From an uncultured Flavobacteriaceae bacterium (GTDB lineage: Bacteria > Bacteroidota > Bacteroidia > Flavobacteriales > Flavobacteriaceae): DNA of 64,000 nt. How positions within the stretch are numbered: position 1 is the first letter of the stretch; every line of letters starts with the position of its first letter. The translations under genes were made by a program, and so were the position numbers. The notes beneath the pieces are model-generated. The model saw only the letters and a list, made by a program, of their open reading frames with translations. It had not been told where the DNA came from and did no database searches. The stretch spans positions 372,001-436,000 of the forward strand of contig CANNCM010000001.1 in NCBI GenBank assembly GCA_947503105.1, given 5' to 3'. Shown here in pieces: positions 1 to 64,000 of the stretch.

Positions 1-246
1 GTGATTTTGAAAGGAACACGAGTAGATGGTATTTATTCTGCTGATCCAGAAAAAGATGCAACAGCGAGTAAGTTCAACTCTATAAGCTTTGATGATGTTT
101 TAAGTAAAGGATTAAAAGTTATGGATACCACAGCATTTACGCTGAGTCAAGAAAATGAACTCCCCATCATTGTTTTTGATATGAATAAAAAAGGAAATTT
201 ATTAAAAATTGTTTCCGGAGAACAAATAGGAACTACAGTAAGTTAA
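1..246 (+). CDS. pyrH: UMP kinase, C-terminal part
   Basis: C-terminal 81 residues of uridylate kinase, which phosphorylates UMP to UDP in pyrimidine nucleotide synthesis. The gene is cut by the window start, so the GTG at base 1 is an internal codon. The piece carries the typical [11 protein letters not shown] segment, where the family binds nucleotide, and the late segment around [11 protein letters not shown]. The reading frame runs without a break to the stop. frr follows 7 bp downstream, the standard pyrH-frr pair seen across bacteria, which supports the call. Confidence 0.95.
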
Positions 247-253
247 TTGAAAA

Positions 254-811
254 ATGAACGAAGACATTGAATTTATCCTCGATAGCACCAAGGAAGCCAT
301 GGAAAAGGCTTTGAATCACCTTGAAAAACAATTTGTAAATATCCGTGCTGGAAAAGCAAGCCCAGCAATGTTGGGAAGTGTTACTGTAGATTATTATGGT
401 ACACAAACCCCACTATCTCAAGTGGCAAACGTCAACACCCCCGATGGTCGTACCATAACAGTTCAGCCGTGGGAAAAAAATATGCTTCAAGATATTGAAC
501 ATGCTATAATGGTGGCCAATCTAGGTTTCAATCCTATGAATAATGGCGAAAGTATCATCATTAATGTACCGCCTCTTACAGAAGAACGCCGACGCGAACT
601 TGCAAAACAAGCGAAATCTGAAACTGAAGATGCAAAAATATCTATTAGAGGGGCGCGAAAAGAAGCCAATAATGAGCTAAAAAAACTTAGTGACATCTCT
701 GAAGATTTGAAAAAAAATACCGAGGCCGATATCCAGCAAATGACCGATGCTCATATTACAAAATCTGATGCGCTTTTTGTTGCCAAGGAAAAAGAAATCC
801 TTACGGTTTAA
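254..811 (+). CDS. frr: Ribosome recycling factor
   Basis: Ribosome recycling factor of 185 aa, the normal family length. It splits the post-termination 70S ribosome together with EF-G. The conserved NIRAGKASPAML stretch is near residues 30-40, and the RRRELAKQAK helix typical of domain I is in the second half. It lies 7 bp after pyrH and is probably cotranscribed with it. The ATG at 254 gives the usual N-terminal length. Confidence 0.97.
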   Translation: MNEDIEFILDSTKEAMEKALNHLEKQFVNIRAGKASPAMLGSVTVDYYGTQTPLSQVANVNTPDGRTITVQPWEKNMLQDIEHAIMVANLGFNPMNNGESIIINVPPLTEERRRELAKQAKSETEDAKISIRGARKEANNELKKLSDISEDLKKNTEADIQQMTDAHITKSDALFVAKEKEILTV

Positions 812-920
812 TTCACCCGTCTTGTAAAAATTAATTTAACTTTTTTTTAAAAAAGGCGCTCCTAAATTATGCATCATAATCAGTTGGATTTCCATACCTT
901 TGACGACTTCAAAATAAGGT

Positions 921-3314
921 ATGTTTAAAGTATTAACTTCAGGTTTTTGGGAGGCTGTTGCACGACTTATTTTACGCAACAGAATTATCATCCTAATTTT
1001 AATTGGGCTAGGTACAGGTCTCATGATATCTCAATGGGGTAAAATGCGATTCACCTATACGGAAGCCAACTTGCTGCCAGACCGTCACCCAATTAATCTT
1101 GAATACAATACCTTTTTAGATGTTTTTGGAGAGGAAGGTAATGTCATTGTTTTAGGTGTGAAAGATAGCACACTGCTTTCTATAGAAAAACTCAATGCCT
1201 GGAATACGTTTTGTAAATCTTTTCAAAACAATGATAATATTGAAGCCATTATTACACTTCAAGACCTAAGAAAATTAACAAAAAACAAAAAGAGTAAACA
1301 ATTTGATTTTGAGTCAATTATCAATGACTCTATCCGTTCCAAACAAGAACTAGAACAACTGAAAAAAACATTATTTTCAGATTTCCCATTTTATGATGAG
1401 ATTCTTTACAATAAAGACTCCAAAGCAATACGCTCTATTGTTTACATGAAAAAAGCTATAGTTAATACTTCCGTAAGAAAAGAATTTATTATGGAAGAAT
1501 TAATTCCGAAAATTGAAGCTTTTGAAAAAGAAACCAATCTAAACGTCAGAGCATCGGGGATGCCCTATGTTCGAACACTCAATTCCCAGAATATAATCGA
1601 TGAAATTGAAGTCTTTATTTTGGCTGCTATACTTATTACTTCTCTTATTTTCTACTTATTTTTTCGATCCTACCGAGCGACATTCATTTCTATGTGTGTT
1701 GTTGTTATCGGGGTCATGTGGACGTTTGGAATATTAGGACTACTAGAATATGAAATTACAGTACTCACAGCACTCATACCACCACTAATCATTGTCATCG
1801 GTGTCCCGAATTGTATTTTCTTAATCAATAAATACCAACATGAAGTGAACAAACATGGCAATAAAGCCAAATCGCTTCAACGTGTCATTACAAAAGTGGG
1901 AAATGCAACCCTAATGACTAACACAACAACAGCCTCTGGTTTTGCTACATTTGTGATTACTCAAAGCAAACTTCTTACAGAATTTGGAACTGTAGCGTCA
2001 TTAAGTATTATGGCAATTTTTATTCTATGTCTGCTTATTATTCCAATTGTTTACAGCTATATGCCCATGCCTAAAGAGAAACATTTGGAACACCTTAATA
2101 AGCGATGGATTACCAAATTGGGAGACTGGATAGAACACACTGTAAAGCACAAAAACATTACTATTTATTCCATTTCGCTCGTTTTATTAATTGCTAGTAT
2201 TATTGGAATTTATCAGATAAAAACGTCTGGAAGTTTATTGGAAGACATGCCTAAAAGTGCAGAATTTTTTAAAGATATTGAATTTTATGAAAAAGAATTT
2301 AATGGAGTGATGCCATTAGAAATTCTAATTGACACGAAACGTAAAAAAGGAGTTTTAAAAAGATCTACATTAAAAAAAATGAACGCTCTAGAGGAGGTTA
2401 TTCAAGAAATTCCTGAACTCTCCAAACCAGTTTCTGTTGTGGGGCTTGTCAAATATGCCAAGCAAGCGTATTATAATGGAAATCCAAAATACTATCAATT
2501 GCCCACTGCTCAAGAAAATGCATTCATTTTATCGTATGCGAAAAACACGACAAACGATGTGAGTTTGCTAGAAAGTTATGTGGACTCTACAGGACAATAT
2601 GCACGCATTACAACATTTATGAAAAATGCTGAAATTGATAAAATGGAACGCATAGAAGAACGCTTAAATGAGAAAATCAACTCACTATTTCCTGAAGATC
2701 GCTACACTGTAACTTTGACAGGAAAAGCGTTTTTATTTCAAAAGGGAACCCGTTTTCTCGTTCGAAATTTAATCCTCTCACTGGCATTGGCCATCATCCT
2801 CATTTCATTGTTTATGGCCTTCATGTTTAGATCCTTTAGAATGATTATTATTTCTTTGATCCCAAACCTTCTCCCGCTTTTAGTAACTGCAGGCGTAATG
2901 GGCTATTTGGGAGTGCCAATAAAGCCATCCACGATCTTAGTATTTAGTATTGCGTTCGGAATTTCGGTTGACGACACCATTCACTTTTTGGCAAAATATA
3001 GACAAGAATTACTGGCAAACCATTGGCGTATAAAAAAATCTGTTTTTGCAGCATTAAGAGAAACTGGGGTCAGTATGTTTTATACCTCAATTGTGTTGTT
3101 CTTTGGATTTTCGGTATTCATCACCTCCAACTTTGGAGGCACCGTTGCGCTAGGTGCTCTTATCTCTGGGACTCTATTGCTTGCAATGATGGCCAATTTG
3201 TTGCTTTTACCAGTATTACTGTTATCCCTAGAACGCAGTATTGCTAATAAGCAAGTTCTGAAAGAACCACCACTGAATATCATCCCAGAGATTGAAGATA
3301 CCAAAGAAGAATAA
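921..3314 (+). CDS. RND/MMPL-family exporter
   Basis: Large inner-membrane transporter of 797 aa, resembling the MMPL or HAE3 branch of the RND superfamily. Hydrophobicity shows one TM helix near residues 18-38, a long periplasmic loop, a cluster of about five helices near 225-400, another single helix near 410-435, a second large loop, and a final five-helix cluster near 620-780. This duplicated 1+5 layout is the family hallmark. The last cluster holds the GISVDDTIHFLAKY segment, typical of the proton-relay helix. The substrate cannot be told from sequence; lipids or hydrophobic compounds are the usual cargo. It sits alone between frr and asnS. Confidence 0.85.
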   Translation: MFKVLTSGFWEAVARLILRNRIIILILIGLGTGLMISQWGKMRFTYTEANLLPDRHPINLEYNTFLDVFGEEGNVIVLGVKDSTLLSIEKLNAWNTFCKSFQNNDNIEAIITLQDLRKLTKNKKSKQFDFESIINDSIRSKQELEQLKKTLFSDFPFYDEILYNKDSKAIRSIVYMKKAIVNTSVRKEFIMEELIPKIEAFEKETNLNVRASGMPYVRTLNSQNIIDEIEVFILAAILITSLIFYLFFRSYRATFISMCVVVIGVMWTFGILGLLEYEITVLTALIPPLIIVIGVPNCIFLINKYQHEVNKHGNKAKSLQRVITKVGNATLMTNTTTASGFATFVITQSKLLTEFGTVASLSIMAIFILCLLIIPIVYSYMPMPKEKHLEHLNKRWITKLGDWIEHTVKHKNITIYSISLVLLIASIIGIYQIKTSGSLLEDMPKSAEFFKDIEFYEKEFNGVMPLEILIDTKRKKGVLKRSTLKKMNALEEVIQEIPELSKPVSVVGLVKYAKQAYYNGNPKYYQLPTAQENAFILSYAKNTTNDVSLLESYVDSTGQYARITTFMKNAEIDKMERIEERLNEKINSLFPEDRYTVTLTGKAFLFQKGTRFLVRNLILSLALAIILISLFMAFMFRSFRMIIISLIPNLLPLLVTAGVMGYLGVPIKPSTILVFSIAFGISVDDTIHFLAKYRQELLANHWRIKKSVFAALRETGVSMFYTSIVLFFGFSVFITSNFGGTVALGALISGTLLLAMMANLLLLPVLLLSLERSIANKQVLKEPPLNIIPEIEDTKEE

Positions 3315-3368
3315 ATATCCTTTTCTTTGTTTCTAAAGTTTTATATTTGTGGCTAATTTTAGTTACAC

Positions 3369-4811
3369 ATGATTACCAGTACAGTAGCAGAACTTTTTGC
3401 ACAAGACATAAAGCACATAGAAGTAGAGGTCAAAGGATGGGTTAAATCTTTTAGAGCAAATCGATTTATTGCCTTGAATGACGGCTCTACACTACGAAAC
3501 ATCCAATGTGTAGTAGATTTTGAATCTATGGAAGACAGCCTGCTGAAACGCATTACAACAGCTGCGGCAGTCCATATAAAAGGAAGTCTTGTAGAGAGTC
3601 AAGGTAAAGGACAAGATGTAGAAATTCAGGTTTCTAGTATAGAACTCCTCGGAGATGCAGACCCCGAATTGGTCTCAAAAACAATTTTACAACCAAAACG
3701 ACACTCTTTAGAATTCTTGCGCGAACAGGCTCACCTTCGAGCACGTACCAATACTTTTGGTGCTGTTATGCGTTTACGCTCTTCGCTATCATTTGCTGTT
3801 CACGATTACTTTCATAAAAATGGATTCAATTATATGCATGCCCCCATTATCACTGGAAGTGATGCCGAAGGAGCTGGCGAAATGTTTCGGGTAACAACAT
3901 TAGATCCAAAAAATCCACCACTAACAGATTCTGGAGAAATAGATTATACAAAAGATTTTTTTGGAAAAGAAACGAACCTTACAGTATCGGGGCAATTAGA
4001 AGCAGAAACCTACGCCATGGCACTTGGTAAAGTCTATACATTTGGACCAACTTTTAGAGCCGAAAACTCCAACACTTCTAGACACCTTGCCGAATTTTGG
4101 ATGATAGAACCCGAAGTTGCATTTATGGACTTAGAAGGAAATATGGATCTTGCAGAAGATTTCTTAAAATATGTGATCCGTTATGTCCTCAAAAACAATG
4201 AAGAAGATCTTGCTTTTCTTGAGCAACGCCTAGAACAAGAAGAAAAATCAAAGCCACAAAATGAACGTAGCGCCATGCGTTTAACAGAAAAATTAAAATT
4301 TGTTTTAGACAATAATTTTAAACGCGTCAGTTATTCAGAAGCAATTGATATTTTAAGAAACAGCAAACCCAATAAAAAGAAAAAATTCAAATATCCAATC
4401 CAAGAATGGGGTGCAGATTTACAGAGTGAGCACGAACGCTTTTTAGTTGAAAAACACTTCAAATGCCCTGTTATATTATTTGATTATCCCGCCAATATCA
4501 AAGCATTTTATATGCGCTTGAATGAAGACGGAAAAACGGTACGCGCCATGGACATTCTCTTTCCTGGAATTGGAGAAATTGTAGGTGGATCGCAACGTGA
4601 AGAGCGCCTAGAAGTCCTAAAAGAAAAGATGGCAGCACTCGATATTCCAGAAGAAGAGCTTTGGTGGTATTTAGATCTTAGAACATACGGAACTGCTGTA
4701 CATTCTGGATTTGGACTTGGTTTTGAAAGACTCGTCATGTTTGCTACAGGAATGAGCAACATCAGAGATGTTATTCCATACCCAAGAACGCCATTAAATG
4801 CCGAATTTTAG
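3369..4811 (+). CDS. asnS: Asparaginyl-tRNA synthetase
   Basis: Class IIb aminoacyl-tRNA synthetase of 480 aa that charges tRNA-Asn. An N-terminal OB-fold anticodon-binding domain (about residues 1-110) precedes the catalytic domain. Class II motif 2 is seen around TFGPTFRAENSNTSRH, and motif 3 around GFGLGFERLVMF near the C-terminus. The SGQLEAETYAMALG segment is typical of AsnRS. A TATATTTG sequence at 3342-3349 matches the Bacteroidota -7 promoter box (TAnnTTTG), though I see no well-spaced -33 box. Probably its own transcription unit. Confidence 0.97.
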   Translation: MITSTVAELFAQDIKHIEVEVKGWVKSFRANRFIALNDGSTLRNIQCVVDFESMEDSLLKRITTAAAVHIKGSLVESQGKGQDVEIQVSSIELLGDADPELVSKTILQPKRHSLEFLREQAHLRARTNTFGAVMRLRSSLSFAVHDYFHKNGFNYMHAPIITGSDAEGAGEMFRVTTLDPKNPPLTDSGEIDYTKDFFGKETNLTVSGQLEAETYAMALGKVYTFGPTFRAENSNTSRHLAEFWMIEPEVAFMDLEGNMDLAEDFLKYVIRYVLKNNEEDLAFLEQRLEQEEKSKPQNERSAMRLTEKLKFVLDNNFKRVSYSEAIDILRNSKPNKKKKFKYPIQEWGADLQSEHERFLVEKHFKCPVILFDYPANIKAFYMRLNEDGKTVRAMDILFPGIGEIVGGSQREERLEVLKEKMAALDIPEEELWWYLDLRTYGTAVHSGFGLGFERLVMFATGMSNIRDVIPYPRTPLNAEF

Positions 4812-4903
4812 GTGCTATTCAAGCAATAATGCAAGAATTAATCAAAACTAGAGCTCAAGATTCTCAATTGTTTTTTTTAATTTTATACAAACCCAAATAA
4901 GCA

Positions 4904-6358
4904 ATGCTAAAGCAGTACTTACAATTTAAACTATCACAAAAACTGTCTCCACAACAGATTCAGTTAATGAAACTCATTCAGTTACCAACCCAAGCATTTG
5001 AGCAACGCCTCAAACAAGAACTGGAAGAAAACCCTGCTTTGGAACGCGGTAAAGACAAAGAAACAGATGATTTTGATGATGCCTTTTCCGATCAAGATTT
5101 TGGAGATAACGAACACATTGAGGCCAATGATATCAATGTGGATGAATACCTCAGCGATGATGAAATTCCTGCATACAGACTGCACGCCAATAATTATAGT
5201 GCCGATGATGACTCCAAAACAATTCCTTATGCGGCTGGAACCTCATTCACACAACAACTTACAGATCAGCTCAATACATTTCGACTCAAAGATGATGATT
5301 ATCAAATTGCCAAATTTCTTATTGGAAGTATAGACGATAGCGGCTATATCCGCAGACCATTGTTAGATCTAATGGACGATTTGGCCTTTACACAAAATAT
5401 TTATACCGATATTGAAACCATTGAAAAGGTTTTAAAAGTTGTACAGCAACTTGATCCTGCTGGAGTAGGTGCTAGAGATTTGCAAGAATGTCTTTTGATT
5501 CAATTACAAAGAAAAGTACAAACGCCAAATACCGAGCTTGCAGCAGCAATGATCGAGAATGCATTTGAACAATTCACAAAAAAACATTATCAAAAACTTC
5601 TCAAGAAATTTGACATTACGGAAATTCAACTCAAAGATGCTGTTTTGGAAATTGAACGATTGAACCCCAAACCTGGCAGCTCCTTTTCTAATAACTTGCG
5701 TTCTATAGAGCATGTTGTTCCAGACTTCACCATTAAGATTGTAGAGGGCAAATTGGAACTTACACTCAATGGCCGAAATGCGCCAGAATTGCACGTTTCA
5801 AAATCTTACAATGAAATGTTGCTTGGCTATAAAGCTTCAAAAGAAAAATCTAAGGCACAAAAGGAAGCTGTTTTGTTTATCAAACAAAAACTCGATGCTG
5901 CTAAGTGGTTTATTGATGCCATCCGACAACGACAACAAACATTACTTCTTACAATGAGTGCCATAATGCACTATCAAAAAGCATACTTCTTGTCTGGCGA
6001 TGAAGAACAACTTCGCCCGATGATCCTTAAAGATATTGCCGATGAAATAGAAATGGATGTCTCTACAATCTCTAGAGTAGCCAATAGCAAATATGTAGAT
6101 ACGCCCTATGGCACTAAACTCATAAAAGAATTCTTTAGTGAATCGATGACCAATGATCAAGGCGAAGAAGTCTCTACACGAGAAATTAAAAGTATTTTGA
6201 AAACCGTAATTTCTGAAGAAGACAAGAAAAAACCTTTGACGGACGAAAAGCTTGCGAAAATTCTTAAGGAAAAAGGGTACCCCATTGCACGGCGTACTGT
6301 GGCAAAATACAGAGAACAACTTGACCTTCCTGTAGCCAGGTTGCGTAAAGAAATTTAG
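4904..6358 (+). CDS. rpoN: RNA polymerase sigma-54 factor
   Basis: Sigma-54 of 484 aa. The N-terminal Q- and L-rich region I (residues 1-50) contacts enhancer-binding activators. It is followed by the acidic linker, core-binding domain, HTH (VSTISRVANSKYVDTPYG) and the diagnostic RpoN box ARRTVAKYRE at about residues 462-471, which reads the -24 promoter element. Length and domain order are normal. The stop codon meets the convergent umuD end almost exactly, with no room for a separate terminator. Confidence 0.97.
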   Translation: MLKQYLQFKLSQKLSPQQIQLMKLIQLPTQAFEQRLKQELEENPALERGKDKETDDFDDAFSDQDFGDNEHIEANDINVDEYLSDDEIPAYRLHANNYSADDDSKTIPYAAGTSFTQQLTDQLNTFRLKDDDYQIAKFLIGSIDDSGYIRRPLLDLMDDLAFTQNIYTDIETIEKVLKVVQQLDPAGVGARDLQECLLIQLQRKVQTPNTELAAAMIENAFEQFTKKHYQKLLKKFDITEIQLKDAVLEIERLNPKPGSSFSNNLRSIEHVVPDFTIKIVEGKLELTLNGRNAPELHVSKSYNEMLLGYKASKEKSKAQKEAVLFIKQKLDAAKWFIDAIRQRQQTLLLTMSAIMHYQKAYFLSGDEEQLRPMILKDIADEIEMDVSTISRVANSKYVDTPYGTKLIKEFFSESMTNDQGEEVSTREIKSILKTVISEEDKKKPLTDEKLAKILKEKGYPIARRTVAKYREQLDLPVARLRKEI

Positions 6359-6359
6359 G

Positions 6360-6803
6360 CTATACTTTTTTTATCACATTGGTAACAATACCCCATATAA
6401 CAAAGTCATTCTCAGGGGTGATTTGTATCGGCTTGTAGTGTTTATTCTCTGGCTGCAACCAAACCTCTCCTTTTTCAACTTTTAATCGTTTTACTGTAAA
6501 CTCTCCATCCAAAAAACAAACAGCTATTCTATTGTGCTCTGGGGTGAGACTTCTATCTATAACCAATAAATCATTATCATTCAATCCAGCATCTATCATC
6601 GATTGACCGCTTACTCGTGCAAAAAAAGTGGCTTCTTTGTTTTTAATTAGTTCGGAATCTAATGACAATCGGTCTTGCTTAAAATCATCGGCAGGCGAAG
6701 GAAATCCTGCAGAGATCCCTGTATCAAAATAAATGGCTCCTAAGTTGTTTTCTGGTGGTGTTGGAATAAAAAAAGTTAAAGCTTGATCGGTTTTTTTTGA
6801 CAT
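6360..6803 (-). CDS. umuD: UmuD-like SOS mutagenesis protein
   Basis: LexA/UmuD-type S24 peptidase. I chose the ATG at 6803, giving 147 aa that begin MSKKTDQ; the longer ORF starts well inside umuC. It keeps the Ala32-Gly33 self-cleavage site in SAGFPSP, the nucleophile Ser68 in SGQSM and the general-base Lys105 in TVKRL. There is no N-terminal HTH, so this is UmuD rather than LexA. The cleaved form associates with UmuC as a lesion-bypass polymerase. The start overlaps the 3' end of umuC by 28 bp, so the pair should be cotranscribed, with umuC first. Confidence 0.92.
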
Positions 6804-8056
6804 TGAACTGTAATTATATCTTTTAAATTGGTGGTGTACTGTGGCGATAAATGATTTTGGCGCATTTTCCACAGACGTGTTAAATCTTGATTGGCTAATT
6901 TAAGTTTTGGTGCTTGGAATTTTTTATTAATATGATCTATGGTACGCATTAAAGGTTTGTGTCGCGGGTCTTCGTGCTCGAACAGTTGTAATTGATGGTT
7001 GTGTGTCGGAACAATTCCTGTAAGAATTACTCCCGCTTTTTTGTAGTAAATTCCTTTTTTGTAGAGAGAACTAATTGCCTTTACAGCAGCTGAGCTAAGA
7101 ATCAAGCTTGAATCCGTAGGAAAAGGAATACTTACCATTGTACTTGCTCGATATTGCTCGGTATTTGTTTTGAAGCGATCACTGCGCAAAAAAACAATCA
7201 ACATATGACAACTTGAATTTTGACGACGTAATTTTTCGGCACAGCTCATTGTAAAGGTAGATATGCGCTCCTTTAAATCGGTAAGGTCTGTAAGTGTTGT
7301 TTCAAAACTTCTGGTGGTTGCTATAGCACGTTTATTTTTGACGTGTTCCATGTCTATTTTAGAAATTCCTTCTAAATCTTTCTTCAACTTCCATTGGGTG
7401 ATAGAAAATGTTTTTCGAACCCAAAGATCAGGGAGCTGTACAAAGTCATAGGCCGTTTTACATTGTTTTTGAGCCAAGCGCTTGCTCAGCGCATAGCCAA
7501 TGCCCCATACTTTATCAATGGATGTCCATTTTAGAGCTTTGATGCGTTTTTCTTCGCTATCAATACTATAAACGCCTCCTGTTTCTTTAGGAAATTTTCG
7601 AGCGATTTTGTTGGCAATTTTACAAAGGGCTTTTGTCGGTGCAATTCCTACACAAGTTGGAATTCCGGTCCATTTCAAAATACGATTACGAATCTCATGC
7701 CCATAGGCCTTTAAATCATATTCCTCAAATCCTTTAAATTGCAAAAAAGCTTCATCAATACTATACACCTCAACATCGGGAGTAAACTGCTCCAAAATAC
7801 CCATCACACGACTACTCATGTCGCCGTATAGTGGATAATTTGATGAAAAAACACGTACATCGTGTTCCTTAAAAAATGCTTTGTACTTAAATGCAGGAGC
7901 GCCCATAGGAAGACCAAGTGCTTTGACCTCATCACTTCGTGCAACAACACAGCCGTCATTATTAGATAGAACAGCAATGGGTTTGCCTTGCAAACTAGGG
8001 TCAAAAACCCGTTCACAAGATGCATAAAAGTTGTTACAATCGACCAAAGCAAACAT
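6776..8056 (-). CDS. umuC: Y-family DNA polymerase V catalytic subunit
   Basis: Translesion polymerase of 426 aa. It begins [18 protein letters not shown], the Y-family N-terminus with the first catalytic Asp. The second motif, YSIDEAFL, carries the Asp-Glu pair near residues 100-107. The C-terminal third matches UmuC little-finger and tail sequence (around HNHQLQLFE). It lies upstream of and overlaps umuD, the reverse of the E. coli gene order. I found no convincing LexA operator upstream by eye; the 8057-8218 gap is AT-rich and shared with the divergent TonB receptor gene. Confidence 0.95.
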
Positions 8057-8218
8057 GAGCTAAAGGTACCGTATTTCTATTTTTTTTGAAAGTAGAAATT
8101 GTACTTTATTTTAATTTAAAGCGAAACATTTGACAGTATTTCTTCAATAATTTTTAGCTTAGCTTGTAGATTTATATACCTTTGCCACTTCTTTTGAAAC
8201 TTACTAAAATAGTTTAAA

Positions 8219-10027
8219 ATGAAAATGACATTTAGAATATTGCTGCTTATTGGAAGTTTTACTGGGCAATACAGTATGGCTCAACAGATGGAATCATTAG
8301 ATTCAATCACGATTAAATCGACAAGAATAGACTTGCCTTTTAAAGATAATTCAAGAACAATTAGCGTAATTAGTGCGGAAGTTATTGAACAAAGCCCTGC
8401 CACAAATCTAGCAGAACTCTTACAACAAGAGGCCGGTATAGACATTCGCCGTCAAGGGGTCAATGGGATGCAATCGGACTTGTATATTCGTGGGGGAAGT
8501 TTCGATCAAACGCTTTTGCTTATAGATGGTATAAAAGTAGAAGATCCGCAAACAGGACATCATACTTTAAATATTGCGTTGCCTTTAGAGGTAATCAAGC
8601 GCATCGAAATCATCAAAGGACCAGCAGCACGGATTTTTGGCCAAAATGCATTTACGGGTGCTATAAATATTGTCACCAAATCTAAGGATAATTTAAAAAA
8701 TAATGTGAGCTTTCAATTGGGGTCATTCAACCAGCAGCATTCATCGGCTACGCTTGGAAAAAGCTTAGGGAATACAAATCTTATGGGGCATGCCTCCGTC
8801 AATAGCTCTGATGGATACCGTTATAATACAGATTTCAATAATCAAAATTACTTTCTAAAAAGTAGCTTTAATACGCATACAAACCCCATTGATATTATTG
8901 CAACTTTTTCGGAGCGTCAATTTGGAGGCAATCAGTTTTATGCTATTGATGCCAAAGAACAATACGAAGAAACTCAGAGTAGTTTGGTGGGTATTTCTAC
9001 TAGCTGGAATCGTGGGCGATTGAAGATTTCGCCACAACTCTACTGGAAACGCAATCAAGACCTGTATTTATACATTAGAAATAGGCCTTCTGTATATAGA
9101 AATTTACATATTTCCAATAAAATAGGGGCACAAGTAAATGCCTCTTATGATTCAAAATTAGGTGTTACTGGGTTTGGTATTGATGTTGCAAAAGTAGACA
9201 TGAACAGTAATCGTTTGGGGGATAGAAATCGCTGGACGGGAAATTTCTTTTTAGAACATCGGTTTTCATTTTTAGAAGATAAACTAGATGTTACTCCTGG
9301 TGTTGCTATAAATTATTTTTCAGAATTTGATTTTAATGCTTTCCCAGGAATTGATTTGGGTTATACCATAAACAAAAATTTTAGGGCATATGCCAATGCA
9401 GGTTATACGTATCGTGTTCCAACATATAACGATCTTTATTATGTTGGTAGCAAGGATGTTGGAAATGAGAATTTGGTTCCCGAAAAAGCAATTTCTGAGG
9501 AAGTTGGTTTGAAATATTTTGGCAAAAAAATGACAGCTTCAATTGCATTTTTCAATAGAGATTCTGACAACTTGATCGATTACACAAAAGAAAATGAAGA
9601 CGACAAATGGCAATCTAACAACCTCAAAAGCTTAAACTCTAACGGGATAGAATTGCAGTTTGCCTCGCCTTTTAATATTGGACAGTACACACAAAATTTC
9701 AACTTTGGGTACACCTACCTAAATGAAGACTTAAAAGCAGTCCGTTCAAATTTTTCAAAATACATCATCAACTCTTTGAAGCATCATTTTACTGCAAATT
9801 TAAGGACTCAGTTTACAAAAAACCTGTCTCAGAGTATTGTTTATAAGTATGCCGAAAGAGCAACGGGCGAAAGCTATGGCGTAGTCGATGCACAATTGAA
9901 ACTTATGATTTCAGGATTGGAACTTAGTATTAGTGGGAATAATATTTTTAATGCTACATATGTAGAAACTGGCATTGTGCCTATGCCAAAAGGCAATGTT
10001 CTATTTGGCCTTCGTGCCTTTTTTTAG
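8219..10027 (+). CDS. TonB-dependent outer-membrane receptor (BtuB-like)
   Basis: Outer-membrane receptor of 602 aa. A signal peptide ends near residue 21 (SMAQQ), with a short TonB-box-like stretch after it. A plug domain follows (about 40-155, including DLYIRGGSFDQTLLLIDG and RIEIIKGPAARIFGQNAF), then a beta-barrel that ends in the aromatic tail FGLRAFF. The size and the lack of an N-terminal carboxypeptidase-regulatory domain resemble BtuB- or siderophore-type receptors. The ligand is not predictable. TACCTTTG at 8177-8184 is a plausible -7 promoter box. There is no SusD partner nearby, so it is not a polysaccharide utilization pair. Confidence 0.88.
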   Translation: MKMTFRILLLIGSFTGQYSMAQQMESLDSITIKSTRIDLPFKDNSRTISVISAEVIEQSPATNLAELLQQEAGIDIRRQGVNGMQSDLYIRGGSFDQTLLLIDGIKVEDPQTGHHTLNIALPLEVIKRIEIIKGPAARIFGQNAFTGAINIVTKSKDNLKNNVSFQLGSFNQQHSSATLGKSLGNTNLMGHASVNSSDGYRYNTDFNNQNYFLKSSFNTHTNPIDIIATFSERQFGGNQFYAIDAKEQYEETQSSLVGISTSWNRGRLKISPQLYWKRNQDLYLYIRNRPSVYRNLHISNKIGAQVNASYDSKLGVTGFGIDVAKVDMNSNRLGDRNRWTGNFFLEHRFSFLEDKLDVTPGVAINYFSEFDFNAFPGIDLGYTINKNFRAYANAGYTYRVPTYNDLYYVGSKDVGNENLVPEKAISEEVGLKYFGKKMTASIAFFNRDSDNLIDYTKENEDDKWQSNNLKSLNSNGIELQFASPFNIGQYTQNFNFGYTYLNEDLKAVRSNFSKYIINSLKHHFTANLRTQFTKNLSQSIVYKYAERATGESYGVVDAQLKLMISGLELSISGNNIFNATYVETGIVPMPKGNVLFGLRAFF

Positions 10028-10039
10028 AAACATCACGAT

Positions 10040-10516
10040 TTAGTTAAAAAGCTGATTGACTTTTTCATATACAAGATGAGATTCCCATCCTCTGTAAAGG
10101 AGATAGTCTGCCAGTTTTTTCTTTTTCTTTAGTTTAGAACTTCCTGTGATTGAAGCTGCTTTTCTGTTGGCAAGGGCATCAAAAGTAGCTTTATAATCGT
10201 CTTCAGAGATTTGATTTAAAGCTGTATTTATAATATATTTTGAAATCTGTCGATGCTTTAGTTCTGAGACTAAACGTCGTCTTCCCCATTTTTTTATTCT
10301 AAATTTTCCTCGAACATACGCCATTGCAAAACGTTCTTCATTCAAAAAATTTTCTTCAATAAGTACGATGATAATTTGTTCTGATGCTTGCGGAATCATT
10401 TGCATCTGCTTGAGTTTTTGGGCTACTTCTTTGTGGCAACGGTCTTGATATGAACAATACTTTTTGAGTTTGGCTAGTGCGTCTTCAACAGTGTATGTTT
10501 TTTTTGCAGGAGCCAT
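10040..10516 (-). CDS. recX: RecX-family regulatory protein
   Basis: RecX-like protein of 158 aa, which in other bacteria limits RecA filament growth. It has the three-helix repeats of the family, including the CHKEVAQKLKQM motif, NEERFAMAYVRGKFRIKKWGRRRL near the middle and LLYRGWESHLVYEKVNQ at the end. The start codon overlaps the stop of the upstream TonB receptor gene (TAATG), so it is translationally coupled to it. This is the last gene of the porZ-recO-receptor-recX run. Confidence 0.9.
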   Translation of the reverse strand: MAPAKKTYTVEDALAKLKKYCSYQDRCHKEVAQKLKQMQMIPQASEQIIIVLIEENFLNEERFAMAYVRGKFRIKKWGRRRLVSELKHRQISKYIINTALNQISEDDYKATFDALANRKAASITGSSKLKKKKKLADYLLYRGWESHLVYEKVNQLFN

Positions 10517-12918
10517 TAATTTTGGTAAGTAATCGCAAAAATCAAATTGGTTCCTGGGCCGCTTATTCCTGATGCAAAAGGACGATAGCCTTTGTTTGAA
10601 ATGTTTTCAATAGCACCAACAAATGAAACTGTTTTACTGAAATTGTATTGCGTTCTAAGGTTAAATGTGTGCCACGATGGCGCATAAGGGTTTCCATTTT
10701 CATCTAAAGCAAACAAATGTTTTGACAATTCGTTAGAAATATCGTCATAAGTTAAGCCCGCGTTGTAGTTGATATAACCATCTACTGTAATCTTATTGTG
10801 TTTCCATATAATATGGGCATTCCCAAACGCTGGTGCTACATGACGCATTGGGACGTCTCTATTTTGACCTTGCTTTTGACGTCCTTTTGTTACACTAAAT
10901 TGTGACGTGAGTTCCAGGGCTTTGGAAATTCGTGCGCGAAGGCCTGCCTCAAATCCACTAATCCAAGCTTTTGATGTGTTTTGAATCGCTTGAATTGTAC
11001 TTAATTCACCATCATAAACGATTTCTGATATACCATTGATCCTAAAAGCATCTCTAGTCATGGCATTGTCTAGATAGGTATAATATGTTGAGAAATCAAA
11101 CAATACAGTATCATCAAAATTAAGAGTCAATCCCAATTCAGCTCCATAGGCATGTTCTGGACTCAAATGAGGATTTGGAGCAACTACCATGCCTGGTTGA
11201 GAATCAAATACCTTTCCGATATCATCAATATTTGGAGCTCTAAAAGCAGTTGTTGCATTCAGTTTCCATAAAAAAGTTTTACTCTGTTCCCAAGAGAACC
11301 CTGCCGTAGCAGTCAGAGCACTGGTTTCTAAATTTGTATTAGAAAATGGCAGCTCATAAAATTGAGCATTTGATGATAAATCGGCATTGATAAATATGGA
11401 ATTGTAACGCACTCCAGATTGAAACGTTAATTTGTCCGTTGGCTTATACTTAAAACTTAAATACGCCGCCAAGCTAGACCATTCTGCACCGTCTGGATAG
11501 CGCGAGGCAATGCTCTCAGTAGAGTTATCATCAATATTTATAGATATACCATTGGAGCCCACTTTGTTATAAATATATTCTGCTCCATATGATAAATTTA
11601 TTTTATCTGTAAGGGTTTTATCAAAATCAAGGTTTAGAGATAATGCGTTTACTTTTTCGGCTCTATGCTTTCTATAAATGGATTCGAATTTTCGACTTAT
11701 TCGGCTTTCATCAAATTTTTGATAGGCAAGTGTTGTTTTTATTTTATCATAAAAATTTGATCTACTGCTTAATTTTGTCAATTGCAAGTTGGCCAATAGC
11801 CATTGTTGTGGGCCATAATCCCATTCTGCATATTTCAAGGTGTTATCAGGATTTTGAACAATTAGTCTATCATATCTTGGAATATTTGAGGTCGTGGCAT
11901 AATGCAGTCCAAAATCGAAAGTGAGTGTTTCGGAAGCTTCAAAAACTACTTTTTGTGCAAGATGAAGTTGGCTAAATCCCGTAAATTTCTGTGTTCTAGT
12001 GTTGTGATTGGGCATCAAAATATCTTGATTGTTTCTTTGCGTCACATAAAATGGTGTGAGATACTCTTTTATATCTGTTTTTCCCATTTTTAAATCCTCA
12101 AAATCTGAAAAACTGATGCTGGTATGAAAGCCCCATTTTTTCAATCCTAAATTTAAACCGAGTTGAACTGTTTTTTCGGCATTTGCAGAAGAATATCTTA
12201 AGTTACTTTTAGTTGAAACCTCTGGCAAGTCGGTTTTGGACAATTGTGGTGTTGTTGTATAAAAATTCATCACTCCGCCAACGGCATCACTTCCATAAAT
12301 GACAGATCCTGCACCCAAAATGATTTCAGTATTTTGGACATTAAATGGATTGATTGAAATTACATTTTGAACATTCCCTCCTCTAAAAATTGCAGTGTTG
12401 AGACGAACACCATCTACGGTAATGAGAACTCGATTCGTAGAAAATCCTCGTATCATAGGACTTCCTCCTCCTAGCTGACTTTTTTGCACAAAAACGCGTC
12501 CACTACTAGAAAGCACATCGGCAGAGGTTTGAGGATTCGCTTTTTGGATATCTTGAGCAGTAATGCTAATGATTTTTTGTGGAACTTCTTTTTTACTTTG
12601 TTCGAACTTAGATGCAGAGATTACAATTTCGTTTAAGTTTGTTGATTTTGGTGATAGAAAAATAGTGTCTCCAACTTTTGATTTCAACATAGATTCTTTG
12701 TGATAGGAAATATGCTGGAAATACACACGTTCAAAACTCTGAAAGCGCTCTAGTGATGCTTTTCCGTCAAAATCTGATATCCCCGTTTTCGTTTTGAATA
12801 AATTAAAAACTGCAACTCCTGTTATAGGTTCTAGGTTGATTTCATCAACGACAACAACTTGTTGAGCAGATATAGTCCACAAAGAAAAACATAAAAAACA
12901 AATAAAAAATGGCTTCAT
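10516..12918 (-). CDS. TonB-dependent receptor with N-terminal carboxypeptidase-regulatory-like domain
   Basis: Outer-membrane receptor of 800 aa. A signal peptide (to about residue 18, ending SAQQ) is followed by a beta-sandwich of the carboxypeptidase-regulatory type (about 20-95), a plug (about 110-225, with GGGSPMIRGFSTNRVLITVDG) and a 22-strand-type barrel. The layout resembles haem, iron or vitamin receptors of flavobacteria, but the ligand is not evident. recO ends 1 bp upstream and recX overlaps downstream, so the gene sits inside a DNA-repair/secretion operon. That neighbourhood probably reflects chromosomal linkage rather than function. Confidence 0.88.
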   Translation of the reverse strand: MKPFFICFLCFSLWTISAQQVVVVDEINLEPITGVAVFNLFKTKTGISDFDGKASLERFQSFERVYFQHISYHKESMLKSKVGDTIFLSPKSTNLNEIVISASKFEQSKKEVPQKIISITAQDIQKANPQTSADVLSSSGRVFVQKSQLGGGSPMIRGFSTNRVLITVDGVRLNTAIFRGGNVQNVISINPFNVQNTEIILGAGSVIYGSDAVGGVMNFYTTTPQLSKTDLPEVSTKSNLRYSSANAEKTVQLGLNLGLKKWGFHTSISFSDFEDLKMGKTDIKEYLTPFYVTQRNNQDILMPNHNTRTQKFTGFSQLHLAQKVVFEASETLTFDFGLHYATTSNIPRYDRLIVQNPDNTLKYAEWDYGPQQWLLANLQLTKLSSRSNFYDKIKTTLAYQKFDESRISRKFESIYRKHRAEKVNALSLNLDFDKTLTDKINLSYGAEYIYNKVGSNGISINIDDNSTESIASRYPDGAEWSSLAAYLSFKYKPTDKLTFQSGVRYNSIFINADLSSNAQFYELPFSNTNLETSALTATAGFSWEQSKTFLWKLNATTAFRAPNIDDIGKVFDSQPGMVVAPNPHLSPEHAYGAELGLTLNFDDTVLFDFSTYYTYLDNAMTRDAFRINGISEIVYDGELSTIQAIQNTSKAWISGFEAGLRARISKALELTSQFSVTKGRQKQGQNRDVPMRHVAPAFGNAHIIWKHNKITVDGYINYNAGLTYDDISNELSKHLFALDENGNPYAPSWHTFNLRTQYNFSKTVSFVGAIENISNKGYRPFASGISGPGTNLIFAITYQN

Positions 12919-12919
12919 T

Positions 12920-13639
12920 TTAATTAAATACCTGGTTCAGAATAGCAAGGGATTTTGGAGGTTTGAAGCTTTGCAAATGTAATTTAAAATACGCGAATAT
13001 CATATGTAGTAATTCTTGCTTTTCTGTCGAACTCATTAATTTTTCATTACTTGTATCAAATTTCGTACCTAAGATTGAATTAAATAAAATTAGTTTGTTG
13101 CCCGAAATACAAAACGCTCCAGTGGCTTCGTTCTGATATTTACCTTCTTCTAAATTAAAATAAGGCAAACTCGGGTCTGTAAGTTCTGGAAAAAATCCAA
13201 TATATTTTGTAAGCCCCATCAGAAATTTATAATGAAACAAACGGCTTTGTTCTACTGTATCGAACCACAAAAATGTGGTCTCAATATATTCGAAAAGACT
13301 GGGGTTGGGTTCTTCTTCCTTTAAAATTGTACTTAATATTTCGGCCAAAAAAATAACAACAGTCGATTTTAAAATCTGAGTATGAAGCGACTTGTAAGAA
13401 TGTAATAATCGAACATTTTTAAAATAATGTAAATCTCTGTTATTTTTATAATCAACTTCAATTTGAAGCATGGAAAGGGGCTGAAAATAAGCGGGTTTTA
13501 ATTTTCCTTTTTTGGAAGAAAATGTACCTTTTACCAAAAAACTCATCACACCATTAGACGCTGTATAACACTTTACAATCAGGTCGTGATCCTTGTATTT
13601 TAATTTGGAAAGTACTATTGCTTTTGTCGAAACAATCAT
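12920..13639 (-). CDS. recO: DNA repair protein RecO
   Basis: RecO of 239 aa, a RecF-pathway mediator that loads RecA onto SSB-coated DNA. The N-terminal OB fold starts with STKAIVLSKLKYKDHDLIVKCY, typical of the family, followed by the helical domain. The usual zinc-cysteine cluster is not obvious here. The ATG overlaps the porZ stop by 4 bp, so the two are translationally coupled. Confidence 0.93.
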   Translation of the reverse strand: MIVSTKAIVLSKLKYKDHDLIVKCYTASNGVMSFLVKGTFSSKKGKLKPAYFQPLSMLQIEVDYKNNRDLHYFKNVRLLHSYKSLHTQILKSTVVIFLAEILSTILKEEEPNPSLFEYIETTFLWFDTVEQSRLFHYKFLMGLTKYIGFFPELTDPSLPYFNLEEGKYQNEATGAFCISGNKLILFNSILGTKFDTSNEKLMSSTEKQELLHMIFAYFKLHLQSFKPPKSLAILNQVFN

Positions 13640-15999
13640 TGGCGAATAAGCATAATTTTTAAAACTCTTGTTTCTAAGTTATCAATATCTGAAATCATCA
13701 CGATATAAACTCCTGAAGCGACTGTTCTATTGGCCAAATTTTTACCATTCCAATAGGCTGTTCCTCCATCAATTTCTAAGTTATTCCCTTTGAACCGTTG
13801 GTTGATATTGGACTGTGCCTCGGCCACCAAATTGCCTTCTATGTCTGTAATTTTTATGTTGACATTTTCGCTTAGATTTTTGATCTTAACTTTGTCAATG
13901 GCTACATTAAACCCTGGACGAACTGGGTTTGGATAGACAAACGCATCTTCTAGTGAATCGGACGGGCTAGAGCCTCCTGCTCTAAAGGATACCAAACCTC
14001 TTGAAGTGCCAAAATAGAGGGTTCCGTTGTCTTCATCTTGAACCATGGCATTTATAGTATTTGAAGGCAGTGGAGAATTGTCTTTTGTGAAGTGATAAAT
14101 GGTTTTTTTTCCGTCTGAGCTTAAATAAAAAACACCAGCATCTACCGTAGAAATCCATTTGTTATTGGAACCATCTACTATAATATCTGTTATAAATTGA
14201 AGTTCCAAAAGCTCTTTTGGAAGCCCATCTTCCAGAATAATAATGGGTTCTGTTTGAATCGTTTCTTCGTTAAAAAAATTGGCAGTGTTGTATAAAATTC
14301 TTAGGCCTTTGAAAGTTCCTATCCACAGCACATTGTTTTTGTCTAATGCTAACGCCTTTATATAATTGGATGGGAGATTTGCAGCATCTTCCCCTTCAAT
14401 TTGTTTTATTAAATTACCATTTTCATTAAAGCCAATCACTCCGTTACTGAAACTTGCTACCCATTTGGTGCCGTCTTCAGCTATGACTAATGCTCCAAAA
14501 CCAAGCTCATCATTTATTGGATCGTTAATAATAGCATTAAAACTGTAGGTTTGCCACTGATTGGTTGCTGGATCATATCTTTTTAGAGGATCTTCTACTA
14601 AACTTGTTAGTGTCCACAAATAGCCCTGGTCATCAAATTCTGTGTCAGAAACTCGAATACTTTTATAATTTGGGCTTCCGGCAAGTACCAAAGATTGTAA
14701 ACTACTATTTGTTTCGTCTAAAAGTTCAATAGAATTGTTCCTTTTGAAGTTTAATAATCCATTATGAAAAGAACTAATATAAATGTCATTAGAATTTACT
14801 GGATTAATTTCGATTTCGTTAAGGTTATAAACAGGTTTTTGAATGGCTTCTTGAATGCTGTCATAAGATATATTTGTCCATGCTTCATCAACATAATTAC
14901 TAAATCCTATTTTCCTAAACGGGCTAGGGTTGTAAAATACATTGTAATCTCCAAAAGTAACCCACAGGTTGCCATAACGGTATTGGAGTGAAAAAGGCGT
15001 GTTCCGTAGAGGTCCGTCTGGATGAATTGCCAAAAATTCATTGGAAGCTAATGCTGTGGTTTTTAAAAGGCCTTCGTTTTCTGTTCCAATAAAAATAGTA
15101 TTATCCATAAACAAACCTGAAGTTAATGCAGTATCAAACGTATCTGGTAATGCATAGCTTTCCAATACGTTCAAGTTTGAATCATAACGCTGAATATCAG
15201 CTGTAGTCACAATCAATAGATTTCCTGTATTATTATTCAGCTCTAGAACATCATTTGAAAAATTTAAACGGAGTATTAAATTAGTTCCATTAATTTGATA
15301 TAATTTATTATCTGTTTTTACAGTGTAAATTACACCCTGAATTGTATTTACCGCTAGGAAGTTGCCCGTCGATAATGTACTCCACATTTGAAAATCAATC
15401 AAATTAGTACTATTCGTATTTGCTCTTTTAAGTCCAGTATTGGTGGCCGCATAAATAAGATTGTCATTAACATAAGTTTGATTAACTTGAACTTGAGCGC
15501 CATTTTGCCCGATATAATAAGTGTCTCCAAATTCTAAAGCTTGTAAATCATAGACGGAAACACCATAATTTGTAGAGATATATATACTGTTATTATATTC
15601 AAAAAAATGATTGATTTGTTTGTTTTCTGGTGGTACACTAGTTTTATTTAATATATCAACAACTTTTAAAACTGTTGTTGTTGTGCAATTATAAACCTCA
15701 ATAAGCCCAGATTGATAACCTATTACAAGCAAGTCATAATCACGACTATAATGGATTGTTGAAATATATTCTCCAGAAAGACCATTAATTGTCGTAATCG
15801 TTTCTCGTTGCGCTGTCAAAGGGGTATAAGAAAAAACCGCGTTTTCACTAGCTGCATATAGTTTATCTCCCCCATCAACAACGATTTTAATTTTAGTATA
15901 GGAAAAAAAGCCTTCCCACGCATCATTATTATTTGTTTGACCAAATAAAATTCTAATGCAAAAAAGAAATGCTATTGATGTATATAACTGTAGTCTCAA
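13636..15999 (-). CDS. porZ: T9SS beta-propeller protein, PorZ-like
   Basis: Secreted protein of 787 aa with a signal peptide to about residue 20. The N-terminus after it (DAWEGFFSYTKIK, then KLYAASENAVFSY) matches the start of PorZ, the surface component of the type IX secretion attachment complex that delivers anionic lipid to cargo. Repeated blades with GTENEGLLKT-, WIGTFKGLRI- and YFGTSRGLVSF-like strands form two propellers. The last 90 residues (YPNPVRPGFNVAIDKV onward) are a Por-type sorting domain. A separate T9SS-tagged protein occurs in the island of this window (33487-33963), consistent with an active T9SS. PorZ is inferred from architecture. Confidence 0.82.
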   Translation of the reverse strand: MRLQLYTSIAFLFCIRILFGQTNNNDAWEGFFSYTKIKIVVDGGDKLYAASENAVFSYTPLTAQRETITTINGLSGEYISTIHYSRDYDLLVIGYQSGLIEVYNCTTTTVLKVVDILNKTSVPPENKQINHFFEYNNSIYISTNYGVSVYDLQALEFGDTYYIGQNGAQVQVNQTYVNDNLIYAATNTGLKRANTNSTNLIDFQMWSTLSTGNFLAVNTIQGVIYTVKTDNKLYQINGTNLILRLNFSNDVLELNNNTGNLLIVTTADIQRYDSNLNVLESYALPDTFDTALTSGLFMDNTIFIGTENEGLLKTTALASNEFLAIHPDGPLRNTPFSLQYRYGNLWVTFGDYNVFYNPSPFRKIGFSNYVDEAWTNISYDSIQEAIQKPVYNLNEIEINPVNSNDIYISSFHNGLLNFKRNNSIELLDETNSSLQSLVLAGSPNYKSIRVSDTEFDDQGYLWTLTSLVEDPLKRYDPATNQWQTYSFNAIINDPINDELGFGALVIAEDGTKWVASFSNGVIGFNENGNLIKQIEGEDAANLPSNYIKALALDKNNVLWIGTFKGLRILYNTANFFNEETIQTEPIIILEDGLPKELLELQFITDIIVDGSNNKWISTVDAGVFYLSSDGKKTIYHFTKDNSPLPSNTINAMVQDEDNGTLYFGTSRGLVSFRAGGSSPSDSLEDAFVYPNPVRPGFNVAIDKVKIKNLSENVNIKITDIEGNLVAEAQSNINQRFKGNNLEIDGGTAYWNGKNLANRTVASGVYIVMISDIDNLETRVLKIMLIRQ

Positions 16000-16065
16000 T
16001 GGTTAAATTTTATCAAATATATTTATATCAAACGACAAAACACATCATTATTATACATAAACAAA

Positions 16066-16096
16066 AAAAAGCTTCTACAATTTATAGAAGCTTTTT
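16066..16096 (-). terminator. Rho-independent terminator after gdhA
   Basis: A perfect 12-bp inverted repeat (AAAAAGCTTCTA and its complement) with a 7-nt loop ends in a T run on the minus strand, 23 bp after the gdhA stop. The A/T flanks would let it work in both directions. Confidence 0.8.
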
Positions 16097-16118
16097 GAAT
16101 TTATAATTCAATAGAAAT

Positions 16119-17465
16119 TTAAACCACACCTTGAGCGAGCATCGCATCTGCAACTTTTACAAATCCCGCAATATTGGCTCCCTTGACATAGTCTATATAT
16201 CCTGTTTTTTCGTCTTTACCAAATTGAATACACTTATCATGGATATTGCCCATAATATCTTTGAGTTTATCGTCTACTTCTTTTCGAGTCCAATTGTATC
16301 GCAAAGAATTTTGAGTCATTTCTAAACCAGAAGTTGCAACGCCTCCAGCGTTTGACGCTTTTCCTGGTGCAAATAATATTTTGGCCTCATGAAATGCTGC
16401 AATTGCTTCTTTGGTGGATGGCATGTTGGCCCCTTCACTGACACAAATGCATCCGTTTTCAAGTAAGACTTTGGCATCGGAACCATTAAGTTCGTTTTGA
16501 GTGGCACAAGGCAAAGCAATATCACAAGGCTCGCTCCATGGCGTTTTTTTCGCTATAAATGTAGCATTGGGATAGGCCTTTACATAGGCACTGATTCGCC
16601 CTCTCTTATTGTTTTTTAAATCCATCACAAAAGCCAATTTGTCTTCGTCAATCCCCTCATTATCAATAATATAACCAGAAGAATCTGACAAAGTAATGAC
16701 CTTTCCGCCAAGCTGAATCACTTTTTCTGCTGCAAACTGTGCAACATTTCCAGACCCTGAGATGGTAACGGTTTTGCCCTCTATATCATCGCCTTTAGTT
16801 TGCAGCATTTTTTGAGCAAAATAGACGGTACCATATCCTGTTGCTTCCGGTCGAATAAGAGACCCTCCCCATGTGACACCTTTTCCTGTAAGTACCCCTG
16901 TAAATTCGTTTTTGAGTTTCTTATACATTCCAAATAAAAACCCAATTTCTCTGCCTCCTACTCCTATATCTCCTGCTGGAACATCGGTGTTTGGCCCTAT
17001 ATGACGGAACAACTCACTCATAAAAGCATGGCAAAATCGCATAATTTCATTGTCACTTTTTCCTTTTGGATCAAAGTCACTTCCCCCTTTTCCACCCCCC
17101 ATTGGGAGCGTTGTCAAGCTATTTTTAAAAACTTGTTCGAAAGCCAAAAATTTTAAAATACTCATGTTTACTGAGGGATGAAATCGCAAGCCTCCTTTAT
17201 ACGGCCCAATAGCCGAGTTCATCTGAATCCTGTATCCTCTATTGACTTGAATTTCGCCGTCATCATCAACCCAGTTGACTCTAAATGTAACTGTACGTTC
17301 TGGCTCAACCATTCTTAAAAGTATATTTTTACCATGATAAATATCGTGCTTAACAATATAGGGAATAACAGTTTCGGCAACTTCCTCTACTGCTTGTAGG
17401 AACTCTGGTTCAAGGTGGTTTCTTTGTTTGACTAAGTCTAAAAAGCCTTCAATTTTTTCTTTCAT
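16119..17465 (-). CDS. gdhA: NADP-type glutamate dehydrogenase
   Basis: Hexameric glutamate dehydrogenase of 448 aa that interconverts 2-oxoglutarate plus ammonia and glutamate. The catalytic lysine region PMGGGKGGSDFDPKG is near residues 120-135, and the Rossmann motif SGSGNVAQFA near 235. Length and sequence fit the NADP-dependent assimilatory class. A -7-like box (TATATTTG on the minus strand) lies at 17507-17514, within a 170-bp upstream gap. Monocistronic, with a clear terminator behind it. Confidence 0.95.
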   Translation of the reverse strand: MKEKIEGFLDLVKQRNHLEPEFLQAVEEVAETVIPYIVKHDIYHGKNILLRMVEPERTVTFRVNWVDDDGEIQVNRGYRIQMNSAIGPYKGGLRFHPSVNMSILKFLAFEQVFKNSLTTLPMGGGKGGSDFDPKGKSDNEIMRFCHAFMSELFRHIGPNTDVPAGDIGVGGREIGFLFGMYKKLKNEFTGVLTGKGVTWGGSLIRPEATGYGTVYFAQKMLQTKGDDIEGKTVTISGSGNVAQFAAEKVIQLGGKVITLSDSSGYIIDNEGIDEDKLAFVMDLKNNKRGRISAYVKAYPNATFIAKKTPWSEPCDIALPCATQNELNGSDAKVLLENGCICVSEGANMPSTKEAIAAFHEAKILFAPGKASNAGGVATSGLEMTQNSLRYNWTRKEVDDKLKDIMGNIHDKCIQFGKDEKTGYIDYVKGANIAGFVKVADAMLAQGVV

Positions 17466-17636
17466 TTAATTTAATTTAGGAGCATTAAAAATTATTAATT
17501 ATAGTACAAATATATGATATCCATAAAAATAAATAGATATTTTTTTAAATTCGCAATAACTGCGTCTAAATTTAGTTTAAAATTAAGAATATCATAACTA
17601 AGTGATAAAAAATATGAAAAGCTAAATCCCTGATTT

Positions 17637-18794
17637 TTATCCGTCTAATGCTTGTCTTAAGTCTTCAATTAAATCGTGCTGGTCTTCTATGCCTACACTC
17701 AATCGAATTAAAGAATCAACAACGCCTGTTTTTTCGCGTTCTTCTTTAGGAATACTCGCATGTGTCATACTTGCAGGATGTCCTGCTAAGGATTCGACGC
17801 CTCCAAGCGATTCTGCTAGTGTAAAAACCCTTAGACGCTCTACAACTTTTATGGCTTCTTCATAGTTGTTTCCTTTAGTTGTAAATGACAACATACCTCC
17901 AAAATCAGTCATTTGCGCTACTGCAATATCATGATTGGGGTGTGTGCTTAGTCCAGGCCAATAAACGGTTTCGACTTTGGGATGGCTTTCCAAAAATTCA
18001 GCTACTGCTTTTCCATTTTCACAATGTCGTTGCATTCTAACGTGCAATGTTTTTATTCCTCTTAAAACCAAAAAACTATCTTGTGGACCACAAACGGCAC
18101 CACTCGCATTTTGAATAAAATATAGTTGCTCTGCAAGTGTTTTATCTTTTACCGCCAAAGCTCCCATGACCACGTCGCTATGCCCACCAAGATATTTGGT
18201 AGCAGAATGCATCACAATATCTGCCCCCAAATCCAAAGGTTGTTGGAGGTATGGCGTGGCAAACGTATTGTCAACAGCCAATAAAACATTATGTTTCTTG
18301 GCGACTGCTGCAACTGCTTTTATGTCGATAATATTTAGCATCGGATTGGTGGGGGTTTCAACCCAAATAAGCTTGGTTTTTGCATTAATATGATGTTCTA
18401 TATGGCTTGAATTTTCCATGCCAACAAAATGAAATTTAATTTGAAATTTCTCAAAAACTTTGGTAAACAATCGGTATGTGCCACCATACAAATCGTTGGT
18501 TGAAATGACCTCATCTCCTGGTTGTAATAATTTTATAATTGCATCTATAGCCGCTAATCCAGAGCCAAAGGCTAGACCAAAATTGCCGTTTTCTATGCTC
18601 GCAAAAGACTGCTCTAAGGCATGGCGTGTTGGATTGTGTGTTCGAGAATACTCATATCCTTTGTGCCCGCCAGGTGTAGTTTGTGCGTAAGTAGATGTTT
18701 GATAAATAGGCGGCATAACAGATCCGTATGCCTTGTCTGGAGATTGCCCTCCATGAATTGTTTTGGTGTTAAACTTCATGTTTTTTGATGACAT
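17637..18794 (-). CDS. Cystathionine gamma-synthase/beta-lyase family PLP enzyme
   Basis: PLP-dependent Cys/Met metabolism enzyme of 385 aa, aspartate-aminotransferase fold. The cofactor lysine is in SATKYLGGHSDVVMG, and substrate and phosphate contacts appear in YEYSRTHNPTRHALE and AFGSGLAAI. Gamma-synthase and lyase/desulfhydrase members are hard to separate by eye, so I give no symbol. The first ATG (MSSKNMKFNTKTIHGG) is used; the internal Met6 is an equally good start. It begins 2 bp after the DinB gene and is probably cotranscribed with it. Confidence 0.9.
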   Translation of the reverse strand: MSSKNMKFNTKTIHGGQSPDKAYGSVMPPIYQTSTYAQTTPGGHKGYEYSRTHNPTRHALEQSFASIENGNFGLAFGSGLAAIDAIIKLLQPGDEVISTNDLYGGTYRLFTKVFEKFQIKFHFVGMENSSHIEHHINAKTKLIWVETPTNPMLNIIDIKAVAAVAKKHNVLLAVDNTFATPYLQQPLDLGADIVMHSATKYLGGHSDVVMGALAVKDKTLAEQLYFIQNASGAVCGPQDSFLVLRGIKTLHVRMQRHCENGKAVAEFLESHPKVETVYWPGLSTHPNHDIAVAQMTDFGGMLSFTTKGNNYEEAIKVVERLRVFTLAESLGGVESLAGHPASMTHASIPKEEREKTGVVDSLIRLSVGIEDQHDLIEDLRQALDG

Positions 18795-18796
18795 AA

Positions 18797-19261
18797 TTAT
18801 TGCGGTATTATTGTGTTTTTCATGGCCAAAATATAGCCTAAATGAATTCCTTCGTGAAAATTATTGAACTCTATCGCCTCCTCTACATTCGTAAGGGTGC
18901 TTTTGGTAGAAACAGTATAGGAAGTGAAAGTGGTAAAAATTCCTGCAGCATAATCGCTTTGGGTTTTTTCAATGGTCGATATTAATAGACTTTTTAAATA
19001 TTCTATATCATCTTGTGATGCATCTTGCTCTGTTTTTGTGCCTTTTCTAAAGGCCTTAATATATTCAGAATCTAATAGCATTGGCACATTGGATAAGCCA
19101 TAGACTAACAATTGTTGAGTTACAACCACGTGCATTATATTCCAATAAATCGAATTTCGATATCCTTTAGGTACGGAATTGAGTTGTTCTAAAGAAAAAT
19201 TTTCTAAAAATTTATAGAGTATTGCTCTGGTTTTTAGGGTGATATCAAAACTCCAATCCAT
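18797..19261 (-). CDS. DinB-family metal-dependent protein
   Basis: 154-aa four-helix protein of the DinB/YfiT type. Two of the expected metal-ligand histidines are visible, in YWNIMHVVVTQQ (about residue 45) and in NFHEGIHLGYI (about residue 137). Members act as thiol-dependent hydrolases or transferases, but the substrate here is unknown. It is the first gene of a two-gene unit with the PLP enzyme and diverges from the ArsC-like gene across a 68-bp gap. Confidence 0.82.
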   Translation of the reverse strand: MDWSFDITLKTRAILYKFLENFSLEQLNSVPKGYRNSIYWNIMHVVVTQQLLVYGLSNVPMLLDSEYIKAFRKGTKTEQDASQDDIEYLKSLLISTIEKTQSDYAAGIFTTFTSYTVSTKSTLTNVEEAIEFNNFHEGIHLGYILAMKNTIIPQ

Positions 19262-19329
19262 AATTAAATCAAATACTTAAAAAGTTAATACAGAAATGAT
19301 TTTCTTTGTAAATGTAATGAAACAATCGC

Positions 19330-19689
19330 ATGAAAAAAATCTATTCTCTTAAAAGTTGCAACAGCTGTCAGCGCATCCTAAAAACCTTATCGCTTTCAGA
19401 GGACTATTGGATTCAAGACATCAAAGAATTTCCAATTTCAACTGCCGATCTAGAGCACCTAAAAACATTGGCTGGAAGTTATGAAGCGCTGTTTAGTAAA
19501 CGCGCAAGACTCTATAAAGAAATGGGATTGAAAAACAAAGCTCTAGATGCGGCTGATTTTAAACAATTGATCTTAGAGCATTATACCTTTTTGAAACGAC
19601 CAGTATTGGTGATAAAAGATCAAATTTTTGTTGGAAATAGTGCAAAAACTATTGCTGCGGCAAAACAAGCTCTTAGAGATGAAGAATAG
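19330..19689 (+). CDS. ArsC/Spx-like reductase family protein
   Basis: 119-aa thioredoxin-fold protein of the ArsC/YffB/Spx group. The active-site region is SCNSCQRI at residues 9-16, so a CxxC motif is present rather than the single Cys of plasmid ArsC. KRPVLVIKDQIFVG near residue 93 is the conserved Arg-Pro segment. Arsenate reduction is unproven; there are no ars genes nearby. Its last codons overlap the start of the EamA gene. Confidence 0.85.
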   Translation: MKKIYSLKSCNSCQRILKTLSLSEDYWIQDIKEFPISTADLEHLKTLAGSYEALFSKRARLYKEMGLKNKALDAADFKQLILEHYTFLKRPVLVIKDQIFVGNSAKTIAAAKQALRDEE

Positions 19690-20557
19690 ATATGCGGCAC
19701 TTGTTGCTCTAGTTTTGGTGCAGCTTTTTTATGGCGTAACTTTCACCTTTGCCAACGATGTTATTGTTGGTGGTCATATCATGCCTTTTGGTTTTATTGT
19801 GTTGCGTGTTGTCTGCGCCACTGTTCTATTTTGGGGATTTAGCTTATTGGTTCCAGCCAAAAAAATTGACCGCAAAGATTTTCCTAAGCTATTTATCGCA
19901 GCATTTTTTGGGGTAGCGCTAAATATGCTTACATTCTTTAAAGGGTTGCAATACACGACTCCCATTAATGGCTCTGTGATTATGATTACTGTGCCCATTA
20001 TTGTACTCATTTTATCCGCCATAATTCTTAAAGAGAAGATTACAAAACTAAAAGTTATTGGCGTTGGACTTGGCCTCTCTGGAGCATTAGTGCTTAGTTT
20101 ATACGGGCAAACCTCTGCTAATGGCGGAAATATTTTACTAGGGAATTTATTGGTGTTTGTAAATGCAGCATCATACAGTTACTACTTAATTTTAATTAAA
20201 AAACTGACCGCTAAGTATCATCCTTACGATTTTATAAAATGGTTGTTTTTATTCGGATCTTTTATGGTATTACCTTTCGGGTATCAAGAACTTAGTGTTG
20301 TCCAATGGAACGATTTTCCATCTTATATTTGGTTTTCTATCGGGTTTGTAATTGTTTTTGCAACTTTTGGAACATACCTTCTCAACCCTTTAGCGCTGAA
20401 GAATTTAAAAGCCACAACAGTAAGTACGTTCCTGTATTTGCAACCAATTTTTGCAGGACTTTTTGCTATTGCCATGGGTAGCGATCAATTAGACTTGGTG
20501 AAAGGTTTGGCGGCATTATTAATTTTTATTGGCGTATATTTAGTGTCCAAAAAATAA
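19679..20557 (+). CDS. EamA/DMT-family transporter
   Basis: Ten-helix drug/metabolite transporter-type permease, 292 aa from the ATG at 19679 (MKNRYAALVALVLVQLFYG). I prefer this start to the longer frame, which begins far inside the ArsC-like gene. The two tandem EamA repeats are visible (first half to about residue 135; second half from NLLVFVNAASYSYYLILI). The motif after TM3 (LNMLTFFKGLQYTTPINGS) is typical of the family. The substrate is unknown. It overlaps the upstream gene by 11 bp, implying cotranscription. Confidence 0.87.
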   Translation: MKNRYAALVALVLVQLFYGVTFTFANDVIVGGHIMPFGFIVLRVVCATVLFWGFSLLVPAKKIDRKDFPKLFIAAFFGVALNMLTFFKGLQYTTPINGSVIMITVPIIVLILSAIILKEKITKLKVIGVGLGLSGALVLSLYGQTSANGGNILLGNLLVFVNAASYSYYLILIKKLTAKYHPYDFIKWLFLFGSFMVLPFGYQELSVVQWNDFPSYIWFSIGFVIVFATFGTYLLNPLALKNLKATTVSTFLYLQPIFAGLFAIAMGSDQLDLVKGLAALLIFIGVYLVSKK

Positions 20558-20562
20558 CATTT

Positions 20563-21690
20563 TTGACAACTACAATTTATTCATCAATTGAGCAACTAGA
20601 CATTGGTTTTCTTGAGCTTATCAATCCAAGCAAAAGTGCCTATTTTTCGAAAGATTTGCTTCATAGTTTTGAGGCCTCTAATACGCAAGTGGATGTGCGT
20701 TATATTTGTGTTTCGAAAAATACAACCCCCCAAGCGCTAGCACTAGTTCAAATTATAGAACTGAGTGTCGATGTCATTCTAAAAAATATTAAAGTATCCC
20801 CTTTTTTTAGAAAAATTTTAAATTCCTTTTTTTGTAACGATCATATCAAAATTATGTTTTGTGGAAACATTTTTTTGAGCGGAGAGCACGGCATTAGCTT
20901 TTCTGAACAAAGCGACAGAAAAAAAATGGTATTGCAAATTGGAAAAACTTTAGACAAGATTGCAAAAACAGTTCGGCCACTACATGCTATTTTTATCAAA
21001 GATTTTGAAACCGACGCTTTAGAGTACACCTCAGGTTTTGAGCGTTTTGGGTTTACAAACATTAAAGTAGAGCCCAACATGCTAATTACTTTGAATGCCG
21101 ATTGGAAAACTTTTGAAGATTATAAAGCTGCACTAAAATCAAAATATAGAGTAAAAGTCAATAAAGCAGACTCCAAAAGCAACGCTTTGAAACGGCGTAT
21201 TTTTTCAAAAAAAGATATTGAACATTACAAAGACGAGCTGCAAAATTTATATCAAAATACCATTGATAATGCCAACTTCAATGCGCAGGTGTTAGATTTA
21301 AATACTTATGTGAAACTCAAAGATGTTTACAACGATAATTTTATTGTTTGGAGTTACTTTTTGGAGGATAAAATTGTTGGATTTTTATCCGCTTTAAAAA
21401 ACAAAAACCACCTTGACGCACACTTTATTGGACTTGATTATAGTTTAAATAAAATCCATGCGATTTATCCAAGGATTTTAAATGATTATATCCGTTTGGG
21501 TTTAGAAAAAAAAGTGGCTATTATCAACTTGGGCCGAACGGCTTCAGAAATAAAATCTACGGTTGGCGCAGAGCCGTTGGAATTGAGCTGTTATATTAAA
21601 CATAAAAATAAATTTATCAATATTTTAATCCGTCCCTTTTTCAAAAAAATACAAATCAAAAGCTTCAAACAACACAGTCCGTTCAAATAG
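20563..21690 (+). CDS. GNAT-fold acyltransferase-like protein
   Basis: 375-aa cytoplasmic protein with the double-GNAT look of FemAB/BioF2-type acyltransferases. The middle part (DWKTFEDYKAALKSKYRVKV) and the later block (YFLEDKIVGFLSALK, then YPRILNDYIRLGLEKK) match that group. The reading starts from TTG at 20563, 5 bp after the transporter stop; no ATG lies near, so the start is uncertain. The reaction is unknown. It may modify a lipid, peptide or small metabolite. Confidence 0.7.
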   Translation: MTTTIYSSIEQLDIGFLELINPSKSAYFSKDLLHSFEASNTQVDVRYICVSKNTTPQALALVQIIELSVDVILKNIKVSPFFRKILNSFFCNDHIKIMFCGNIFLSGEHGISFSEQSDRKKMVLQIGKTLDKIAKTVRPLHAIFIKDFETDALEYTSGFERFGFTNIKVEPNMLITLNADWKTFEDYKAALKSKYRVKVNKADSKSNALKRRIFSKKDIEHYKDELQNLYQNTIDNANFNAQVLDLNTYVKLKDVYNDNFIVWSYFLEDKIVGFLSALKNKNHLDAHFIGLDYSLNKIHAIYPRILNDYIRLGLEKKVAIINLGRTASEIKSTVGAEPLELSCYIKHKNKFINILIRPFFKKIQIKSFKQHSPFK

Positions 21691-21735
21691 TGTAGGCTTT
21701 TCTGTATCTTTGAGCCATAAATTTAAGAAAAAGGC

Positions 21736-22593
21736 ATGATACACTCCATGACTGGATATGGGAAATCCGTAGTGGAATTACCCACAAAAACCATTCGTTT
21801 AGAATTAAAATCATTGAATAGTAAATCTTTGGATTTAAACATGCGGATGCCTTCTGTGTATAGAGCCAAGGAGCTAGAATTGCGCAAAATTATTGGCACA
21901 CAACTCGGGCGTGGAAAAGTAGATTTTTCTCTTTATGTAGAATTTAATAAAGGAGAAGCTGCTTCGAAGATCAATACCGAAGTTGTAAAAGGATATATGA
22001 AACAACTGGAAAACATATCCTCTTCAGACGCTGTAGAACGGCTCAAAATGGCCGTTCGTATGCCAGACGCCGTGAGTTCAGAGCGCGAAGAAATAGACCC
22101 CAAAGAATGGAACATCATTTCGGAGGAAGTGAAGGTTGTTTTGAGTAAAATTCAAGACTATCGCAAGGATGAGGGTGCTGTCCTTGAAAAAGATTTTTCA
22201 AAGCGAATTTCAAAAATTGACAAACTCCTAGAAGAGGTTGTAAACATCGATCCTGAACGCATAGCACACGTTCGAGAACGCCTCCACAAAGGCATCGCTG
22301 ATTTGAAAGAAAAAATTGATGAAAACCGCTTTGAGCAAGAACTGATTTATTACATTGAAAAGCTCGACATAACAGAAGAAAAAATACGACTAAAAAATCA
22401 CTTGGACTATTTCCTAAAAAATTTAAACTCCAATGAATCTAACGGAAAAAAACTTGCTTTTATCGGACAAGAAATAGGCAGAGAGATCAACACCATAGGT
22501 TCTAAGGCAAATTTTGCGCCGATGCAAAAACTTGTCGTACAAATGAAAGACGAACTTGAAAAAATAAAAGAACAACTACTCAACGTGCTATAA
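21736..22593 (+). CDS. yicC: YicC-family endoribonuclease-like protein
   Basis: 285-aa YicC/YloC protein starting with the diagnostic MIHSMTGYGKS. The C-terminal DUF1732-type part includes the ENRFEQELIYYIEKLDITEE segment and the terminal VQMKDELEKIKEQLLNV helix. E. coli YicC acts in RNA turnover, which is the best guess here. A TATCTTTG -7-like box sits at 21705-21712. It heads the run yicC-gmk-nadD-dus, with gaps of 2-18 bp. Confidence 0.93.
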   Translation: MIHSMTGYGKSVVELPTKTIRLELKSLNSKSLDLNMRMPSVYRAKELELRKIIGTQLGRGKVDFSLYVEFNKGEAASKINTEVVKGYMKQLENISSSDAVERLKMAVRMPDAVSSEREEIDPKEWNIISEEVKVVLSKIQDYRKDEGAVLEKDFSKRISKIDKLLEEVVNIDPERIAHVRERLHKGIADLKEKIDENRFEQELIYYIEKLDITEEKIRLKNHLDYFLKNLNSNESNGKKLAFIGQEIGREINTIGSKANFAPMQKLVVQMKDELEKIKEQLLNVL

Positions 22594-22595
22594 CT

Positions 22596-23168
22596 ATGTT
22601 TGACGGAAAGCTTATTGTTTTTTCTGCACCCTCTGGTTCTGGGAAAACGACCATTGTAAAGCATCTTTTGAAACAAAAAGAGCTAAATCTGGCTTTTTCT
22701 ATTTCGGCGACGTCTCGAGAAAAAAGAGGCGATGAAGTAGATGGAAAAGACTACTATTTTTTATCGACAGAGGCGTTTAAAAACCACATCAAAAAAGGTA
22801 ATTTTTTAGAGTGGGAAGAAGTTTATCGCGATAATTTTTATGGTACTCTCAAGAACGAAGTGGAACGCATATGGGCTATGGGCAAACATGTCATTTTTGA
22901 TATTGATGTTTCGGGGGGATTACGTATTAAAAAGAAATTTCCTGAAAAAACATTGGCCGTTTTTGTAAAACCACCCAGCATAGACGAGCTTAAAATTCGA
23001 TTGAAAAAACGAAAAACAGAGTCTGAAGATAAAATAAATATGCGCATATCCAAGGCCTCCGCCGAACTTGCTACAGCTCCGCTTTTTGATTGTATTGTTG
23101 AAAATAAAATTCTAGAAAAAGCACAAAACGAAGCGCATACAATTGTTTTAAATTTTATTGAATCCTAA
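22596..23168 (+). CDS. gmk: Guanylate kinase
   Basis: 190-aa guanylate kinase (GMP to GDP). The P-loop SAPSGSGKTTIVKHL is at residues 9-23, and the GMP-binding segment SATSREKRGDEVDGKDYYF follows. DVSGG carries the Walker-B-like Asp. It starts 2 bp after yicC, the usual pairing in many genomes. Confidence 0.96.
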   Translation: MFDGKLIVFSAPSGSGKTTIVKHLLKQKELNLAFSISATSREKRGDEVDGKDYYFLSTEAFKNHIKKGNFLEWEEVYRDNFYGTLKNEVERIWAMGKHVIFDIDVSGGLRIKKKFPEKTLAVFVKPPSIDELKIRLKKRKTESEDKINMRISKASAELATAPLFDCIVENKILEKAQNEAHTIVLNFIES

Positions 23169-23186
23169 AAATTTGAATTCAAAAAA

Positions 23187-23762
23187 ATGAAAATAGGACT
23201 CTATTTTGGCACCTTCAACCCCATTCATGTGGGACACCTTATTATTGCCAATCATTTTGTAGAGCATTCCGATTTAGATCAAGTGTGGTGCGTAGTCACA
23301 CCGCAGAGTCCCATGAAAAAGAAGCAAAGTATTCTAGACAACAATCAGCGCCTCGAAATGGTGTATTTGGCTACCAAAGAGTATCCAAAAATTAAACCTA
23401 GTGCCATAGAGTTTCAACTCAAACAACCCAATTATACCATTCATACACTTGCATATTTAGAAGAGAAATACCCAGAATACGAGTTTGCGCTTATTATGGG
23501 TGAAGACAACTTAGTCACTTTACCAAAATGGAAAAATGCAGAATTACTTTTGGAACGCTACCACATTTATGTATATCCTAGAAAACTCTATTCAGAAGAA
23601 AAAGAGTTTAGATTAAAAGGCACTATACACAAAGTAAATGCACCCGTGATTGAAATTTCTTCTTCGTTTATTAGAACATCCATAAAAGAAGGAAAAAATA
23701 TTCGCCCATTATTGCCAGAAGCGGTATGGGTATATTTAGATGAAATGAATTTTTATAAATAA
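23187..23762 (+). CDS. nadD: Nicotinate-nucleotide adenylyltransferase
   Basis: 191-aa NadD that adenylylates nicotinate mononucleotide in NAD synthesis. The nucleotidyltransferase signature GTFNPIHVGHL is at residues 8-18. The second motif, ISSSFIRTSIKEG, is near residue 156. Spacing to gmk and dus shows operon membership. Length is normal. Confidence 0.95.
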   Translation: MKIGLYFGTFNPIHVGHLIIANHFVEHSDLDQVWCVVTPQSPMKKKQSILDNNQRLEMVYLATKEYPKIKPSAIEFQLKQPNYTIHTLAYLEEKYPEYEFALIMGEDNLVTLPKWKNAELLLERYHIYVYPRKLYSEEKEFRLKGTIHKVNAPVIEISSSFIRTSIKEGKNIRPLLPEAVWVYLDEMNFYK

Positions 23763-23765
23763 ACT

Positions 23766-24758
23766 ATGGTAAAAATTGGAGCTATAGAACTGCCTGAATT
23801 TCCGTTGTTGCTTGCGCCTATGGAGGATGTGAGCGACCCCCCTTTTCGTGCGCTTTGTAAAGAACAAGGTGCAGATGTGGTTTATACAGAATTTATTTCC
23901 AGCGAAGGTCTTATAAGAGATGCCGCAAAAAGCACAATGAAGCTCGATATTTATGAGAAAGAGCGGCCTGTTGGAATTCAAATTTTTGGAGCGAACTTAG
24001 ATAGCATGCTCAGGGCCGTAGAGATTGTAGAAAAATCGAATCCAGATATTATTGATATTAATTTTGGATGCCCTGTAAAAAAAGTGGTCAGCAAAGGCGC
24101 AGGTGCAGGGATACTAAAAGACATTTGCCTGATGGAAAAACTAACAGCAGAAATGGTCAAGCGCACACATTTGCCGGTTACAGTAAAAACACGATTGGGT
24201 TGGGATCACGATTCTATTCGAATAGTAGACGTTGCCGAAAGACTTCAAGATGTTGGCATCAAAGCGCTTTCTATACATGGGCGAACACGTGCACAAATGT
24301 ACAAGGGTAGTGCCGATTGGGCACCTATTGCAGAAGTCAAAAACAATCCAAGAATGCACATTCCAATTTTTGGAAATGGCGATGTTAACTCTCCGGAACG
24401 CGCTGTAGAAATGCGTGATATTTATGGGCTAGATGGCGCTATGATTGGCCGTGCAAGCATCGGGAATCCGTGGTTTTTCAAACAAGTTAAACACTATTTT
24501 GAAACTGGCACACATCTGCCACCCATAAGCATGGTTGAGCGCGTCGAAGCGGCTCGCAGACACTTAAAAATGGCTATTGATTGGAAAGGTGAAGTGTTGG
24601 GGGTTTTAGAAACGAGAAGGCATTATACAAACTACTTCAAGGGGATTCCAAACTTTAAACCCTACAGAACAAAAATGGTAACGAGTGACTATAGTGCAGA
24701 TGTTTTCAAAACTTTTGATGAAGTTAAATCTGTTTTTGCAGAGCATCAATTTGTTTAG
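23766..24758 (+). CDS. dusB: tRNA-dihydrouridine synthase (DusB type)
   Basis: 330-aa FMN-dependent TIM-barrel enzyme that reduces uridine to dihydrouridine in tRNA. It has the start motif LLLAPMEDVSDPPFR, the active-site cysteine in INFGCPVKKVVSKGAGAGIL, the FMN-contacting VTVKTRLGW and SIHGRTRAQMYKG, and the phosphate-binding FGNGDVNS. The DusB subtype is inferred from the closeness of these motifs. Its stop overlaps the convergent permease gene end by 4 bp. Confidence 0.93.
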   Translation: MVKIGAIELPEFPLLLAPMEDVSDPPFRALCKEQGADVVYTEFISSEGLIRDAAKSTMKLDIYEKERPVGIQIFGANLDSMLRAVEIVEKSNPDIIDINFGCPVKKVVSKGAGAGILKDICLMEKLTAEMVKRTHLPVTVKTRLGWDHDSIRIVDVAERLQDVGIKALSIHGRTRAQMYKGSADWAPIAEVKNNPRMHIPIFGNGDVNSPERAVEMRDIYGLDGAMIGRASIGNPWFFKQVKHYFETGTHLPPISMVERVEAARRHLKMAIDWKGEVLGVLETRRHYTNYFKGIPNFKPYRTKMVTSDYSADVFKTFDEVKSVFAEHQFV

Positions 24759-25954
24759 TTGGTGAGATTTAATTTTTTTAAACTCCAAGCTGCTGCTCGA
24801 GAGGCGATCAGTCCCAAAACAAGAATAGTCCCAAATGCAATAACAATGTTTAATGGCCTTAATGCTACGGGATAGGGTAATGTTGGTGAAATCATTACCA
24901 AATCAAAATGCAACTGAAGAACTATCAATGTAATTCCAAAAAAGAGGCCTACCAATCCCCCAAGAACGGTCATGATTGCGCCTTGCATAAAAAATATTTT
25001 TTGTATTTCTTTTTTATCAGCACCAAGACTAAAAAGTGTTTTTAAATTCTCTTTTTTGTGCAAAATCATCATCACAATAGCGCTTATGATATTGAATATC
25101 GCGATGATCAAAATGAGTGTAAAAATAAGATATACAGCTACGTGCTCCGTATTCAACATTTTATATAGGGCGTCGTTGAGTTGAATTCTGTTTTTAATTG
25201 CTATTTTTTCTTCAAAAACAGCATTCAGCTCAGTTTTAATATCTTCCAAGTTTGCATTGGGGAGGGTTATAATTTCTAGAGCACTGATTTGATTTTGTTT
25301 GAGTCCAAGCAAATATCTTGCATTTTCTATGGAAGTGTATGCCATAGAATTATTTAAAGATTCATTGATTTGAAAAATACCAACATTCACAACTTTCATG
25401 CTTTTGAATGCTCCTTTCACAGAGAGGATTTGGCCTTTTCCTGGTTTTGGGGCATATAATCGGATTGTTTTTGTAAGGTCATAAATCCCAAATCCAAGAG
25501 TATTAGAAGCGCCCCATCCGGTTACAATATGGGGAAGATCTGGTTCCATCCATTCGCCGTAAGTTAAAATAGAATCTATAGTCCGTTGAGGATAATACGC
25601 ATCAACTCCTTTCAGATTTAAAGCTAAATATTTGTCTTCGCAACTCAACAAAACTTTATCTTGAACTATTTCTGAAAATGAAGCAATCCCCTCAATTGCA
25701 TTCAATTTTTTTCGTTGATCAGATGAAAGGTTTAAAGTTTTGGATTGCTTCGGAAAAACCTTAAGATCGGGGTCTGTGAAAGAAGTAAATTCCAGACTAA
25801 ATGCTTTTAGGCCATCAAACCCAGAAAGCACTACGAAAAGCGCTGCTGTTCCAAAAATAATTCCCAACCCTGCCACCAAGGTCATATAGTTTATCGCTTT
25901 GTTTTTACTTTTTGTAAATAAATACCGCTTAGCGATGTAGAGCGAAAAATTCAA
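24755..25954 (-). CDS. LolC/LolE-type ABC transporter permease
   Basis: 399-aa FtsX-family permease. It shows one N-terminal TM helix (about 22-45, starting after RYLFTKSKNKAINYMT), a periplasmic MacB-like domain, and three C-terminal helices (about 275-300, 320-350, 365-385). The N-terminal sequence is typical of LolC/E, which extract lipoproteins from the inner membrane. No LolD ATPase lies in the window. It begins right after rbfA, an arrangement often seen in flavobacteria. Confidence 0.87.
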   Translation of the reverse strand: MNFSLYIAKRYLFTKSKNKAINYMTLVAGLGIIFGTAALFVVLSGFDGLKAFSLEFTSFTDPDLKVFPKQSKTLNLSSDQRKKLNAIEGIASFSEIVQDKVLLSCEDKYLALNLKGVDAYYPQRTIDSILTYGEWMEPDLPHIVTGWGASNTLGFGIYDLTKTIRLYAPKPGKGQILSVKGAFKSMKVVNVGIFQINESLNNSMAYTSIENARYLLGLKQNQISALEIITLPNANLEDIKTELNAVFEEKIAIKNRIQLNDALYKMLNTEHVAVYLIFTLILIIAIFNIISAIVMMILHKKENLKTLFSLGADKKEIQKIFFMQGAIMTVLGGLVGLFFGITLIVLQLHFDLVMISPTLPYPVALRPLNIVIAFGTILVLGLIASRAAAWSLKKLNLTN

Positions 25955-26347
25955 TTATCTTTTTTTTCTTTTTTGAAGTAATTTGTCGTTTAGAATAGGG
26001 TTGTCTGAGCCCTTTAGCGAACGCTCAATTTGATCAATATATTCTAAAGAATCGTCAATAAAAAACAACAATTCGGGCATACGGCGAAGCTGGTGTTTTG
26101 TGCGTTTTGCCAGTTCATGCTTTATGATGGGTGCGTTTGAAGAAATCCCATCAACCAAAATTTTGGCCTCTTTAATGGGAAAAATACTAAGGTACACTTT
26201 GGCGATGGACAAGTCAACGGTGACCTTTACTTTTGTCACTGAAATAATAACGCCTTGCATGCCACCTTCTCTTGCTGCACCTTGAAGCACCTCTACTAAA
26301 TCGCGTTGCAATACCGAGGCTATTTTCTTTTGTCTTTGACTTTCCAT
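25955..26347 (-). CDS. rbfA: Ribosome-binding factor A
   Basis: 130-aa RbfA that assists late 30S maturation. The N-terminus (SQRQKKIASVLQRDLVEVLQ) and the KH-type core (VTVDLSIAKVYLSIFP, then LRRMPELLFFIDDSLEY) fit the family well. Its end abuts the LolC/E-type permease start. A 70-bp gap separates it from the divergent epimerase gene. Confidence 0.95.
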   Translation of the reverse strand: MESQRQKKIASVLQRDLVEVLQGAAREGGMQGVIISVTKVKVTVDLSIAKVYLSIFPIKEAKILVDGISSNAPIIKHELAKRTKHQLRRMPELLFFIDDSLEYIDQIERSLKGSDNPILNDKLLQKRKKR

Positions 26348-26417
26348 AGGGCAAAAATACTATAATTCTACTGGATTTATTCAAAAGCCTTATTTTTTGG
26401 TTTAAATTTGTATCAGA

Positions 26418-26828
26418 ATGAATAAAATAGAACATATTGGCATAGCCGTAAAAGATTTAAACGCTTCGAATACAGTGTATGAAAAGTTGCTTGGTGTAGC
26501 ACATTATAAAATTGAAGATGTGGCTTCGGAGGGGGTCAAAACCTCTTTTTTTAGAATAGGAGAGAGTAAAATTGAATTGTTGCAAGCCACAACCCCCGAA
26601 AGTCCAATTGCAAAGTTTATCGCAAAGCGAGGCGAGGGCGTGCATCATGTAGCCTTTGCAGTAGAGGATATTGAGGCAGAGATTAAGCGCTTGAAAAACG
26701 AAGGTTTTGAAATGATCCATCACAGCCCGAAGCAAGGAGCAGACGGCAAGCTGATTGCCTTTTTACATCCAAAATCATCTGGTGGAGTACTGGTGGAGCT
26801 GTGTCAAGATATGGATAATAAAGAATAG
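26418..26828 (+). CDS. mce: Methylmalonyl-CoA epimerase
   Basis: 136-aa glyoxalase-fold enzyme that interconverts the 2R and 2S forms of methylmalonyl-CoA. It starts IEHIGIAVKDLNASNTVYEKLL and contains GVHHVAFAVEDI and the last-strand Glu in GGVLVELCQ, so the metal-binding His/His/Glu set is visible. TAAATTTG at 26403-26410 fits the -7 box. It is the last core gene before the tRNA that bounds the accessory island. Confidence 0.93.
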   Translation: MNKIEHIGIAVKDLNASNTVYEKLLGVAHYKIEDVASEGVKTSFFRIGESKIELLQATTPESPIAKFIAKRGEGVHHVAFAVEDIEAEIKRLKNEGFEMIHHSPKQGADGKLIAFLHPKSSGGVLVELCQDMDNKE

Positions 26829-26876
26829 AATTCTTTTTATAATTTTAAAAATGGTTGTAATATTGCAGCCACTTTT

Positions 26877-26953
26877 GGTCCCATAGCTCAGTTGGTTAGA
26901 GCATCTGACTCATAATCAGAGGGTCCTTGGTTCGAGCCCAAGTGGGACCACCA
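26877..26953 (+). tRNA. tRNA with CAT anticodon (Met elongator or Ile2)
   Basis: Full cloverleaf with CCA encoded: acceptor GGTCCCA/TGGGACC, D arm GCTC/GAGC, anticodon stem TCTGA/TCAGA with loop CTCATAA (anticodon CAT), T stem CTTGG/CCAAG with loop TTCGAGC. The CAT anticodon fits elongator Met or lysidine-modified Ile2; I cannot separate them by eye. The 3' part overlaps, antisense, the last codons of the serine recombinase (26916-26953). This is the expected geometry when an element has integrated at a tRNA 3' end. Confidence 0.95.
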
Positions 26954-28463
26954 AATGGGACAAACTCAATTTTTTTGAGATTTGTCCCTTATTTTTTTGA
27001 CCTAACTCCTTATCTATCTGCAAGATATATCTTAACACATCATTGATTCTTGTGGTTCGACATTTTTTTCCGTCAAATTCAATGTTTTCTGGAAATATCG
27101 AACCAATCAGGCGTTGTTTCCCATGAATATCTGTGTTGATGTATATAGTATCAAACTCATCAAGAACCTTGTAAGCCTTCTCAAAATCCTGTTTAAATGA
27201 GCTGTTATGGCGATTTAAATTCTCAAGCTGCTCCTTGATTTCTTGTTTCTGACTTGAGTATCTTGAATAGGCACTATCATATGCATCATGATCTATCTTT
27301 CCATCCACTAGCAAGTCTTGTAGACTTTCTAGTCTTTTGACTACTTGTTGGAGTTTTTCTTTTAGCAACTGCTTTTTGTTTTCTTGTCCTTTGTCGTCAC
27401 TTAATGCTAATGACTTTAGCACTTCTTTATAAAGTAGTTTGGATTGCTTGGTGAATTTAAAATCTGAAAGGATGCTTGTAAAGACATCATTTAATTTTAT
27501 CGCATTATAGCGCTCTTTTCTGCAACTATTACAATGGTAGTAGAAAAAGCGCTTACCGTTTTGACTTCTTGATGCACTTCCTGTCATCTTGGATTTACAT
27601 CTGCTACAGTGTAGCTTTCCACGAAGTGGCAACTCTTCTCTTTGCCTATTATACTGTGATCTGTTTCTGCTCTTTACTCTATTTTTAAGAATCTCTTGTA
27701 CCTTATAAAAAGTATCTTCTGTGATGATTCCCTCATGCACCCCCTCAACCAAAGTCTGAGGCTCATCATCTTTGGTAGGAACCACAATCTTTCCAAAGTA
27801 AACTGGGTTCCTTAATATATTAGATAAATTATTTCTGCTAATCTTAAGCCCCATTTTTTGTATATCGCTTCTAATCTCCGCTTGGCATTTATCACTAATC
27901 ATTTCATCAAAAGCATATTGTATGTACTTTGCCTTATCGCTTGGAACAAGTAAGGGTTTGTTTTGATTGTCTCTACTATTTTTATATCCCACTGGTGCTT
28001 TTCTACACCATCGTCCAGCTTTTAGCGAGCCCCTTATTCCAGACCTTATCTTTATTGACCTTCTTTCATTATCAATTTCTGGAAAAACTAAGTTCATCGC
28101 CAATAGAGCTTTGCTCTCAGGTACATTAAAGTCTATGGGTTGTTCTATAGCCTGCACTTCAATGCTTAATGCTCCAAACATCCTTAGCATAACAAAAGAG
28201 TCTGTGGTGTTTCTTGAAAATCTGTCCCAGCTTGTTACAAGCAAGTAGTCTATTTGGTTTTTGTGTTTTTTGGCATACTGCATCAGTTTTTTAAACTCAG
28301 GGCGATCAAAGTTCTTAGCTGAATGATCCTCACGGTACTTCTTTACAATTTCAATATTGTTTCTCTGGCAATACTTTACAAGCTGCTCGTGTTGTACATC
28401 TAATGAATAGCCCTTTGCCTGCTCGTCTGTGCTCACGCGGCACATGATAATTGCTTTTTTCAT
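26916..28463 (-). CDS. Large serine recombinase, intact (module 1)
   Basis: 515-aa site-specific recombinase. The N-terminal resolvase domain (residues 1-145) has the nucleophile Ser11 in [14 protein letters not shown] and the helix around SWDRFSRNTTD. It is followed by a recombinase DNA-binding domain (about 165-265) and a zinc ribbon with paired CxxC motifs (CSRCK, then CNSC, about 300-340). A long coiled coil follows (about 370-450). The last residues, PLGLEPRTL, are read antisense through the tRNA T arm and acceptor. Known relatives integrate or excise mobile elements at short att sites. No stop or frameshift is seen, so it may be active. Two small ORFs and a MerR-like gene lie upstream on the same strand. 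Confidence 0.92.
   Translation of the reverse strand: MKKAIIMCRVSTDEQAKGYSLDVQHEQLVKYCQRNNIEIVKKYREDHSAKNFDRPEFKKLMQYAKKHKNQIDYLLVTSWDRFSRNTTDSFVMLRMFGALSIEVQAIEQPIDFNVPESKALLAMNLVFPEIDNERRSIKIRSGIRGSLKAGRWCRKAPVGYKNSRDNQNKPLLVPSDKAKYIQYAFDEMISDKCQAEIRSDIQKMGLKISRNNLSNILRNPVYFGKIVVPTKDDEPQTLVEGVHEGIITEDTFYKVQEILKNRVKSRNRSQYNRQREELPLRGKLHCSRCKSKMTGSASRSQNGKRFFYYHCNSCRKERYNAIKLNDVFTSILSDFKFTKQSKLLYKEVLKSLALSDDKGQENKKQLLKEKLQQVVKRLESLQDLLVDGKIDHDAYDSAYSRYSSQKQEIKEQLENLNRHNSSFKQDFEKAYKVLDEFDTIYINTDIHGKQRLIGSIFPENIEFDGKKCRTTRINDVLRYILQIDKELGQKNKGQISKKLSLSHLVVPLGLEPRTL
26957..26988 (+). terminator. Hairpin terminator after the tRNA
   Basis: GGGACAAA-CTCA and its complement form a strong stem, followed by TTATTTTTTT. 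It lies 3 bp after the tRNA CCA and inside the 3' coding part of the recombinase gene. A near-copy occurs at 39524-39555 beside a recombinase remnant. Confidence 0.8.
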
Positions 28464-28562
28464 GATTTTAATCTTTTAATGTTTTTATAATTTTCTAAAA
28501 ATGTTGTTTTTAATGTATTGGTGATTTTATGTGTTCTTTTCTTATTTTTTTAAAAACACTAT

Positions 28563-28694
28563 TTAGCTCCAAGAAGCTATTTGCTCCCGTGCAATAAAAA
28601 TCAACAGATCTCTGATCTGTTGTATTTGGTCCTTTGTAAGCTTATCTTTTCTATCCTTATTTAATATCTGCTCGCATTTTGTAAGTGACACCAT
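28563..28694 (-). CDS. Tiny conserved protein upstream of recombinase 1
   Basis: 43-aa ORF starting MVSLTKCEQILNKDRKDKL and ending EQIASWS. It resembles the 45-aa ORF at 35650-35787, upstream of the second recombinase: both have a short N-terminus, an xQILNxxRKxK core, and then a predicted helix. Conservation of sequence and place in two modules argues that it is a real gene. Function unknown; a recombination helper or small DNA-binding protein is a guess. It overlaps the preceding ORF by 34 bp. Confidence 0.6.
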   Translation of the reverse strand: MVSLTKCEQILNKDRKDKLTKDQIQQIRDLLIFIAREQIASWS

Positions 28695-28801
28695 GACTGT
28701 GATGGTTGTGCTTGCCTTTGCTCTTTACAATAGGGTTGCCGCTTTGTCTTTTGAAGCTCAGGTTTTGAGTCTTCGTATATCATTTTTTGTTTGTTGCTCA
28801 T
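28661..28801 (-). CDS. Small hypothetical ORF (46 aa)
   Basis: ORF starting MSNKQKMIYEDSKPELQKTK, basic and Gln-rich, overlapping the next tiny gene in another frame. A 41-aa ORF sits in the same place in the second module (35555-35680). The two peptide sequences share little, so the coding status is weak. They could serve mainly for translational coupling. Confidence 0.35.
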   Translation of the reverse strand: MSNKQKMIYEDSKPELQKTKRQPYCKEQRQAQPSQSWCHLQNASRY

Positions 28802-28821
28802 CTGTAACATAAGGGTAAGGG

Positions 28822-29751
28822 TTAAAGCTTGTGCTTTTCTGTTCTGTTAAAAATTAAAGGGTCTCCATTTTCTACTTTAAACTCCATGGTCATGTAGCTC
28901 CCTTTTTTAATGTACTCAACAAGCCGTTTCTCCGCCTCTGCTTTATGCATAGAGGTAAGTTCTATCATAGTGGGGGTTTTGTCTTTGTATTTTATTGTTA
29001 CACTTTTTAGGGCTCTGTGGTGCTTTCTTACAAGGGTTAAGATTTTATGATCTGTTTTACTTAGTATCATAATCTGTTCCTTGGTGTAATCCGTGTTCTT
29101 TTGAACAAACTTCTGAGTGAGACCGCTGAGTGAAAAACTACAGTGCGGTTTTTCGATAGCCTTTTGGAAAGCCTCTAACCCACTACCATCTTCTCTGGAG
29201 CTTAACTCTTCTAAAGACTTTTTGTTTACAACCTGAAAAGCTGCTGGGTGTTTAAAAAACAAAAGACGGATGTTCTGAGCATGTAGTATCGTGTCTTTTA
29301 CAAGACTCTCCAATAGCGTTATATATGAACCGTCTGATTGTTTGGTGCTTGTGATAGCGCTTATCGCTTTTTTATCCAAGCAACTTGTATACGTGTTTTC
29401 AAAATACTGGGGGTTTTTTAAAAACCCTGCTCTTAAAACCTCAATAGTGATAGGCTGGGTAAGAAAATACCCAATAGCCTTTATGTCCTCATAACTAAAC
29501 CCAAACTCTCTTAAGTGTGATACGATACTCATCCATACATACTCCATAAAGCACACTGCTGTGCTTTTATAAGCTGTTTTGTCTATATCTACACCATAAT
29601 TTATGTCCAACAGCCCTGAACGCTCCCAGTTCACAATATCAGTGTAAACCAAATCAAGGCGTGTCTTTACAAGCGATGGGGTGTAGATATATGCTCTAAA
29701 GTCTGGAGCTTTATATTTATCATCGTAAAAAGGATCAAGCGTGAAGTCCAT
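28822..29751 (-). CDS. MerR-like protein, module 1
   Basis: 309-aa protein I cannot assign to a named family. The N-terminal 100 residues read like a winged-helix of MerR type (IVNWERSGLLDINYGVD, then an alanine/aromatic helix and LREFGFSYEDIKAIGYFL). The long helical C-terminal part ends in a basic region. Its relative at 34699-35553 has the same layout (MVTYWKTKEVLP, ELSAFGINTTKLAEL). Both are followed by small ORFs and a serine recombinase, so a regulator or recombination directionality role is a fair guess. TTGTAA/TTACAA dyads lie just upstream. Confidence 0.6.
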   Translation of the reverse strand: MDFTLDPFYDDKYKAPDFRAYIYTPSLVKTRLDLVYTDIVNWERSGLLDINYGVDIDKTAYKSTAVCFMEYVWMSIVSHLREFGFSYEDIKAIGYFLTQPITIEVLRAGFLKNPQYFENTYTSCLDKKAISAITSTKQSDGSYITLLESLVKDTILHAQNIRLLFFKHPAAFQVVNKKSLEELSSREDGSGLEAFQKAIEKPHCSFSLSGLTQKFVQKNTDYTKEQIMILSKTDHKILTLVRKHHRALKSVTIKYKDKTPTMIELTSMHKAEAEKRLVEYIKKGSYMTMEFKVENGDPLIFNRTEKHKL

Positions 29752-29762
29752 GTACTTATTTT

Positions 29763-29796
29763 TTGTAAAATTACAATTTATTTGTAATGTTACAAA
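29763..29796. promoter_or_regulatory. Two tandem operator-like dyads before the MerR-like gene
   Basis: Two inverted repeats of half-site TTGTAA with its complement TTACAA, each with a 2-bp spacer (29763-29776 and 29782-29795, the second extended by a base on each side). Their centres are 19 bp apart, about two helical turns. They sit 12 bp upstream of the start codon at 29751. Similar dyads (TTACAT/ATGTAA) lie before the second MerR-like gene. Autoregulation is inferred. Confidence 0.5.
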
Positions 29797-29800
29797 CTAT

Positions 29801-30250
29801 TTAGAAAAAAGAAAAAGATTTGTTCTTTTTTAAAAGCTCGGCTTGTAGCGCTTCGATGGTTTGTATTTGATCCGCTATTGTTTGGGTTTGTTCTTCTATT
29901 TGAACCTTTTGGATGGCTGTAATGCTTTTTTGCATTTCAAGCTCACTGCTCATCTTGTCTCTATCTTTCATAAAGATCTGAGTGCACTCATAATCGTTCT
30001 GCTGGTTTCTTTTGGTGTTTTTAAGCTCAAGCTTTAACGATCTATTTTCTTCTTCAAGAGCTGTTTCTAAAGGCGTTGGTTTGCCGTAGGTCTTATAGCA
30101 GTCATAATACATCTGGAGAATTTCTGCCAGATACTCCGAAAACCCCATTCCTAGGCCCTCTGCGGTTTCTTTGTAGAGTTTTTTTTGAGCTGCCGTGACC
30201 CTTGTGCCTATAGTAAGGGTCTTAAACTTGTTTGTTAGATTGTCGTTCAT
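29801..30250 (-). CDS. Ribbon-helix-helix/coiled-coil protein, module 1
   Basis: 149 aa. Residues 8-50 look like a ribbon-helix-helix DNA-binding unit (TLTIGTRVTAAQKKLYKETA, then GLGMGFSEYLAEIL). Residues 60-140 are a long Gln/Glu/Lys coiled coil. It resembles 34083-34502 in length, layout and motif order. Such proteins often act as accessory DNA-binding or relaxosome-like factors in Bacteroidota elements, but no relaxase is present here. It lies 50 bp upstream of the MerR-like gene, on the same strand. Confidence 0.6.
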   Translation of the reverse strand: MNDNLTNKFKTLTIGTRVTAAQKKLYKETAEGLGMGFSEYLAEILQMYYDCYKTYGKPTPLETALEEENRSLKLELKNTKRNQQNDYECTQIFMKDRDKMSSELEMQKSITAIQKVQIEEQTQTIADQIQTIEALQAELLKKNKSFSFF

Positions 30251-30276
30251 AGCTTTTTTGGTATATATTAATTAGC

Positions 30277-30296
30277 TGTTAACCAGTGTGTTAACA
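30277..30296. promoter_or_regulatory. Perfect 7-bp palindrome upstream of the RHH gene
   Basis: TGTTAAC, a 6-bp spacer and GTTAACA, placed 27 bp upstream of the RHH gene start; a further GTTAGC follows. It could be an operator for the ribbon-helix-helix protein. Inferred from position and symmetry only. Confidence 0.4.
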
Positions 30297-30436
30297 GGCG
30301 GTTAGCGAAAACCCTTTTATTTTTAACACCCATTTCAAGGTGTTTTTATTTTAAAGGATATTCAAAGCTACTATGGCTTATATATACAAAAAAGCGTTTT
30401 GGAAGTTTTATCTGCAACTTTTGGACAAAATCGCAT

Positions 30437-31592
30437 TTAATGCTGTTTTTTTGATATTTTAAGGAAATCATTAGAGGTGTAAAAAGAAAATTTAGGAGTT
30501 TTAATTAGTTTTAAAACTTGTCGCTTTCTAATTTTATATGAATTGAAATGCCTCATTAAACCTAAATAAGAATTAACAACAGCTAAAATGTCATTTTGTG
30601 TTGAACTTATTGTGTTTTTTATTAAAGTCAATTTATGGTTTTTAGGGTAAAAATTCTCTTTTGTATGATTTCCAATATAAACTCTTCCAGGCTTTAAATA
30701 GGCACCTAAAAACTGAACCCCTTTTTTGTAGTGTTGCAAGTATATTTTTTTAGGATGAAGTTCCAACTTTAAGTCAATTAATAATTTTTGCTTTATGACT
30801 GGAATTAATTTTTTCAACTCATTTTTATTTTGATTGCAAATAATAAAATCGTCAACATATCTTCCATAGTACTTAATTTTCAACTCTTCCTTTACAAAAG
30901 AATCAAAATCATGCATGTAGAAATTTGCAAACACCTGGCTTGTTAAGTTCCCTATGGGAAGACCGTGGCCTGATTTAGAATAAAATAAAGATTTGTTCTT
31001 TGGAAGCCCATCCCAATTTTTAGAACTCCCCAATTTAATAGCTCCCTCTACTGGAATGGTTAAAATAATTGTTGTGCATAAATATTTTATTAAGGATTTG
31101 TCTTTTTTATGGTAATTGAGCTCAACAAAATTTAAAACTATTACAAGCAATATTTCTCTACTGATAGATATGAAAAATCCAGAAATGTCTAGTTTTAATA
31201 CATAACAGTCTTTGGTGTATTTATGTGAACAATTATATATGTGGTTAAAAAATTCTTTTTACACCATAGAGCGTACCTTTTCCTTTTCTACAAGCATAAC
31301 TATCTGTTATAAAAACGGATTCAAACAGCGGGTTTATACGCTGCATTAAAAAATGATGGATGACTCTATCTCTAAAATGAGCTGCAAAAATTTCCCTTTT
31401 TACTGGTTTGTTTACAATAAAAACAGAATAAGGACTTGGCTTATAACTTCTATTTATTAATTCATCACAAAGTAATAATAAGTTTTGTTCAAGATTTTTT
31501 TCAAACTTAATGGTCTGGGGTTTTTTTCGCTTTCCTTTTGAGCAGCGTAAGTAAGCCTTGTAAAGTTCTTCAAATAATTCTATGTTTCTCAT
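30437..31592 (-). pseudogene. DGR reverse transcriptase, frameshifted
   Basis: Reverse transcriptase of the diversity-generating retroelement type, in two frames. Fragment 1 (31592 to about 31250) has KPVKREIFAAHFRDRVIHHF and DSYACRKGKG. Fragment 2 has the motif A Asp (LKLDISGFF), the DGR/group-II-like LPIGNLTSQVFANFYMHDFD, the catalytic YVDD, and KGVQFLGAYLKPGRVYIG. The break is a single extra base, most simply a T6 tract on the coding strand (plus-strand 31247-31252); T5 would give one protein of 384 aa, normal for this class. It could be a real mutation, slippage or a sequencing error. It lies immediately downstream of the TR, as in known DGRs. The RT copies TR RNA, misreading adenines, and the cDNA replaces the VR. 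Confidence 0.9.
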
Positions 31593-31603
31593 TTACTAAA
31601 AAA

Positions 31604-31625
31604 GCCTCTTTTATTATAAAGAGGC
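31604..31625. terminator. Hairpin between TR and RT start
   Basis: GCCTCTTT and AAAGAGGC pair with a 6-nt loop, flanked by A and T runs on both sides. It lies 11 bp before the RT start codon and 13 bp past the TR. It could end or stabilise the TR RNA and limit readthrough into the RT gene. Confidence 0.65.
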
Positions 31626-31637
31626 CTTTTACTTAAG

Positions 31638-31823
31638 TCCCTGACAAAACGCACCGAAAAGCCGTTTTGCTTGTTGTTGTTGTTCCTGTTTAGGTTACTG
31701 TTATTGTTGTTCAAGTTGCGGTTCCATGCGTTATTTGTATTGTTCTCAGTGGAACTCCAAAAGATTGCATTGTTACCCTCATTGTTAAACGAACCATTGT
31801 TGTTACGGTTACCCTCAGGGAAG
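31638..31823 (-). repeat. DGR template repeat (TR)
   Basis: 186-bp near-copy of the 3' end of the target gene, lying between avd and the RT. On the minus strand it is packed with AAC/AAT codons (Asn runs when translated), the usual design of a template whose adenines are mutated. It aligns to the VR (32265-32450) without gaps. I count about 26 differences, of which about 23 fall on TR adenines; the other three fall on G. The open frame through it (31589-31843) is a by-product and not a protein gene. Confidence 0.93.
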
Positions 31824-31894
31824 CACCAATAAATTGTAGTCACTTTTGTATTTGCTATTAAAAACAGCGGACTACCGGATTTAAACTAACACAC

Positions 31895-31918
31895 TTTTTA
31901 TTGCCTTGACAATAAAAA
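31895..31918. repeat. Inverted repeat between avd and TR
   Basis: TTTTTATTG and its perfect complement with a 6-nt loop, 11 bp past the avd stop and upstream of the TR. A terminator for the target-avd transcript, or a fold at the start of the TR RNA, are both possible. Confidence 0.5.
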
Positions 31919-31929
31919 CTCTGGTTATT

Positions 31930-32173
31930 TCACTTTAAACTCTTTTTCCAACCGGTTAGTTGTTTTGATATGTTTTCTGTCAAGACACTTATTTGTGTAA
32001 AACGCTTTAAGCTTAATTGTTTTAAATCTTTTAACACCCTCAAAAGTAGTCTAACAAGTTCGATTTTATCTGGGATATTTATAATCTCTTGAAAGCGGAT
32101 TACTATATTCATACACCAACAACAGTAAATCATAGCTGGCTTTATAAACAGGTAAATCACTGTATGTTCTCAC
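31930..32173 (-). pseudogene. avd: DGR accessory protein Avd, internally deleted
   Basis: Two frames together give Avd ends. From GTG at 32173 reads VRTYSDLPVYKASYDLLLLV, the N-terminal helix, and the frame stops at 32066. Another frame gives the C-terminus, LVRLLLRVLKDLKQLSLKRF and then LTGWKKSLK. Avd proteins are usually about 110-130 aa four-helix bundles that bind the RT. Here only about 80 codons of DNA remain, so some 35-40 middle residues are missing and the frame changes at the junction. Position between target and TR is canonical. The gene product should be non-functional. Confidence 0.8.
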
Positions 32174-32187
32174 AAAAATAAATTTTA

Positions 32188-32236
32188 AGCGCCTGACGGC
32201 GCTGGTTTTAAAGACGGGGCTGCTAAAAGCAGCCCC
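32188..32236. repeat. Twin hairpins just downstream of the VR
   Basis: AGCGCC/GGCGCT with a 4-nt loop (32188-32203) and GGGGCTGC/GCAGCCCC with a 5-nt loop (32216-32236). The second lies 28 bp beyond the VR in the coding direction. Known DGRs carry a GC-rich hairpin of about 8 bp just after the VR that promotes retrohoming; this stem size and loop fit. It can equally act as the target gene terminator. Confidence 0.7.
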
Positions 32237-32260
32237 TTAAAGAGTCAAGTGTCAAGACTT

Positions 32261-33490
32261 TTAATCCCTGACAAAACGCACCGAAAAGCCGTATTGCTTG
32301 AGGCTGTTGGAACTGTTTAGGTCATTGTAATTGAAGTACAAGTAGCGGTTCCATGCGTTATTTGTATCGTCCTCAGTGGAAGTCCAAAAGATCGCAATGT
32401 CACCCTCATCGACAAACGAACCATTGCTGTGACGGTCACCCTCAGGGAAGGCATTAAAGCCACTGCTATTGTTTGTGCTTTGGTCATTGCCTATTGATCC
32501 TGAATTTGTTGAACTATTCCATCCTGTAGTTGAGGCCATCGCTTTAGCTATCATATTCTCTGTAGTGGTGCCGTCATAGTTATAACCATTGGCGATAAGG
32601 TAGTTTTCAAGAGTGGTCCACTCGGCATCTGTGGGTACGTGCCAACCCTCTGGTGCAAATTCTTTGTTTGGGGTGTTAGGGTCTGTATCGTGTATACCCA
32701 TTACAGCATACCAATTATAGAGCCTTGGCTTTGTGGGGTCGTTGTTATAAAATGCCCAAGCACCTGTAGTAAGATTTGCCCACTCTGTTGCATCTGTGAC
32801 TTGCGGAATCTCAGTGCCGTCTCTGTAAGTCACCATCTCGGCGTTTTCTACAGTCCAAACTTGGTCTCCGTAAGTAAGGTAATCATAAGAATTGCCGTCT
32901 ATGTCTGTGACCGAGGTTGGCTGCAGAGCATCTATCTGACTTTGGAGGCTTGTTATTAGAGCATCTATGTAAGCCTTTGTTGCAGCATCTTGAACATCTG
33001 TTGGGTCTTGCAAGTCTTTTATCTGCTGGTTGTTGGCAGAATTATTTTCTGCCAATACTGCTTCTAAATTAGGTGTTGTTGGTGTGCTGTTACCACTGTT
33101 TTCTGCATAAAGTGCGTAAGGAACGCTGAGTAATTGTGTAGTACCCATAGCCACATAGCCACTGCCTGTATCGAGCTCTATGCCTAAGTAATAACTTCCT
33201 AAGGACCAATCTAGTTGTGAAAAGACACCTGTGGTGGCTGTGCCTTGTCCAATCACAAGATTGACATGTCCTAAGTCATCTGTTGGGACATAGTGTATTT
33301 CTGTAAACACAGGAAGGTTTGTTTGAGAGCCTTGCATAATGTTGAACTTGAAATCCACATTGGTATTGACAATTAAATCTCCTGAGCTGTTTCTAACCGT
33401 AGCCTGGTAGTTAAACCCCTGTGGGGCCTGGGCTTGCAGTTGTGTAATTGATGCTATGGTTATACATAGAATAGTGTAAAATTTTTTCAT
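32261..33490 (-). CDS. DGR target: secreted protein with C-type-lectin-like variable domain
   Basis: 409 aa. A signal peptide to about residue 20 (TQLQAQ) is followed by an N-terminal domain common in Bacteroidota surface proteins (APQGFNYQATVRNSSGDL to LLSVPYALYAENS, about 21-132), a helical stalk (about 140-195, QIKDLQDPTDVQDAATKAYI), then a Fib_succ_major/C-type-lectin-fold domain (about 200-409, with DGNSYDYLTYGDQVWTVEN, RLYNWYAV and GWHVPTDAEW). The last 62 residues are the variable repeat, where Asn codons of the TR have become D, S, Y, H, V, I, L or F. The invariant scaffold (AIFW, NAWNR, GFSVRFVRD) is kept. The start overlaps the upstream T9SS-tagged gene by 4 bp. Likely a surface ligand-binding protein of selectable specificity. 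Confidence 0.92.
   Translation of the reverse strand: MKKFYTILCITIASITQLQAQAPQGFNYQATVRNSSGDLIVNTNVDFKFNIMQGSQTNLPVFTEIHYVPTDDLGHVNLVIGQGTATTGVFSQLDWSLGSYYLGIELDTGSGYVAMGTTQLLSVPYALYAENSGNSTPTTPNLEAVLAENNSANNQQIKDLQDPTDVQDAATKAYIDALITSLQSQIDALQPTSVTDIDGNSYDYLTYGDQVWTVENAEMVTYRDGTEIPQVTDATEWANLTTGAWAFYNNDPTKPRLYNWYAVMGIHDTDPNTPNKEFAPEGWHVPTDAEWTTLENYLIANGYNYDGTTTENMIAKAMASTTGWNSSTNSGSIGNDQSTNNSSGFNAFPEGDRHSNGSFVDEGDIAIFWTSTEDDTNNAWNRYLYFNYNDLNSSNSLKQYGFSVRFVRD
32265..32450 (-). repeat. DGR variable repeat (VR)
   Basis: The 186-bp 3' end of the target gene and the recipient of mutagenic retrohoming. Changes from the TR are scattered over it, except for constant blocks encoding NAWNR and the final GFSVRFVRD. 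The non-mutated 3' block next to the stop is where an IMH-like initiation site would lie. Differences are A to T, G or C, plus three changes at G. Confidence 0.92.
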
Positions 33491-33963
33491 TGCTTAATGA
33501 TTTTATAGGTATTGGTTTGTTTTGATTCTTTTGTCGTTACTGTTATAAAGTAAGTCCCTGTGGTTAGTGTTTGAACGCTCAGGGGCTGCTGTTTTTGATG
33601 TGCTGTTTGCAGGATTTGTTTTCCACTTACATCTGTTATCCTTACTTCAAAGAATTGTTCTGTGGGATGGGTGATATAAATTACTTCTTTGGTAGGATTT
33701 GGAAAGACCTTTACTTGAAGTTGTAATTCAGGAGTTTCTGTGTTTAGCGTAGATAGATTTAATGAGGGGTAATACCCATTGCCTAATTGATAGGTGCCGT
33801 CTTCATCAGTCATAGCACCAACAGTGACTTCTCCAACTGTGTAACTGAGTTTGTTATTCCCATTCTCAAAAGTTTGGCCGCCTGGACCAATGACTTGTTT
33901 GGAAATACTTTGGCTAAAGCTTAGGCACCCAACAAACAGAAAAACAACTTTTAAATATCGCAT
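33487..33963 (-). CDS. Small secreted protein with T9SS sorting domain
   Basis: 158 aa. A signal peptide to about residue 18 (SFSQS) is followed by a short N-terminal region (SKQVIGPGGQTFENGNNKL and TVGEVTVG) and a C-terminal Por-secretion-type sorting domain (about 85-158, with VFPNPTKEVIYITHP, the VRITDVSGKQIL strand and GTYFITVTT). It overlaps the DGR target gene by 4 bp and should be cotranslated with it. The target itself ends in the VR and has no sorting tag. A role as export or anchoring partner is a guess. Confidence 0.82.
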   Translation of the reverse strand: MRYLKVVFLFVGCLSFSQSISKQVIGPGGQTFENGNNKLSYTVGEVTVGAMTDEDGTYQLGNGYYPSLNLSTLNTETPELQLQVKVFPNPTKEVIYITHPTEQFFEVRITDVSGKQILQTAHQKQQPLSVQTLTTGTYFITVTTKESKQTNTYKIIKQ

Positions 33964-34082
33964 ATATTTTTTAAATTTATATAATTATCGCCTAATGGCA
34001 AATCCAGTTAATATTCCAACAACTCCTGCCGTGGCATGTTTTAGCTGCTGGTCTCTTTGTTGTTTTCTTAGTTTGTCATGAT

Positions 34083-34502
34083 CTAATTAATTTTATGGGT
34101 TATTTCTTTTTGCCTTTTAAGCTCCTCAGCTTGTTCGGTGTTTATTGCTTTTTGTTCTTTTAACTCGTAGGCAAGTTCGTGATTTTCATTTTGGATTTGA
34201 ATGCGATGGTTCATTTCCATCTCTACTCTAAAATCTGTATTTTGTATTTGGACGTTCAGTTTAGCATTTTTCTTTTTTTCAAGCCGTAAATTTTCGGCTA
34301 ATTTTTCTTCTTTTGGTGAAAGCATACCTATGTAATCGTATTGGTTTTTAAAGCACATCACCAAATTGTACATAAATTCCGATAAAGACACCTTATACTT
34401 TTCTGCCAAACGTCTTAGCATAATCTTTTCCTCTGACGCTACTTTAAGGCTGATGGTCATGTTTCTGTATTTTTCTTTATGACCTTTATTTTTATTTTTC
34501 AA
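34083..34502 (-). CDS. Ribbon-helix-helix/coiled-coil protein, module 2
   Basis: 139 aa, of the same type as 29801-30250. A basic N-terminus precedes an RHH-like unit (NMTISLKVASEEKIMLRRLA, then KVSLSEFMYNLVMCF). A Glu/Gln/Lys-rich coiled coil runs from about residue 60 to the end. It is transcribed away from the MerR-like gene 34699-35553, and their shared 196-bp gap holds palindromes and a tandem duplication. A Lys/Gln-rich stretch continues after its stop in another frame (to about 33990), so the 3' end may have been longer once. Confidence 0.58.
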   Translation of the reverse strand: MKNKNKGHKEKYRNMTISLKVASEEKIMLRRLAEKYKVSLSEFMYNLVMCFKNQYDYIGMLSPKEEKLAENLRLEKKKNAKLNVQIQNTDFRVEMEMNHRIQIQNENHELAYELKEQKAINTEQAEELKRQKEITHKIN

Positions 34503-34525
34503 ATATACGAAAAATTATACATACT

Positions 34526-34781
34526 TTTTATTTTTTTTTATTTTTTTTTACATTTATGTAAAATTTGTATGTGAACAGCGATTTAGATTTTAAAAAAGAC
34601 TTATTAGGACAGCGCTTTACACTGCCAAAGTATTTTGGTATAAGCCCTCGAATTTTTTATTTTTTTTATTTTTTTTTACATTTGTGTAAATTTTGTATGT
34701 GAACAGCGATTTAGATTTTAAAAAAGACTTATTAGGCCAGCGCTTTACACTGCCTAAGTATTTTGGTATTAGTCCTCGAAT
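34526..34781. repeat. Tandem duplication of 128 bp at the 5' end of the MerR-like gene
   Basis: Units 34526-34653 and 34654-34781 are near-identical. Each holds a T-rich tract, the TTACAT-type dyad, TTGTATGTG and the first 27 or so codons (from NSDLDFKKDL to about GISPR). Only the second copy continues into the full gene; the first runs into a stop after the second T tract. It looks like a local slippage duplication of promoter plus start region. Confidence 0.85.
34548..34561. promoter_or_regulatory. Operator-like dyad (and copy at 34676-34689)
   Basis: TTACAT-TT-ATGTAA is a perfect 14-bp palindrome. The copy in the second unit has one base changed. Spacing and half-site resemble the dyads upstream of the module 1 MerR-like gene (TTGTAA/TTACAA, 2-bp spacer). 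A common regulator is inferred. Confidence 0.45.
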
Positions 34782-35553
34782 GGTGACTTATTGGAAAACA
34801 AAAGAAGTACTTCCTTTTTTTGATGCTGGCAAAAAAGCTAAAATGAATGTGCCTCAAGCACTGTGGCTGTGTTTAGTTCATGAGCTTAGTGCTTTTGGTA
34901 TCAACACGACAAAACTTGCTGAGCTTGCTAAAATGGTTTGGAATGAGCCGCGCGAGAATGGGTATTTTAAATCCAAGCTTGAAAAGCATATTGCTTTTTT
35001 GAAAAAGCAAAAGGTTGTTGATGCGACTTTAGGGGTTTATGAATCTATTTTAAACGATCCGCTTCTGCTTCATTTTCATGGCATGGAGATAAACCCATTT
35101 AGTGATGCTGTTATAGAAAGTATTTTAATAGACAAAAAGCCGATGTCGTTTTATTACTTTCCTAAAACAGGAGAGTATCATATTAGAGATGGTAATAAAG
35201 CCATTACAGAAAAGTTTTTGGAGATGATAAACGATAAGGCTTATATGTGTATTCCTCTTATGCCCTTTATTGAACAAATAGTGTCTGTTGAGTTTCAAAA
35301 GGTGAAAAAAGATATTGCATACCTCAGTCAAATAGAAAATCAAATTCGAGAGATTATTATGTTTAAATCTCCAAAGTACATTGAGCTACTTAAAGACAAC
35401 GATAACATCAAACCGCTTATCATTCGTGAAGACCATAAAAAAGCCAAGCAACTGGCGGATTTCTTTTTAAAAAATAAACTCCCCAAAACAGCAAGGCTAC
35501 TTATTGAACCTAGAGCACAAGACAATTATAAATTAACCATCTTAACCAAATAG
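34699..35553 (+). CDS. MerR-like protein, module 2
   Basis: 284 aa from GTG at 34699; TTG at 34693 is the alternative and no ATG is available. The N-terminal winged-helix-like region has KYFGISPRMVTYWKTKEVLP (about residues 20-40), followed by LWLCLVHELSAFGINTTKLA. The rest is mostly helical, ending in a basic domain (REDHKKAKQLADFF). It is a diverged relative of 28822-29751 and lies directly upstream of two tiny ORFs and a broken serine recombinase. Family name and function unknown; a DNA-binding regulator is likely. The upstream 5' region is duplicated. Confidence 0.6.
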   Translation: MNSDLDFKKDLLGQRFTLPKYFGISPRMVTYWKTKEVLPFFDAGKKAKMNVPQALWLCLVHELSAFGINTTKLAELAKMVWNEPRENGYFKSKLEKHIAFLKKQKVVDATLGVYESILNDPLLLHFHGMEINPFSDAVIESILIDKKPMSFYYFPKTGEYHIRDGNKAITEKFLEMINDKAYMCIPLMPFIEQIVSVEFQKVKKDIAYLSQIENQIREIIMFKSPKYIELLKDNDNIKPLIIREDHKKAKQLADFFLKNKLPKTARLLIEPRAQDNYKLTILTK

Positions 35554-35554
35554 T

Positions 35555-35680
35555 ATGAAGCATTTTGTATCACCACATCAGTTCCTGCCGTGTCAGCCTG
35601 ATCAATACAGCGTAAGGGGTGGCCCGCCGCCAACTTGCCACACAGGAAGATGCAAATTGAAAAAGCAACACAGATCTTAA
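35555..35680 (+). CDS. Small hypothetical ORF (41 aa)
   Basis: Starts MKHFVSPHQFLPCQPDQYSV 1 bp after the MerR-like stop and overlaps the next tiny gene. Its place matches the 46-aa ORF in module 1, but the sequences are not clearly alike. Coding status weak. Confidence 0.3.
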   Translation: MKHFVSPHQFLPCQPDQYSVRGGPPPTCHTGRCKLKKQHRS

Positions 35681-35787
35681 ATCAAAATAGAAAAGAAAAA
35701 TTTACAACTAAAGAAGTAGAAGAAATAAAAGCGTTTTTAGAAAACTATTCTAAAATCGTAGTAAATAACATGCTAAACGAAAACTAA
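35650..35787 (+). CDS. Tiny conserved protein upstream of recombinase 2
   Basis: 45 aa, MQIEKATQILNQNRKEKFTT then an acidic helix (KEVEEIKAFLENYSK). An AGGAAG sequence lies right before the ATG. It resembles the 43-aa ORF at 28563-28694 in size, motif (QILNxxRK) and place. The stop abuts the recombinase start (TAAATG). The two copies support a genuine, unnamed small protein tied to these recombinases. Confidence 0.6.
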   Translation: MQIEKATQILNQNRKEKFTTKEVEEIKAFLENYSKIVVNNMLNEN

Positions 35788-37456
<1,669 letters not shown>

Positions 37457-37502
37457 ATCATCACTAAAACAGTTCGACTTTACTCCTCTCCGACTCCACG
37501 GC

Positions 37503-37539
37503 ATTATTCCCTAAAATAAATTTTATTTTAGGGAATAAT
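37503..37539 (+). terminator. Long hairpin after motif R2
   Basis: A perfect 18-bp inverted repeat beginning ATTATTCCCTAAAATAAA with almost no loop, followed by TTTTTT. It insulates the channel gene from upstream transcription. Confidence 0.65.
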
Positions 37540-37618
37540 TTTTTATGAAATAGTACTAAAATTAGTTAAATTTATATAGCATAAAAATTTAATTTTTAAC
37601 AAACAAAAAGTAATTCTT

Positions 37619-39280
37619 ATGAAAAGTACAAACTATAAAATAGGACTCATTTTAAACGATGATACTCCAGAAACTCCCTTAAAAAAGAGGATTAGTTTTT
37701 TTATTCTCTTTCTAATTCTGGTTTCTTCTTTTGAAGTTATATTGGAGTCCGTGGTTTCATTAAATGTAAAATACTATCATCATTTTTTTATCATTGACGC
37801 TGTAGTTAGTATTCTTTTTAGCATTGAATATTTACTTAGATTGTGGACCTATCGAATTGCTGGAAAAAAACCCTCATTAAAACAACGGTTTTCATATATC
37901 ACATCATTCTATATGGTGATTGATTTCATTAGTATTATTCCTTTCTATTTTTCTTTATTTATTCCTACAGGATATGGTTTTATAAGAATAGTAAGAATAC
38001 TTCGCCTTTTTAGATTACTAAAATTTGGAAGGTATATGAAATCTCAAAACTTGGTTGTTAACGCTATCAAAAACAAGGGCAAAGAGTTGATACTATCTAT
38101 GCAGTTAGTGGTTTTTTTAACAGTTATACTTTCAGCATTATTATATCACATAGAAAATAGCGCCCAACCTGATAATTTTGGTGATATTATAGATTCTTTT
38201 GTTTGGTCGCTTTCTAAATTTATTGGTGGTGTAGGTGGATATGGCGATTTTGAACCCATCACTCTTTGGGGACAGGTAATGGCGACCATTGTTGGCTTAC
38301 TTGGAATTGCTTTGTTTGCAGTTCCAGCAGGTATTATTGGGGCTGGTTTTGTAGAAGAAATTGAAGCAATTAAAGTAGATGAAGAACTTAAAGAAAAAAA
38401 CGAAAAATTACTAACTGCATTTAATTATGAAATTCTTGCAAGTGCAATAAAAATTAAAAGACTATTAGGTTTATCTCACATAAGAAGAAAATTTATAAAG
38501 TTAGCCTCAGCAGAATTTAAACTAACACTCTCTCGAGAAGATTTAATAAATATTGCTGATAAAGGAAGAGGAGTAAAATTAAGCATAGTCGATAACATCG
38601 AAGTTATACAGTCTTTTGATGAAAATTCAATTTATGGAACCTATAATGATAAGAAATCAAACATTACAATTATATCATCAAATTCTGCAATTCAACCGTA
38701 TTTAGGACATTTTACCTATGCAATGTCAGAATATCTAAATGCAAATTATATCAGCTCAGAGCTTGTTAGTGGATCAGTTTGGAATCCAAAATACAAATTC
38801 GATCTTACTACTAATCCTTTGTATATTTCAGGAGAAATATCAGAAAACATTTACTATGAACAGTTTAAAAGTGATATGTTGGATACTACTAAAGAGAAAA
38901 GTACTGTTATTTATTTTTTGTGTTCTTCCTCAAAAAATGGCTCATTCCACATCCTAAACGGAGGTGCAAAGGGAGATTTAGAATTTACTCAAACTGAAAG
39001 CACTTTCGATGATATTAATAGACTGGACAGTTTCTTCGACACAATAAATAAATCACTTAAAGAATTTGATAAAACAGAAGATAAAGTATACTCCACCATT
39101 TACAAACATAAATTTTACGGTAATGAACACAAAAATGGTTATCACTGGTTTTTAAGAAAAGAAAAAAATGCAAATGTTATATGCATATATGTATCAGTTA
39201 AAATTTTGACGGCTAAGTCAAGTGAATATTATTCAATTATTAAAATTTTAGGAGATGGTATTAACAATCATCTACTCTAA
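37619..39280 (+). CDS. Voltage-gated potassium channel with unknown C-terminal domain
   Basis: 553 aa. Residues 20-260 form a six-helix Kv-type channel: helices near 25-50, 58-78 and 95-118, an S4 voltage sensor with Arg/Lys at every third position (GFIRIVRILRLFRLLKFGR, about 122-140), S5 near 155-175, a pore with the GYGD filter (VGGYGDFEP, about 202-210), and S6 near 218-245. After a coiled-coil-like stretch (about 247-275) comes a soluble region of about 280 residues that I do not recognise. It is the only gene between two 108-bp direct repeats, so it looks like cassette cargo. A stress or anti-phage effector role is conceivable but unproven. Confidence 0.8.
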   Translation: MKSTNYKIGLILNDDTPETPLKKRISFFILFLILVSSFEVILESVVSLNVKYYHHFFIIDAVVSILFSIEYLLRLWTYRIAGKKPSLKQRFSYITSFYMVIDFISIIPFYFSLFIPTGYGFIRIVRILRLFRLLKFGRYMKSQNLVVNAIKNKGKELILSMQLVVFLTVILSALLYHIENSAQPDNFGDIIDSFVWSLSKFIGGVGGYGDFEPITLWGQVMATIVGLLGIALFAVPAGIIGAGFVEEIEAIKVDEELKEKNEKLLTAFNYEILASAIKIKRLLGLSHIRRKFIKLASAEFKLTLSREDLINIADKGRGVKLSIVDNIEVIQSFDENSIYGTYNDKKSNITIISSNSAIQPYLGHFTYAMSEYLNANYISSELVSGSVWNPKYKFDLTTNPLYISGEISENIYYEQFKSDMLDTTKEKSTVIYFLCSSSKNGSFHILNGGAKGDLEFTQTESTFDDINRLDSFFDTINKSLKEFDKTEDKVYSTIYKHKFYGNEHKNGYHWFLRKEKNANVICIYVSVKILTAKSSEYYSIIKILGDGINNHLL

Positions 39281-39411
39281 CTGAATTTAAAATTGTTTTA
39301 CTTAATCTTAAACAAGTTTTCAATAAAATAGTTCAAACTCAACACCTTTGTTTCAAAGTTAAAAGGGAAATAATTTGTTTTCATGAAGATAGCTTTTTGT
39401 AATCTCGGCGA

Positions 39412-39518
39412 CTCCACTTTTTATTCCCAAGAATAATTTTTTATCCTTGGGAATAATTTTTTGTAAAAATAACTAAATCATCAGCAAAAAAGTTCGACTT
39501 TACTCCCTTCTGATCCAC
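39412..39518 (+). repeat. Direct repeat 2 (107 bp) downstream of the channel gene
   Basis: Second copy of 37392-37499. It starts at the CTCCAC end of a truncated motif (R3, to 39417), with hairpin TTATTCCCAA/TTGGGAATAA and spacer, and ends in motif R4 (GTTCGACTTTACTCC then TGATCCAC). The two copies flank 1.9 kb holding only the channel gene. Confidence 0.85.
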
Positions 39519-39523
39519 CACAC

Positions 39524-39660
39524 GGGACAAACTCATATTTTTTAAGATTTGTCCCTTTTTATTTTCACCTAACTCCTTGTCTATCTGTAAGATATGCCTC
39601 AGCACATCATTGATTCTTGTAGTTTGACATTTTTTTCCGTCAAATTCTAAATCGAACTTA
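39524..39660 (-). pseudogene. Remnant of a serine recombinase 3' end
   Basis: The minus strand encodes LEFDGKKCQTTRINDVLR, HILQIDKELG and MSLSRVV, close to the last 50 residues of the intact recombinase at 26916-28463 before its tRNA-derived tail. The hairpin GGGACAAA...TTTGTCCC (39524-39555) is also shared with the tRNA terminator. Nothing upstream of this tail survives. Together with motif R4, which takes the tRNA's place, it marks a third integration of the same family. Confidence 0.8.
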
Positions 39661-39810
39661 TCAACTTCTTTTTATGCGCAATTGCACTGTTGGTATTGCA
39701 GACCATTCATTCGCACAATAATCACCTTCGATTTCTGCTTCTTTTTATTTGAATACTGCTAATTGCTCTCCAATCAAATGGCTACTTGGAGTCATTTCTT
39801 TTTCTTCCAT
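39661..39810 (-). pseudogene. Short broken ORF
   Basis: Reads MEEKEMTPSSHLIGEQLAVF, then a TAA at codon 22, then 27 more residues (GDYCANEWSAIPTVQLRIK). The frame resumes cleanly after the stop, which suggests a decayed small gene. I do not recognise it. Confidence 0.3.
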
Positions 39811-39812
39811 AT

Positions 39813-40337
39813 TTATTCTATGTAACATTCATAGGTGTCTTTTATGTTGGAAGCAACTTCATTAAACTTAATTGCTCCTTTACCTGGCAATAATATAAGC
39901 GAGGCAAATCCAGGTTCACCAGAGTCAATAGCATCAATCAAATTATCTAAACGAACAATAACCAAATCACTCAATTTAAATTCATTTTCAACTTCTAATT
40001 CTGCCCTCAAGTGCCATTTACCGTACTTGATAGTTACGTTACCTTCGCTTTTTAAGTTGCAATGGGCATAAGGTATTGTTATTATATCACCGGATTCTGC
40101 TTTAATAGTACAAGAACCGACATAATCTATTAAATAATAGCTTGGCAAAACATCTGGTTTATAGATACCATTATCCAAATCGGTTTCGTCTTCGTTAACT
40201 GTAAACTCTCCAAAGCGTTTATTGATAACTAGTTCGTTATCTACCTTAACTTTAATAATATTATCTAGATCCCAACTAAATTCTTCATTATCCCAATCAT
40301 AATACATGGAACCTAATACTTCTATTTCTAATTTCAT
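39813..40337 (-). CDS. Hypothetical cytoplasmic protein (174 aa)
   Basis: Acidic protein, predicted mainly beta, starting MKLEIEVLGSMYYDWDNEEF. There is no signal peptide, TM helix or known motif that I can see. The end (GFASLILLPGKGAIKFNEVA) suggests a compact beta fold. It lies alone between the recombinase remnant and the HD pseudogene, on the same strand as the latter. Possibly island cargo or an immunity-type protein; function unknown. Confidence 0.55.
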   Translation of the reverse strand: MKLEIEVLGSMYYDWDNEEFSWDLDNIIKVKVDNELVINKRFGEFTVNEDETDLDNGIYKPDVLPSYYLIDYVGSCTIKAESGDIITIPYAHCNLKSEGNVTIKYGKWHLRAELEVENEFKLSDLVIVRLDNLIDAIDSGEPGFASLILLPGKGAIKFNEVASNIKDTYECYIE

Positions 40338-40463
40338 TATTCTTATTAATTTTAATTATTTATATAAATATACGCACAAAAAGTTAATTTTTTAGTACAT
40401 AATTGATACATAATAATAATATCATAATTTATTTTTGACTCTATCAGCTGAATCTATATTTTC

Positions 40464-40834
40464 TTATTTTTTATTGTCTTCAATTGTTTCGCTAATCAAT
40501 ATTCCCTTATTGAAGTTGAGTATACTGTCTCTTTCATAAACAGATTCGTGTCCTATATTAATTTTTTGAAGCACAGCGACTACATTGCCAAAATCGTCCT
40601 CAAGCGCCTTAAAACTTAGCGCTGTATCTTCCAAGACATCATGAAGTAAAGCTAGCTGTATTGCGATTTCAAGATTAAAATCCGGTTTTTGTTTGTGCGC
40701 CATAAAAACCTCCATGGCAACATTTGATATATGAACAATATAAGGAAGCCCATTAAGCATTTTTGTTGGCCGTGATGTTCAGCTGCAAAAGCAATAGTTT
40801 TTTGGTAAATGGATTGAACATTAGCATCCTTCAT
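40464..40834 (-). pseudogene. HD-domain (RelA/SpoT hydrolase-like) pseudogene
   Basis: Two frames give KTIAFAAEHHGQQK, then MLNGLPYIVHISNVAMEVFM and ALLHDVLEDTALSFKALEDD, with the HD metal pair in LLHDVLEDT. This is the N-terminal half of a SpoT/MESH-type ppGpp hydrolase-like protein. A one-base loss in an A run near 40757 breaks the frame, and the C-terminal half, with the rest of the active site, is absent, so it should be dead. Confidence 0.75.
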
Positions 40835-40866
40835 ATTTCAAAGATAAGAAACGATTCATTTCAATC

Positions 40867-41000
40867 AAATCCTCCCCAAAATAGTTCGATTTTACTCCTC
40901 TTGGCTCCACAGTAAAACCCGCAACCTTTTATAGCTGCGGGTTTTTTATTTTATGTAAATCCTCCCCAAAATAGTTCGACTTAACGCCCTTTGGCTCCAC
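40867..41000 (+). repeat. Two tandem motif-R units (R5, R6), period 90 bp
   Basis: AAATCCTCCCCAAAATAG, then TTCGATTTTACTCC...GGCTCCAC (40867-40910), and a second copy at 40957-41000. Each is followed within 5 bp by a hairpin. They share the GTTCGA...CTCCAC core with R1-R4 around the channel cassette and probably mark the right edge of the island. Confidence 0.8.
40915..40944 (+). terminator. Hairpin after R5
   Basis: AAACCCGCA and TGCGGGTTT pair with a 12-nt loop, followed by TTT. No plus-strand gene lies directly upstream, so it belongs to the repeat unit. Confidence 0.7.
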
Positions 41001-41003
41001 CCT

Positions 41004-41029
41004 AAAGCCTTTTCTGTTGAGAGGGCTTT
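41004..41029 (+). terminator. Hairpin after R6
   Basis: AAAGCCTTTTC pairs with GAGAGGGCTTT (two G-T pairs, 4-nt loop). Same motif-then-hairpin layout as the other units. Confidence 0.65.
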
Positions 41030-41265
41030 TATGCTATCACCTTCTCTAACCACGTTTCGAAAAGCACCTAAAGGCACTTCACGACTTTCATTTTAAACAT
41101 CTCAAAGTACACTTCAAATGTACTAAAAACTGACAGACATTTGCTTTTAGTTGTTTTCTCAACACGCTTTGCTATAAAGCTACTGCGCTAAGGTGTATCA
41201 AACTTGGATCATTTTTTTGTTTAATTATTATTATATTTGATTAAACAAATTAAATATACAAACAA
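41030..41265. other. Intergenic stretch, no gene seen
   Basis: AT-rich spacer between the last motif-R unit and the outer-membrane protein gene. I see no ORF with a sensible start and no RNA gene. TATATTTG at 41232-41239 is a likely -7 box for the next gene. Confidence 0.5.
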
Positions 41266-41820
41266 ATGAAAAAATTATTTACAATTACAATGGCATTAGT
41301 GGCTTTTACTATTAGTGCCCAAAATGTCACTTTTGGTGCAAAAGCAGGTTTAAACTTTGCAAGCATGACAGGAGATGATGCAGACGGTCTTGATGGTAGA
41401 ACTTCAATTCATTTAGGGGTTACTGCAGAAATTGAAATGTCTGACTCATTTTCTATTCAGCCCGAGTTATTATACTCTGGACAAGGTTATACTGCTGATG
41501 GCGATGTTACGGGAAAAGTAGATTATATCAATCTTCCTGTAATGGCCAAATTTTATGTTGCAGATGGGTTTAGTGTTGAAGCAGGGCCTCAAATTGGCTT
41601 CCTTGCAAGTGCTAAAGCTGATGTTGATGGAGAAAGTACTGATATTAAAGATCTTTTAAAATCTACTGACTTTGCTTTGAATTTAGGGGCAGGCTACAAA
41701 CTTGACTCGGGATTGAATTTTGGTCTTCGCTATTCAATGGGATTAACTGATGTCCCTGATGGAGATTCTAACGGTTTCAAGCATAGCGTACTTCAACTTT
41801 CTGTAGGGTTTAATTTTTAA
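41266..41820 (+). CDS. Outer-membrane beta-barrel protein (PorT/opacity type)
   Basis: 184 aa. A signal peptide (MKKLFTITMALVAFTISAQ) is followed by an eight-strand barrel pattern: FGAKAGLNFASM, the LHLGV-like strand, SIQPELLYSGQGY, VDYINLPVMAKFYV, SVEAGPQIGFL, and a C-terminal strand ending VLQLSVGFNF. Such barrels are common in flavobacteria and rarely have a known role. It is preceded by a -7-like box and followed by a hairpin, so it is its own transcript. First intact gene after the island. Confidence 0.85.
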   Translation: MKKLFTITMALVAFTISAQNVTFGAKAGLNFASMTGDDADGLDGRTSIHLGVTAEIEMSDSFSIQPELLYSGQGYTADGDVTGKVDYINLPVMAKFYVADGFSVEAGPQIGFLASAKADVDGESTDIKDLLKSTDFALNLGAGYKLDSGLNFGLRYSMGLTDVPDGDSNGFKHSVLQLSVGFNF

Positions 41821-41854
41821 ATCTTACTTATTTAAATTTAATTGACAATAATTG

Positions 41855-41873
41855 GGGGGTATTTTTATCCCCC
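41855..41873 (+). terminator. Hairpin after the outer-membrane barrel gene
   Basis: Five G-C pairs (GGGGG/CCCCC) with a 9-nt T-rich loop and a following TTTCTTT. It overlaps the weak upstream part of the next frame, another reason to start that gene at 41887. Confidence 0.6.
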
Positions 41874-41886
41874 TTTCTTTAGTTTT

Positions 41887-42255
41887 ATGAAATTAAAAAT
41901 AATAAAGACGATATTAGTATTGCTTACTACAGTTTTACTAAATAGCTCATGTTCAACTTTTAAATCGGGTCTCACAATTCCTGCAAATCAAACTTTTATA
42001 TTGGGGGAATACAATGATAAAAACTATTCTGCTCAACTGAAAAATAAATCAAATTTTACAGTTATTGTAAAGGCAATTGATAAAAATTCAGGAGCCGTTA
42101 CTCAAAGTTTTGGATTGGGCGCTAAGGGAAAAACAAAAATTTATATTGGCAAAAATGAAGCTGTTTATCTCGAAAATGAAAATAAAACTGATGCCAAAAT
42201 AGATGTGATTTTGAGCAAAGGTGTTGAAGGGATGCGTTACATTGATAATAAATAA
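41887..42255 (+). CDS. Small lipoprotein
   Basis: 122 aa from the ATG at 41887 (MKLKIIKTILVLLTTVLLNS); the longer frame begins with TTG inside the terminator. The lipobox LNSSC places Cys near residue 22. The mature part is small and beta-rich (FILGEYNDKNYSAQLKNKSN, then TVIVKAIDKNSGAV). Function unknown; an outer-membrane or periplasmic lipoprotein. First of a cluster of small exported proteins. Confidence 0.7.
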   Translation: MKLKIIKTILVLLTTVLLNSSCSTFKSGLTIPANQTFILGEYNDKNYSAQLKNKSNFTVIVKAIDKNSGAVTQSFGLGAKGKTKIYIGKNEAVYLENENKTDAKIDVILSKGVEGMRYIDNK

Positions 42256-42317
42256 TGATTAGACTTTTTTTAACTATGATTAATATTTTATTTTAAAATT
42301 CTAAAAAAGGAAGAATT

Positions 42318-42713
42318 ATGAAAAAACTACTCGTACTCTCCGCTTGTTTCATCTTCGCTTGTAGTAGTGATGACAATTCTGTTGATGATCCAATACCAGC
42401 ATACACAATAGAGGGGAAATGGATTTACCCAGAAAACAGCTTGAACACAATGTACATCTTTCATGAAGGTGTTCGTTATACGTATTATTGTGTTGGCGGC
42501 GATTGTATGTCTCAATATGAAGCCTTTGAGGCGGCTGACGGAAATCACATCCCAGGAACACATAATTATACTTTTGAAGATGCTATTTTGACTGTGGATT
42601 TGAATTTTGGAAACGAACTAATAACTCCCGTTGCCTTTGAATGTGATGGTGCAAAAGCATATTTTGAAACAGCAGAGTATAGCTTAATTCGTTTGGGATC
42701 TAGTTGTGACTAA
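42318..42713 (+). CDS. Lipoprotein, hypothetical
   Basis: 131 aa. The signal MKKLLVLSACFIFACSSDDN has a lipobox with Cys near residue 15, followed by Ser-Ser-Asp-Asp, an acidic stretch of the kind that sends lipoproteins to the surface in flavobacteria. The mature part (IEGKWIYPENSLNTMYIFHE) resembles lipocalin-like small lipoproteins. Function unknown. Confidence 0.75.
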   Translation: MKKLLVLSACFIFACSSDDNSVDDPIPAYTIEGKWIYPENSLNTMYIFHEGVRYTYYCVGGDCMSQYEAFEAADGNHIPGTHNYTFEDAILTVDLNFGNELITPVAFECDGAKAYFETAEYSLIRLGSSCD

Positions 42714-42749
42714 ATTACAAGTTATATCTTATTTTCTTATATTTGAGAT

Positions 42750-43037
42750 ATGAACAAACGCGTTTTTCTTATCCTATTTTTTTCATTTATAAGCATATTA
42801 CAAATATCTTGTGAAAAAACTGATAAATCAATAAACAAAGAAGCTTTAGTTCTCAACTCGTTCAACAAAAACCCTGCTCCTTTATATGTTCTAGACGGAG
42901 TCGTTGTGAATCGGATTGATACTTTATCACCATCATCAATAGCAGAAATAAATGTGCTAAAGGATCAAAAAGCAATTGAAAAATATGGCCAAAAGGGGAA
43001 GCAAGGGGTCATCGAAATTATAACCAAAAAGGAATAA
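42750..43037 (+). CDS. Lipoprotein with a lone TonB-receptor-plug-like tail
   Basis: 95 aa. A signal peptide with lipobox (SILQISC) leads to a short segment. The C-terminal half (PLYVLDGVVVNRIDTLSPSS, AEINVLKDQKAIEKYG, then GVIEIITKK) resembles the plug domain of SusC/TonB receptors, but no barrel follows. Similar stand-alone plug-like proteins occur in Bacteroidota; their role is unclear. Length suggests a complete protein rather than a fragment. Confidence 0.7.
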   Translation: MNKRVFLILFFSFISILQISCEKTDKSINKEALVLNSFNKNPAPLYVLDGVVVNRIDTLSPSSIAEINVLKDQKAIEKYGQKGKQGVIEIITKKE

Positions 43038-43062
43038 AAAATAACGTTTAAAACGATATACA

Positions 43063-43491
43063 ATGAAAAAATTAGCACTAATACTCGTCATTTTCTCTTT
43101 TATTTCTTGCCAAGAAAAAGAATGTTGTAAAACCAAAAAAGCGTCAACAGCCCAATTGTCATCAACTGCAGAGGCCATAAAACAATATAAATTGAACTTT
43201 GAATGGCAAAAAGGTTACGAAATGTGGTCTAAAGTCCCTTGTGCTGAGGATTATCATATGGTGGCGCCAAACTTAAATTTAGAAGCAACAGGCGCAAAAG
43301 AAATTGAAGATATTATTTTTGGGTTTGTTTCTGAAGCTGAACTTAAACAAGAACTTGTGGATATTGTTGAGCTCGGGAATTATGTAACCTGCTATCTTAA
43401 ACTAACAACAAAAACAGGTGAAACCTTTGATGGGGTTGAAGTTTTTTTATTGAATGAAAAGGGTGAGGTGTCAAAAATTTGGGCCCTTTAA
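43063..43491 (+). CDS. Lipoprotein, NTF2/SnoaL-like
   Basis: 142 aa. Signal MKKLALILVIFSFISC with Cys16 as the lipid site, then a Cys/Lys-rich linker. The C-terminal half (YEMWSKVPCAEDYHMVAPNL, then VTCYLKLTTKTGETFDGVEV) looks like an NTF2-like cone fold. No catalytic function is apparent. It follows the plug-like lipoprotein by 25 bp and may be cotranscribed. Confidence 0.65.
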   Translation: MKKLALILVIFSFISCQEKECCKTKKASTAQLSSTAEAIKQYKLNFEWQKGYEMWSKVPCAEDYHMVAPNLNLEATGAKEIEDIIFGFVSEAELKQELVDIVELGNYVTCYLKLTTKTGETFDGVEVFLLNEKGEVSKIWAL

Positions 43492-43556
43492 ATTGTAAAT
43501 AAAAACCCTTTTGGTTTGAGCTATATTAATTTAGCCCAAGATTTTATTTCAATACT

Positions 43557-43730
43557 CTAGTTTGGAAAACGTGTAAAGTCTCCCATTCCATCTGCAACAA
43601 TATTATCGACCTTTTGCCCATAGTTATTTTCTTCTCTTTGCTTTTTTGTGCCATTGAATATGTTCCAAATCAAGAAGTAAACATAAATAACAAAAACGAT
43701 AAACCCTATTACAAAAATTCCTGCATCCAT
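43557..43730 (-). CDS. Small membrane protein (57 aa)
   Basis: Starts MDAGIFVIGFIVFVIYVYFL, one N-terminal TM helix, then a polar tail (NGTKKQREENNYGQKVDNIV) ending DFTRFPN. The start overlaps the stop of the next upstream small gene by one base (TAATG), a translational-coupling arrangement. Function unknown. Too short for most ORF callers, but the membrane helix plus coupling make it credible. Confidence 0.55.
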   Translation of the reverse strand: MDAGIFVIGFIVFVIYVYFLIWNIFNGTKKQREENNYGQKVDNIVADGMGDFTRFPN

Positions 43731-43900
43731 TATTTTCTTCTTTGTCTTATGGCTATTGCGAATAATAAAATGGTGCCTGGCCAGTGGGCAGAATATTGAG
43801 CTTCCTCTATTTTACCAAAATAGCCCAAAGAAACTGAATACAAAAGGCATAAAAAAGCTAAAATTACAGGATACCACGTGTATATAAAATTTTTAATCAT
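43730..43900 (-). CDS. Small membrane protein (56 aa)
   Basis: Starts MIKNFIYTWYPVILAFLCLL, with two hydrophobic stretches (about residues 10-28 and 41-51) and a basic end (AIRQRRK). It is the first gene of a coupled pair with the 57-aa protein. Unknown function; perhaps a subunit of a membrane complex. Confidence 0.5.
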   Translation of the reverse strand: MIKNFIYTWYPVILAFLCLLYSVSLGYFGKIEEAQYSAHWPGTILLFAIAIRQRRK

Positions 43901-44134
43901 ATCTTTTAAATTAATTAATTTTCATCAAAAATAATGTTAAATATATAAATATGTGTTAATAATAATATAATTTAAATATACTTATCGAAATAAGTTCTTT
44001 TTTTATTTTTAATCCATGGGTGTCTAATCCCCTAATATTCTTTACACCAAAGTCCATGTGCTAGAAGTGTATCGCTTCTTTATCAAAAACTAAAATAGAT
44101 TTCTATATATTTGATGTCATCAATTTTATAAAAA

Positions 44135-44479
44135 ATGAAAAAACTTCTCTTAGCTTCCGCTTTATTCATTTTTGCTTGTAGTTATGGGCAAACTTTTGAA
44201 ATTACAGATGGTCAAAGTATGTGTATGATTGGCAAAGGACAAGGGCAAGATGCAACGATCAATCCTTATGCTGAGAAAGAGTACTCGTTTGTTGTTATTG
44301 AAAATATTGGGTCTGAAGATTTTATCATTCGAATACAAAATATTGAAAAATTACAAAGAACTTTATTGTCAAAACCAGGAGAGCGCTTCAAAATCAAACT
44401 TTTGAAAGGCAGCGAATTGTATTTAGATTCTACTACAATTAATACTTGTGTAGCGCAAATACTGTATACTGAAGAATAA
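44135..44479 (+). CDS. Secreted hypothetical protein
   Basis: 114 aa. Signal peptide MKKLLLASALFIFACSYGQ; cleavage could follow YGQ, or Cys15 may be lipidated (IFAC). The mature part is beta-rich (SFVVIENIGSEDFIIRIQNI) with two further Cys residues. Function unknown. Isolated gene, with a clear bidirectional terminator after it. Confidence 0.65.
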   Translation: MKKLLLASALFIFACSYGQTFEITDGQSMCMIGKGQGQDATINPYAEKEYSFVVIENIGSEDFIIRIQNIEKLQRTLLSKPGERFKIKLLKGSELYLDSTTINTCVAQILYTEE

Positions 44480-44506
44480 CTAAAAAAAATTAAAGGATGA
44501 CACATA

Positions 44507-44536
44507 AAAAAACCCACTCATTTGAGTGGGTTTTTT
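44507..44536. terminator. Bidirectional terminator
   Basis: A 14-bp perfect stem (AAAAAACCCACTCA and its complement) with a 2-bp centre. It lies between convergent genes and can end transcripts in both directions. Confidence 0.85.
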
Positions 44537-44557
44537 AATTGTTTTCGAGAAACGTAT

Positions 44558-44752
44558 TTAAACAGACTTTACGAATGGAAGACCTGTTTTTTCATTTTCA
44601 ACAATCTTTTTTCCAGCAGGAAGATCACACGTGTTTGAACGCTCATCTTTTGCGAAATAATAAATTGTTTGGTTTCTTCCACCTTTCAAGACAACGTCTT
44701 TAGTGTGTAAAAAATACGTTTTTCCTTTGCTATTTTTGAATGAATATCCCAT
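44558..44752 (-). CDS. Small conserved hypothetical protein (64 aa)
   Basis: 64 aa, starts MGYSFKNSKGKTYFLHTKDV. A compact basic-acidic protein with GGRNQTIYYFAKDERSN and GLPFVKSV near the end. It reads like a family of short cytosolic proteins of unknown function found widely in bacteria. Own transcript, ended by the bidirectional terminator. Confidence 0.65.
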   Translation of the reverse strand: MGYSFKNSKGKTYFLHTKDVVLKGGRNQTIYYFAKDERSNTCDLPAGKKIVENEKTGLPFVKSV

Positions 44753-44844
44753 AATATGATTTTATTTTAGTCCAAATTACAAAAATTACTTCGGTAATTC
44801 CAAAAAAATTACTTGATAAATGCTGTTTTTTTTAAGAAGTAGAG

Positions 44845-45690
44845 CTAATTGTTAATAAATTCCAATATTTTGGAAAAAATATGCACCATATCTGGTGGCA
44901 TTTCTGGTGTTTCCCAAGGGTGTTTGGCGCCAAAAACATGGTTCCCCTCTGTGATTTTATGAATTATACTGGCTTGACTCCATCTATATAATTGCTTTGC
45001 TTCAGAAAAAGGTACAGCAGCATCTGCATCACCATGAATAATAAGATGTGGAATACTAATGTTTGTTGCTGCTTTTTCTATACTTAACCGATTTTCGTTG
45101 GCTATGAAATCTAGATAAAATTGATAGTTGTGGGGCATTTTCTGTTTTGTACGTCCATTTTCGACAAAGTAAACGCCTTCTTTTTGCCAGCTTTTCAATG
45201 CATCTCCTTTTGGAAATCTTGACTTAAAATCACTCACTCCAGCAAGAGTAATAAGTTTTTGTACACGATTATCTTCTGCGGCTTTTATAGTCACAATACC
45301 ACCACCTCTGCTATGACCCATCAACACAATAGAATCAATATCTAGTGAAGTATGATTTTTATAAGCATTATAAACCCAATCAATTACACTTTCTAGATCA
45401 TCAAGTTCTTTGGAATAATTGTTCTCTGCAAAAGCATCTAAATCTGGAAAATCTATAGGTTGATCGACGGTTCCACCATTGTGAGAAAAATTAAACTTCA
45501 AAAAAGCAACTCCGCTTGAAGCAAAAGACTCTGCCATTAAATTCCATGCGCCCCAATCTTTAAAGCCCTTGTAGCCGTGACAAAAAATGATTAATGGTGC
45601 CTTTTGTGTGGCATCATTATAAAATAGATCATAGACTATTGAATGTTTTTTTGGCCTTATGATTTCTTTGTTTAATGCTTTTACAATCAT
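44845..45690 (-). CDS. Alpha/beta hydrolase
   Basis: 281-aa serine hydrolase. Nucleophile Ser in LMGHSRGGG (about residue 125), acid Asp in IHGDADAAVPF (about residue 220), His in TEGNHVFGAKHPWE (about residue 247), oxyanion region near FCHGYKGFKDWG. It resembles dienelactone-hydrolase or peptidase-like esterases; the substrate is unknown. The start codon overlaps the stop of the AddB-like gene by 4 bp. Confidence 0.85.
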   Translation of the reverse strand: MIVKALNKEIIRPKKHSIVYDLFYNDATQKAPLIIFCHGYKGFKDWGAWNLMAESFASSGVAFLKFNFSHNGGTVDQPIDFPDLDAFAENNYSKELDDLESVIDWVYNAYKNHTSLDIDSIVLMGHSRGGGIVTIKAAEDNRVQKLITLAGVSDFKSRFPKGDALKSWQKEGVYFVENGRTKQKMPHNYQFYLDFIANENRLSIEKAATNISIPHLIIHGDADAAVPFSEAKQLYRWSQASIIHKITEGNHVFGAKHPWETPEMPPDMVHIFSKILEFINN

Positions 45691-48434
45691 ACGTCTTTTT
45701 CAATAAATGGAATATTAGAATCAAACAATTCATCTAATAACCCGATCAACTCACTTTCAAAAGCATTTAAAACCTCTGAGGTTATGTGCTGTTGCTTCGC
45801 TGCTCCAGCTTTGTGCTTTTTCGTGAAGTTTAAAATGCCGGCTTTTAAGTTTTTAAAGGATAAAATTCCTGCTTGGGTTGCGCCATTAAAAGGATCTGAT
45901 TTGTCTAAAATATAAGCATACATCAAAACCTGAAAACTTTTGTTGTGCTTCTTATAATCTTTTGTAATTTGATTCCAATCAACCAAGTTCAAATCTGTTT
46001 GTATAACTTTTGAGGTCTTATAATCAATTATCCGCTGTGTGCCATTACAAATGTCTATACGGTCCACATTGCCTTTTAGTTGTATTGGAAATTCAAATTT
46101 TGGGACATTAAAATCAAACTCTATAGTCTCTTCTATTGCCTGAATTATGACCTCGTTGCCCTCTTTGATGAATTGAATTTCTGCATCTAAAAAATTATGA
46201 ATGTAGCGTTTAGCGATTTCAAAACTAATAAAGTTTTTGCCCGAAGAAAGGTCACCTTTTTTGTATAGTTTTTGAAAATATTGCAGTACTGTGTCTTCAA
46301 TTTTGGGCTTCAATGCTTCAAGCTTTGCAACCTCCAGTTGATGTCCAACAAAGGGGTTATAAAAATCTTCTAGCGTGTAATGTATAACGCTTCCAAAAGT
46401 ATTGGCCTCAATAGTTTCTTCTAGATCATTGGGTTGCTTTAGGCCTAATATTTTATAGTTGTAAAAATCAATAGGATTTCTAATGTACTGCCCAAGAGAT
46501 GAAGGCGAAAACCCCTCACTAGCCATAGATTTGAGCTGCGCCAAAATTTGTGGTGTTTTTAAAACTTCATTTGGCTTTGGTTTATGCATAGAAATTTTTG
46601 GCACCACAAGTTTATGCGAAATATTATGACGCCCTTCCAGTTGCAATTGCGCAATAAATCGACTGGGTTCGCCTCCATTCAATACATCTGGTTCGGTGTT
46701 ATAAATAAGATGAATATTACTAGAACGTTGCAGTAGGCGATAAAAATGATAGGTGTAAATCGCATCCTTTTCTTTGTATGTTGGTAAACCGTTCTCTATC
46801 TTGACATCAAAGGGGATAAATGAATTTTGTGTTTTACCTGCAGGCAAAATACCTTCATTCAAAGCAACTAAAATCACAGTCTCAAAGTCCAAAACACGGG
46901 ACTCCAACATCCCCATAATTTGAAGCCCTTTGAGCGGCTCTCCTTTAAAATCTAGAGTCTCCTTGCTCAGTAATTCCCTGTATAAACTCTGTAAGGTTTT
47001 TATAGAATTTATATATGAATAAGCGGCATCATAGCGTTCTATCTGATTGATCAATTCCAGAAATCTTAGCAAGTATTCCAAGGGCAAAATATGATTCCCT
47101 TTTTGAGTTTCATAAGACTTCTTGAGTTCGAAAATTAGTGTTTTTAGTTGCTCTATTGCTGTTTTAGGCTGGTTTTCCCAAGACTTAAAAATAAGTTTAA
47201 GCCTAGCGCTTAAAACTGGCGCAAGCTCTTCTAGTTGCTTTAATGTAATTGTTGTGTAGTTCTGATGCTTGATTGTTTGAAAAACAACATTTAGAGTATC
47301 CGTATGACCTTTAAATAATGGAGCAATAAAAGGATGAGATAAAAGACTTATCACGTCTTTATAGTAGAACACTTTAGAAAGTGTGCTGTGAAGCTGAAAC
47401 CATTGTTCAATAAAAGAGGCGAATGGAATTTGACGTAGCGGCAAGCCCATTGTGATATTTATATTTTCAATTTTTTTGGGAATAGAATTCAAAATTGGTA
47501 ATAACAAGGACTCATCGGCTAATACCAATGCCGTATTCTCAAGACCATTGATTTCATATAAATCGTCTAAAAGTTCTCCAACATATTTTACTTGACTAAT
47601 GTTTTTTGGCGTTCCTATGATATTTATTTTTTTTTCACTTTGATACTCTTTTGTTGCCCAATTAAATGGATGGGTTTCAAAAAAACGCCACTCTTTTTTA
47701 TACTGGCGTATAAAATGGCCCGCATCATGAAATGGGGCGTCTAGAAAACTATGATCGATGTCCCAAAACACTTGGGCTCGGTTTTGCTGTAAAAGCTCCT
47801 GAATGATAATCGATTCTGAAGAATTGAGAGCATTAAACCCCAAAAACACATGCTCTCCACGGCTTGTGTTTTGAATGTAATCTTCTAGATGTTCTACTGC
47901 AGCTCTATACATTAGACCCTGATAACCTAATCCTTTATTGAGAAGTTGCTGATTTAATCCTAAATAATACTGCTTAATTTGTTGCCAAAAATGCAAGTAC
48001 CCTTTTACCATTGTGCTGGGGTTGGGTTCCAAGGACCAGTGGTTCATTTTTTGAACCGCACTGATGTAATCAAATATTTTTTGTGGCGGAACTAAATACC
48101 TGTCAATTTCATTAAAATCTTGCACAACAATAGGTGCCCATTTAGAAAATTGATCAAAAGTTTCGACTTTGTCTTTTGGTGTGAGACTTTTGTAAACGCT
48201 ATAAAATTCAAAAATTAGTTCTATGGAACTTATTTTTCTTAACTGAGATAACTCCTCAATAAACGATTCAATGGAGCATATTTCTGGCAAAAAACTGGCC
48301 TGATCGATATGATTTGATAAGGCTTGCTTTAAAAACAGTCCTGCACGTTTATTGGGAAGTATAAACGTTAATGTTGAAATATCTTTGTTTTGATTTTTAA
48401 GCGCATTAAGTATGTCTGATATAAAACTTGCCAT
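45687..48434 (-). CDS. AddB-like PD-(D/E)XK nuclease/helicase subunit
   Basis: 915 aa. The N-terminus (LTFILPNKRAGLFLKQAL) resembles an inactivated helicase P-loop, as in AddB. The middle is an UvrD-like core without intact motor motifs. The C-terminal 230 residues form a RecB-type PD-(D/E)XK nuclease with the catalytic IDYKTSK (about residue 800). Likely partner of the AddA-like helicase at 51250-54384 in double-strand-break repair. The genes are split by ompA and kbl. Confidence 0.85.
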   Translation of the reverse strand: MASFISDILNALKNQNKDISTLTFILPNKRAGLFLKQALSNHIDQASFLPEICSIESFIEELSQLRKISSIELIFEFYSVYKSLTPKDKVETFDQFSKWAPIVVQDFNEIDRYLVPPQKIFDYISAVQKMNHWSLEPNPSTMVKGYLHFWQQIKQYYLGLNQQLLNKGLGYQGLMYRAAVEHLEDYIQNTSRGEHVFLGFNALNSSESIIIQELLQQNRAQVFWDIDHSFLDAPFHDAGHFIRQYKKEWRFFETHPFNWATKEYQSEKKINIIGTPKNISQVKYVGELLDDLYEINGLENTALVLADESLLLPILNSIPKKIENINITMGLPLRQIPFASFIEQWFQLHSTLSKVFYYKDVISLLSHPFIAPLFKGHTDTLNVVFQTIKHQNYTTITLKQLEELAPVLSARLKLIFKSWENQPKTAIEQLKTLIFELKKSYETQKGNHILPLEYLLRFLELINQIERYDAAYSYINSIKTLQSLYRELLSKETLDFKGEPLKGLQIMGMLESRVLDFETVILVALNEGILPAGKTQNSFIPFDVKIENGLPTYKEKDAIYTYHFYRLLQRSSNIHLIYNTEPDVLNGGEPSRFIAQLQLEGRHNISHKLVVPKISMHKPKPNEVLKTPQILAQLKSMASEGFSPSSLGQYIRNPIDFYNYKILGLKQPNDLEETIEANTFGSVIHYTLEDFYNPFVGHQLEVAKLEALKPKIEDTVLQYFQKLYKKGDLSSGKNFISFEIAKRYIHNFLDAEIQFIKEGNEVIIQAIEETIEFDFNVPKFEFPIQLKGNVDRIDICNGTQRIIDYKTSKVIQTDLNLVDWNQITKDYKKHNKSFQVLMYAYILDKSDPFNGATQAGILSFKNLKAGILNFTKKHKAGAAKQQHITSEVLNAFESELIGLLDELFDSNIPFIEKDV

Positions 48435-48447
48435 ACGCTAAAAATAA

Positions 48448-48475
48448 AAAACGCCTCGCAAAAGCGAAGCGTTTT
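48448..48475 (-). terminator. Terminator after the ompA-type gene
   Basis: AAAACGC/GCGTTTT outer stem with an inner GC-rich stem and a short loop, placed 28 bp past the stop on the minus strand. Confidence 0.7.
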
Positions 48476-48502
48476 AAAAATTTATTTTTGAGGTTTATGC
48501 GA

Positions 48503-49927
48503 TTAATTTGCAAGTTTTACCTCAACACGTCTGTTTGTTGTTCTACCTTCTTTTGTGTCATTAGAAGTTATTGGAGCAGTTTCTCCAAAACCTACAGATG
48601 TTAATCTTGAAGCATCTACACCATTAGAAGTTAAATAATCTACAACTTTCTGGGCTCTAGCTTCAGAAAGCTTTTGATTAAATTTCTCTGATGCTGTACT
48701 GTCTGTATGTCCTTCTACAACAAAATTAGCCTTTGGAAATTCCTTAAGAATTGCTACAATCGCTTGTAGTGTTTCATTTGCTGCTTCCTGAATATCAGAT
48801 TTCCCTGAATCAAAGTTGATGGTTCTTGCGTAACTAGTCAACTTGGCTTGTACTTCTTCATTAGGAACTTCTGGACATCCATTATTTGCTACTGTACCTG
48901 CTTCGTTTGGACATTTATCATCTTTGTCTAAAACTGAATCTCCGTCTGTGTCAGGCCATGGACAACCGCCGTTTGCTGCATCACCTGCCTCTGTTGGGCA
49001 TTGGTCTTGTGCATTTGCAACTCCGTCATTGTCTGTGTCTGGGCAACCGTTTAAGGCTGCTATACCTGCTTCGTTTGGACAATCGTCTTTATCATCAGAA
49101 ACACCATCGCCATCTGTATCTGCACAGCCATTGAATTCTGCCAATCCTGCTACGTCTGGACATGTGTCTTCTGAATCCTGAATTCCATCGCCGTCTGTGT
49201 CTGGACAACCATTAAATTCTTCTAACCCAGGTACTTCTGGACAAACATCTTTTTTGTCGTAAATACCATCACCATCGGTGTCTGTTCCTCCAAAGTTTAA
49301 AGCAAGACCAAAAGTATGTTGGAAATGTGTTGTTCCTTCGTCTTGAAAAGCATGCTTGTAACTTGATTGGTATGTTAATCCAATATTATCTGAAAACCAA
49401 TAAGATACTCCTACTGTTCCATTGACAGTAGCAAAACCGATATTAGCATCAGAATCTCCTCCAGAATTGCTGTTGTACGGCCCTTCTTGAATCCAAGCAT
49501 AACCACCACCTAAACCAACGAATGGCTCAAGTTTGTCTAAACTTAAAAGTTCAGAAAAACTATATTTTACAATACCATCAAGGGCATAATAATTTAGTTC
49601 ATCAACTTTAACAGTTTCGTTTGTAGCGTAGTCAGAACCCCATTTTTCAATGACATTGAAAGACCCTGTTACACCAAATGAAAAGTTATCATTCAAATAT
49701 CTACTAACACCAAATGATGTTAAAGATGGATAAATACTCCAGTGGCCTGTTACATTGAAGAACTCATCAAAAAGCTCACCTTGTGGAGAAGGTTCTCCAA
49801 CGGGATAAACATCAACTGCATTTACGCCTAAAGATATTTGCCACGGATTGTCATCTGTTTGTGCATCTACACTCACTACAAAAGCGACTAGCATAAAAGT
49901 AAGTGCTATACTTTTAAAATTTTTCAT
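48503..49927 (-). CDS. OmpA-family protein with thrombospondin-3 repeats
   Basis: 474 aa. Signal peptide (to VSVDAQ, about residue 22), an eight-strand barrel (about 25-210), then about six calcium-binding thrombospondin type 3 repeats ([15 protein letters not shown]-like, about 213-345), and an OmpA peptidoglycan-binding domain (about 355-474, with [20 protein letters not shown] and the Arg in NRRVEVKL). It links the outer membrane to peptidoglycan; an abundant structural porin in flavobacteria. A well-spaced -33/-7 promoter lies upstream. Confidence 0.95.
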
Positions 49928-49961
49928 AATTTATTTTTTATTATAGAAGTTAAATTCGCTG

Positions 49962-49992
49962 CAAAAGTAATACGTTAAATTCACTAAACAAA
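49962..49992 (-). promoter_or_regulatory. Bacteroidota-type promoter of the ompA-type gene
   Basis: On the minus strand, TTTG (complement of 49989-49992), 19 nt, then TACTTTTG (complement of 49962-49969). This matches the flavobacterial consensus TTTG / TAnnTTTG with its typical spacing. The ATG lies 35 bp downstream. Confidence 0.7.
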
Positions 49993-50044
49993 TATAAAGT
50001 TTATAAATTATGTGTTTGGAGTAAAAAAACTAGTAATCAATTGG

Positions 50045-51241
50045 TTATGAGATAATTTTGAGGGCTTTTCCAACCGCTTCAAAGGCTTTTATGGCTGTAT
50101 CCAAATGAGATTTTTTATGAGCTGCTGAGAGTTGGACTCGAATTCTTGCTTTTTCTCTTGGTACAACTGGGAAGAAAAATCCAATTACATAAATTCCTTC
50201 TTCTAGTAACATATTGGCCATTTTTTGAGCCAATTTTGCATCATAAAGCATGACAGGAACTATAGCAGAATCTCCATCAATGACATCAAACCCAAGAGAT
50301 TTGAGTCCTTTTTTAAAATAGGTTGTGTTTTCTTCTAATTTATCACGCAAGCTGGTGTCATTAGATAATAAATCAAAAACTTTTATGGATGCGCCAACCA
50401 ATGCTGGTGCCAATGAATTTGAAAACAAATAAGGTCTTGATCGTTGTCGAAGCATCTCGATAATTTCTTTTTTTCCTGTTGTATATCCACCCATGCCTCC
50501 GCCTAAGGCCTTGCCCAATGTGCCCGTAATTATGTCTATTCGCCCAAGAACGTTCTTTGCTTCTAAAGTCCCTATCCCTGTCTTTCCTATAAATCCTGTC
50601 GCATGACACTCGTCTATCATTACCATAGCATCGTATCGCTCTGCTAAGTCACAGATGCTATCCAAAGGGGCCACAAGTCCATCCATAGAAAAAACACCAT
50701 CGGTGACTATTATTTTAAATCGTGCACCACTTTCATTTGCTGCCTTGAGCTGAGTCTCCAAATCTTGTATGTCGTTATTCTTGTAACGAAAACGCTTGGC
50801 CTTACACAAACGTACTCCATCGATGATTGAGGCATGATTTAAACTGTCTGAAATAATGGCATCCTCATCTGTAAGAAGGGGCTCAAAAACACCGCCATTG
50901 GCATCAAATGCTGCTGCATATAGTATCGTGTCTTCTGTTTGGTAAAATCCTGCGATTTTTTGCTCCAACTTTTTGTGAATATCCTGTGTTCCACAAATAA
51001 ACCGTACTGACGCCATTCCAAAGCCATGTGTATCCATTGTGTCTTTTGCGGCTTGAATCACTTCTGGATGATCGGCGAGACCCAAATAATTATTGGCGCA
51101 AAAATTAAGAACTGTTTGCCCTGTGTCTAAAGTAATTTCAGCGCCTTGAGAAGAAACAATGATCCGTTCATTTTTATATAAGCCTTGCGCTTTTATACTT
51201 TCAAGTTCTTGTGTTAAGTGTTGTTTTATTGTTGTGTACAT
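50045..51241 (-). CDS. kbl: 2-amino-3-ketobutyrate CoA ligase/glycine C-acetyltransferase
   Basis: 398-aa PLP enzyme of the alpha-oxoamine synthase family. It splits 2-amino-3-oxobutyrate with CoA into glycine and acetyl-CoA in threonine breakdown. The cofactor Lys is in [14 protein letters not shown] (about residue 243), with [10 protein letters not shown] near the start and the PLP-binding [10 protein letters not shown]. BioF-like enzymes are the nearest alternative, but the length and the TLGKALGG motif fit kbl. No threonine dehydrogenase lies nearby. It follows the AddA-like gene by 8 bp. Confidence 0.9.
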
Positions 51242-51249
51242 ATTTCGTT

Positions 51250-54200
51250 TTAGGTATATGTTTTTATATCTAATTCGGGATGGATATAAACTAGTATTTT
51301 TTTTTCAATTTTATAACCCATTTGCTTTACAATTGAAGCATAATGTTCTAACTGCTGCTGATGTTTTTCATAATAACCCCCGGTTTTGTAGTCAATAATT
51401 ACGGCACTTTTTGACTTATGAATCACTAGCCGATCTGGGATTATGATTTGTCCAGTACTGGTCATAATTTCTCGCTCATTATAAACTTCAATGCCTGTGC
51501 TAAAATAAGATTTAAGTTGCGGATGCAAAACTATAGACTCCATAATGTGACAAAGTTCCTCGCTTTGTTCCTGAGAAATTAAGCCTTCATCTATAGAGGT
51601 GTTGAGCGCTATTTGAATGTCTGACGGGAAATAAACTTTTGACATCAAAAGATGAATTAAATTCCCTTTTTCTATCGCCTCTTTCTGCCTGCTGTCCCAA
51701 AAATAATCGGCCTTTGTAGCCATTGAAACATTCAACTGATTTTTTGGCGTTGAAATAAATTTCTTTTGAGGCAACATTGGCGTTTTTGACACATCTTTGC
51801 TCTCAATTTCCTCAATCTCCCCAAAGCTATATGATAAAACACCATCTATCCACTTTGATTCGTTTTTGAGAAATCCGATCAGAAGATCGGAATATGTTCT
51901 AAAGTCTTCTTCAGATTTAGAGGCCCCAGAAGCGCTTCCAATAATATAAAGCTGTTGAGAGGCTCGTGTTAAAGTCACATATAATAAATTGATGTTGTCT
52001 AATTCGAGTTTTGATTGATGCTCAATATATTTTGCCGCTCCCTCCGCTCCAAAATATTTGAAATCTTTATTATAATTCATCAAAAAAAAGGGAAAGTGCT
52101 CGTGTAAATGAGCTGTTGGCATCCATTCTTTTGGCTCTATTTCTTTATAAATATCCAGCTCGGCAAACGGAAAAATAACAACAGGAAATTCAAGGCCTTT
52201 AGATTTATGGACGGTCATGATTTGTACTGCGTCCATACCTTTTGGTGAAACTATACTAAGGCTGCTTTTCTTTTGCTCAAAATACACTAAAAATTGTGCA
52301 ATACTACCAGCTTGTTTTTGTGTGAATTCAAATACAACGTCCAAGAAAAATTGAATATGTGCATTTGTGCCTTTTACCACTTCAAATGTTGTTATTATGT
52401 ATTCTGTTAACTCATACAACGATAATTGAATGGCAATACGAGAATCAAAATTAATGCCCAAATGAGCCAACGCTGCAAAATATGAAAATGAATCTAACGA
52501 TAACATATTCAACCTAAACTGATGGGCATCTTCTATTTTATGCTCTTCAATCAAGTAATTTAAAATATTTAATTTAGCAGCAGCGTTGTCATGCTCTTGA
52601 AGGATTGCAAAAACATTGATAATCAATTGCACTGCTTTGGATTCTGCAATTAACAGCGTTTCATTTGATATAATGTCAAGCCCTTTTGATATCAAATAAT
52701 TGGCAACTGCCACCCCCTCTTTACGTTTGCGAACCAATACACAAATGTCTTTGTAAGTGGCTGTCTTGCTCGACGCTTTATACTCCACAATAGTTTTATA
52801 TACTTCTTCAGCATAAAGCATCTCTTTGTCATCCCCATTTTCAAAATTTAAAAAAGAAAGGTGAACATAGCCTTTTTTCTTTTTGTGAAAATCCTGTGAA
52901 GAAGATTCATAAATGGCTCTGTGAGCGCTGTCTGAAAAAATCACTTTAGAACAATATGAAAAAAAAGCGTTGTTAAATTTTACAACTTTTTTGGCACTCC
53001 TGTAGTTGATTGGCAAATCAGAAATACTAGCATCAATGGGCAAATTATGGTTGTTGTTTATAAGCTTTATAAATTGTTCGGGGTGACCGCCTCGCCAACG
53101 GTAGATCGACTGTTTTGCGTCGCCAACCAACAAAACACTTCCGTTTTCTGATGCAATTGTATTGACCATCAAAGGGGTTAAATTTGACCACTGAAGCTCT
53201 GAAGTGTCTTGAAATTCATCAATAAAATAATGATTAAACTTTTCTCCAATGCGTTCATAAATAAATGGCGTTGGTTGCTTTTTAATTTCCTGTCCAATTA
53301 TGGTATTAAATTCTGAAATCAGTAGGAGGTTTTGTGACTCTTTTATGTTATCAATCTCATTTTGAACAAGAGTTAAAACCGAAAGAGGAGTTAGATTTTT
53401 TTTAATGTTTAGAAGGTATCTCAAGCGGTAAACTGCCTTTTTTGTACTTTCAAATGTAGCCACAAGATCTGGACGTAAATCGTCTATTTTTTGACAAATT
53501 TCTTCTGGTGTTTTTTTTGGATATAATGAAGTTGTTTCGATGTTTTTTTGCCAAACCGCATCAAATTTGACATTGAATTTTTTTGCGGCTAACGAAGCAA
53601 AATGTTTTGGTAATGAACCTCTTGTGAAATCAGTAGCCTGAATCCCTCTTGCTTTGATAAGGTCTAAAATTTGTGTAGCCGCCTCTACTGTTTGACGTTC
53701 TATAATGTTGTACTCTTTATTTAAATTCGTTTCCAATTCATCAAAAGCGTCTAGCTTTTGCTTGGACAACACTTCTAAATACGGCAAGGCCGTTTCTTGT
53801 GTCAAAAGTTTTGCAGATTTGAAGAGGTCTAAGGCAATATCCCAACTTTTATCATCCTCAGATTTTGAAATAGCATAGTCCAGTAAAACACGTGTGAGTG
53901 CTTTGTCTTTGCCTGTTTTTGAAATCACTTGATCTACAGCTTTTTGCAATAGCGTGTCGGTGTCTAGCTCTACTTCAAAATTGACAGGAAGACGAAGGTC
54001 GTAGGCAAATGTTCTAATGAGGCGCTGGTTGAATTTATCTATAGTTGATACATCAAATCCTCCATAGTTATGTAAAATTTTCTGAATTAATAGTTTGGAT
54101 TTCTTATGGATAAATGTTGGCGTTTTATCGAGTTCTTTGACTAAATCGAAAAACAAATCATCTTTTGAATTTAAAATTTCTGAAGTAGAAAAACGCATCA

Positions 54201-54384
54201 ACGCAGCCACAATTCGACTTTTCATTTCATCTACGGCCTTGTTGGTAAATGTGATAGCAAGGATATGCCGATGAGGCAAATAGGCGTTAGAGGTCAAAGC
54301 AATTTTTAAATAATCTTTAACCAAATTATAGGTCTTACCGCTACCGGCAGAGGCGTTATAAATCTTAAAGCTAGACGTTGACAC
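51250..54384 (-). CDS. AddA/RecB-like UvrD helicase-nuclease
   Basis: 1044 aa. Walker [17 protein letters not shown] at residues 10-25, Walker [15 protein letters not shown] (about 395), motif III-like [18 protein letters not shown], motif [21 protein letters not shown], motif [14 protein letters not shown], and a C-terminal RecB-type nuclease with [10 protein letters not shown]. This makes it a superfamily-1 repair helicase, likely working with the AddB-like protein at 45687-48434 to process double-strand ends. It heads a unit with kbl. Confidence 0.92.
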
Positions 54385-54492
54385 TAAATTAAATTTATAC
54401 CAAAATAAACAATCTTAATTACATAGATCAATAAATATAGATTGAAAATTGTAAATTTGACATAAATTTTTTAACCTTAAAATAAATACACT

Positions 54493-55101
54493 ATGGCTTT
54501 TGAATTACCAAAACTAAACTATGCATATGATGCTTTGGAGCCTCATATTGATGCAAGAACTATGGAAATACATCATTCTAAACATCATAATGGGTACACC
54601 ACAAAATTGAATGCTGCAATTGAGGGAACTCCCCTTGAAAATGAAAGTATTGAGTCTATTTTAGAACATTTAGACATGTCTAATGGCGCTGTTCGTAACA
54701 ATGGCGGTGGTTTTTATAACCACAGTTTATTTTGGAGCATTATGGATCCAAATGATAAAGGAGAACTTTCAGGAGCACTTAAGGATGCTATCCTAGACGC
54801 TTATGGTTCAATCGATGCTTTTAAAACAGCGTTTTCTACTGCTGCTGCAACACAATTTGGGTCTGGTTGGGCCTGGTTATGTGTTCACAAAGGTGGAAAA
54901 GTAGAAGTTTGCTCTACTCCAAATCAAGACAACCCACTTATGCCTGGAGTCTCTTGTGGGGGCACACCAATCTTAGGGCTTGACGTATGGGAACATGCCT
55001 ATTATTTGAACTATCAAAATAGACGTCCAGACTATATCAATGCGTTTTTCAATGTAATTAATTGGAACGAAGTCGCGAAGCGATTTGAGCAGGCAAAGTA
55101 A
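54493..55101 (+). CDS. Fe/Mn superoxide dismutase
   Basis: 202-aa Fe/Mn-type SOD. Metal ligands include His27 ([12 protein letters not shown]) and the DVWEHAYY Asp/His near residues 162-166; another His is in [11 protein letters not shown]. The GSGWAWL and [19 protein letters not shown] segments are family signatures. No signal peptide, so cytoplasmic. Iron and manganese forms cannot be told apart by eye. TAAATTTG at 54452-54459 is a -7-like box. Confidence 0.95.
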
Positions 55102-55124
55102 AAGTCGACAAAACGTTGTAAAAT

Positions 55125-55154
55125 AAAAAAGGTGAACAGATGTTCACCTTTTTT
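55125..55154 (+). terminator. Terminator after the SOD gene
   Basis: AAAAAAGGTGAACA and its exact complement with a 2-nt centre, then TTTTTT. Strong 14-bp stem, 23 bp past the stop. Further on, at 55231-55269, a 19-20 bp element (GTTTTTTAGACGAACTGCA) repeats in tandem. Confidence 0.85.
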
Positions 55155-55274
55155 GCCCCAAATCTACCATGAACTTAACCTACTTATGTTATGGTGATTC
55201 AAATATAGACTTAAATTAAATAGTACGATTGTTTTTTAGACGAACTGCAGTTTTTTTAGATGAACTGCAGTTTC

Positions 55275-57173
55275 TTAGTAGGCGCGCTCATTTTTACCTT
55301 CATAAAAATTGATAAATGCCTGATTCACGACTCTATTTCCTCCATCTGTTGGATAATCGCCCGTAAAATACCAATCCCCTAAATTTTGAGGACAGGCCTT
55401 GTGCAAATTCTCTATGGTTTGAAATATAATCACAACCTCTGCATTAATCTCTGTTGCACTTAATAGTTCAGAAATTTTGGCTGAAACTTGTTCTGGCGTA
55501 AACGGTGCATAAATTTCTTTTACAAAATTCTTAACCTCATGATCGCTTAAGTTTTCTTGTGCTTTACATTTGGCATAAACCTCTTCAACAAGATTCATTT
55601 TATTTTGATCTTTAAGTAATGCTAGCGCTGCACGAAACGCAACAAGTCCTTCTAAATTTGCCATATCAATACCATAGCAATCTGGATAGCGAATTTGAGG
55701 CGCAGAAGACACCACAACAATCTTCTTGGGCGAAAGCCGATCTAACATTTTAAGAATACTTTTCTTGAGTGTTGTTCCGCGGACTATACTGTCATCTATA
55801 ATAACAAGGTTGTCTTCTTTTTTTATAACACCATATGTGATGTCATAAACATGTGCTACCAAATCATCTCGACTGCTATCTTCTGTAATGAAAGTCCTTA
55901 GCTTGACGTCTTTTATGGCAATCTTTTCTATGCGCGTGTGTTGTGATAAGATTTGTGTGACTTTCTCAGCAGATAAAGTTCTCCTGCCTTCCAATAATTC
56001 TTCTGTTTTTGCTTTATTCAAGAAGGCCTCTACAGATTCTACCATTCCAAAAAATGAAGTTTCTGCGGTATTTGGAATAAATGAGAATACAGTGTTTTTT
56101 ATATCATTGTTGATATGTTTAAGCACTTCTGGTACAATCAATTTGCCCAACATTTTACGCTCTTTATATATTTCAGCATCGCTTCCTCGTGAAAAATAAA
56201 TGCGCTCGAAAGAGCATGCTTTGCGTACGGTAGGTTCCAAAATCTTATTGATTTTTGTTTCCCCGGATTTTTTGGTAATAATAGCATGTCCAGGAGGCAG
56301 TTCGTGAACAGACTCAAAAGCCACATTAAAAACAGTTTGAATAACAGGACGTTCAGAAGCAACAACAACAACCTCATCGTCCATATAATAGTACGCTGGT
56401 CGAATTCCCGCTGGATCGCGAAGAACAAAAGAATCGCCATGGCCAATCATTCCTGCCATAGCATAACCTCCGTCCCAATTCTTAGCCGATTTTTTTAAAA
56501 TCTTTTTTAAACTTAATCGTTCTGCAATCAGTGGAGAGCATTCCATCTTACTGTAGCCCTCCTTTTTTAATTTCTTATACACTTTAGATACTGCATCATC
56601 AAGAAAATGACCGATTCTTTCCATGATTGTAATCGTATCTGTGTATTCTTTGGGATGCTGCCCTATTTCGACCAAATTGCTAAACAATTGACGCACATTG
56701 GTCATGTTGAAATTGCCTGCTAGAATTAAATTGCGATGCATCCAATTGTTTTGTCTCAAAAAAGGGTGTACACTTTCGACACTATTTTTTCCAAATGTGC
56801 CATAACGCACATGTCCAAGCATTACTTCTCCAAGATAGGGGACACGTTTTTTTTGTAATGAAATATCATTGACACAATCAGGATTTTGCTCTAATACATC
56901 ATTAATACGTTGATTAATTTGGCCAAAGACATCTTGGATGGGTTGCTGTGCTACAGATCGCACACGACTTATATAACGTTCCCCAGGGTTCATGTCCAAT
57001 TTAATGCTAGCAAAACCAGCGCCGTCCTGCCCTCGATTGTGCTGCTTTTCCATAATAAGGTACATCTTATTTATACCATAAAAAGCAGTACCGTATTTTT
57101 CTTTATAATATTCAAGGGGCTTCAAAAGACGTATGTGGGCAATGCCACATTCATGTTTAATTGCATCACTCAT
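55275..57173 (-). CDS. PurF-type amidophosphoribosyltransferase
   Basis: 632 aa. N-terminal glutaminase (Ntn) domain with nucleophile Cys9 (HECGIAHIR), so an 8-residue leader (MSDAIKHE) must be removed. Nearby are HNRGQDGAGFAS and the MLGHVRYGTFG Arg. The C-terminal phosphoribosyltransferase has the PRPP motif LVIIDDSIVRGTTLKKS. It is longer than typical PurF (about 500 aa), with a C-terminal extension and a long insert, so it may be a PurF paralogue rather than the main purine enzyme. purN lies nearby but across other genes. Confidence 0.85.
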   Translation of the reverse strand: MSDAIKHECGIAHIRLLKPLEYYKEKYGTAFYGINKMYLIMEKQHNRGQDGAGFASIKLDMNPGERYISRVRSVAQQPIQDVFGQINQRINDVLEQNPDCVNDISLQKKRVPYLGEVMLGHVRYGTFGKNSVESVHPFLRQNNWMHRNLILAGNFNMTNVRQLFSNLVEIGQHPKEYTDTITIMERIGHFLDDAVSKVYKKLKKEGYSKMECSPLIAERLSLKKILKKSAKNWDGGYAMAGMIGHGDSFVLRDPAGIRPAYYYMDDEVVVVASERPVIQTVFNVAFESVHELPPGHAIITKKSGETKINKILEPTVRKACSFERIYFSRGSDAEIYKERKMLGKLIVPEVLKHINNDIKNTVFSFIPNTAETSFFGMVESVEAFLNKAKTEELLEGRRTLSAEKVTQILSQHTRIEKIAIKDVKLRTFITEDSSRDDLVAHVYDITYGVIKKEDNLVIIDDSIVRGTTLKKSILKMLDRLSPKKIVVVSSAPQIRYPDCYGIDMANLEGLVAFRAALALLKDQNKMNLVEEVYAKCKAQENLSDHEVKNFVKEIYAPFTPEQVSAKISELLSATEINAEVVIIFQTIENLHKACPQNLGDWYFTGDYPTDGGNRVVNQAFINFYEGKNERAY

Positions 57174-57244
57174 GTGTGAGGGTGGTGTTGTGTGTGGTTA
57201 GTGTCTTAAAATATAACATCAATGATCAAATGTATTAAATTTTA

Positions 57245-58171
57245 TCAAGTTAGTTCAATATCGAATTGGGTTAAATTTTTAAATAATTGAAGTCGTCGAA
57301 AGACCTCTTTTGCCTCTAAATTACACATTCTTTCTGTGCCAAACTTTTCTACACAAAAAGAAGCCAGTGCAGAACCATAAATCACTGCTTTTTTCATATT
57401 CTCAAATGAAAAATCATTTGTTTTGGTTAAAAACCCTGCAAATCCTCCAGCAAATGTATCGCCAGCACCGGTTGGATCAAAAACCTCTTCCAAAGGAAGG
57501 GCTGGTGCAAAAAATACATTCTCCTGATTAAACAACAAAGCGCCATGCTCTCCTTTTTTGATGACAACATATTTTGGTCCCATCTCCTGAATCTTTCGTG
57601 CAGCAACGACCAATGAACTTTCTTTTGATAATTGTCTTGCTTCTTCGTCGTTTATGGTGATGACATCAACTCTTTTTATAACTTGCATTAAATCTTCTAG
57701 CGTATTGTCCATCCAAAAATTCATAGTGTCCAATATAACCAAGGCGTCTTCGTTTGTGGTTTGATCCAAAACACTCAACTGCACTAATGGGTGCAAATTT
57801 CCGAGCACAATAACATTTGCGTCTTTAAAGTTGGTAGGCACAACAGGCTGAAAATCAGATAAAACATTAAGTTCTGTAGATAGCGTATCTCTCGTATTCA
57901 TGTCGTTGTGATATCGACCACTCCAAAAAAATGTTTTCCCAGAAGGAATAATTTCGACTGCAGAAATATCAATGTTATGATGGCGTAGAAGGTCTAAATG
58001 TTTATCAGGAAAATCGCCTCCAACAACCGAAACTATTGCGCTATTGACATTAAACTGAGAAGCCGAAAGGCCGATGTAGGGTGCAGAACCGCCAAGAATT
58101 TTATCGGTTTTACCAAATGGCGTTTCAATGGCGTCAAATGCAACAGTTCCAACAATCAATAATTTACTCAT
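57245..58171 (-). CDS. PfkB-family sugar kinase
   Basis: 308-aa ribokinase-fold kinase. The N-terminal glycine pair (LGGSAPYIGLSASQF) and the C-terminal catalytic motif DPTGAGDTFAGGFAGFL, with the base Asp, are intact. The substrate could be a sugar or nucleoside (adenosine or fructose-phosphate type) and cannot be told here. No sugar operon is present around it. Start at 58171, ATG. Confidence 0.87.
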   Translation of the reverse strand: MSKLLIVGTVAFDAIETPFGKTDKILGGSAPYIGLSASQFNVNSAIVSVVGGDFPDKHLDLLRHHNIDISAVEIIPSGKTFFWSGRYHNDMNTRDTLSTELNVLSDFQPVVPTNFKDANVIVLGNLHPLVQLSVLDQTTNEDALVILDTMNFWMDNTLEDLMQVIKRVDVITINDEEARQLSKESSLVVAARKIQEMGPKYVVIKKGEHGALLFNQENVFFAPALPLEEVFDPTGAGDTFAGGFAGFLTKTNDFSFENMKKAVIYGSALASFCVEKFGTERMCNLEAKEVFRRLQLFKNLTQFDIELT

Positions 58172-58252
58172 GAAATCTTCTTAGAATTTTAAACAACAAA
58201 GCTACATAAATTTCTAGGGTTAATGAAATAAAAGTTTAGACCATAACGCCCT

Positions 58253-58894
58253 CTACTTCCTCCCAAAATCTGCTGGAATTTCGCCCCAAGCTTTCGTTTC
58301 CCACTTGACAACCTTTGTTGTAAAAGAATTATGCTTTAACCATGTTTCCGCTCTAGAGATAAGCTTAAAAAGAGGTTCGTTTTTTTGGTTACGCTTCAAT
58401 TTTGTATTACAGTGTTTTTTTCTCACCCAGCTCATAGCAGTTCTAGAATCTGTGTATAAAATTTTATGGCTTTTTTCTTTTTTAAGCAAGGCCAGTCCAT
58501 GCACTAAAGCCAAAAACTCACCAATATTGTTGGTGCCTTCTAGAAATGGTCCTTTGTGAAAAAGTAAGGTCTTCGTTTCTGTATCTACTCCCCGATATTC
58601 CATTGTGCCCGGATTTCCACTAGAAGCAGCATCGACGGCGATAGAATTGTAATTTGGACTGCCAATTCTGTTCAATTCCGCAGCAGAAAGATCGCCTTTT
58701 GTTTGTTTATGCTTACCAATATAATCCTTGTAATTTCCTTCTAGTGCTTTTTGCGCCATTGCTTTTGTAGAAAACGACTTGTATTGCGCTCCTTGAAAAT
58801 TCTTTATTTGCAACTGACAATCGGCCCAAGAATCAAAAACACCAATTTGATGCCCTCTCCAAACCGTATAATATTTTTGTTTCGAATTAGCCAT
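58253..58894 (-). CDS. RNase H with N-terminal viroplasmin-like domain
   Basis: 213 aa. Residues 1-60 (YTVWRGHQIGVFDSWADCQLQ, then SFSTKAMAQKALEG) match the caulimovirus-viroplasmin/RNase H1 hybrid-binding domain. Residues 75-213 are RNase HI, with acidic residues in VDAASSGNPG, NNIGEFLAL, YTDSRTAMSW and ADFGRK. The D-E-D-D set is complete, so it should cut RNA in RNA-DNA hybrids. Start overlaps purN by 8 bp. Confidence 0.9.
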   Translation of the reverse strand: MANSKQKYYTVWRGHQIGVFDSWADCQLQIKNFQGAQYKSFSTKAMAQKALEGNYKDYIGKHKQTKGDLSAAELNRIGSPNYNSIAVDAASSGNPGTMEYRGVDTETKTLLFHKGPFLEGTNNIGEFLALVHGLALLKKEKSHKILYTDSRTAMSWVRKKHCNTKLKRNQKNEPLFKLISRAETWLKHNSFTTKVVKWETKAWGEIPADFGRK

Positions 58895-59459
58895 TACTGA
58901 TCAATAGGTCTCGTATAACAATTGGAAAATGATCCATTTCAAGGGTGTGTATTTTTTGGGCGACATCTTCGGGAGTGTCATTGTCGTCAACAGGACATTT
59001 GGCTTGAAAAATAATTGCGCCTTCGTCGTAATGCGCATTAACATGGTGAATGGTAATTCCTGTTTCTTTGGCTTTTGCCGCAACAACCGCTTTGTGTATG
59101 TGCATGCCGTACATTCCTTTACCACCAAAATTTGGCAATAATGCAGGGTGAATATTAACAATATTTTGTTGAAACTTACGGATGATGTGTTCTGGAAACT
59201 TCCATAAAAATCCTGCCAAAACAATAAAATCTATCTTATAGTCCAATAACTGAGTTAAAACGCCCCTTGGATCTAAAAGCTGCGTTTTATCGAAAGTCAA
59301 AGCATCTACGCCAAGAGCTTTGGCACGTTCCAAAACAAATGCCTTTGGATTATTGGAAAGCACCAAAACCACGTTTGCAGAACGATCTTTCTGAAAAAAT
59401 TTGATAATGTTTTGGGCATTTGACCCCGATCCTGAAGCAAAAACAGCTATTTTTTTCAT
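58887..59459 (-). CDS. purN: Phosphoribosylglycinamide formyltransferase
   Basis: 190-aa GART that adds a formyl group in purine synthesis. It has the folate-site motif VNIHPALLPNFGGKGMYG (His about 106), the loop Asp in NAHYDEGAIIFQ (about 142), and the start FASGSGSNAQNII for the phosphate site. It diverges from acpP across a 180-bp gap and is followed by the overlapping RNase H gene. Confidence 0.95.
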   Translation of the reverse strand: MKKIAVFASGSGSNAQNIIKFFQKDRSANVVLVLSNNPKAFVLERAKALGVDALTFDKTQLLDPRGVLTQLLDYKIDFIVLAGFLWKFPEHIIRKFQQNIVNIHPALLPNFGGKGMYGMHIHKAVVAAKAKETGITIHHVNAHYDEGAIIFQAKCPVDDNDTPEDVAQKIHTLEMDHFPIVIRDLLISNG

Positions 59460-59642
59460 TAATTTTTTAATCTATGGGCTTATGATTTTACAAAAAAAGG
59501 AATATTATATTTAATATAACCTCAAATCTACAGATGATTCTCTGATAATTAAAAAGATACGGCACATTTTTTGAGTATTCATTATATTTAAAATAAAGTT
59601 TTTTATTTTTGCACCCTAACTAAAATTTAAAAATTAATTATT

Positions 59643-59876
59643 ATGTCAGACATTGCATCAAGAGTAAAAGCGATTATCGTTGACAAATTGGGCGTTGATG
59701 AAAACGAAGTAGTAACTGAAGCAAGCTTCACAAATGACCTAGGAGCCGATTCGTTAGATACTGTAGAATTAATAATGGAATTCGAAAAAGAATTCGATAT
59801 TCAAATCCCAGATGACCAAGCAGAAAACATTGCGACTGTTGGTCAGGCTATTTCTTACATAGAAGCAGCAAAATAA
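59643..59876 (+). CDS. acpP: Acyl carrier protein
   Basis: 77 aa. Phosphopantetheine attachment Ser in [12 protein letters not shown] (about residue 37), acidic helices as in all ACPs. It is the carrier for fatty-acid chain extension by the next gene, fabF. TATTTTTG at 59604-59611 fits a -7 box with no well-placed -33. Confidence 0.97.
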
Positions 59877-59893
59877 AACCTAGTACTAATTTT

Positions 59894-61147
59894 ATGAATT
59901 TAAAGCGAGTTGTAGTCACTGGGCTTGGTGCGCTAACGCCCATAGGAAATAACAAAAACGACTATTGGAATGCCCTAGTGGCAGGAAAAAGCGGTTGTGC
60001 TCCTGTAACTTATTTTGATACAGAACATTTCAAGACAAAATTCGCATGTGAACTCAAAAATTATAATGTTTCTGACTTTTTTGATCGTAAAGAAGCCAGA
60101 AAAACAGACAAGTTTGCGCAATATGCTATGGTGGCTTCTGATGAAGCCATCATAGATGCCAAACTAAACTTAGACGCCGTAGATAAATTTCGTGTAGGCG
60201 TTATTTGGGGGGCTGGAATTGGAGGTATTGACACCTTTCAAACAGAAGTTACAAATTTTGCTACAGGCAACGGCACTCCAAGATTTAATCCCTTTTTTAT
60301 ACCAAAAATGATTGCAGATATTGCCCCTGGTAATATCTCTATCAAACACGGATTTATGGGGCCAAATTACACTACGGTTTCGGCCTGTGCCTCTTCCGCC
60401 AATGCCATTATTGATGCATTGAACTATATTCGATTAGGACATTGTGATGTAATCGTAACAGGAGGGAGTGAGGCCACTATTAATGAAGCAGGTATGGGTG
60501 GATTTAATGCAATGCATGCGCTTTCAACAAGAAATGAAAGTCCAGAAACTGCATCTAGACCTTTTGATGCTACCCGCGACGGCTTTGTTTTAGGCGAAGG
60601 CGCTGGAGCTCTCGTCTTGGAAGAATATGAACATGCCAAAGCAAGAGGAGCAAAAATTTATGCAGAACTGGTTGGTGGAGGTCTCTCTTCAGACGCCTAC
60701 CACATGACGGCGCCACACCCCGAAGGAATTGGTGTAACCGCAGTAATGAAAAACTGTCTAGCAAATGCTGGATTGAAACCAGAAGATGTAGATGCTATCA
60801 ATACACACGGAACCTCTACACCATTGGGCGATGTTGCCGAACTGAAAGCAATTTCTAGAGTTTTTGGTGATCACGCCAAAAACATCAATATCAACTCCAC
60901 AAAATCCATGACAGGACACCTCCTTGGTGCGGCAGGTGCTATTGAAGCCATTGCTTCAATTCTTTCCATGCAACATGGAATTGTTCCACCAACGATCAAT
61001 CATACTACGGTGGACGAAAACATCGATCCAAATTTAAACCTAACCCTAAACAAGGCTCAAAAAAGAACAGTAAATGTTGCCATGAGCAACACCTTTGGGT
61101 TTGGTGGTCATAATGCTTGCGTTGTTTTTAAAACTTTAGATGAATAG
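59894..61147 (+). CDS. fabF: Beta-ketoacyl-ACP synthase II
   Basis: 417-aa condensing enzyme of fatty-acid synthesis. Catalytic Cys in TVSACASSANAI (about 164), His in NTHGTSTPLGD (about 304), His in KSMTGHLLGAAG (about 341) with its Lys. The C-terminal FGFGGHNACVVFK loop is present. It follows acpP by 17 bp, the usual pair. Confidence 0.97.
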   Translation: MNLKRVVVTGLGALTPIGNNKNDYWNALVAGKSGCAPVTYFDTEHFKTKFACELKNYNVSDFFDRKEARKTDKFAQYAMVASDEAIIDAKLNLDAVDKFRVGVIWGAGIGGIDTFQTEVTNFATGNGTPRFNPFFIPKMIADIAPGNISIKHGFMGPNYTTVSACASSANAIIDALNYIRLGHCDVIVTGGSEATINEAGMGGFNAMHALSTRNESPETASRPFDATRDGFVLGEGAGALVLEEYEHAKARGAKIYAELVGGGLSSDAYHMTAPHPEGIGVTAVMKNCLANAGLKPEDVDAINTHGTSTPLGDVAELKAISRVFGDHAKNININSTKSMTGHLLGAAGAIEAIASILSMQHGIVPPTINHTTVDENIDPNLNLTLNKAQKRTVNVAMSNTFGFGGHNACVVFKTLDE

Positions 61148-61150
61148 ATT

Positions 61151-61885
61151 TTGAACTATATTCAAAATATACTCAAGCTACGCCATAAAAAAAACAATGA
61201 ACTTAGTACAGCCCTAGAACCTATATTGGGATTTAAGCCAAAAAAAATTCACTATTACGAAAGAGCATTTACACATCGCTCTACAAACAAAAAAGATGAT
61301 ATTGGCAACCCGTTCAATTACGAACGATTGGAATTTGTTGGCGATGCCATTTTGGGCGCCGTTGTTGCACACTATCTATATGTATCAATTCTTGACGCCA
61401 ACGAAGGGTATCTCACAAAAATGCGCTCCAAGATTGTAAGCCGTTCACACTTGAACAAAATAGGCAAAGGACTTGACTTGATATCTCTATTGGACTCCAC
61501 ATTGGAAAACTCAAAATTTGGTGATAATATTCATGGCAATCTTTTTGAAGCACTCGTTGGTGCTGTATTTTTGGATCGTGGATACAGCATGAGTGAAAAA
61601 TTCATTTTTGATAGTGTAATAGATCCACACGTAGATCTTGATCAGCTAGAAGGTAAAGTCATCAGCTATAAAAGTCTCATTGTAGAATGGTGTCAAAAAG
61701 AAAAAAAGAAAATTAATTATTCTAAATGCCATGACGAAGGTATAGACGAAGTCAAGCATTTCTCTGTTAAGCTAGAAATTGATGGAAAGGTTATTGCCAA
61801 GGCACGCGCAACGTCAAGAAAAAAAGCAGAGGAGAAAGTAAGTCAACGCGGATATTTTGCACTTCAAGGCAAAATACAGTTGTAA
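61151..61885 (+). CDS. rnc: Ribonuclease III
   Basis: 244-aa endonuclease for double-stranded RNA (rRNA and mRNA processing). Nuclease signature NYERLEFVGDAILGAVVA (about 55-72); the second Glu is in HGNLFEALVGAVFLDRG. A C-terminal dsRNA-binding domain (about 170-240) follows. The start is TTG at 61151, 3 bp after fabF; no ATG gives the normal length. The acpP-fabF-rnc order is common. Confidence 0.94.
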   Translation: MNYIQNILKLRHKKNNELSTALEPILGFKPKKIHYYERAFTHRSTNKKDDIGNPFNYERLEFVGDAILGAVVAHYLYVSILDANEGYLTKMRSKIVSRSHLNKIGKGLDLISLLDSTLENSKFGDNIHGNLFEALVGAVFLDRGYSMSEKFIFDSVIDPHVDLDQLEGKVISYKSLIVEWCQKEKKKINYSKCHDEGIDEVKHFSVKLEIDGKVIAKARATSRKKAEEKVSQRGYFALQGKIQL

Positions 61886-62011
61886 AACAATCGTTTACAA
61901 CAACTCTTTTTACGATATCGTTTTCGTAATAATTTAACAGCTCGGTAAAGGTTAAAAAGGTGTTATTTGCGCTTTTATCTCTATATTTACCCCAAAGTTT
62001 TGAATTGAATT

Positions 62012-62485
62012 ATGGCTATAAATAAGCTTGTTTTGGACGATTTTGTGGATGTTGATTATTCCCTTTTTGCTATCCATTGCGACTTAGAAGATTATCGTCT
62101 TGCTTTCTCTATAAATCAGGCCCTAAAAACAAAATTAAAGCGCACAAAAGAGGATGTTGATTTTAGCGATAATATAGCCACTTTTTCTTTGTTTGAATGG
62201 GAAAACTCAAATTTAAAAACCACGTGGAACTTGATAAAAAACAGCTGCTTGGTAGAAGAAAATTCAATAGGTCAAGGATTGTTTTCTGAACAATCAGAAC
62301 AAAACTGGACGACCCATTATTTACTTGACGAATATCCCTCAGTTGATTATTTTTTAAAAGTTAGCGACGGGAAGAGCAACACAGAAGAAATAATTTTAAA
62401 ATTACTAAATATTCCTGCCATTAATATGACCTACACCATAAATGTTGAAAAACTAAAATCAAAAGATTACTTAATACTAAATTAA
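62012..62485 (+). CDS. IPExxxVDY-family protein
   Basis: 157-aa protein of a family restricted largely to Bacteroidota, named for a C-terminal motif; here the matching segment is LLDEYPSVDYFLKVSDG. The N-terminus LVLDDFVDVDYSLFAIHC fits the family. Function is unknown, but it sits between rnc and pyk in many flavobacterial genomes, as here. Its stop overlaps the pyk start. Confidence 0.8.
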   Translation: MAINKLVLDDFVDVDYSLFAIHCDLEDYRLAFSINQALKTKLKRTKEDVDFSDNIATFSLFEWENSNLKTTWNLIKNSCLVEENSIGQGLFSEQSEQNWTTHYLLDEYPSVDYFLKVSDGKSNTEEIILKLLNIPAINMTYTINVEKLKSKDYLILN

Positions 62486-63927
62486 TGTCATACAAAAGAA
62501 AAAAGACCAAAATTGTTGCCACATTGGGGCCAGCCATAGATTCAAAAGAACTATTATTGGAAATGGTTGCCACTGGCGTAAATGTCTTTAGAATCAATTT
62601 TTCACATGCAGACTACAGCGAGGTGAAAAAAAGAATTCGTTTCATTCGGGAGATCAATGAAGAGCACGGCTATAATGCCGCGATTTTGGCCGATCTTCAA
62701 GGGCCGAAGTTAAGGGTTGGTGTTATGAAAGATGATGTTGTGGTTGCTCCAGAAGATGAAATCGTCTTTGCAACTGGAACTCGATTTGAAGGCACAAAAG
62801 AGCGTGTATATATGACCTATGATCGCTTCCCAATGGACACCAAGCCTGGTGAGCAAATTTTGCTAGATGATGGAAAACTGATTTTTGAGGTTGTTTCTAC
62901 AAATAAAAAAGATGAAGTTGTGGCCAAAGTAATACAAGGTGGGCCATTAAAATCGAAGAAAGGTGTTAACCTACCCAACACCAATATTTCACAACCTGCA
63001 CTCACAGAAAAAGACAAAAAAGATGCGCTTTTTGCTATTGAGCAAGAAGTCGATTGGATTGCGCTTTCATTTGTTCGCAACCCGGAAGATTTAATGGAGC
63101 TAGAAGCAATTATTTCTGAACACAGCGACTATAAAATCCCGATTATTGCAAAAATAGAAAAACCCGAAGCTGTTGAAAATATTGATAAAATCGCAGCTTA
63201 TTGCGATGGATTGATGGTGGCTCGTGGCGATCTTGGTGTTGAAATTCCTGCGCATGAAGTTCCGCTTATTCAAAAACAATTGGTTCTTAAAGCAAAACGT
63301 GCTAGAATTCCTGTCATAATTGCAACCCAAATGATGGAATCAATGATTACGAGCCTAACTCCCACAAGGGCAGAGGTCAATGATGTTGCCAATTCTGTAA
63401 TGGACGGCGCAGATGCCGTAATGCTTTCTGGAGAAACTTCTGTTGGACAATATCCTGTTCAAGTCATTCAAAAGATGTCGGATATCATTAAATCTGTTGA
63501 AACTTCCGATTTAATTCATGTTCCACAAAAGCACCCGCACATCAAAACTAAACGATATATTACAAAATCTATTTGCTACCATGCCGCAAATATGGCCAAT
63601 CAAATTAACGCAAGAGGCATCACAACGCTTACAAATAGTGGCTATACTGCTTTTCAAATTTCGGCTTGGCGCCCAAAGGCACATATCCTTGTTTTTTCAT
63701 CGAACAAAAGAATTATTTCTCGTCTCAATTTGCTGTGGGGTGTACGTGCTTTTTATTATGATAAATTTGTATCTACGGATGAAACTGTTGAAGACGTCAA
63801 TAAAATCGCACTAAAAAAAGGATATTTAGAAGAAGGCGATATGGTCATTAGTTTGGCCGCAATGCCAATTCAAGACAAAGGAATGGTAAACACATTACGA
63901 GTCACAGAAATAAAAGCAGACAACTAA
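62485..63927 (+). CDS. pyk: Pyruvate kinase
   Basis: 480 aa. It converts phosphoenolpyruvate plus ADP to pyruvate plus ATP. The N-terminus (KRKKTKIVATLGPA) and the active-site Lys region IPIIAKIEKPEAVENID are clear, with metal/phosphate ligands in GDLGVEIP and MMESMITSLTPTRAEVNDVANSV. B domain at about 72-170. It overlaps the IPExxxVDY gene by one base. The remaining 73 bases of the window hold no further gene. Confidence 0.97.
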   Translation: MSYKRKKTKIVATLGPAIDSKELLLEMVATGVNVFRINFSHADYSEVKKRIRFIREINEEHGYNAAILADLQGPKLRVGVMKDDVVVAPEDEIVFATGTRFEGTKERVYMTYDRFPMDTKPGEQILLDDGKLIFEVVSTNKKDEVVAKVIQGGPLKSKKGVNLPNTNISQPALTEKDKKDALFAIEQEVDWIALSFVRNPEDLMELEAIISEHSDYKIPIIAKIEKPEAVENIDKIAAYCDGLMVARGDLGVEIPAHEVPLIQKQLVLKAKRARIPVIIATQMMESMITSLTPTRAEVNDVANSVMDGADAVMLSGETSVGQYPVQVIQKMSDIIKSVETSDLIHVPQKHPHIKTKRYITKSICYHAANMANQINARGITTLTNSGYTAFQISAWRPKAHILVFSSNKRIISRLNLLWGVRAFYYDKFVSTDETVEDVNKIALKKGYLEEGDMVISLAAMPIQDKGMVNTLRVTEIKADN

Positions 63928-64000
63928 AACTCAAACTTTAGTTGTACTGATATGTCTTCTGACACAACTTGTTTCTTAATATCGCTATTTAAATTTGAAA

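Follow-up and report, generated by a model that had tools for sequence, protein, structure and literature searches.

A diversity-generating retroelement, probably inactivated in the recent past, beside an open C-type-lectin-like target gene in a Flavobacteriaceae genome

RESULTS

The DNA analyzed here (the window) is a 64,000-nucleotide stretch of the genome of an uncultured Flavobacteriaceae bacterium (assembly GCA_947503105.1, contig CANNCM010000001.1, positions 372,001 to 436,000). Judged by its sequence, the element in the window is by descent a diversity-generating retroelement (DGR). It has probably been inactivated recently, with the reading frame of its target still open, and it sits on an island at a tRNA-Met gene. 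The minus strand carries, in order, a T9SS-tailed gene, the target with the variable repeat (VR) at its 3′ end, an avd remnant, the template repeat (TR), and the reverse transcriptase (RT), which is the canonical gene order reported in a preliminary description. That description called the layout complete; all parts are indeed recognizable and in canonical order, but neither RT nor avd is intact, which corrects the “complete DGR” call. The core features are:

30437..31249 (approximate), minus strand: RT 3′ part, carrying LPIGNLTSQ and YVDD and out of frame with the 5′ part (ORFs, motifs, RVT_1)
31245..31592, minus strand: RT 5′ part, 115 aa, ending at the frame break (ORF list, frame analysis)
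31598..31630, minus strand: hairpin with a T run between TR and RT (fold)
31638..31823, minus strand: TR, rich in AAC codons (repeat alignment)
31930..32173, minus strand: avd remnant, frameshifted and short of about 104 nt near 32071 (alignment with L038)
32216..32236, minus strand: G+C-rich hairpin 3′ of VR (fold)
32265..32450, minus strand: VR, 186 nt in register with TR (repeat alignment)

The RT fragment matches Pfam RVT_1 with an E value of 6e-11, and its best solved chain is 8ub7, named “Reverse transcriptase” (E 8.9e-10), which we take to be the RT of the BPP-1 DGR. Both motifs of DGR RTs, (I/V/L)GxxxSQ and YxDD, are present in the 3′ part as LPIGNLTSQ and YVDD. The preliminary description had listed these motifs correctly, but the RT that carries them is not one intact gene: a single frame change at a T run splits it over two frames, so the element is filed as an inactivated DGR and not as a working one. 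A frame change at a T run is of the kind that sequencing errors mimic. A single assembly is no proof of inactivity, and taken by itself the RT lesion might be such an error.

A group II intron, retron, or defense RT is so improbable that we rule it out. The best NCBIfam names for the RT fragment are indeed group II, Drt3a, and retron models, and NCBIfam reported no DGR RT model at E 0.01. However, those matches lie far under their cut-offs (the best at 56.7 of 300 bits), and the SQ motif and the A-biased TR/VR pair contradict a non-DGR RT. Our RT tree took in DGR-type relatives only, omitting L155, L160, and L162 from a set of 12 loci, and is therefore no test of clustering with group II introns or retrons. 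An RT of that kind was the result that the preliminary description named as contradicting a DGR, and it was not seen, given the SQ motif, the TR/VR pair, and relatives that mostly have avd and TR/VR.

The TR/VR pair of the preliminary description is upheld. Its 186 nt core has 26 mismatches, 23 of them at template A (binomial P 9e-8, with A making up 71/191 TR bases), and 15 of the 19 AAC codons are altered. This mismatch pattern shows this VR to have been written by A-directed mutagenesis in the past. Non-A changes on the VR side number 3/186 and are higher in 8/58 relatives; this falls inside the range found in relatives whose RT is open, so the VR alone is no proof of long inactivity. We also considered mutagenesis at G, as all three non-A changes in the window fall at G. 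It was rejected, since the relatives (n = 58) show 0.9% at G, 0.8% at C, and 1.2% at T, in a count whose 57 survey loci were chosen by a score penalizing non-A mismatches.

The preliminary description listed avd among the parts, but it is not an intact gene here. The pieces lie in two frames, covering positions 1–33 and 62–115 of a local profile built from three sequences, and about 104 nt are absent compared with the intact copy of relative L038. The 3′ part matches bAvd with an E value of 2e-7, under the family cut-off. An intact avd, the common DGR accessory gene, is thus lacking here.

A still active DGR would require the RT break to be a sequencing error or to be passed by +1 ribosomal frameshifting, and Avd to be unneeded or partly working. 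The break reads UUU UAA C, at which re-pairing in the +1 frame is possible; programmed +1 frameshifting is known from prfB. The motifs in the RT 3′ part are intact and the VR-side non-A changes are few. Moreover, the local profile detected no avd at 17/80 surveyed loci; avd may therefore be dispensable in places. Against this, avd was lost independently, through a deletion with a frame change, and the site matching the RT break is in frame in the nearest related cassette (G080). Avd is also required in BPP-1: in the system rebuilt in E. coli, activity falls to about 1e-9 once bRT, Avd, or TR is taken away, according to the cited portion of PMC12875486. Overall, we consider continued activity unlikely.

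That another locus of the genome provides RT or Avd in trans is more improbable still. Three tandem avd-like ORFs are found at C1:563391-564498, but they reach 35.1 bits, short of the 40 bits set for the family, and an RVT_1 search of the genome (99.48% complete) found no RT besides that of the window. The preliminary description also had a surface protein with programmed variability in the present; with RT and avd broken and the broken RT as the sole RVT_1 match in the genome, this part is not sustained, and the tip of the target is now probably fixed. At C12:5169-5774 the genome holds a further Fib_succ_major gene, whose stalk is collagen-like. Relative to the target, 131 of 157 aligned scaffold positions are identical and 24 of 59 in the tip, and only about 33 nt match TR; we rejected it as a further VR written from the window TR.

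The target and its upstream neighbor comprise the following:

32261..33490, minus strand: target gene, 409 aa, open (ORF, Pfam)
33230..33457, minus strand: target residues 12–87, N domain similar to that of mosaic adhesive trimers (MATs; NF053851)
32924..33067, minus strand: target residues 142–189, predicted helices, stalk-like and phage-tail-fiber-like (AF2, structure and PHROG matches)
32267..32875, minus strand: target residues 206–408, Fib_succ_major/FISUMP tip domain (PF09603, E 2.5e-36)
33487..33963, minus strand: T9SS type A sorting-domain gene, 158 aa, its stop overlapping the target start (Por_Secre_tail E 2.5e-13, TIGR04183 E 1.9e-13)

As the preliminary description had proposed, the target belongs to the C-type-lectin-related Fib_succ_major family; PF09603 scores 126.1 bits versus a gathering threshold of 33.9, and VR lies at the 3′ end of the domain. 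The NF053851 match to the N domain (E 1.5e-9, 37.9 bits) falls short of the curated 60-bit cut-off, and AF2 gives pLDDT values of 79–92 over residues 21–110. Helices are predicted at residues 142–161 and 166–189, in a region matching “tail fiber gp9” 23sh (E 6e-5) and phrog_2710 (E 7.9e-5). The whole-target model, of a single chain, has a mean pLDDT of 59.8 with the tip not modeled, and a PDB search with it returned no row at E 0.001 or better. A separate model of the tip is of low confidence (pLDDT 55.6); its best Foldseek row, 8oks (the Bd2740 tip), is weak (E 2.0, probability 0.15), and among 524 chains VIA was the sole row with Z of at least 2 (Z 2.0, R.M.S.D. 4.9, 55 aligned). No match of the target was found in phages.

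A T9SS C-terminal sorting domain is present only in the small upstream gene; Pfam and NCBIfam reported none in the target. The host’s T9SS protein SprA is intact (2746.8 bits, no stops). The target may be exported with its T9SS-tailed partner, form a trimer, and bind a ligand.

The island location given in the preliminary description is borne out by a tRNA-Met edge and serine recombinases:

26877..26953, plus strand: tRNA-Met (cat), left island edge (tRNA call, flank alignment)
26916..28463, minus strand: open serine recombinase gene that overlaps the end of the tRNA gene (E 8.3e-28 for Resolvase, E 1.8e-14 for Recombinase)
35788..37318, plus strand: second serine recombinase, in pieces (tblastn with the first)
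39515..39647, plus strand: 88% identical copy of 26948–27080, the stretch with the tRNA end and the 3′ end of the recombinase (sequence comparison)

In five members of the genus, the left flank can be aligned as far as position 26952.

The nearest cassette is that of G080 (L038), from another genus of the same family, with an RT protein 78% identical. Like the window, it has all five parts. Unlike the window, its avd is intact, and its RT and target are broken at other places; it follows a SprB-repeat protein and a PorP/SprF gene. No closer relatives came from the first genome-contig scan, the viral-contig scan, or a search of viral contigs for the exact TR-upstream pattern, and the RT matches in plasmid and phage records all stay under 60% identity. 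A full open RT is present in 73/80 surveyed relatives. In L086 and L116, the only stops inside the RT match are TGA, leaving it open under code 25, and these RTs are probably intact. A target with a MAT-like N domain paired with a T9SS-tailed small gene occurs, with caveats, also in the G080 cassette and at five further DGR loci of the survey. Among these 7 loci, RT is lost in the window, G080, and L067. That RT loss is more frequent in the MAT-like module is only suggestive, because the window and G080 came from outside the survey.

DISCUSSION

We propose that the DGR served to diversify a surface fiber at its C-type-lectin-like tip and then recently lost its machinery. In the intact state, by the route established for BPP-1, RT with Avd would have made a cDNA copy of the TR RNA that is error-prone at A, and this copy would have taken the place of VR, changing mainly the AAC codons of the tip.

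A different reading is that loss was favored: once a good tip had arisen, the parts that diversify it were discarded. The target has kept an open frame whereas RT and avd have not, and the same idea has been voiced for a cyanobacterial paralog in the cited passage of PMC7517822. However, the G080 target is also broken, which fits plain decay, and one genome offers no test of selection. We regard favored loss as rather doubtful and prefer recent loss of the machinery as stated above.

DGRs, inactivated DGRs, and such targets have been published; the type of fiber served here looks new. Inactivated DGRs of the DiGReF survey, as the cited part of PMC3521204 presents them, likewise have an RT broken by frameshift, nonsense, or insertion with TR/VR recognizable, but in the window avd is also broken, and VR has three non-A changes compared with A changes only. 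Fib_succ_major DGRs of the human microbiome share avd, RT, and target family with the window; the case quoted from PMC4159848 is a lipoprotein with Mfa2, whereas the window has a MAT-like N domain and a T9SS-tailed neighbor. The same two features set the window apart from a Bacteroides uniformis phage DGR (MT806185), which also has target-side genes, avd, and RT in line. Bdellovibrio MATs such as Bd2740 resemble the target in having the N domain after a signal peptide, and the C-type-lectin tip of Bd2740 is packed as in Mtd; the cited section of PMC10769870 describes no DGR alongside them, and the window’s N-domain match is under the curated cut-off. In the literature searched, we found no description of a MAT-like N domain on a DGR target paired with a T9SS-tailed gene.

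Tentatively, a recurring Bacteroidota module may couple a T9SS-tailed partner and a MAT-like trimeric adhesive fiber to a DGR, as the equivalent, on a cell surface, of the Mtd tip in phage. On several occasions the fiber would have been joined to a different DGR core, and RT would often have been lost, so that the tip would be hypermutated in bursts and then fixed. Two related cassettes broken at different places are of use in studying the way DGRs decay. Should the fiber module hold, the T9SS-tailed partner and MAT-like stalk would offer a testable surface-display route for DGR-diversified tips in Bacteroidota.

Layout of the DGR cassette

The diversity-generating retroelement (DGR) of the window lies on the minus strand at 30437-33963. 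It includes the following two genes:

33487-33963, minus strand: T9SS type A tail gene, 158 aa
32261-33490, minus strand: target gene, 409 aa, with a C-terminal Fib_succ_major/FISUMP domain

The same strand also carries an avd remnant, the template repeat (TR), and a reverse transcriptase (RT) in two pieces. The TR and variable repeat (VR) share a core of 186 nt with 26 mismatches, 23 of which affect a template A, replaced by G in 10 cases, T in 10, and C in 3 (binomial P of 9e-8). Of the 19 AAC codons in the TR, 15 read differently in the VR; among all 62 codons, 21 encode a different amino acid. A G+C-rich hairpin is predicted to fold after the VR, like the stem-loop after the VR of BPP-1 (available text of PMC12875486).

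RT and avd are both broken

The preliminary description took this layout to be complete. The window RT, however, runs for 115 aa to a stop right behind a T run, and its catalytic part, with the LPIGNLTSQ and YVDD motifs, resumes in a different frame. The avd gene starts and ends in different frames and lacks ~104 nt compared with an intact relative; a local avd profile matched positions 1–33 and 62–115 in separate frames. The only RVT_1 match in the genome (99.48% complete, 31 contigs) is the window RT, and this RT is absent from the other 10 of the 11 genomes of the genus. Other bAvd-like matches in the genome fall below the cut-off, in three tandem near-identical ORFs with a period of ~398 bp (L043-L045, G000:C1:563391-564498). 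We read the window cassette as a DGR of known kind whose inactivation is recent. Inactivated DGRs (PMC3521204), Fib_succ_major DGR targets (PMC4159848), and the removal of diversifying parts (PMC7517822) have been described, according to the available parts of these papers.

A scan of genome contigs returned at least 592 stretches, at least 578 of them relatives; only the best 80 were kept, so the sample is biased toward well-conserved genes. A scripted count found the RT full and open in 73 of these best 80. Among the other seven, L086 and L116 are open under code 25, and L067 has both RT and avd broken; the remaining four (L081, L094, L096, and L137) are at contig ends, and two of these, L094 and L137, contain stops too. 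The avd gene was full in 60 of the best 80, partial only in L066, L067, and L086, and not found in 17; a TR/VR pair scored above threshold in 57. In an extra set of 12 loci from 11 genomes (ten class matches, one order match), the RT was full in 9, truncated by contig ends in two, and interrupted by a stop in L160, which has a short avd. Some of the 92 loci are not independent: L161/L135 and L091/L092 are pairs of near-copies. Based on these counts, the combined breakage of RT and avd in one cassette is unusual but not unique. L067 (3417-6651) comes from a Marinilabiliaceae MAG and has a T9SS tail and a target like the mosaic adhesive trimers (MATs) of Bdellovibrio.

Relatives and timing of the probable loss

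The RT fragment matched 59 of 397 family genomes at E 0.001, mostly weakly. Close matches in the family are in the window's genome, in G080 of another genus (78%, broken), and in the further member G197 (50%, open). At E 1e-25, matches occur in 2 of 395 genomes of the order and 11 of 395 of the class, counting the window's genome. In the G197 cassette, both RT and avd are open, and of the 16 TR/VR mismatches over 124 nt, 15 fall at A. The G080 cassette (L038) has the tail gene, target, TR, RT, and an intact avd of 115 aa ("Avd protein of DGR," phrog_3206, E 1.3e-17). Its RT has a frame change and a stop at sites other than those in the window RT, and its target is also broken.

The window and G080 TRs differ at 8 ungapped core positions, and at 6 of these, each VR has the state of its own TR. 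The G080 TR departs from its own VR at one further position and a 3-nt gap. If nothing had been copied, each of the 6 shared-state sites would require two identical changes, which argues from sequence comparison that at least one lineage continued TR-to-VR copying after the window/G080 split. All three of the window's non-A mismatches are VR-side (3 in 186); 8 of 58 relatives have a higher rate, the highest being 6 in 144 in the broken L067, and 26 have none. This rate is consistent with a recent loss and is no proof of long inactivity.

For two parts of the RT, synonymous divergence of the window cassette from that of G080 is 0.10 (over 113 codons) and 0.09 (over 75 codons); for the initial 33 codons of the short avd gene, it is 0.17. 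The value is 0.69 over 230 target codons outside the VR, and the tail gene is saturated (pS 0.74). DNA identity in 100-column windows is 0.86–1.00 from avd through RT and 0.67–0.98 upstream. Exchange of the DGR core may have been more recent than that of its cargo; an RNA-level constraint or unequal rates could possibly produce the same contrast.

An island at tRNA-Met

On the left, five genus members align with the window as far as the tRNA-Met end and diverge beyond it; in four of them, the right flank returns, at least in pieces, from ~42–44.5 kb. One serine recombinase, which is open, overlaps the tRNA-Met end, and a second is fragmented. Positions 26948-27080, 133 nt at the tRNA end, are repeated at 39515-39647 (88% identical), and the 3' remnant of a third recombinase lies at 39495-39653. 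We read the island as stacked integrations at one tRNA, with tRNA-Met as an integration hotspot (window 26877-39650). Unlike the window's, the G080 cassette adjoins an SprB-repeat protein and a PorP/SprF gene.

Beyond the tRNA-Met site, genus member G008 (L055:1580-13273) carries a PorP/SprF gene, a 3470-aa ORF, and a stretch (1580-1760) 78% identical to part of the window tail gene. In the window, two related small proteins flank the DGR at 29801-30250 and 34083-34502 (25% identical, E 2.8e-7), with weak likeness to NikA mobilisation proteins. A 128-nt tandem duplication (34525-34780, 94% identical) lies at the start of a 286-aa ORF.

A fibre-like target with a T9SS-tailed neighbor

The target N domain resembles the Bdellovibrio MAT N domain (E 1.5e-9; 37.9 bits, under the cut-off of 60), and the stalk is similar to phage tail fibres. 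AF2 modeled residues 21–110 at pLDDT 79–92, followed by two helices, and failed at the tip. A separate tip model was poor (pLDDT 55.6); its first PDB row was the C-type-lectin tip of Bd2740, at a non-significant E of 2.0 and a Z of 2.0. Bd2740, a MAT protein, reportedly trimerises like Mtd (available text of PMC10769870). The host SprA is intact. The genome's second Fib_succ_major gene (L006:406-2112) has a collagen-like stalk, a scaffold close to that of the DGR target, and a very different tip; by eye, the preceding ORF has a T9SS-tail-like end.

Of 54 targets scanned with NCBIfam, four matched MAT_N (window, L061, L067, and L070); of 33 upstream proteins scanned with Pfam, eight matched Por_Secre_tail. 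We also used local profiles seeded with some of these loci. The MAT-like profile (seeds L061, L067, and L070) matched 8 of 92 loci, with L069, L106, L153, L154, and L159 new. The tail-gene profile (seeds L061, L067, L070, and L084) matched on the target strand at L061, L067, L069, L070, L084, L129, and L154 and on the opposite strand at L079 and L118, with the upstream side truncated at many surveyed loci. Both features occur together at L061, L067, L069, L070, and L154, plus the window and G080. A 114-aa ORF separates tail gene from target in L070, and in L069, the MAT-like domain and VR are in overlapping ORFs in different frames.

In the open-access literature searched, as far as its text was available, DGR and MAT terms met only in the MAT paper (PMC10769870), which mentions DGR in a cited title, and nothing beyond a rumen virus review turned up for DGRs with type IX secretion. 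No description of a MAT-like N domain with a T9SS-tailed neighbor at a DGR was found in that literature. On an RT tree of 92 rows whose bootstrap had not settled, 7 changes are needed to account for the ten MAT-like rows, and well-supported branches require at least 5, which indicates from the sequences repeated gain or loss of the MAT-like/DGR pairing. The target architecture deserves a study of its own.
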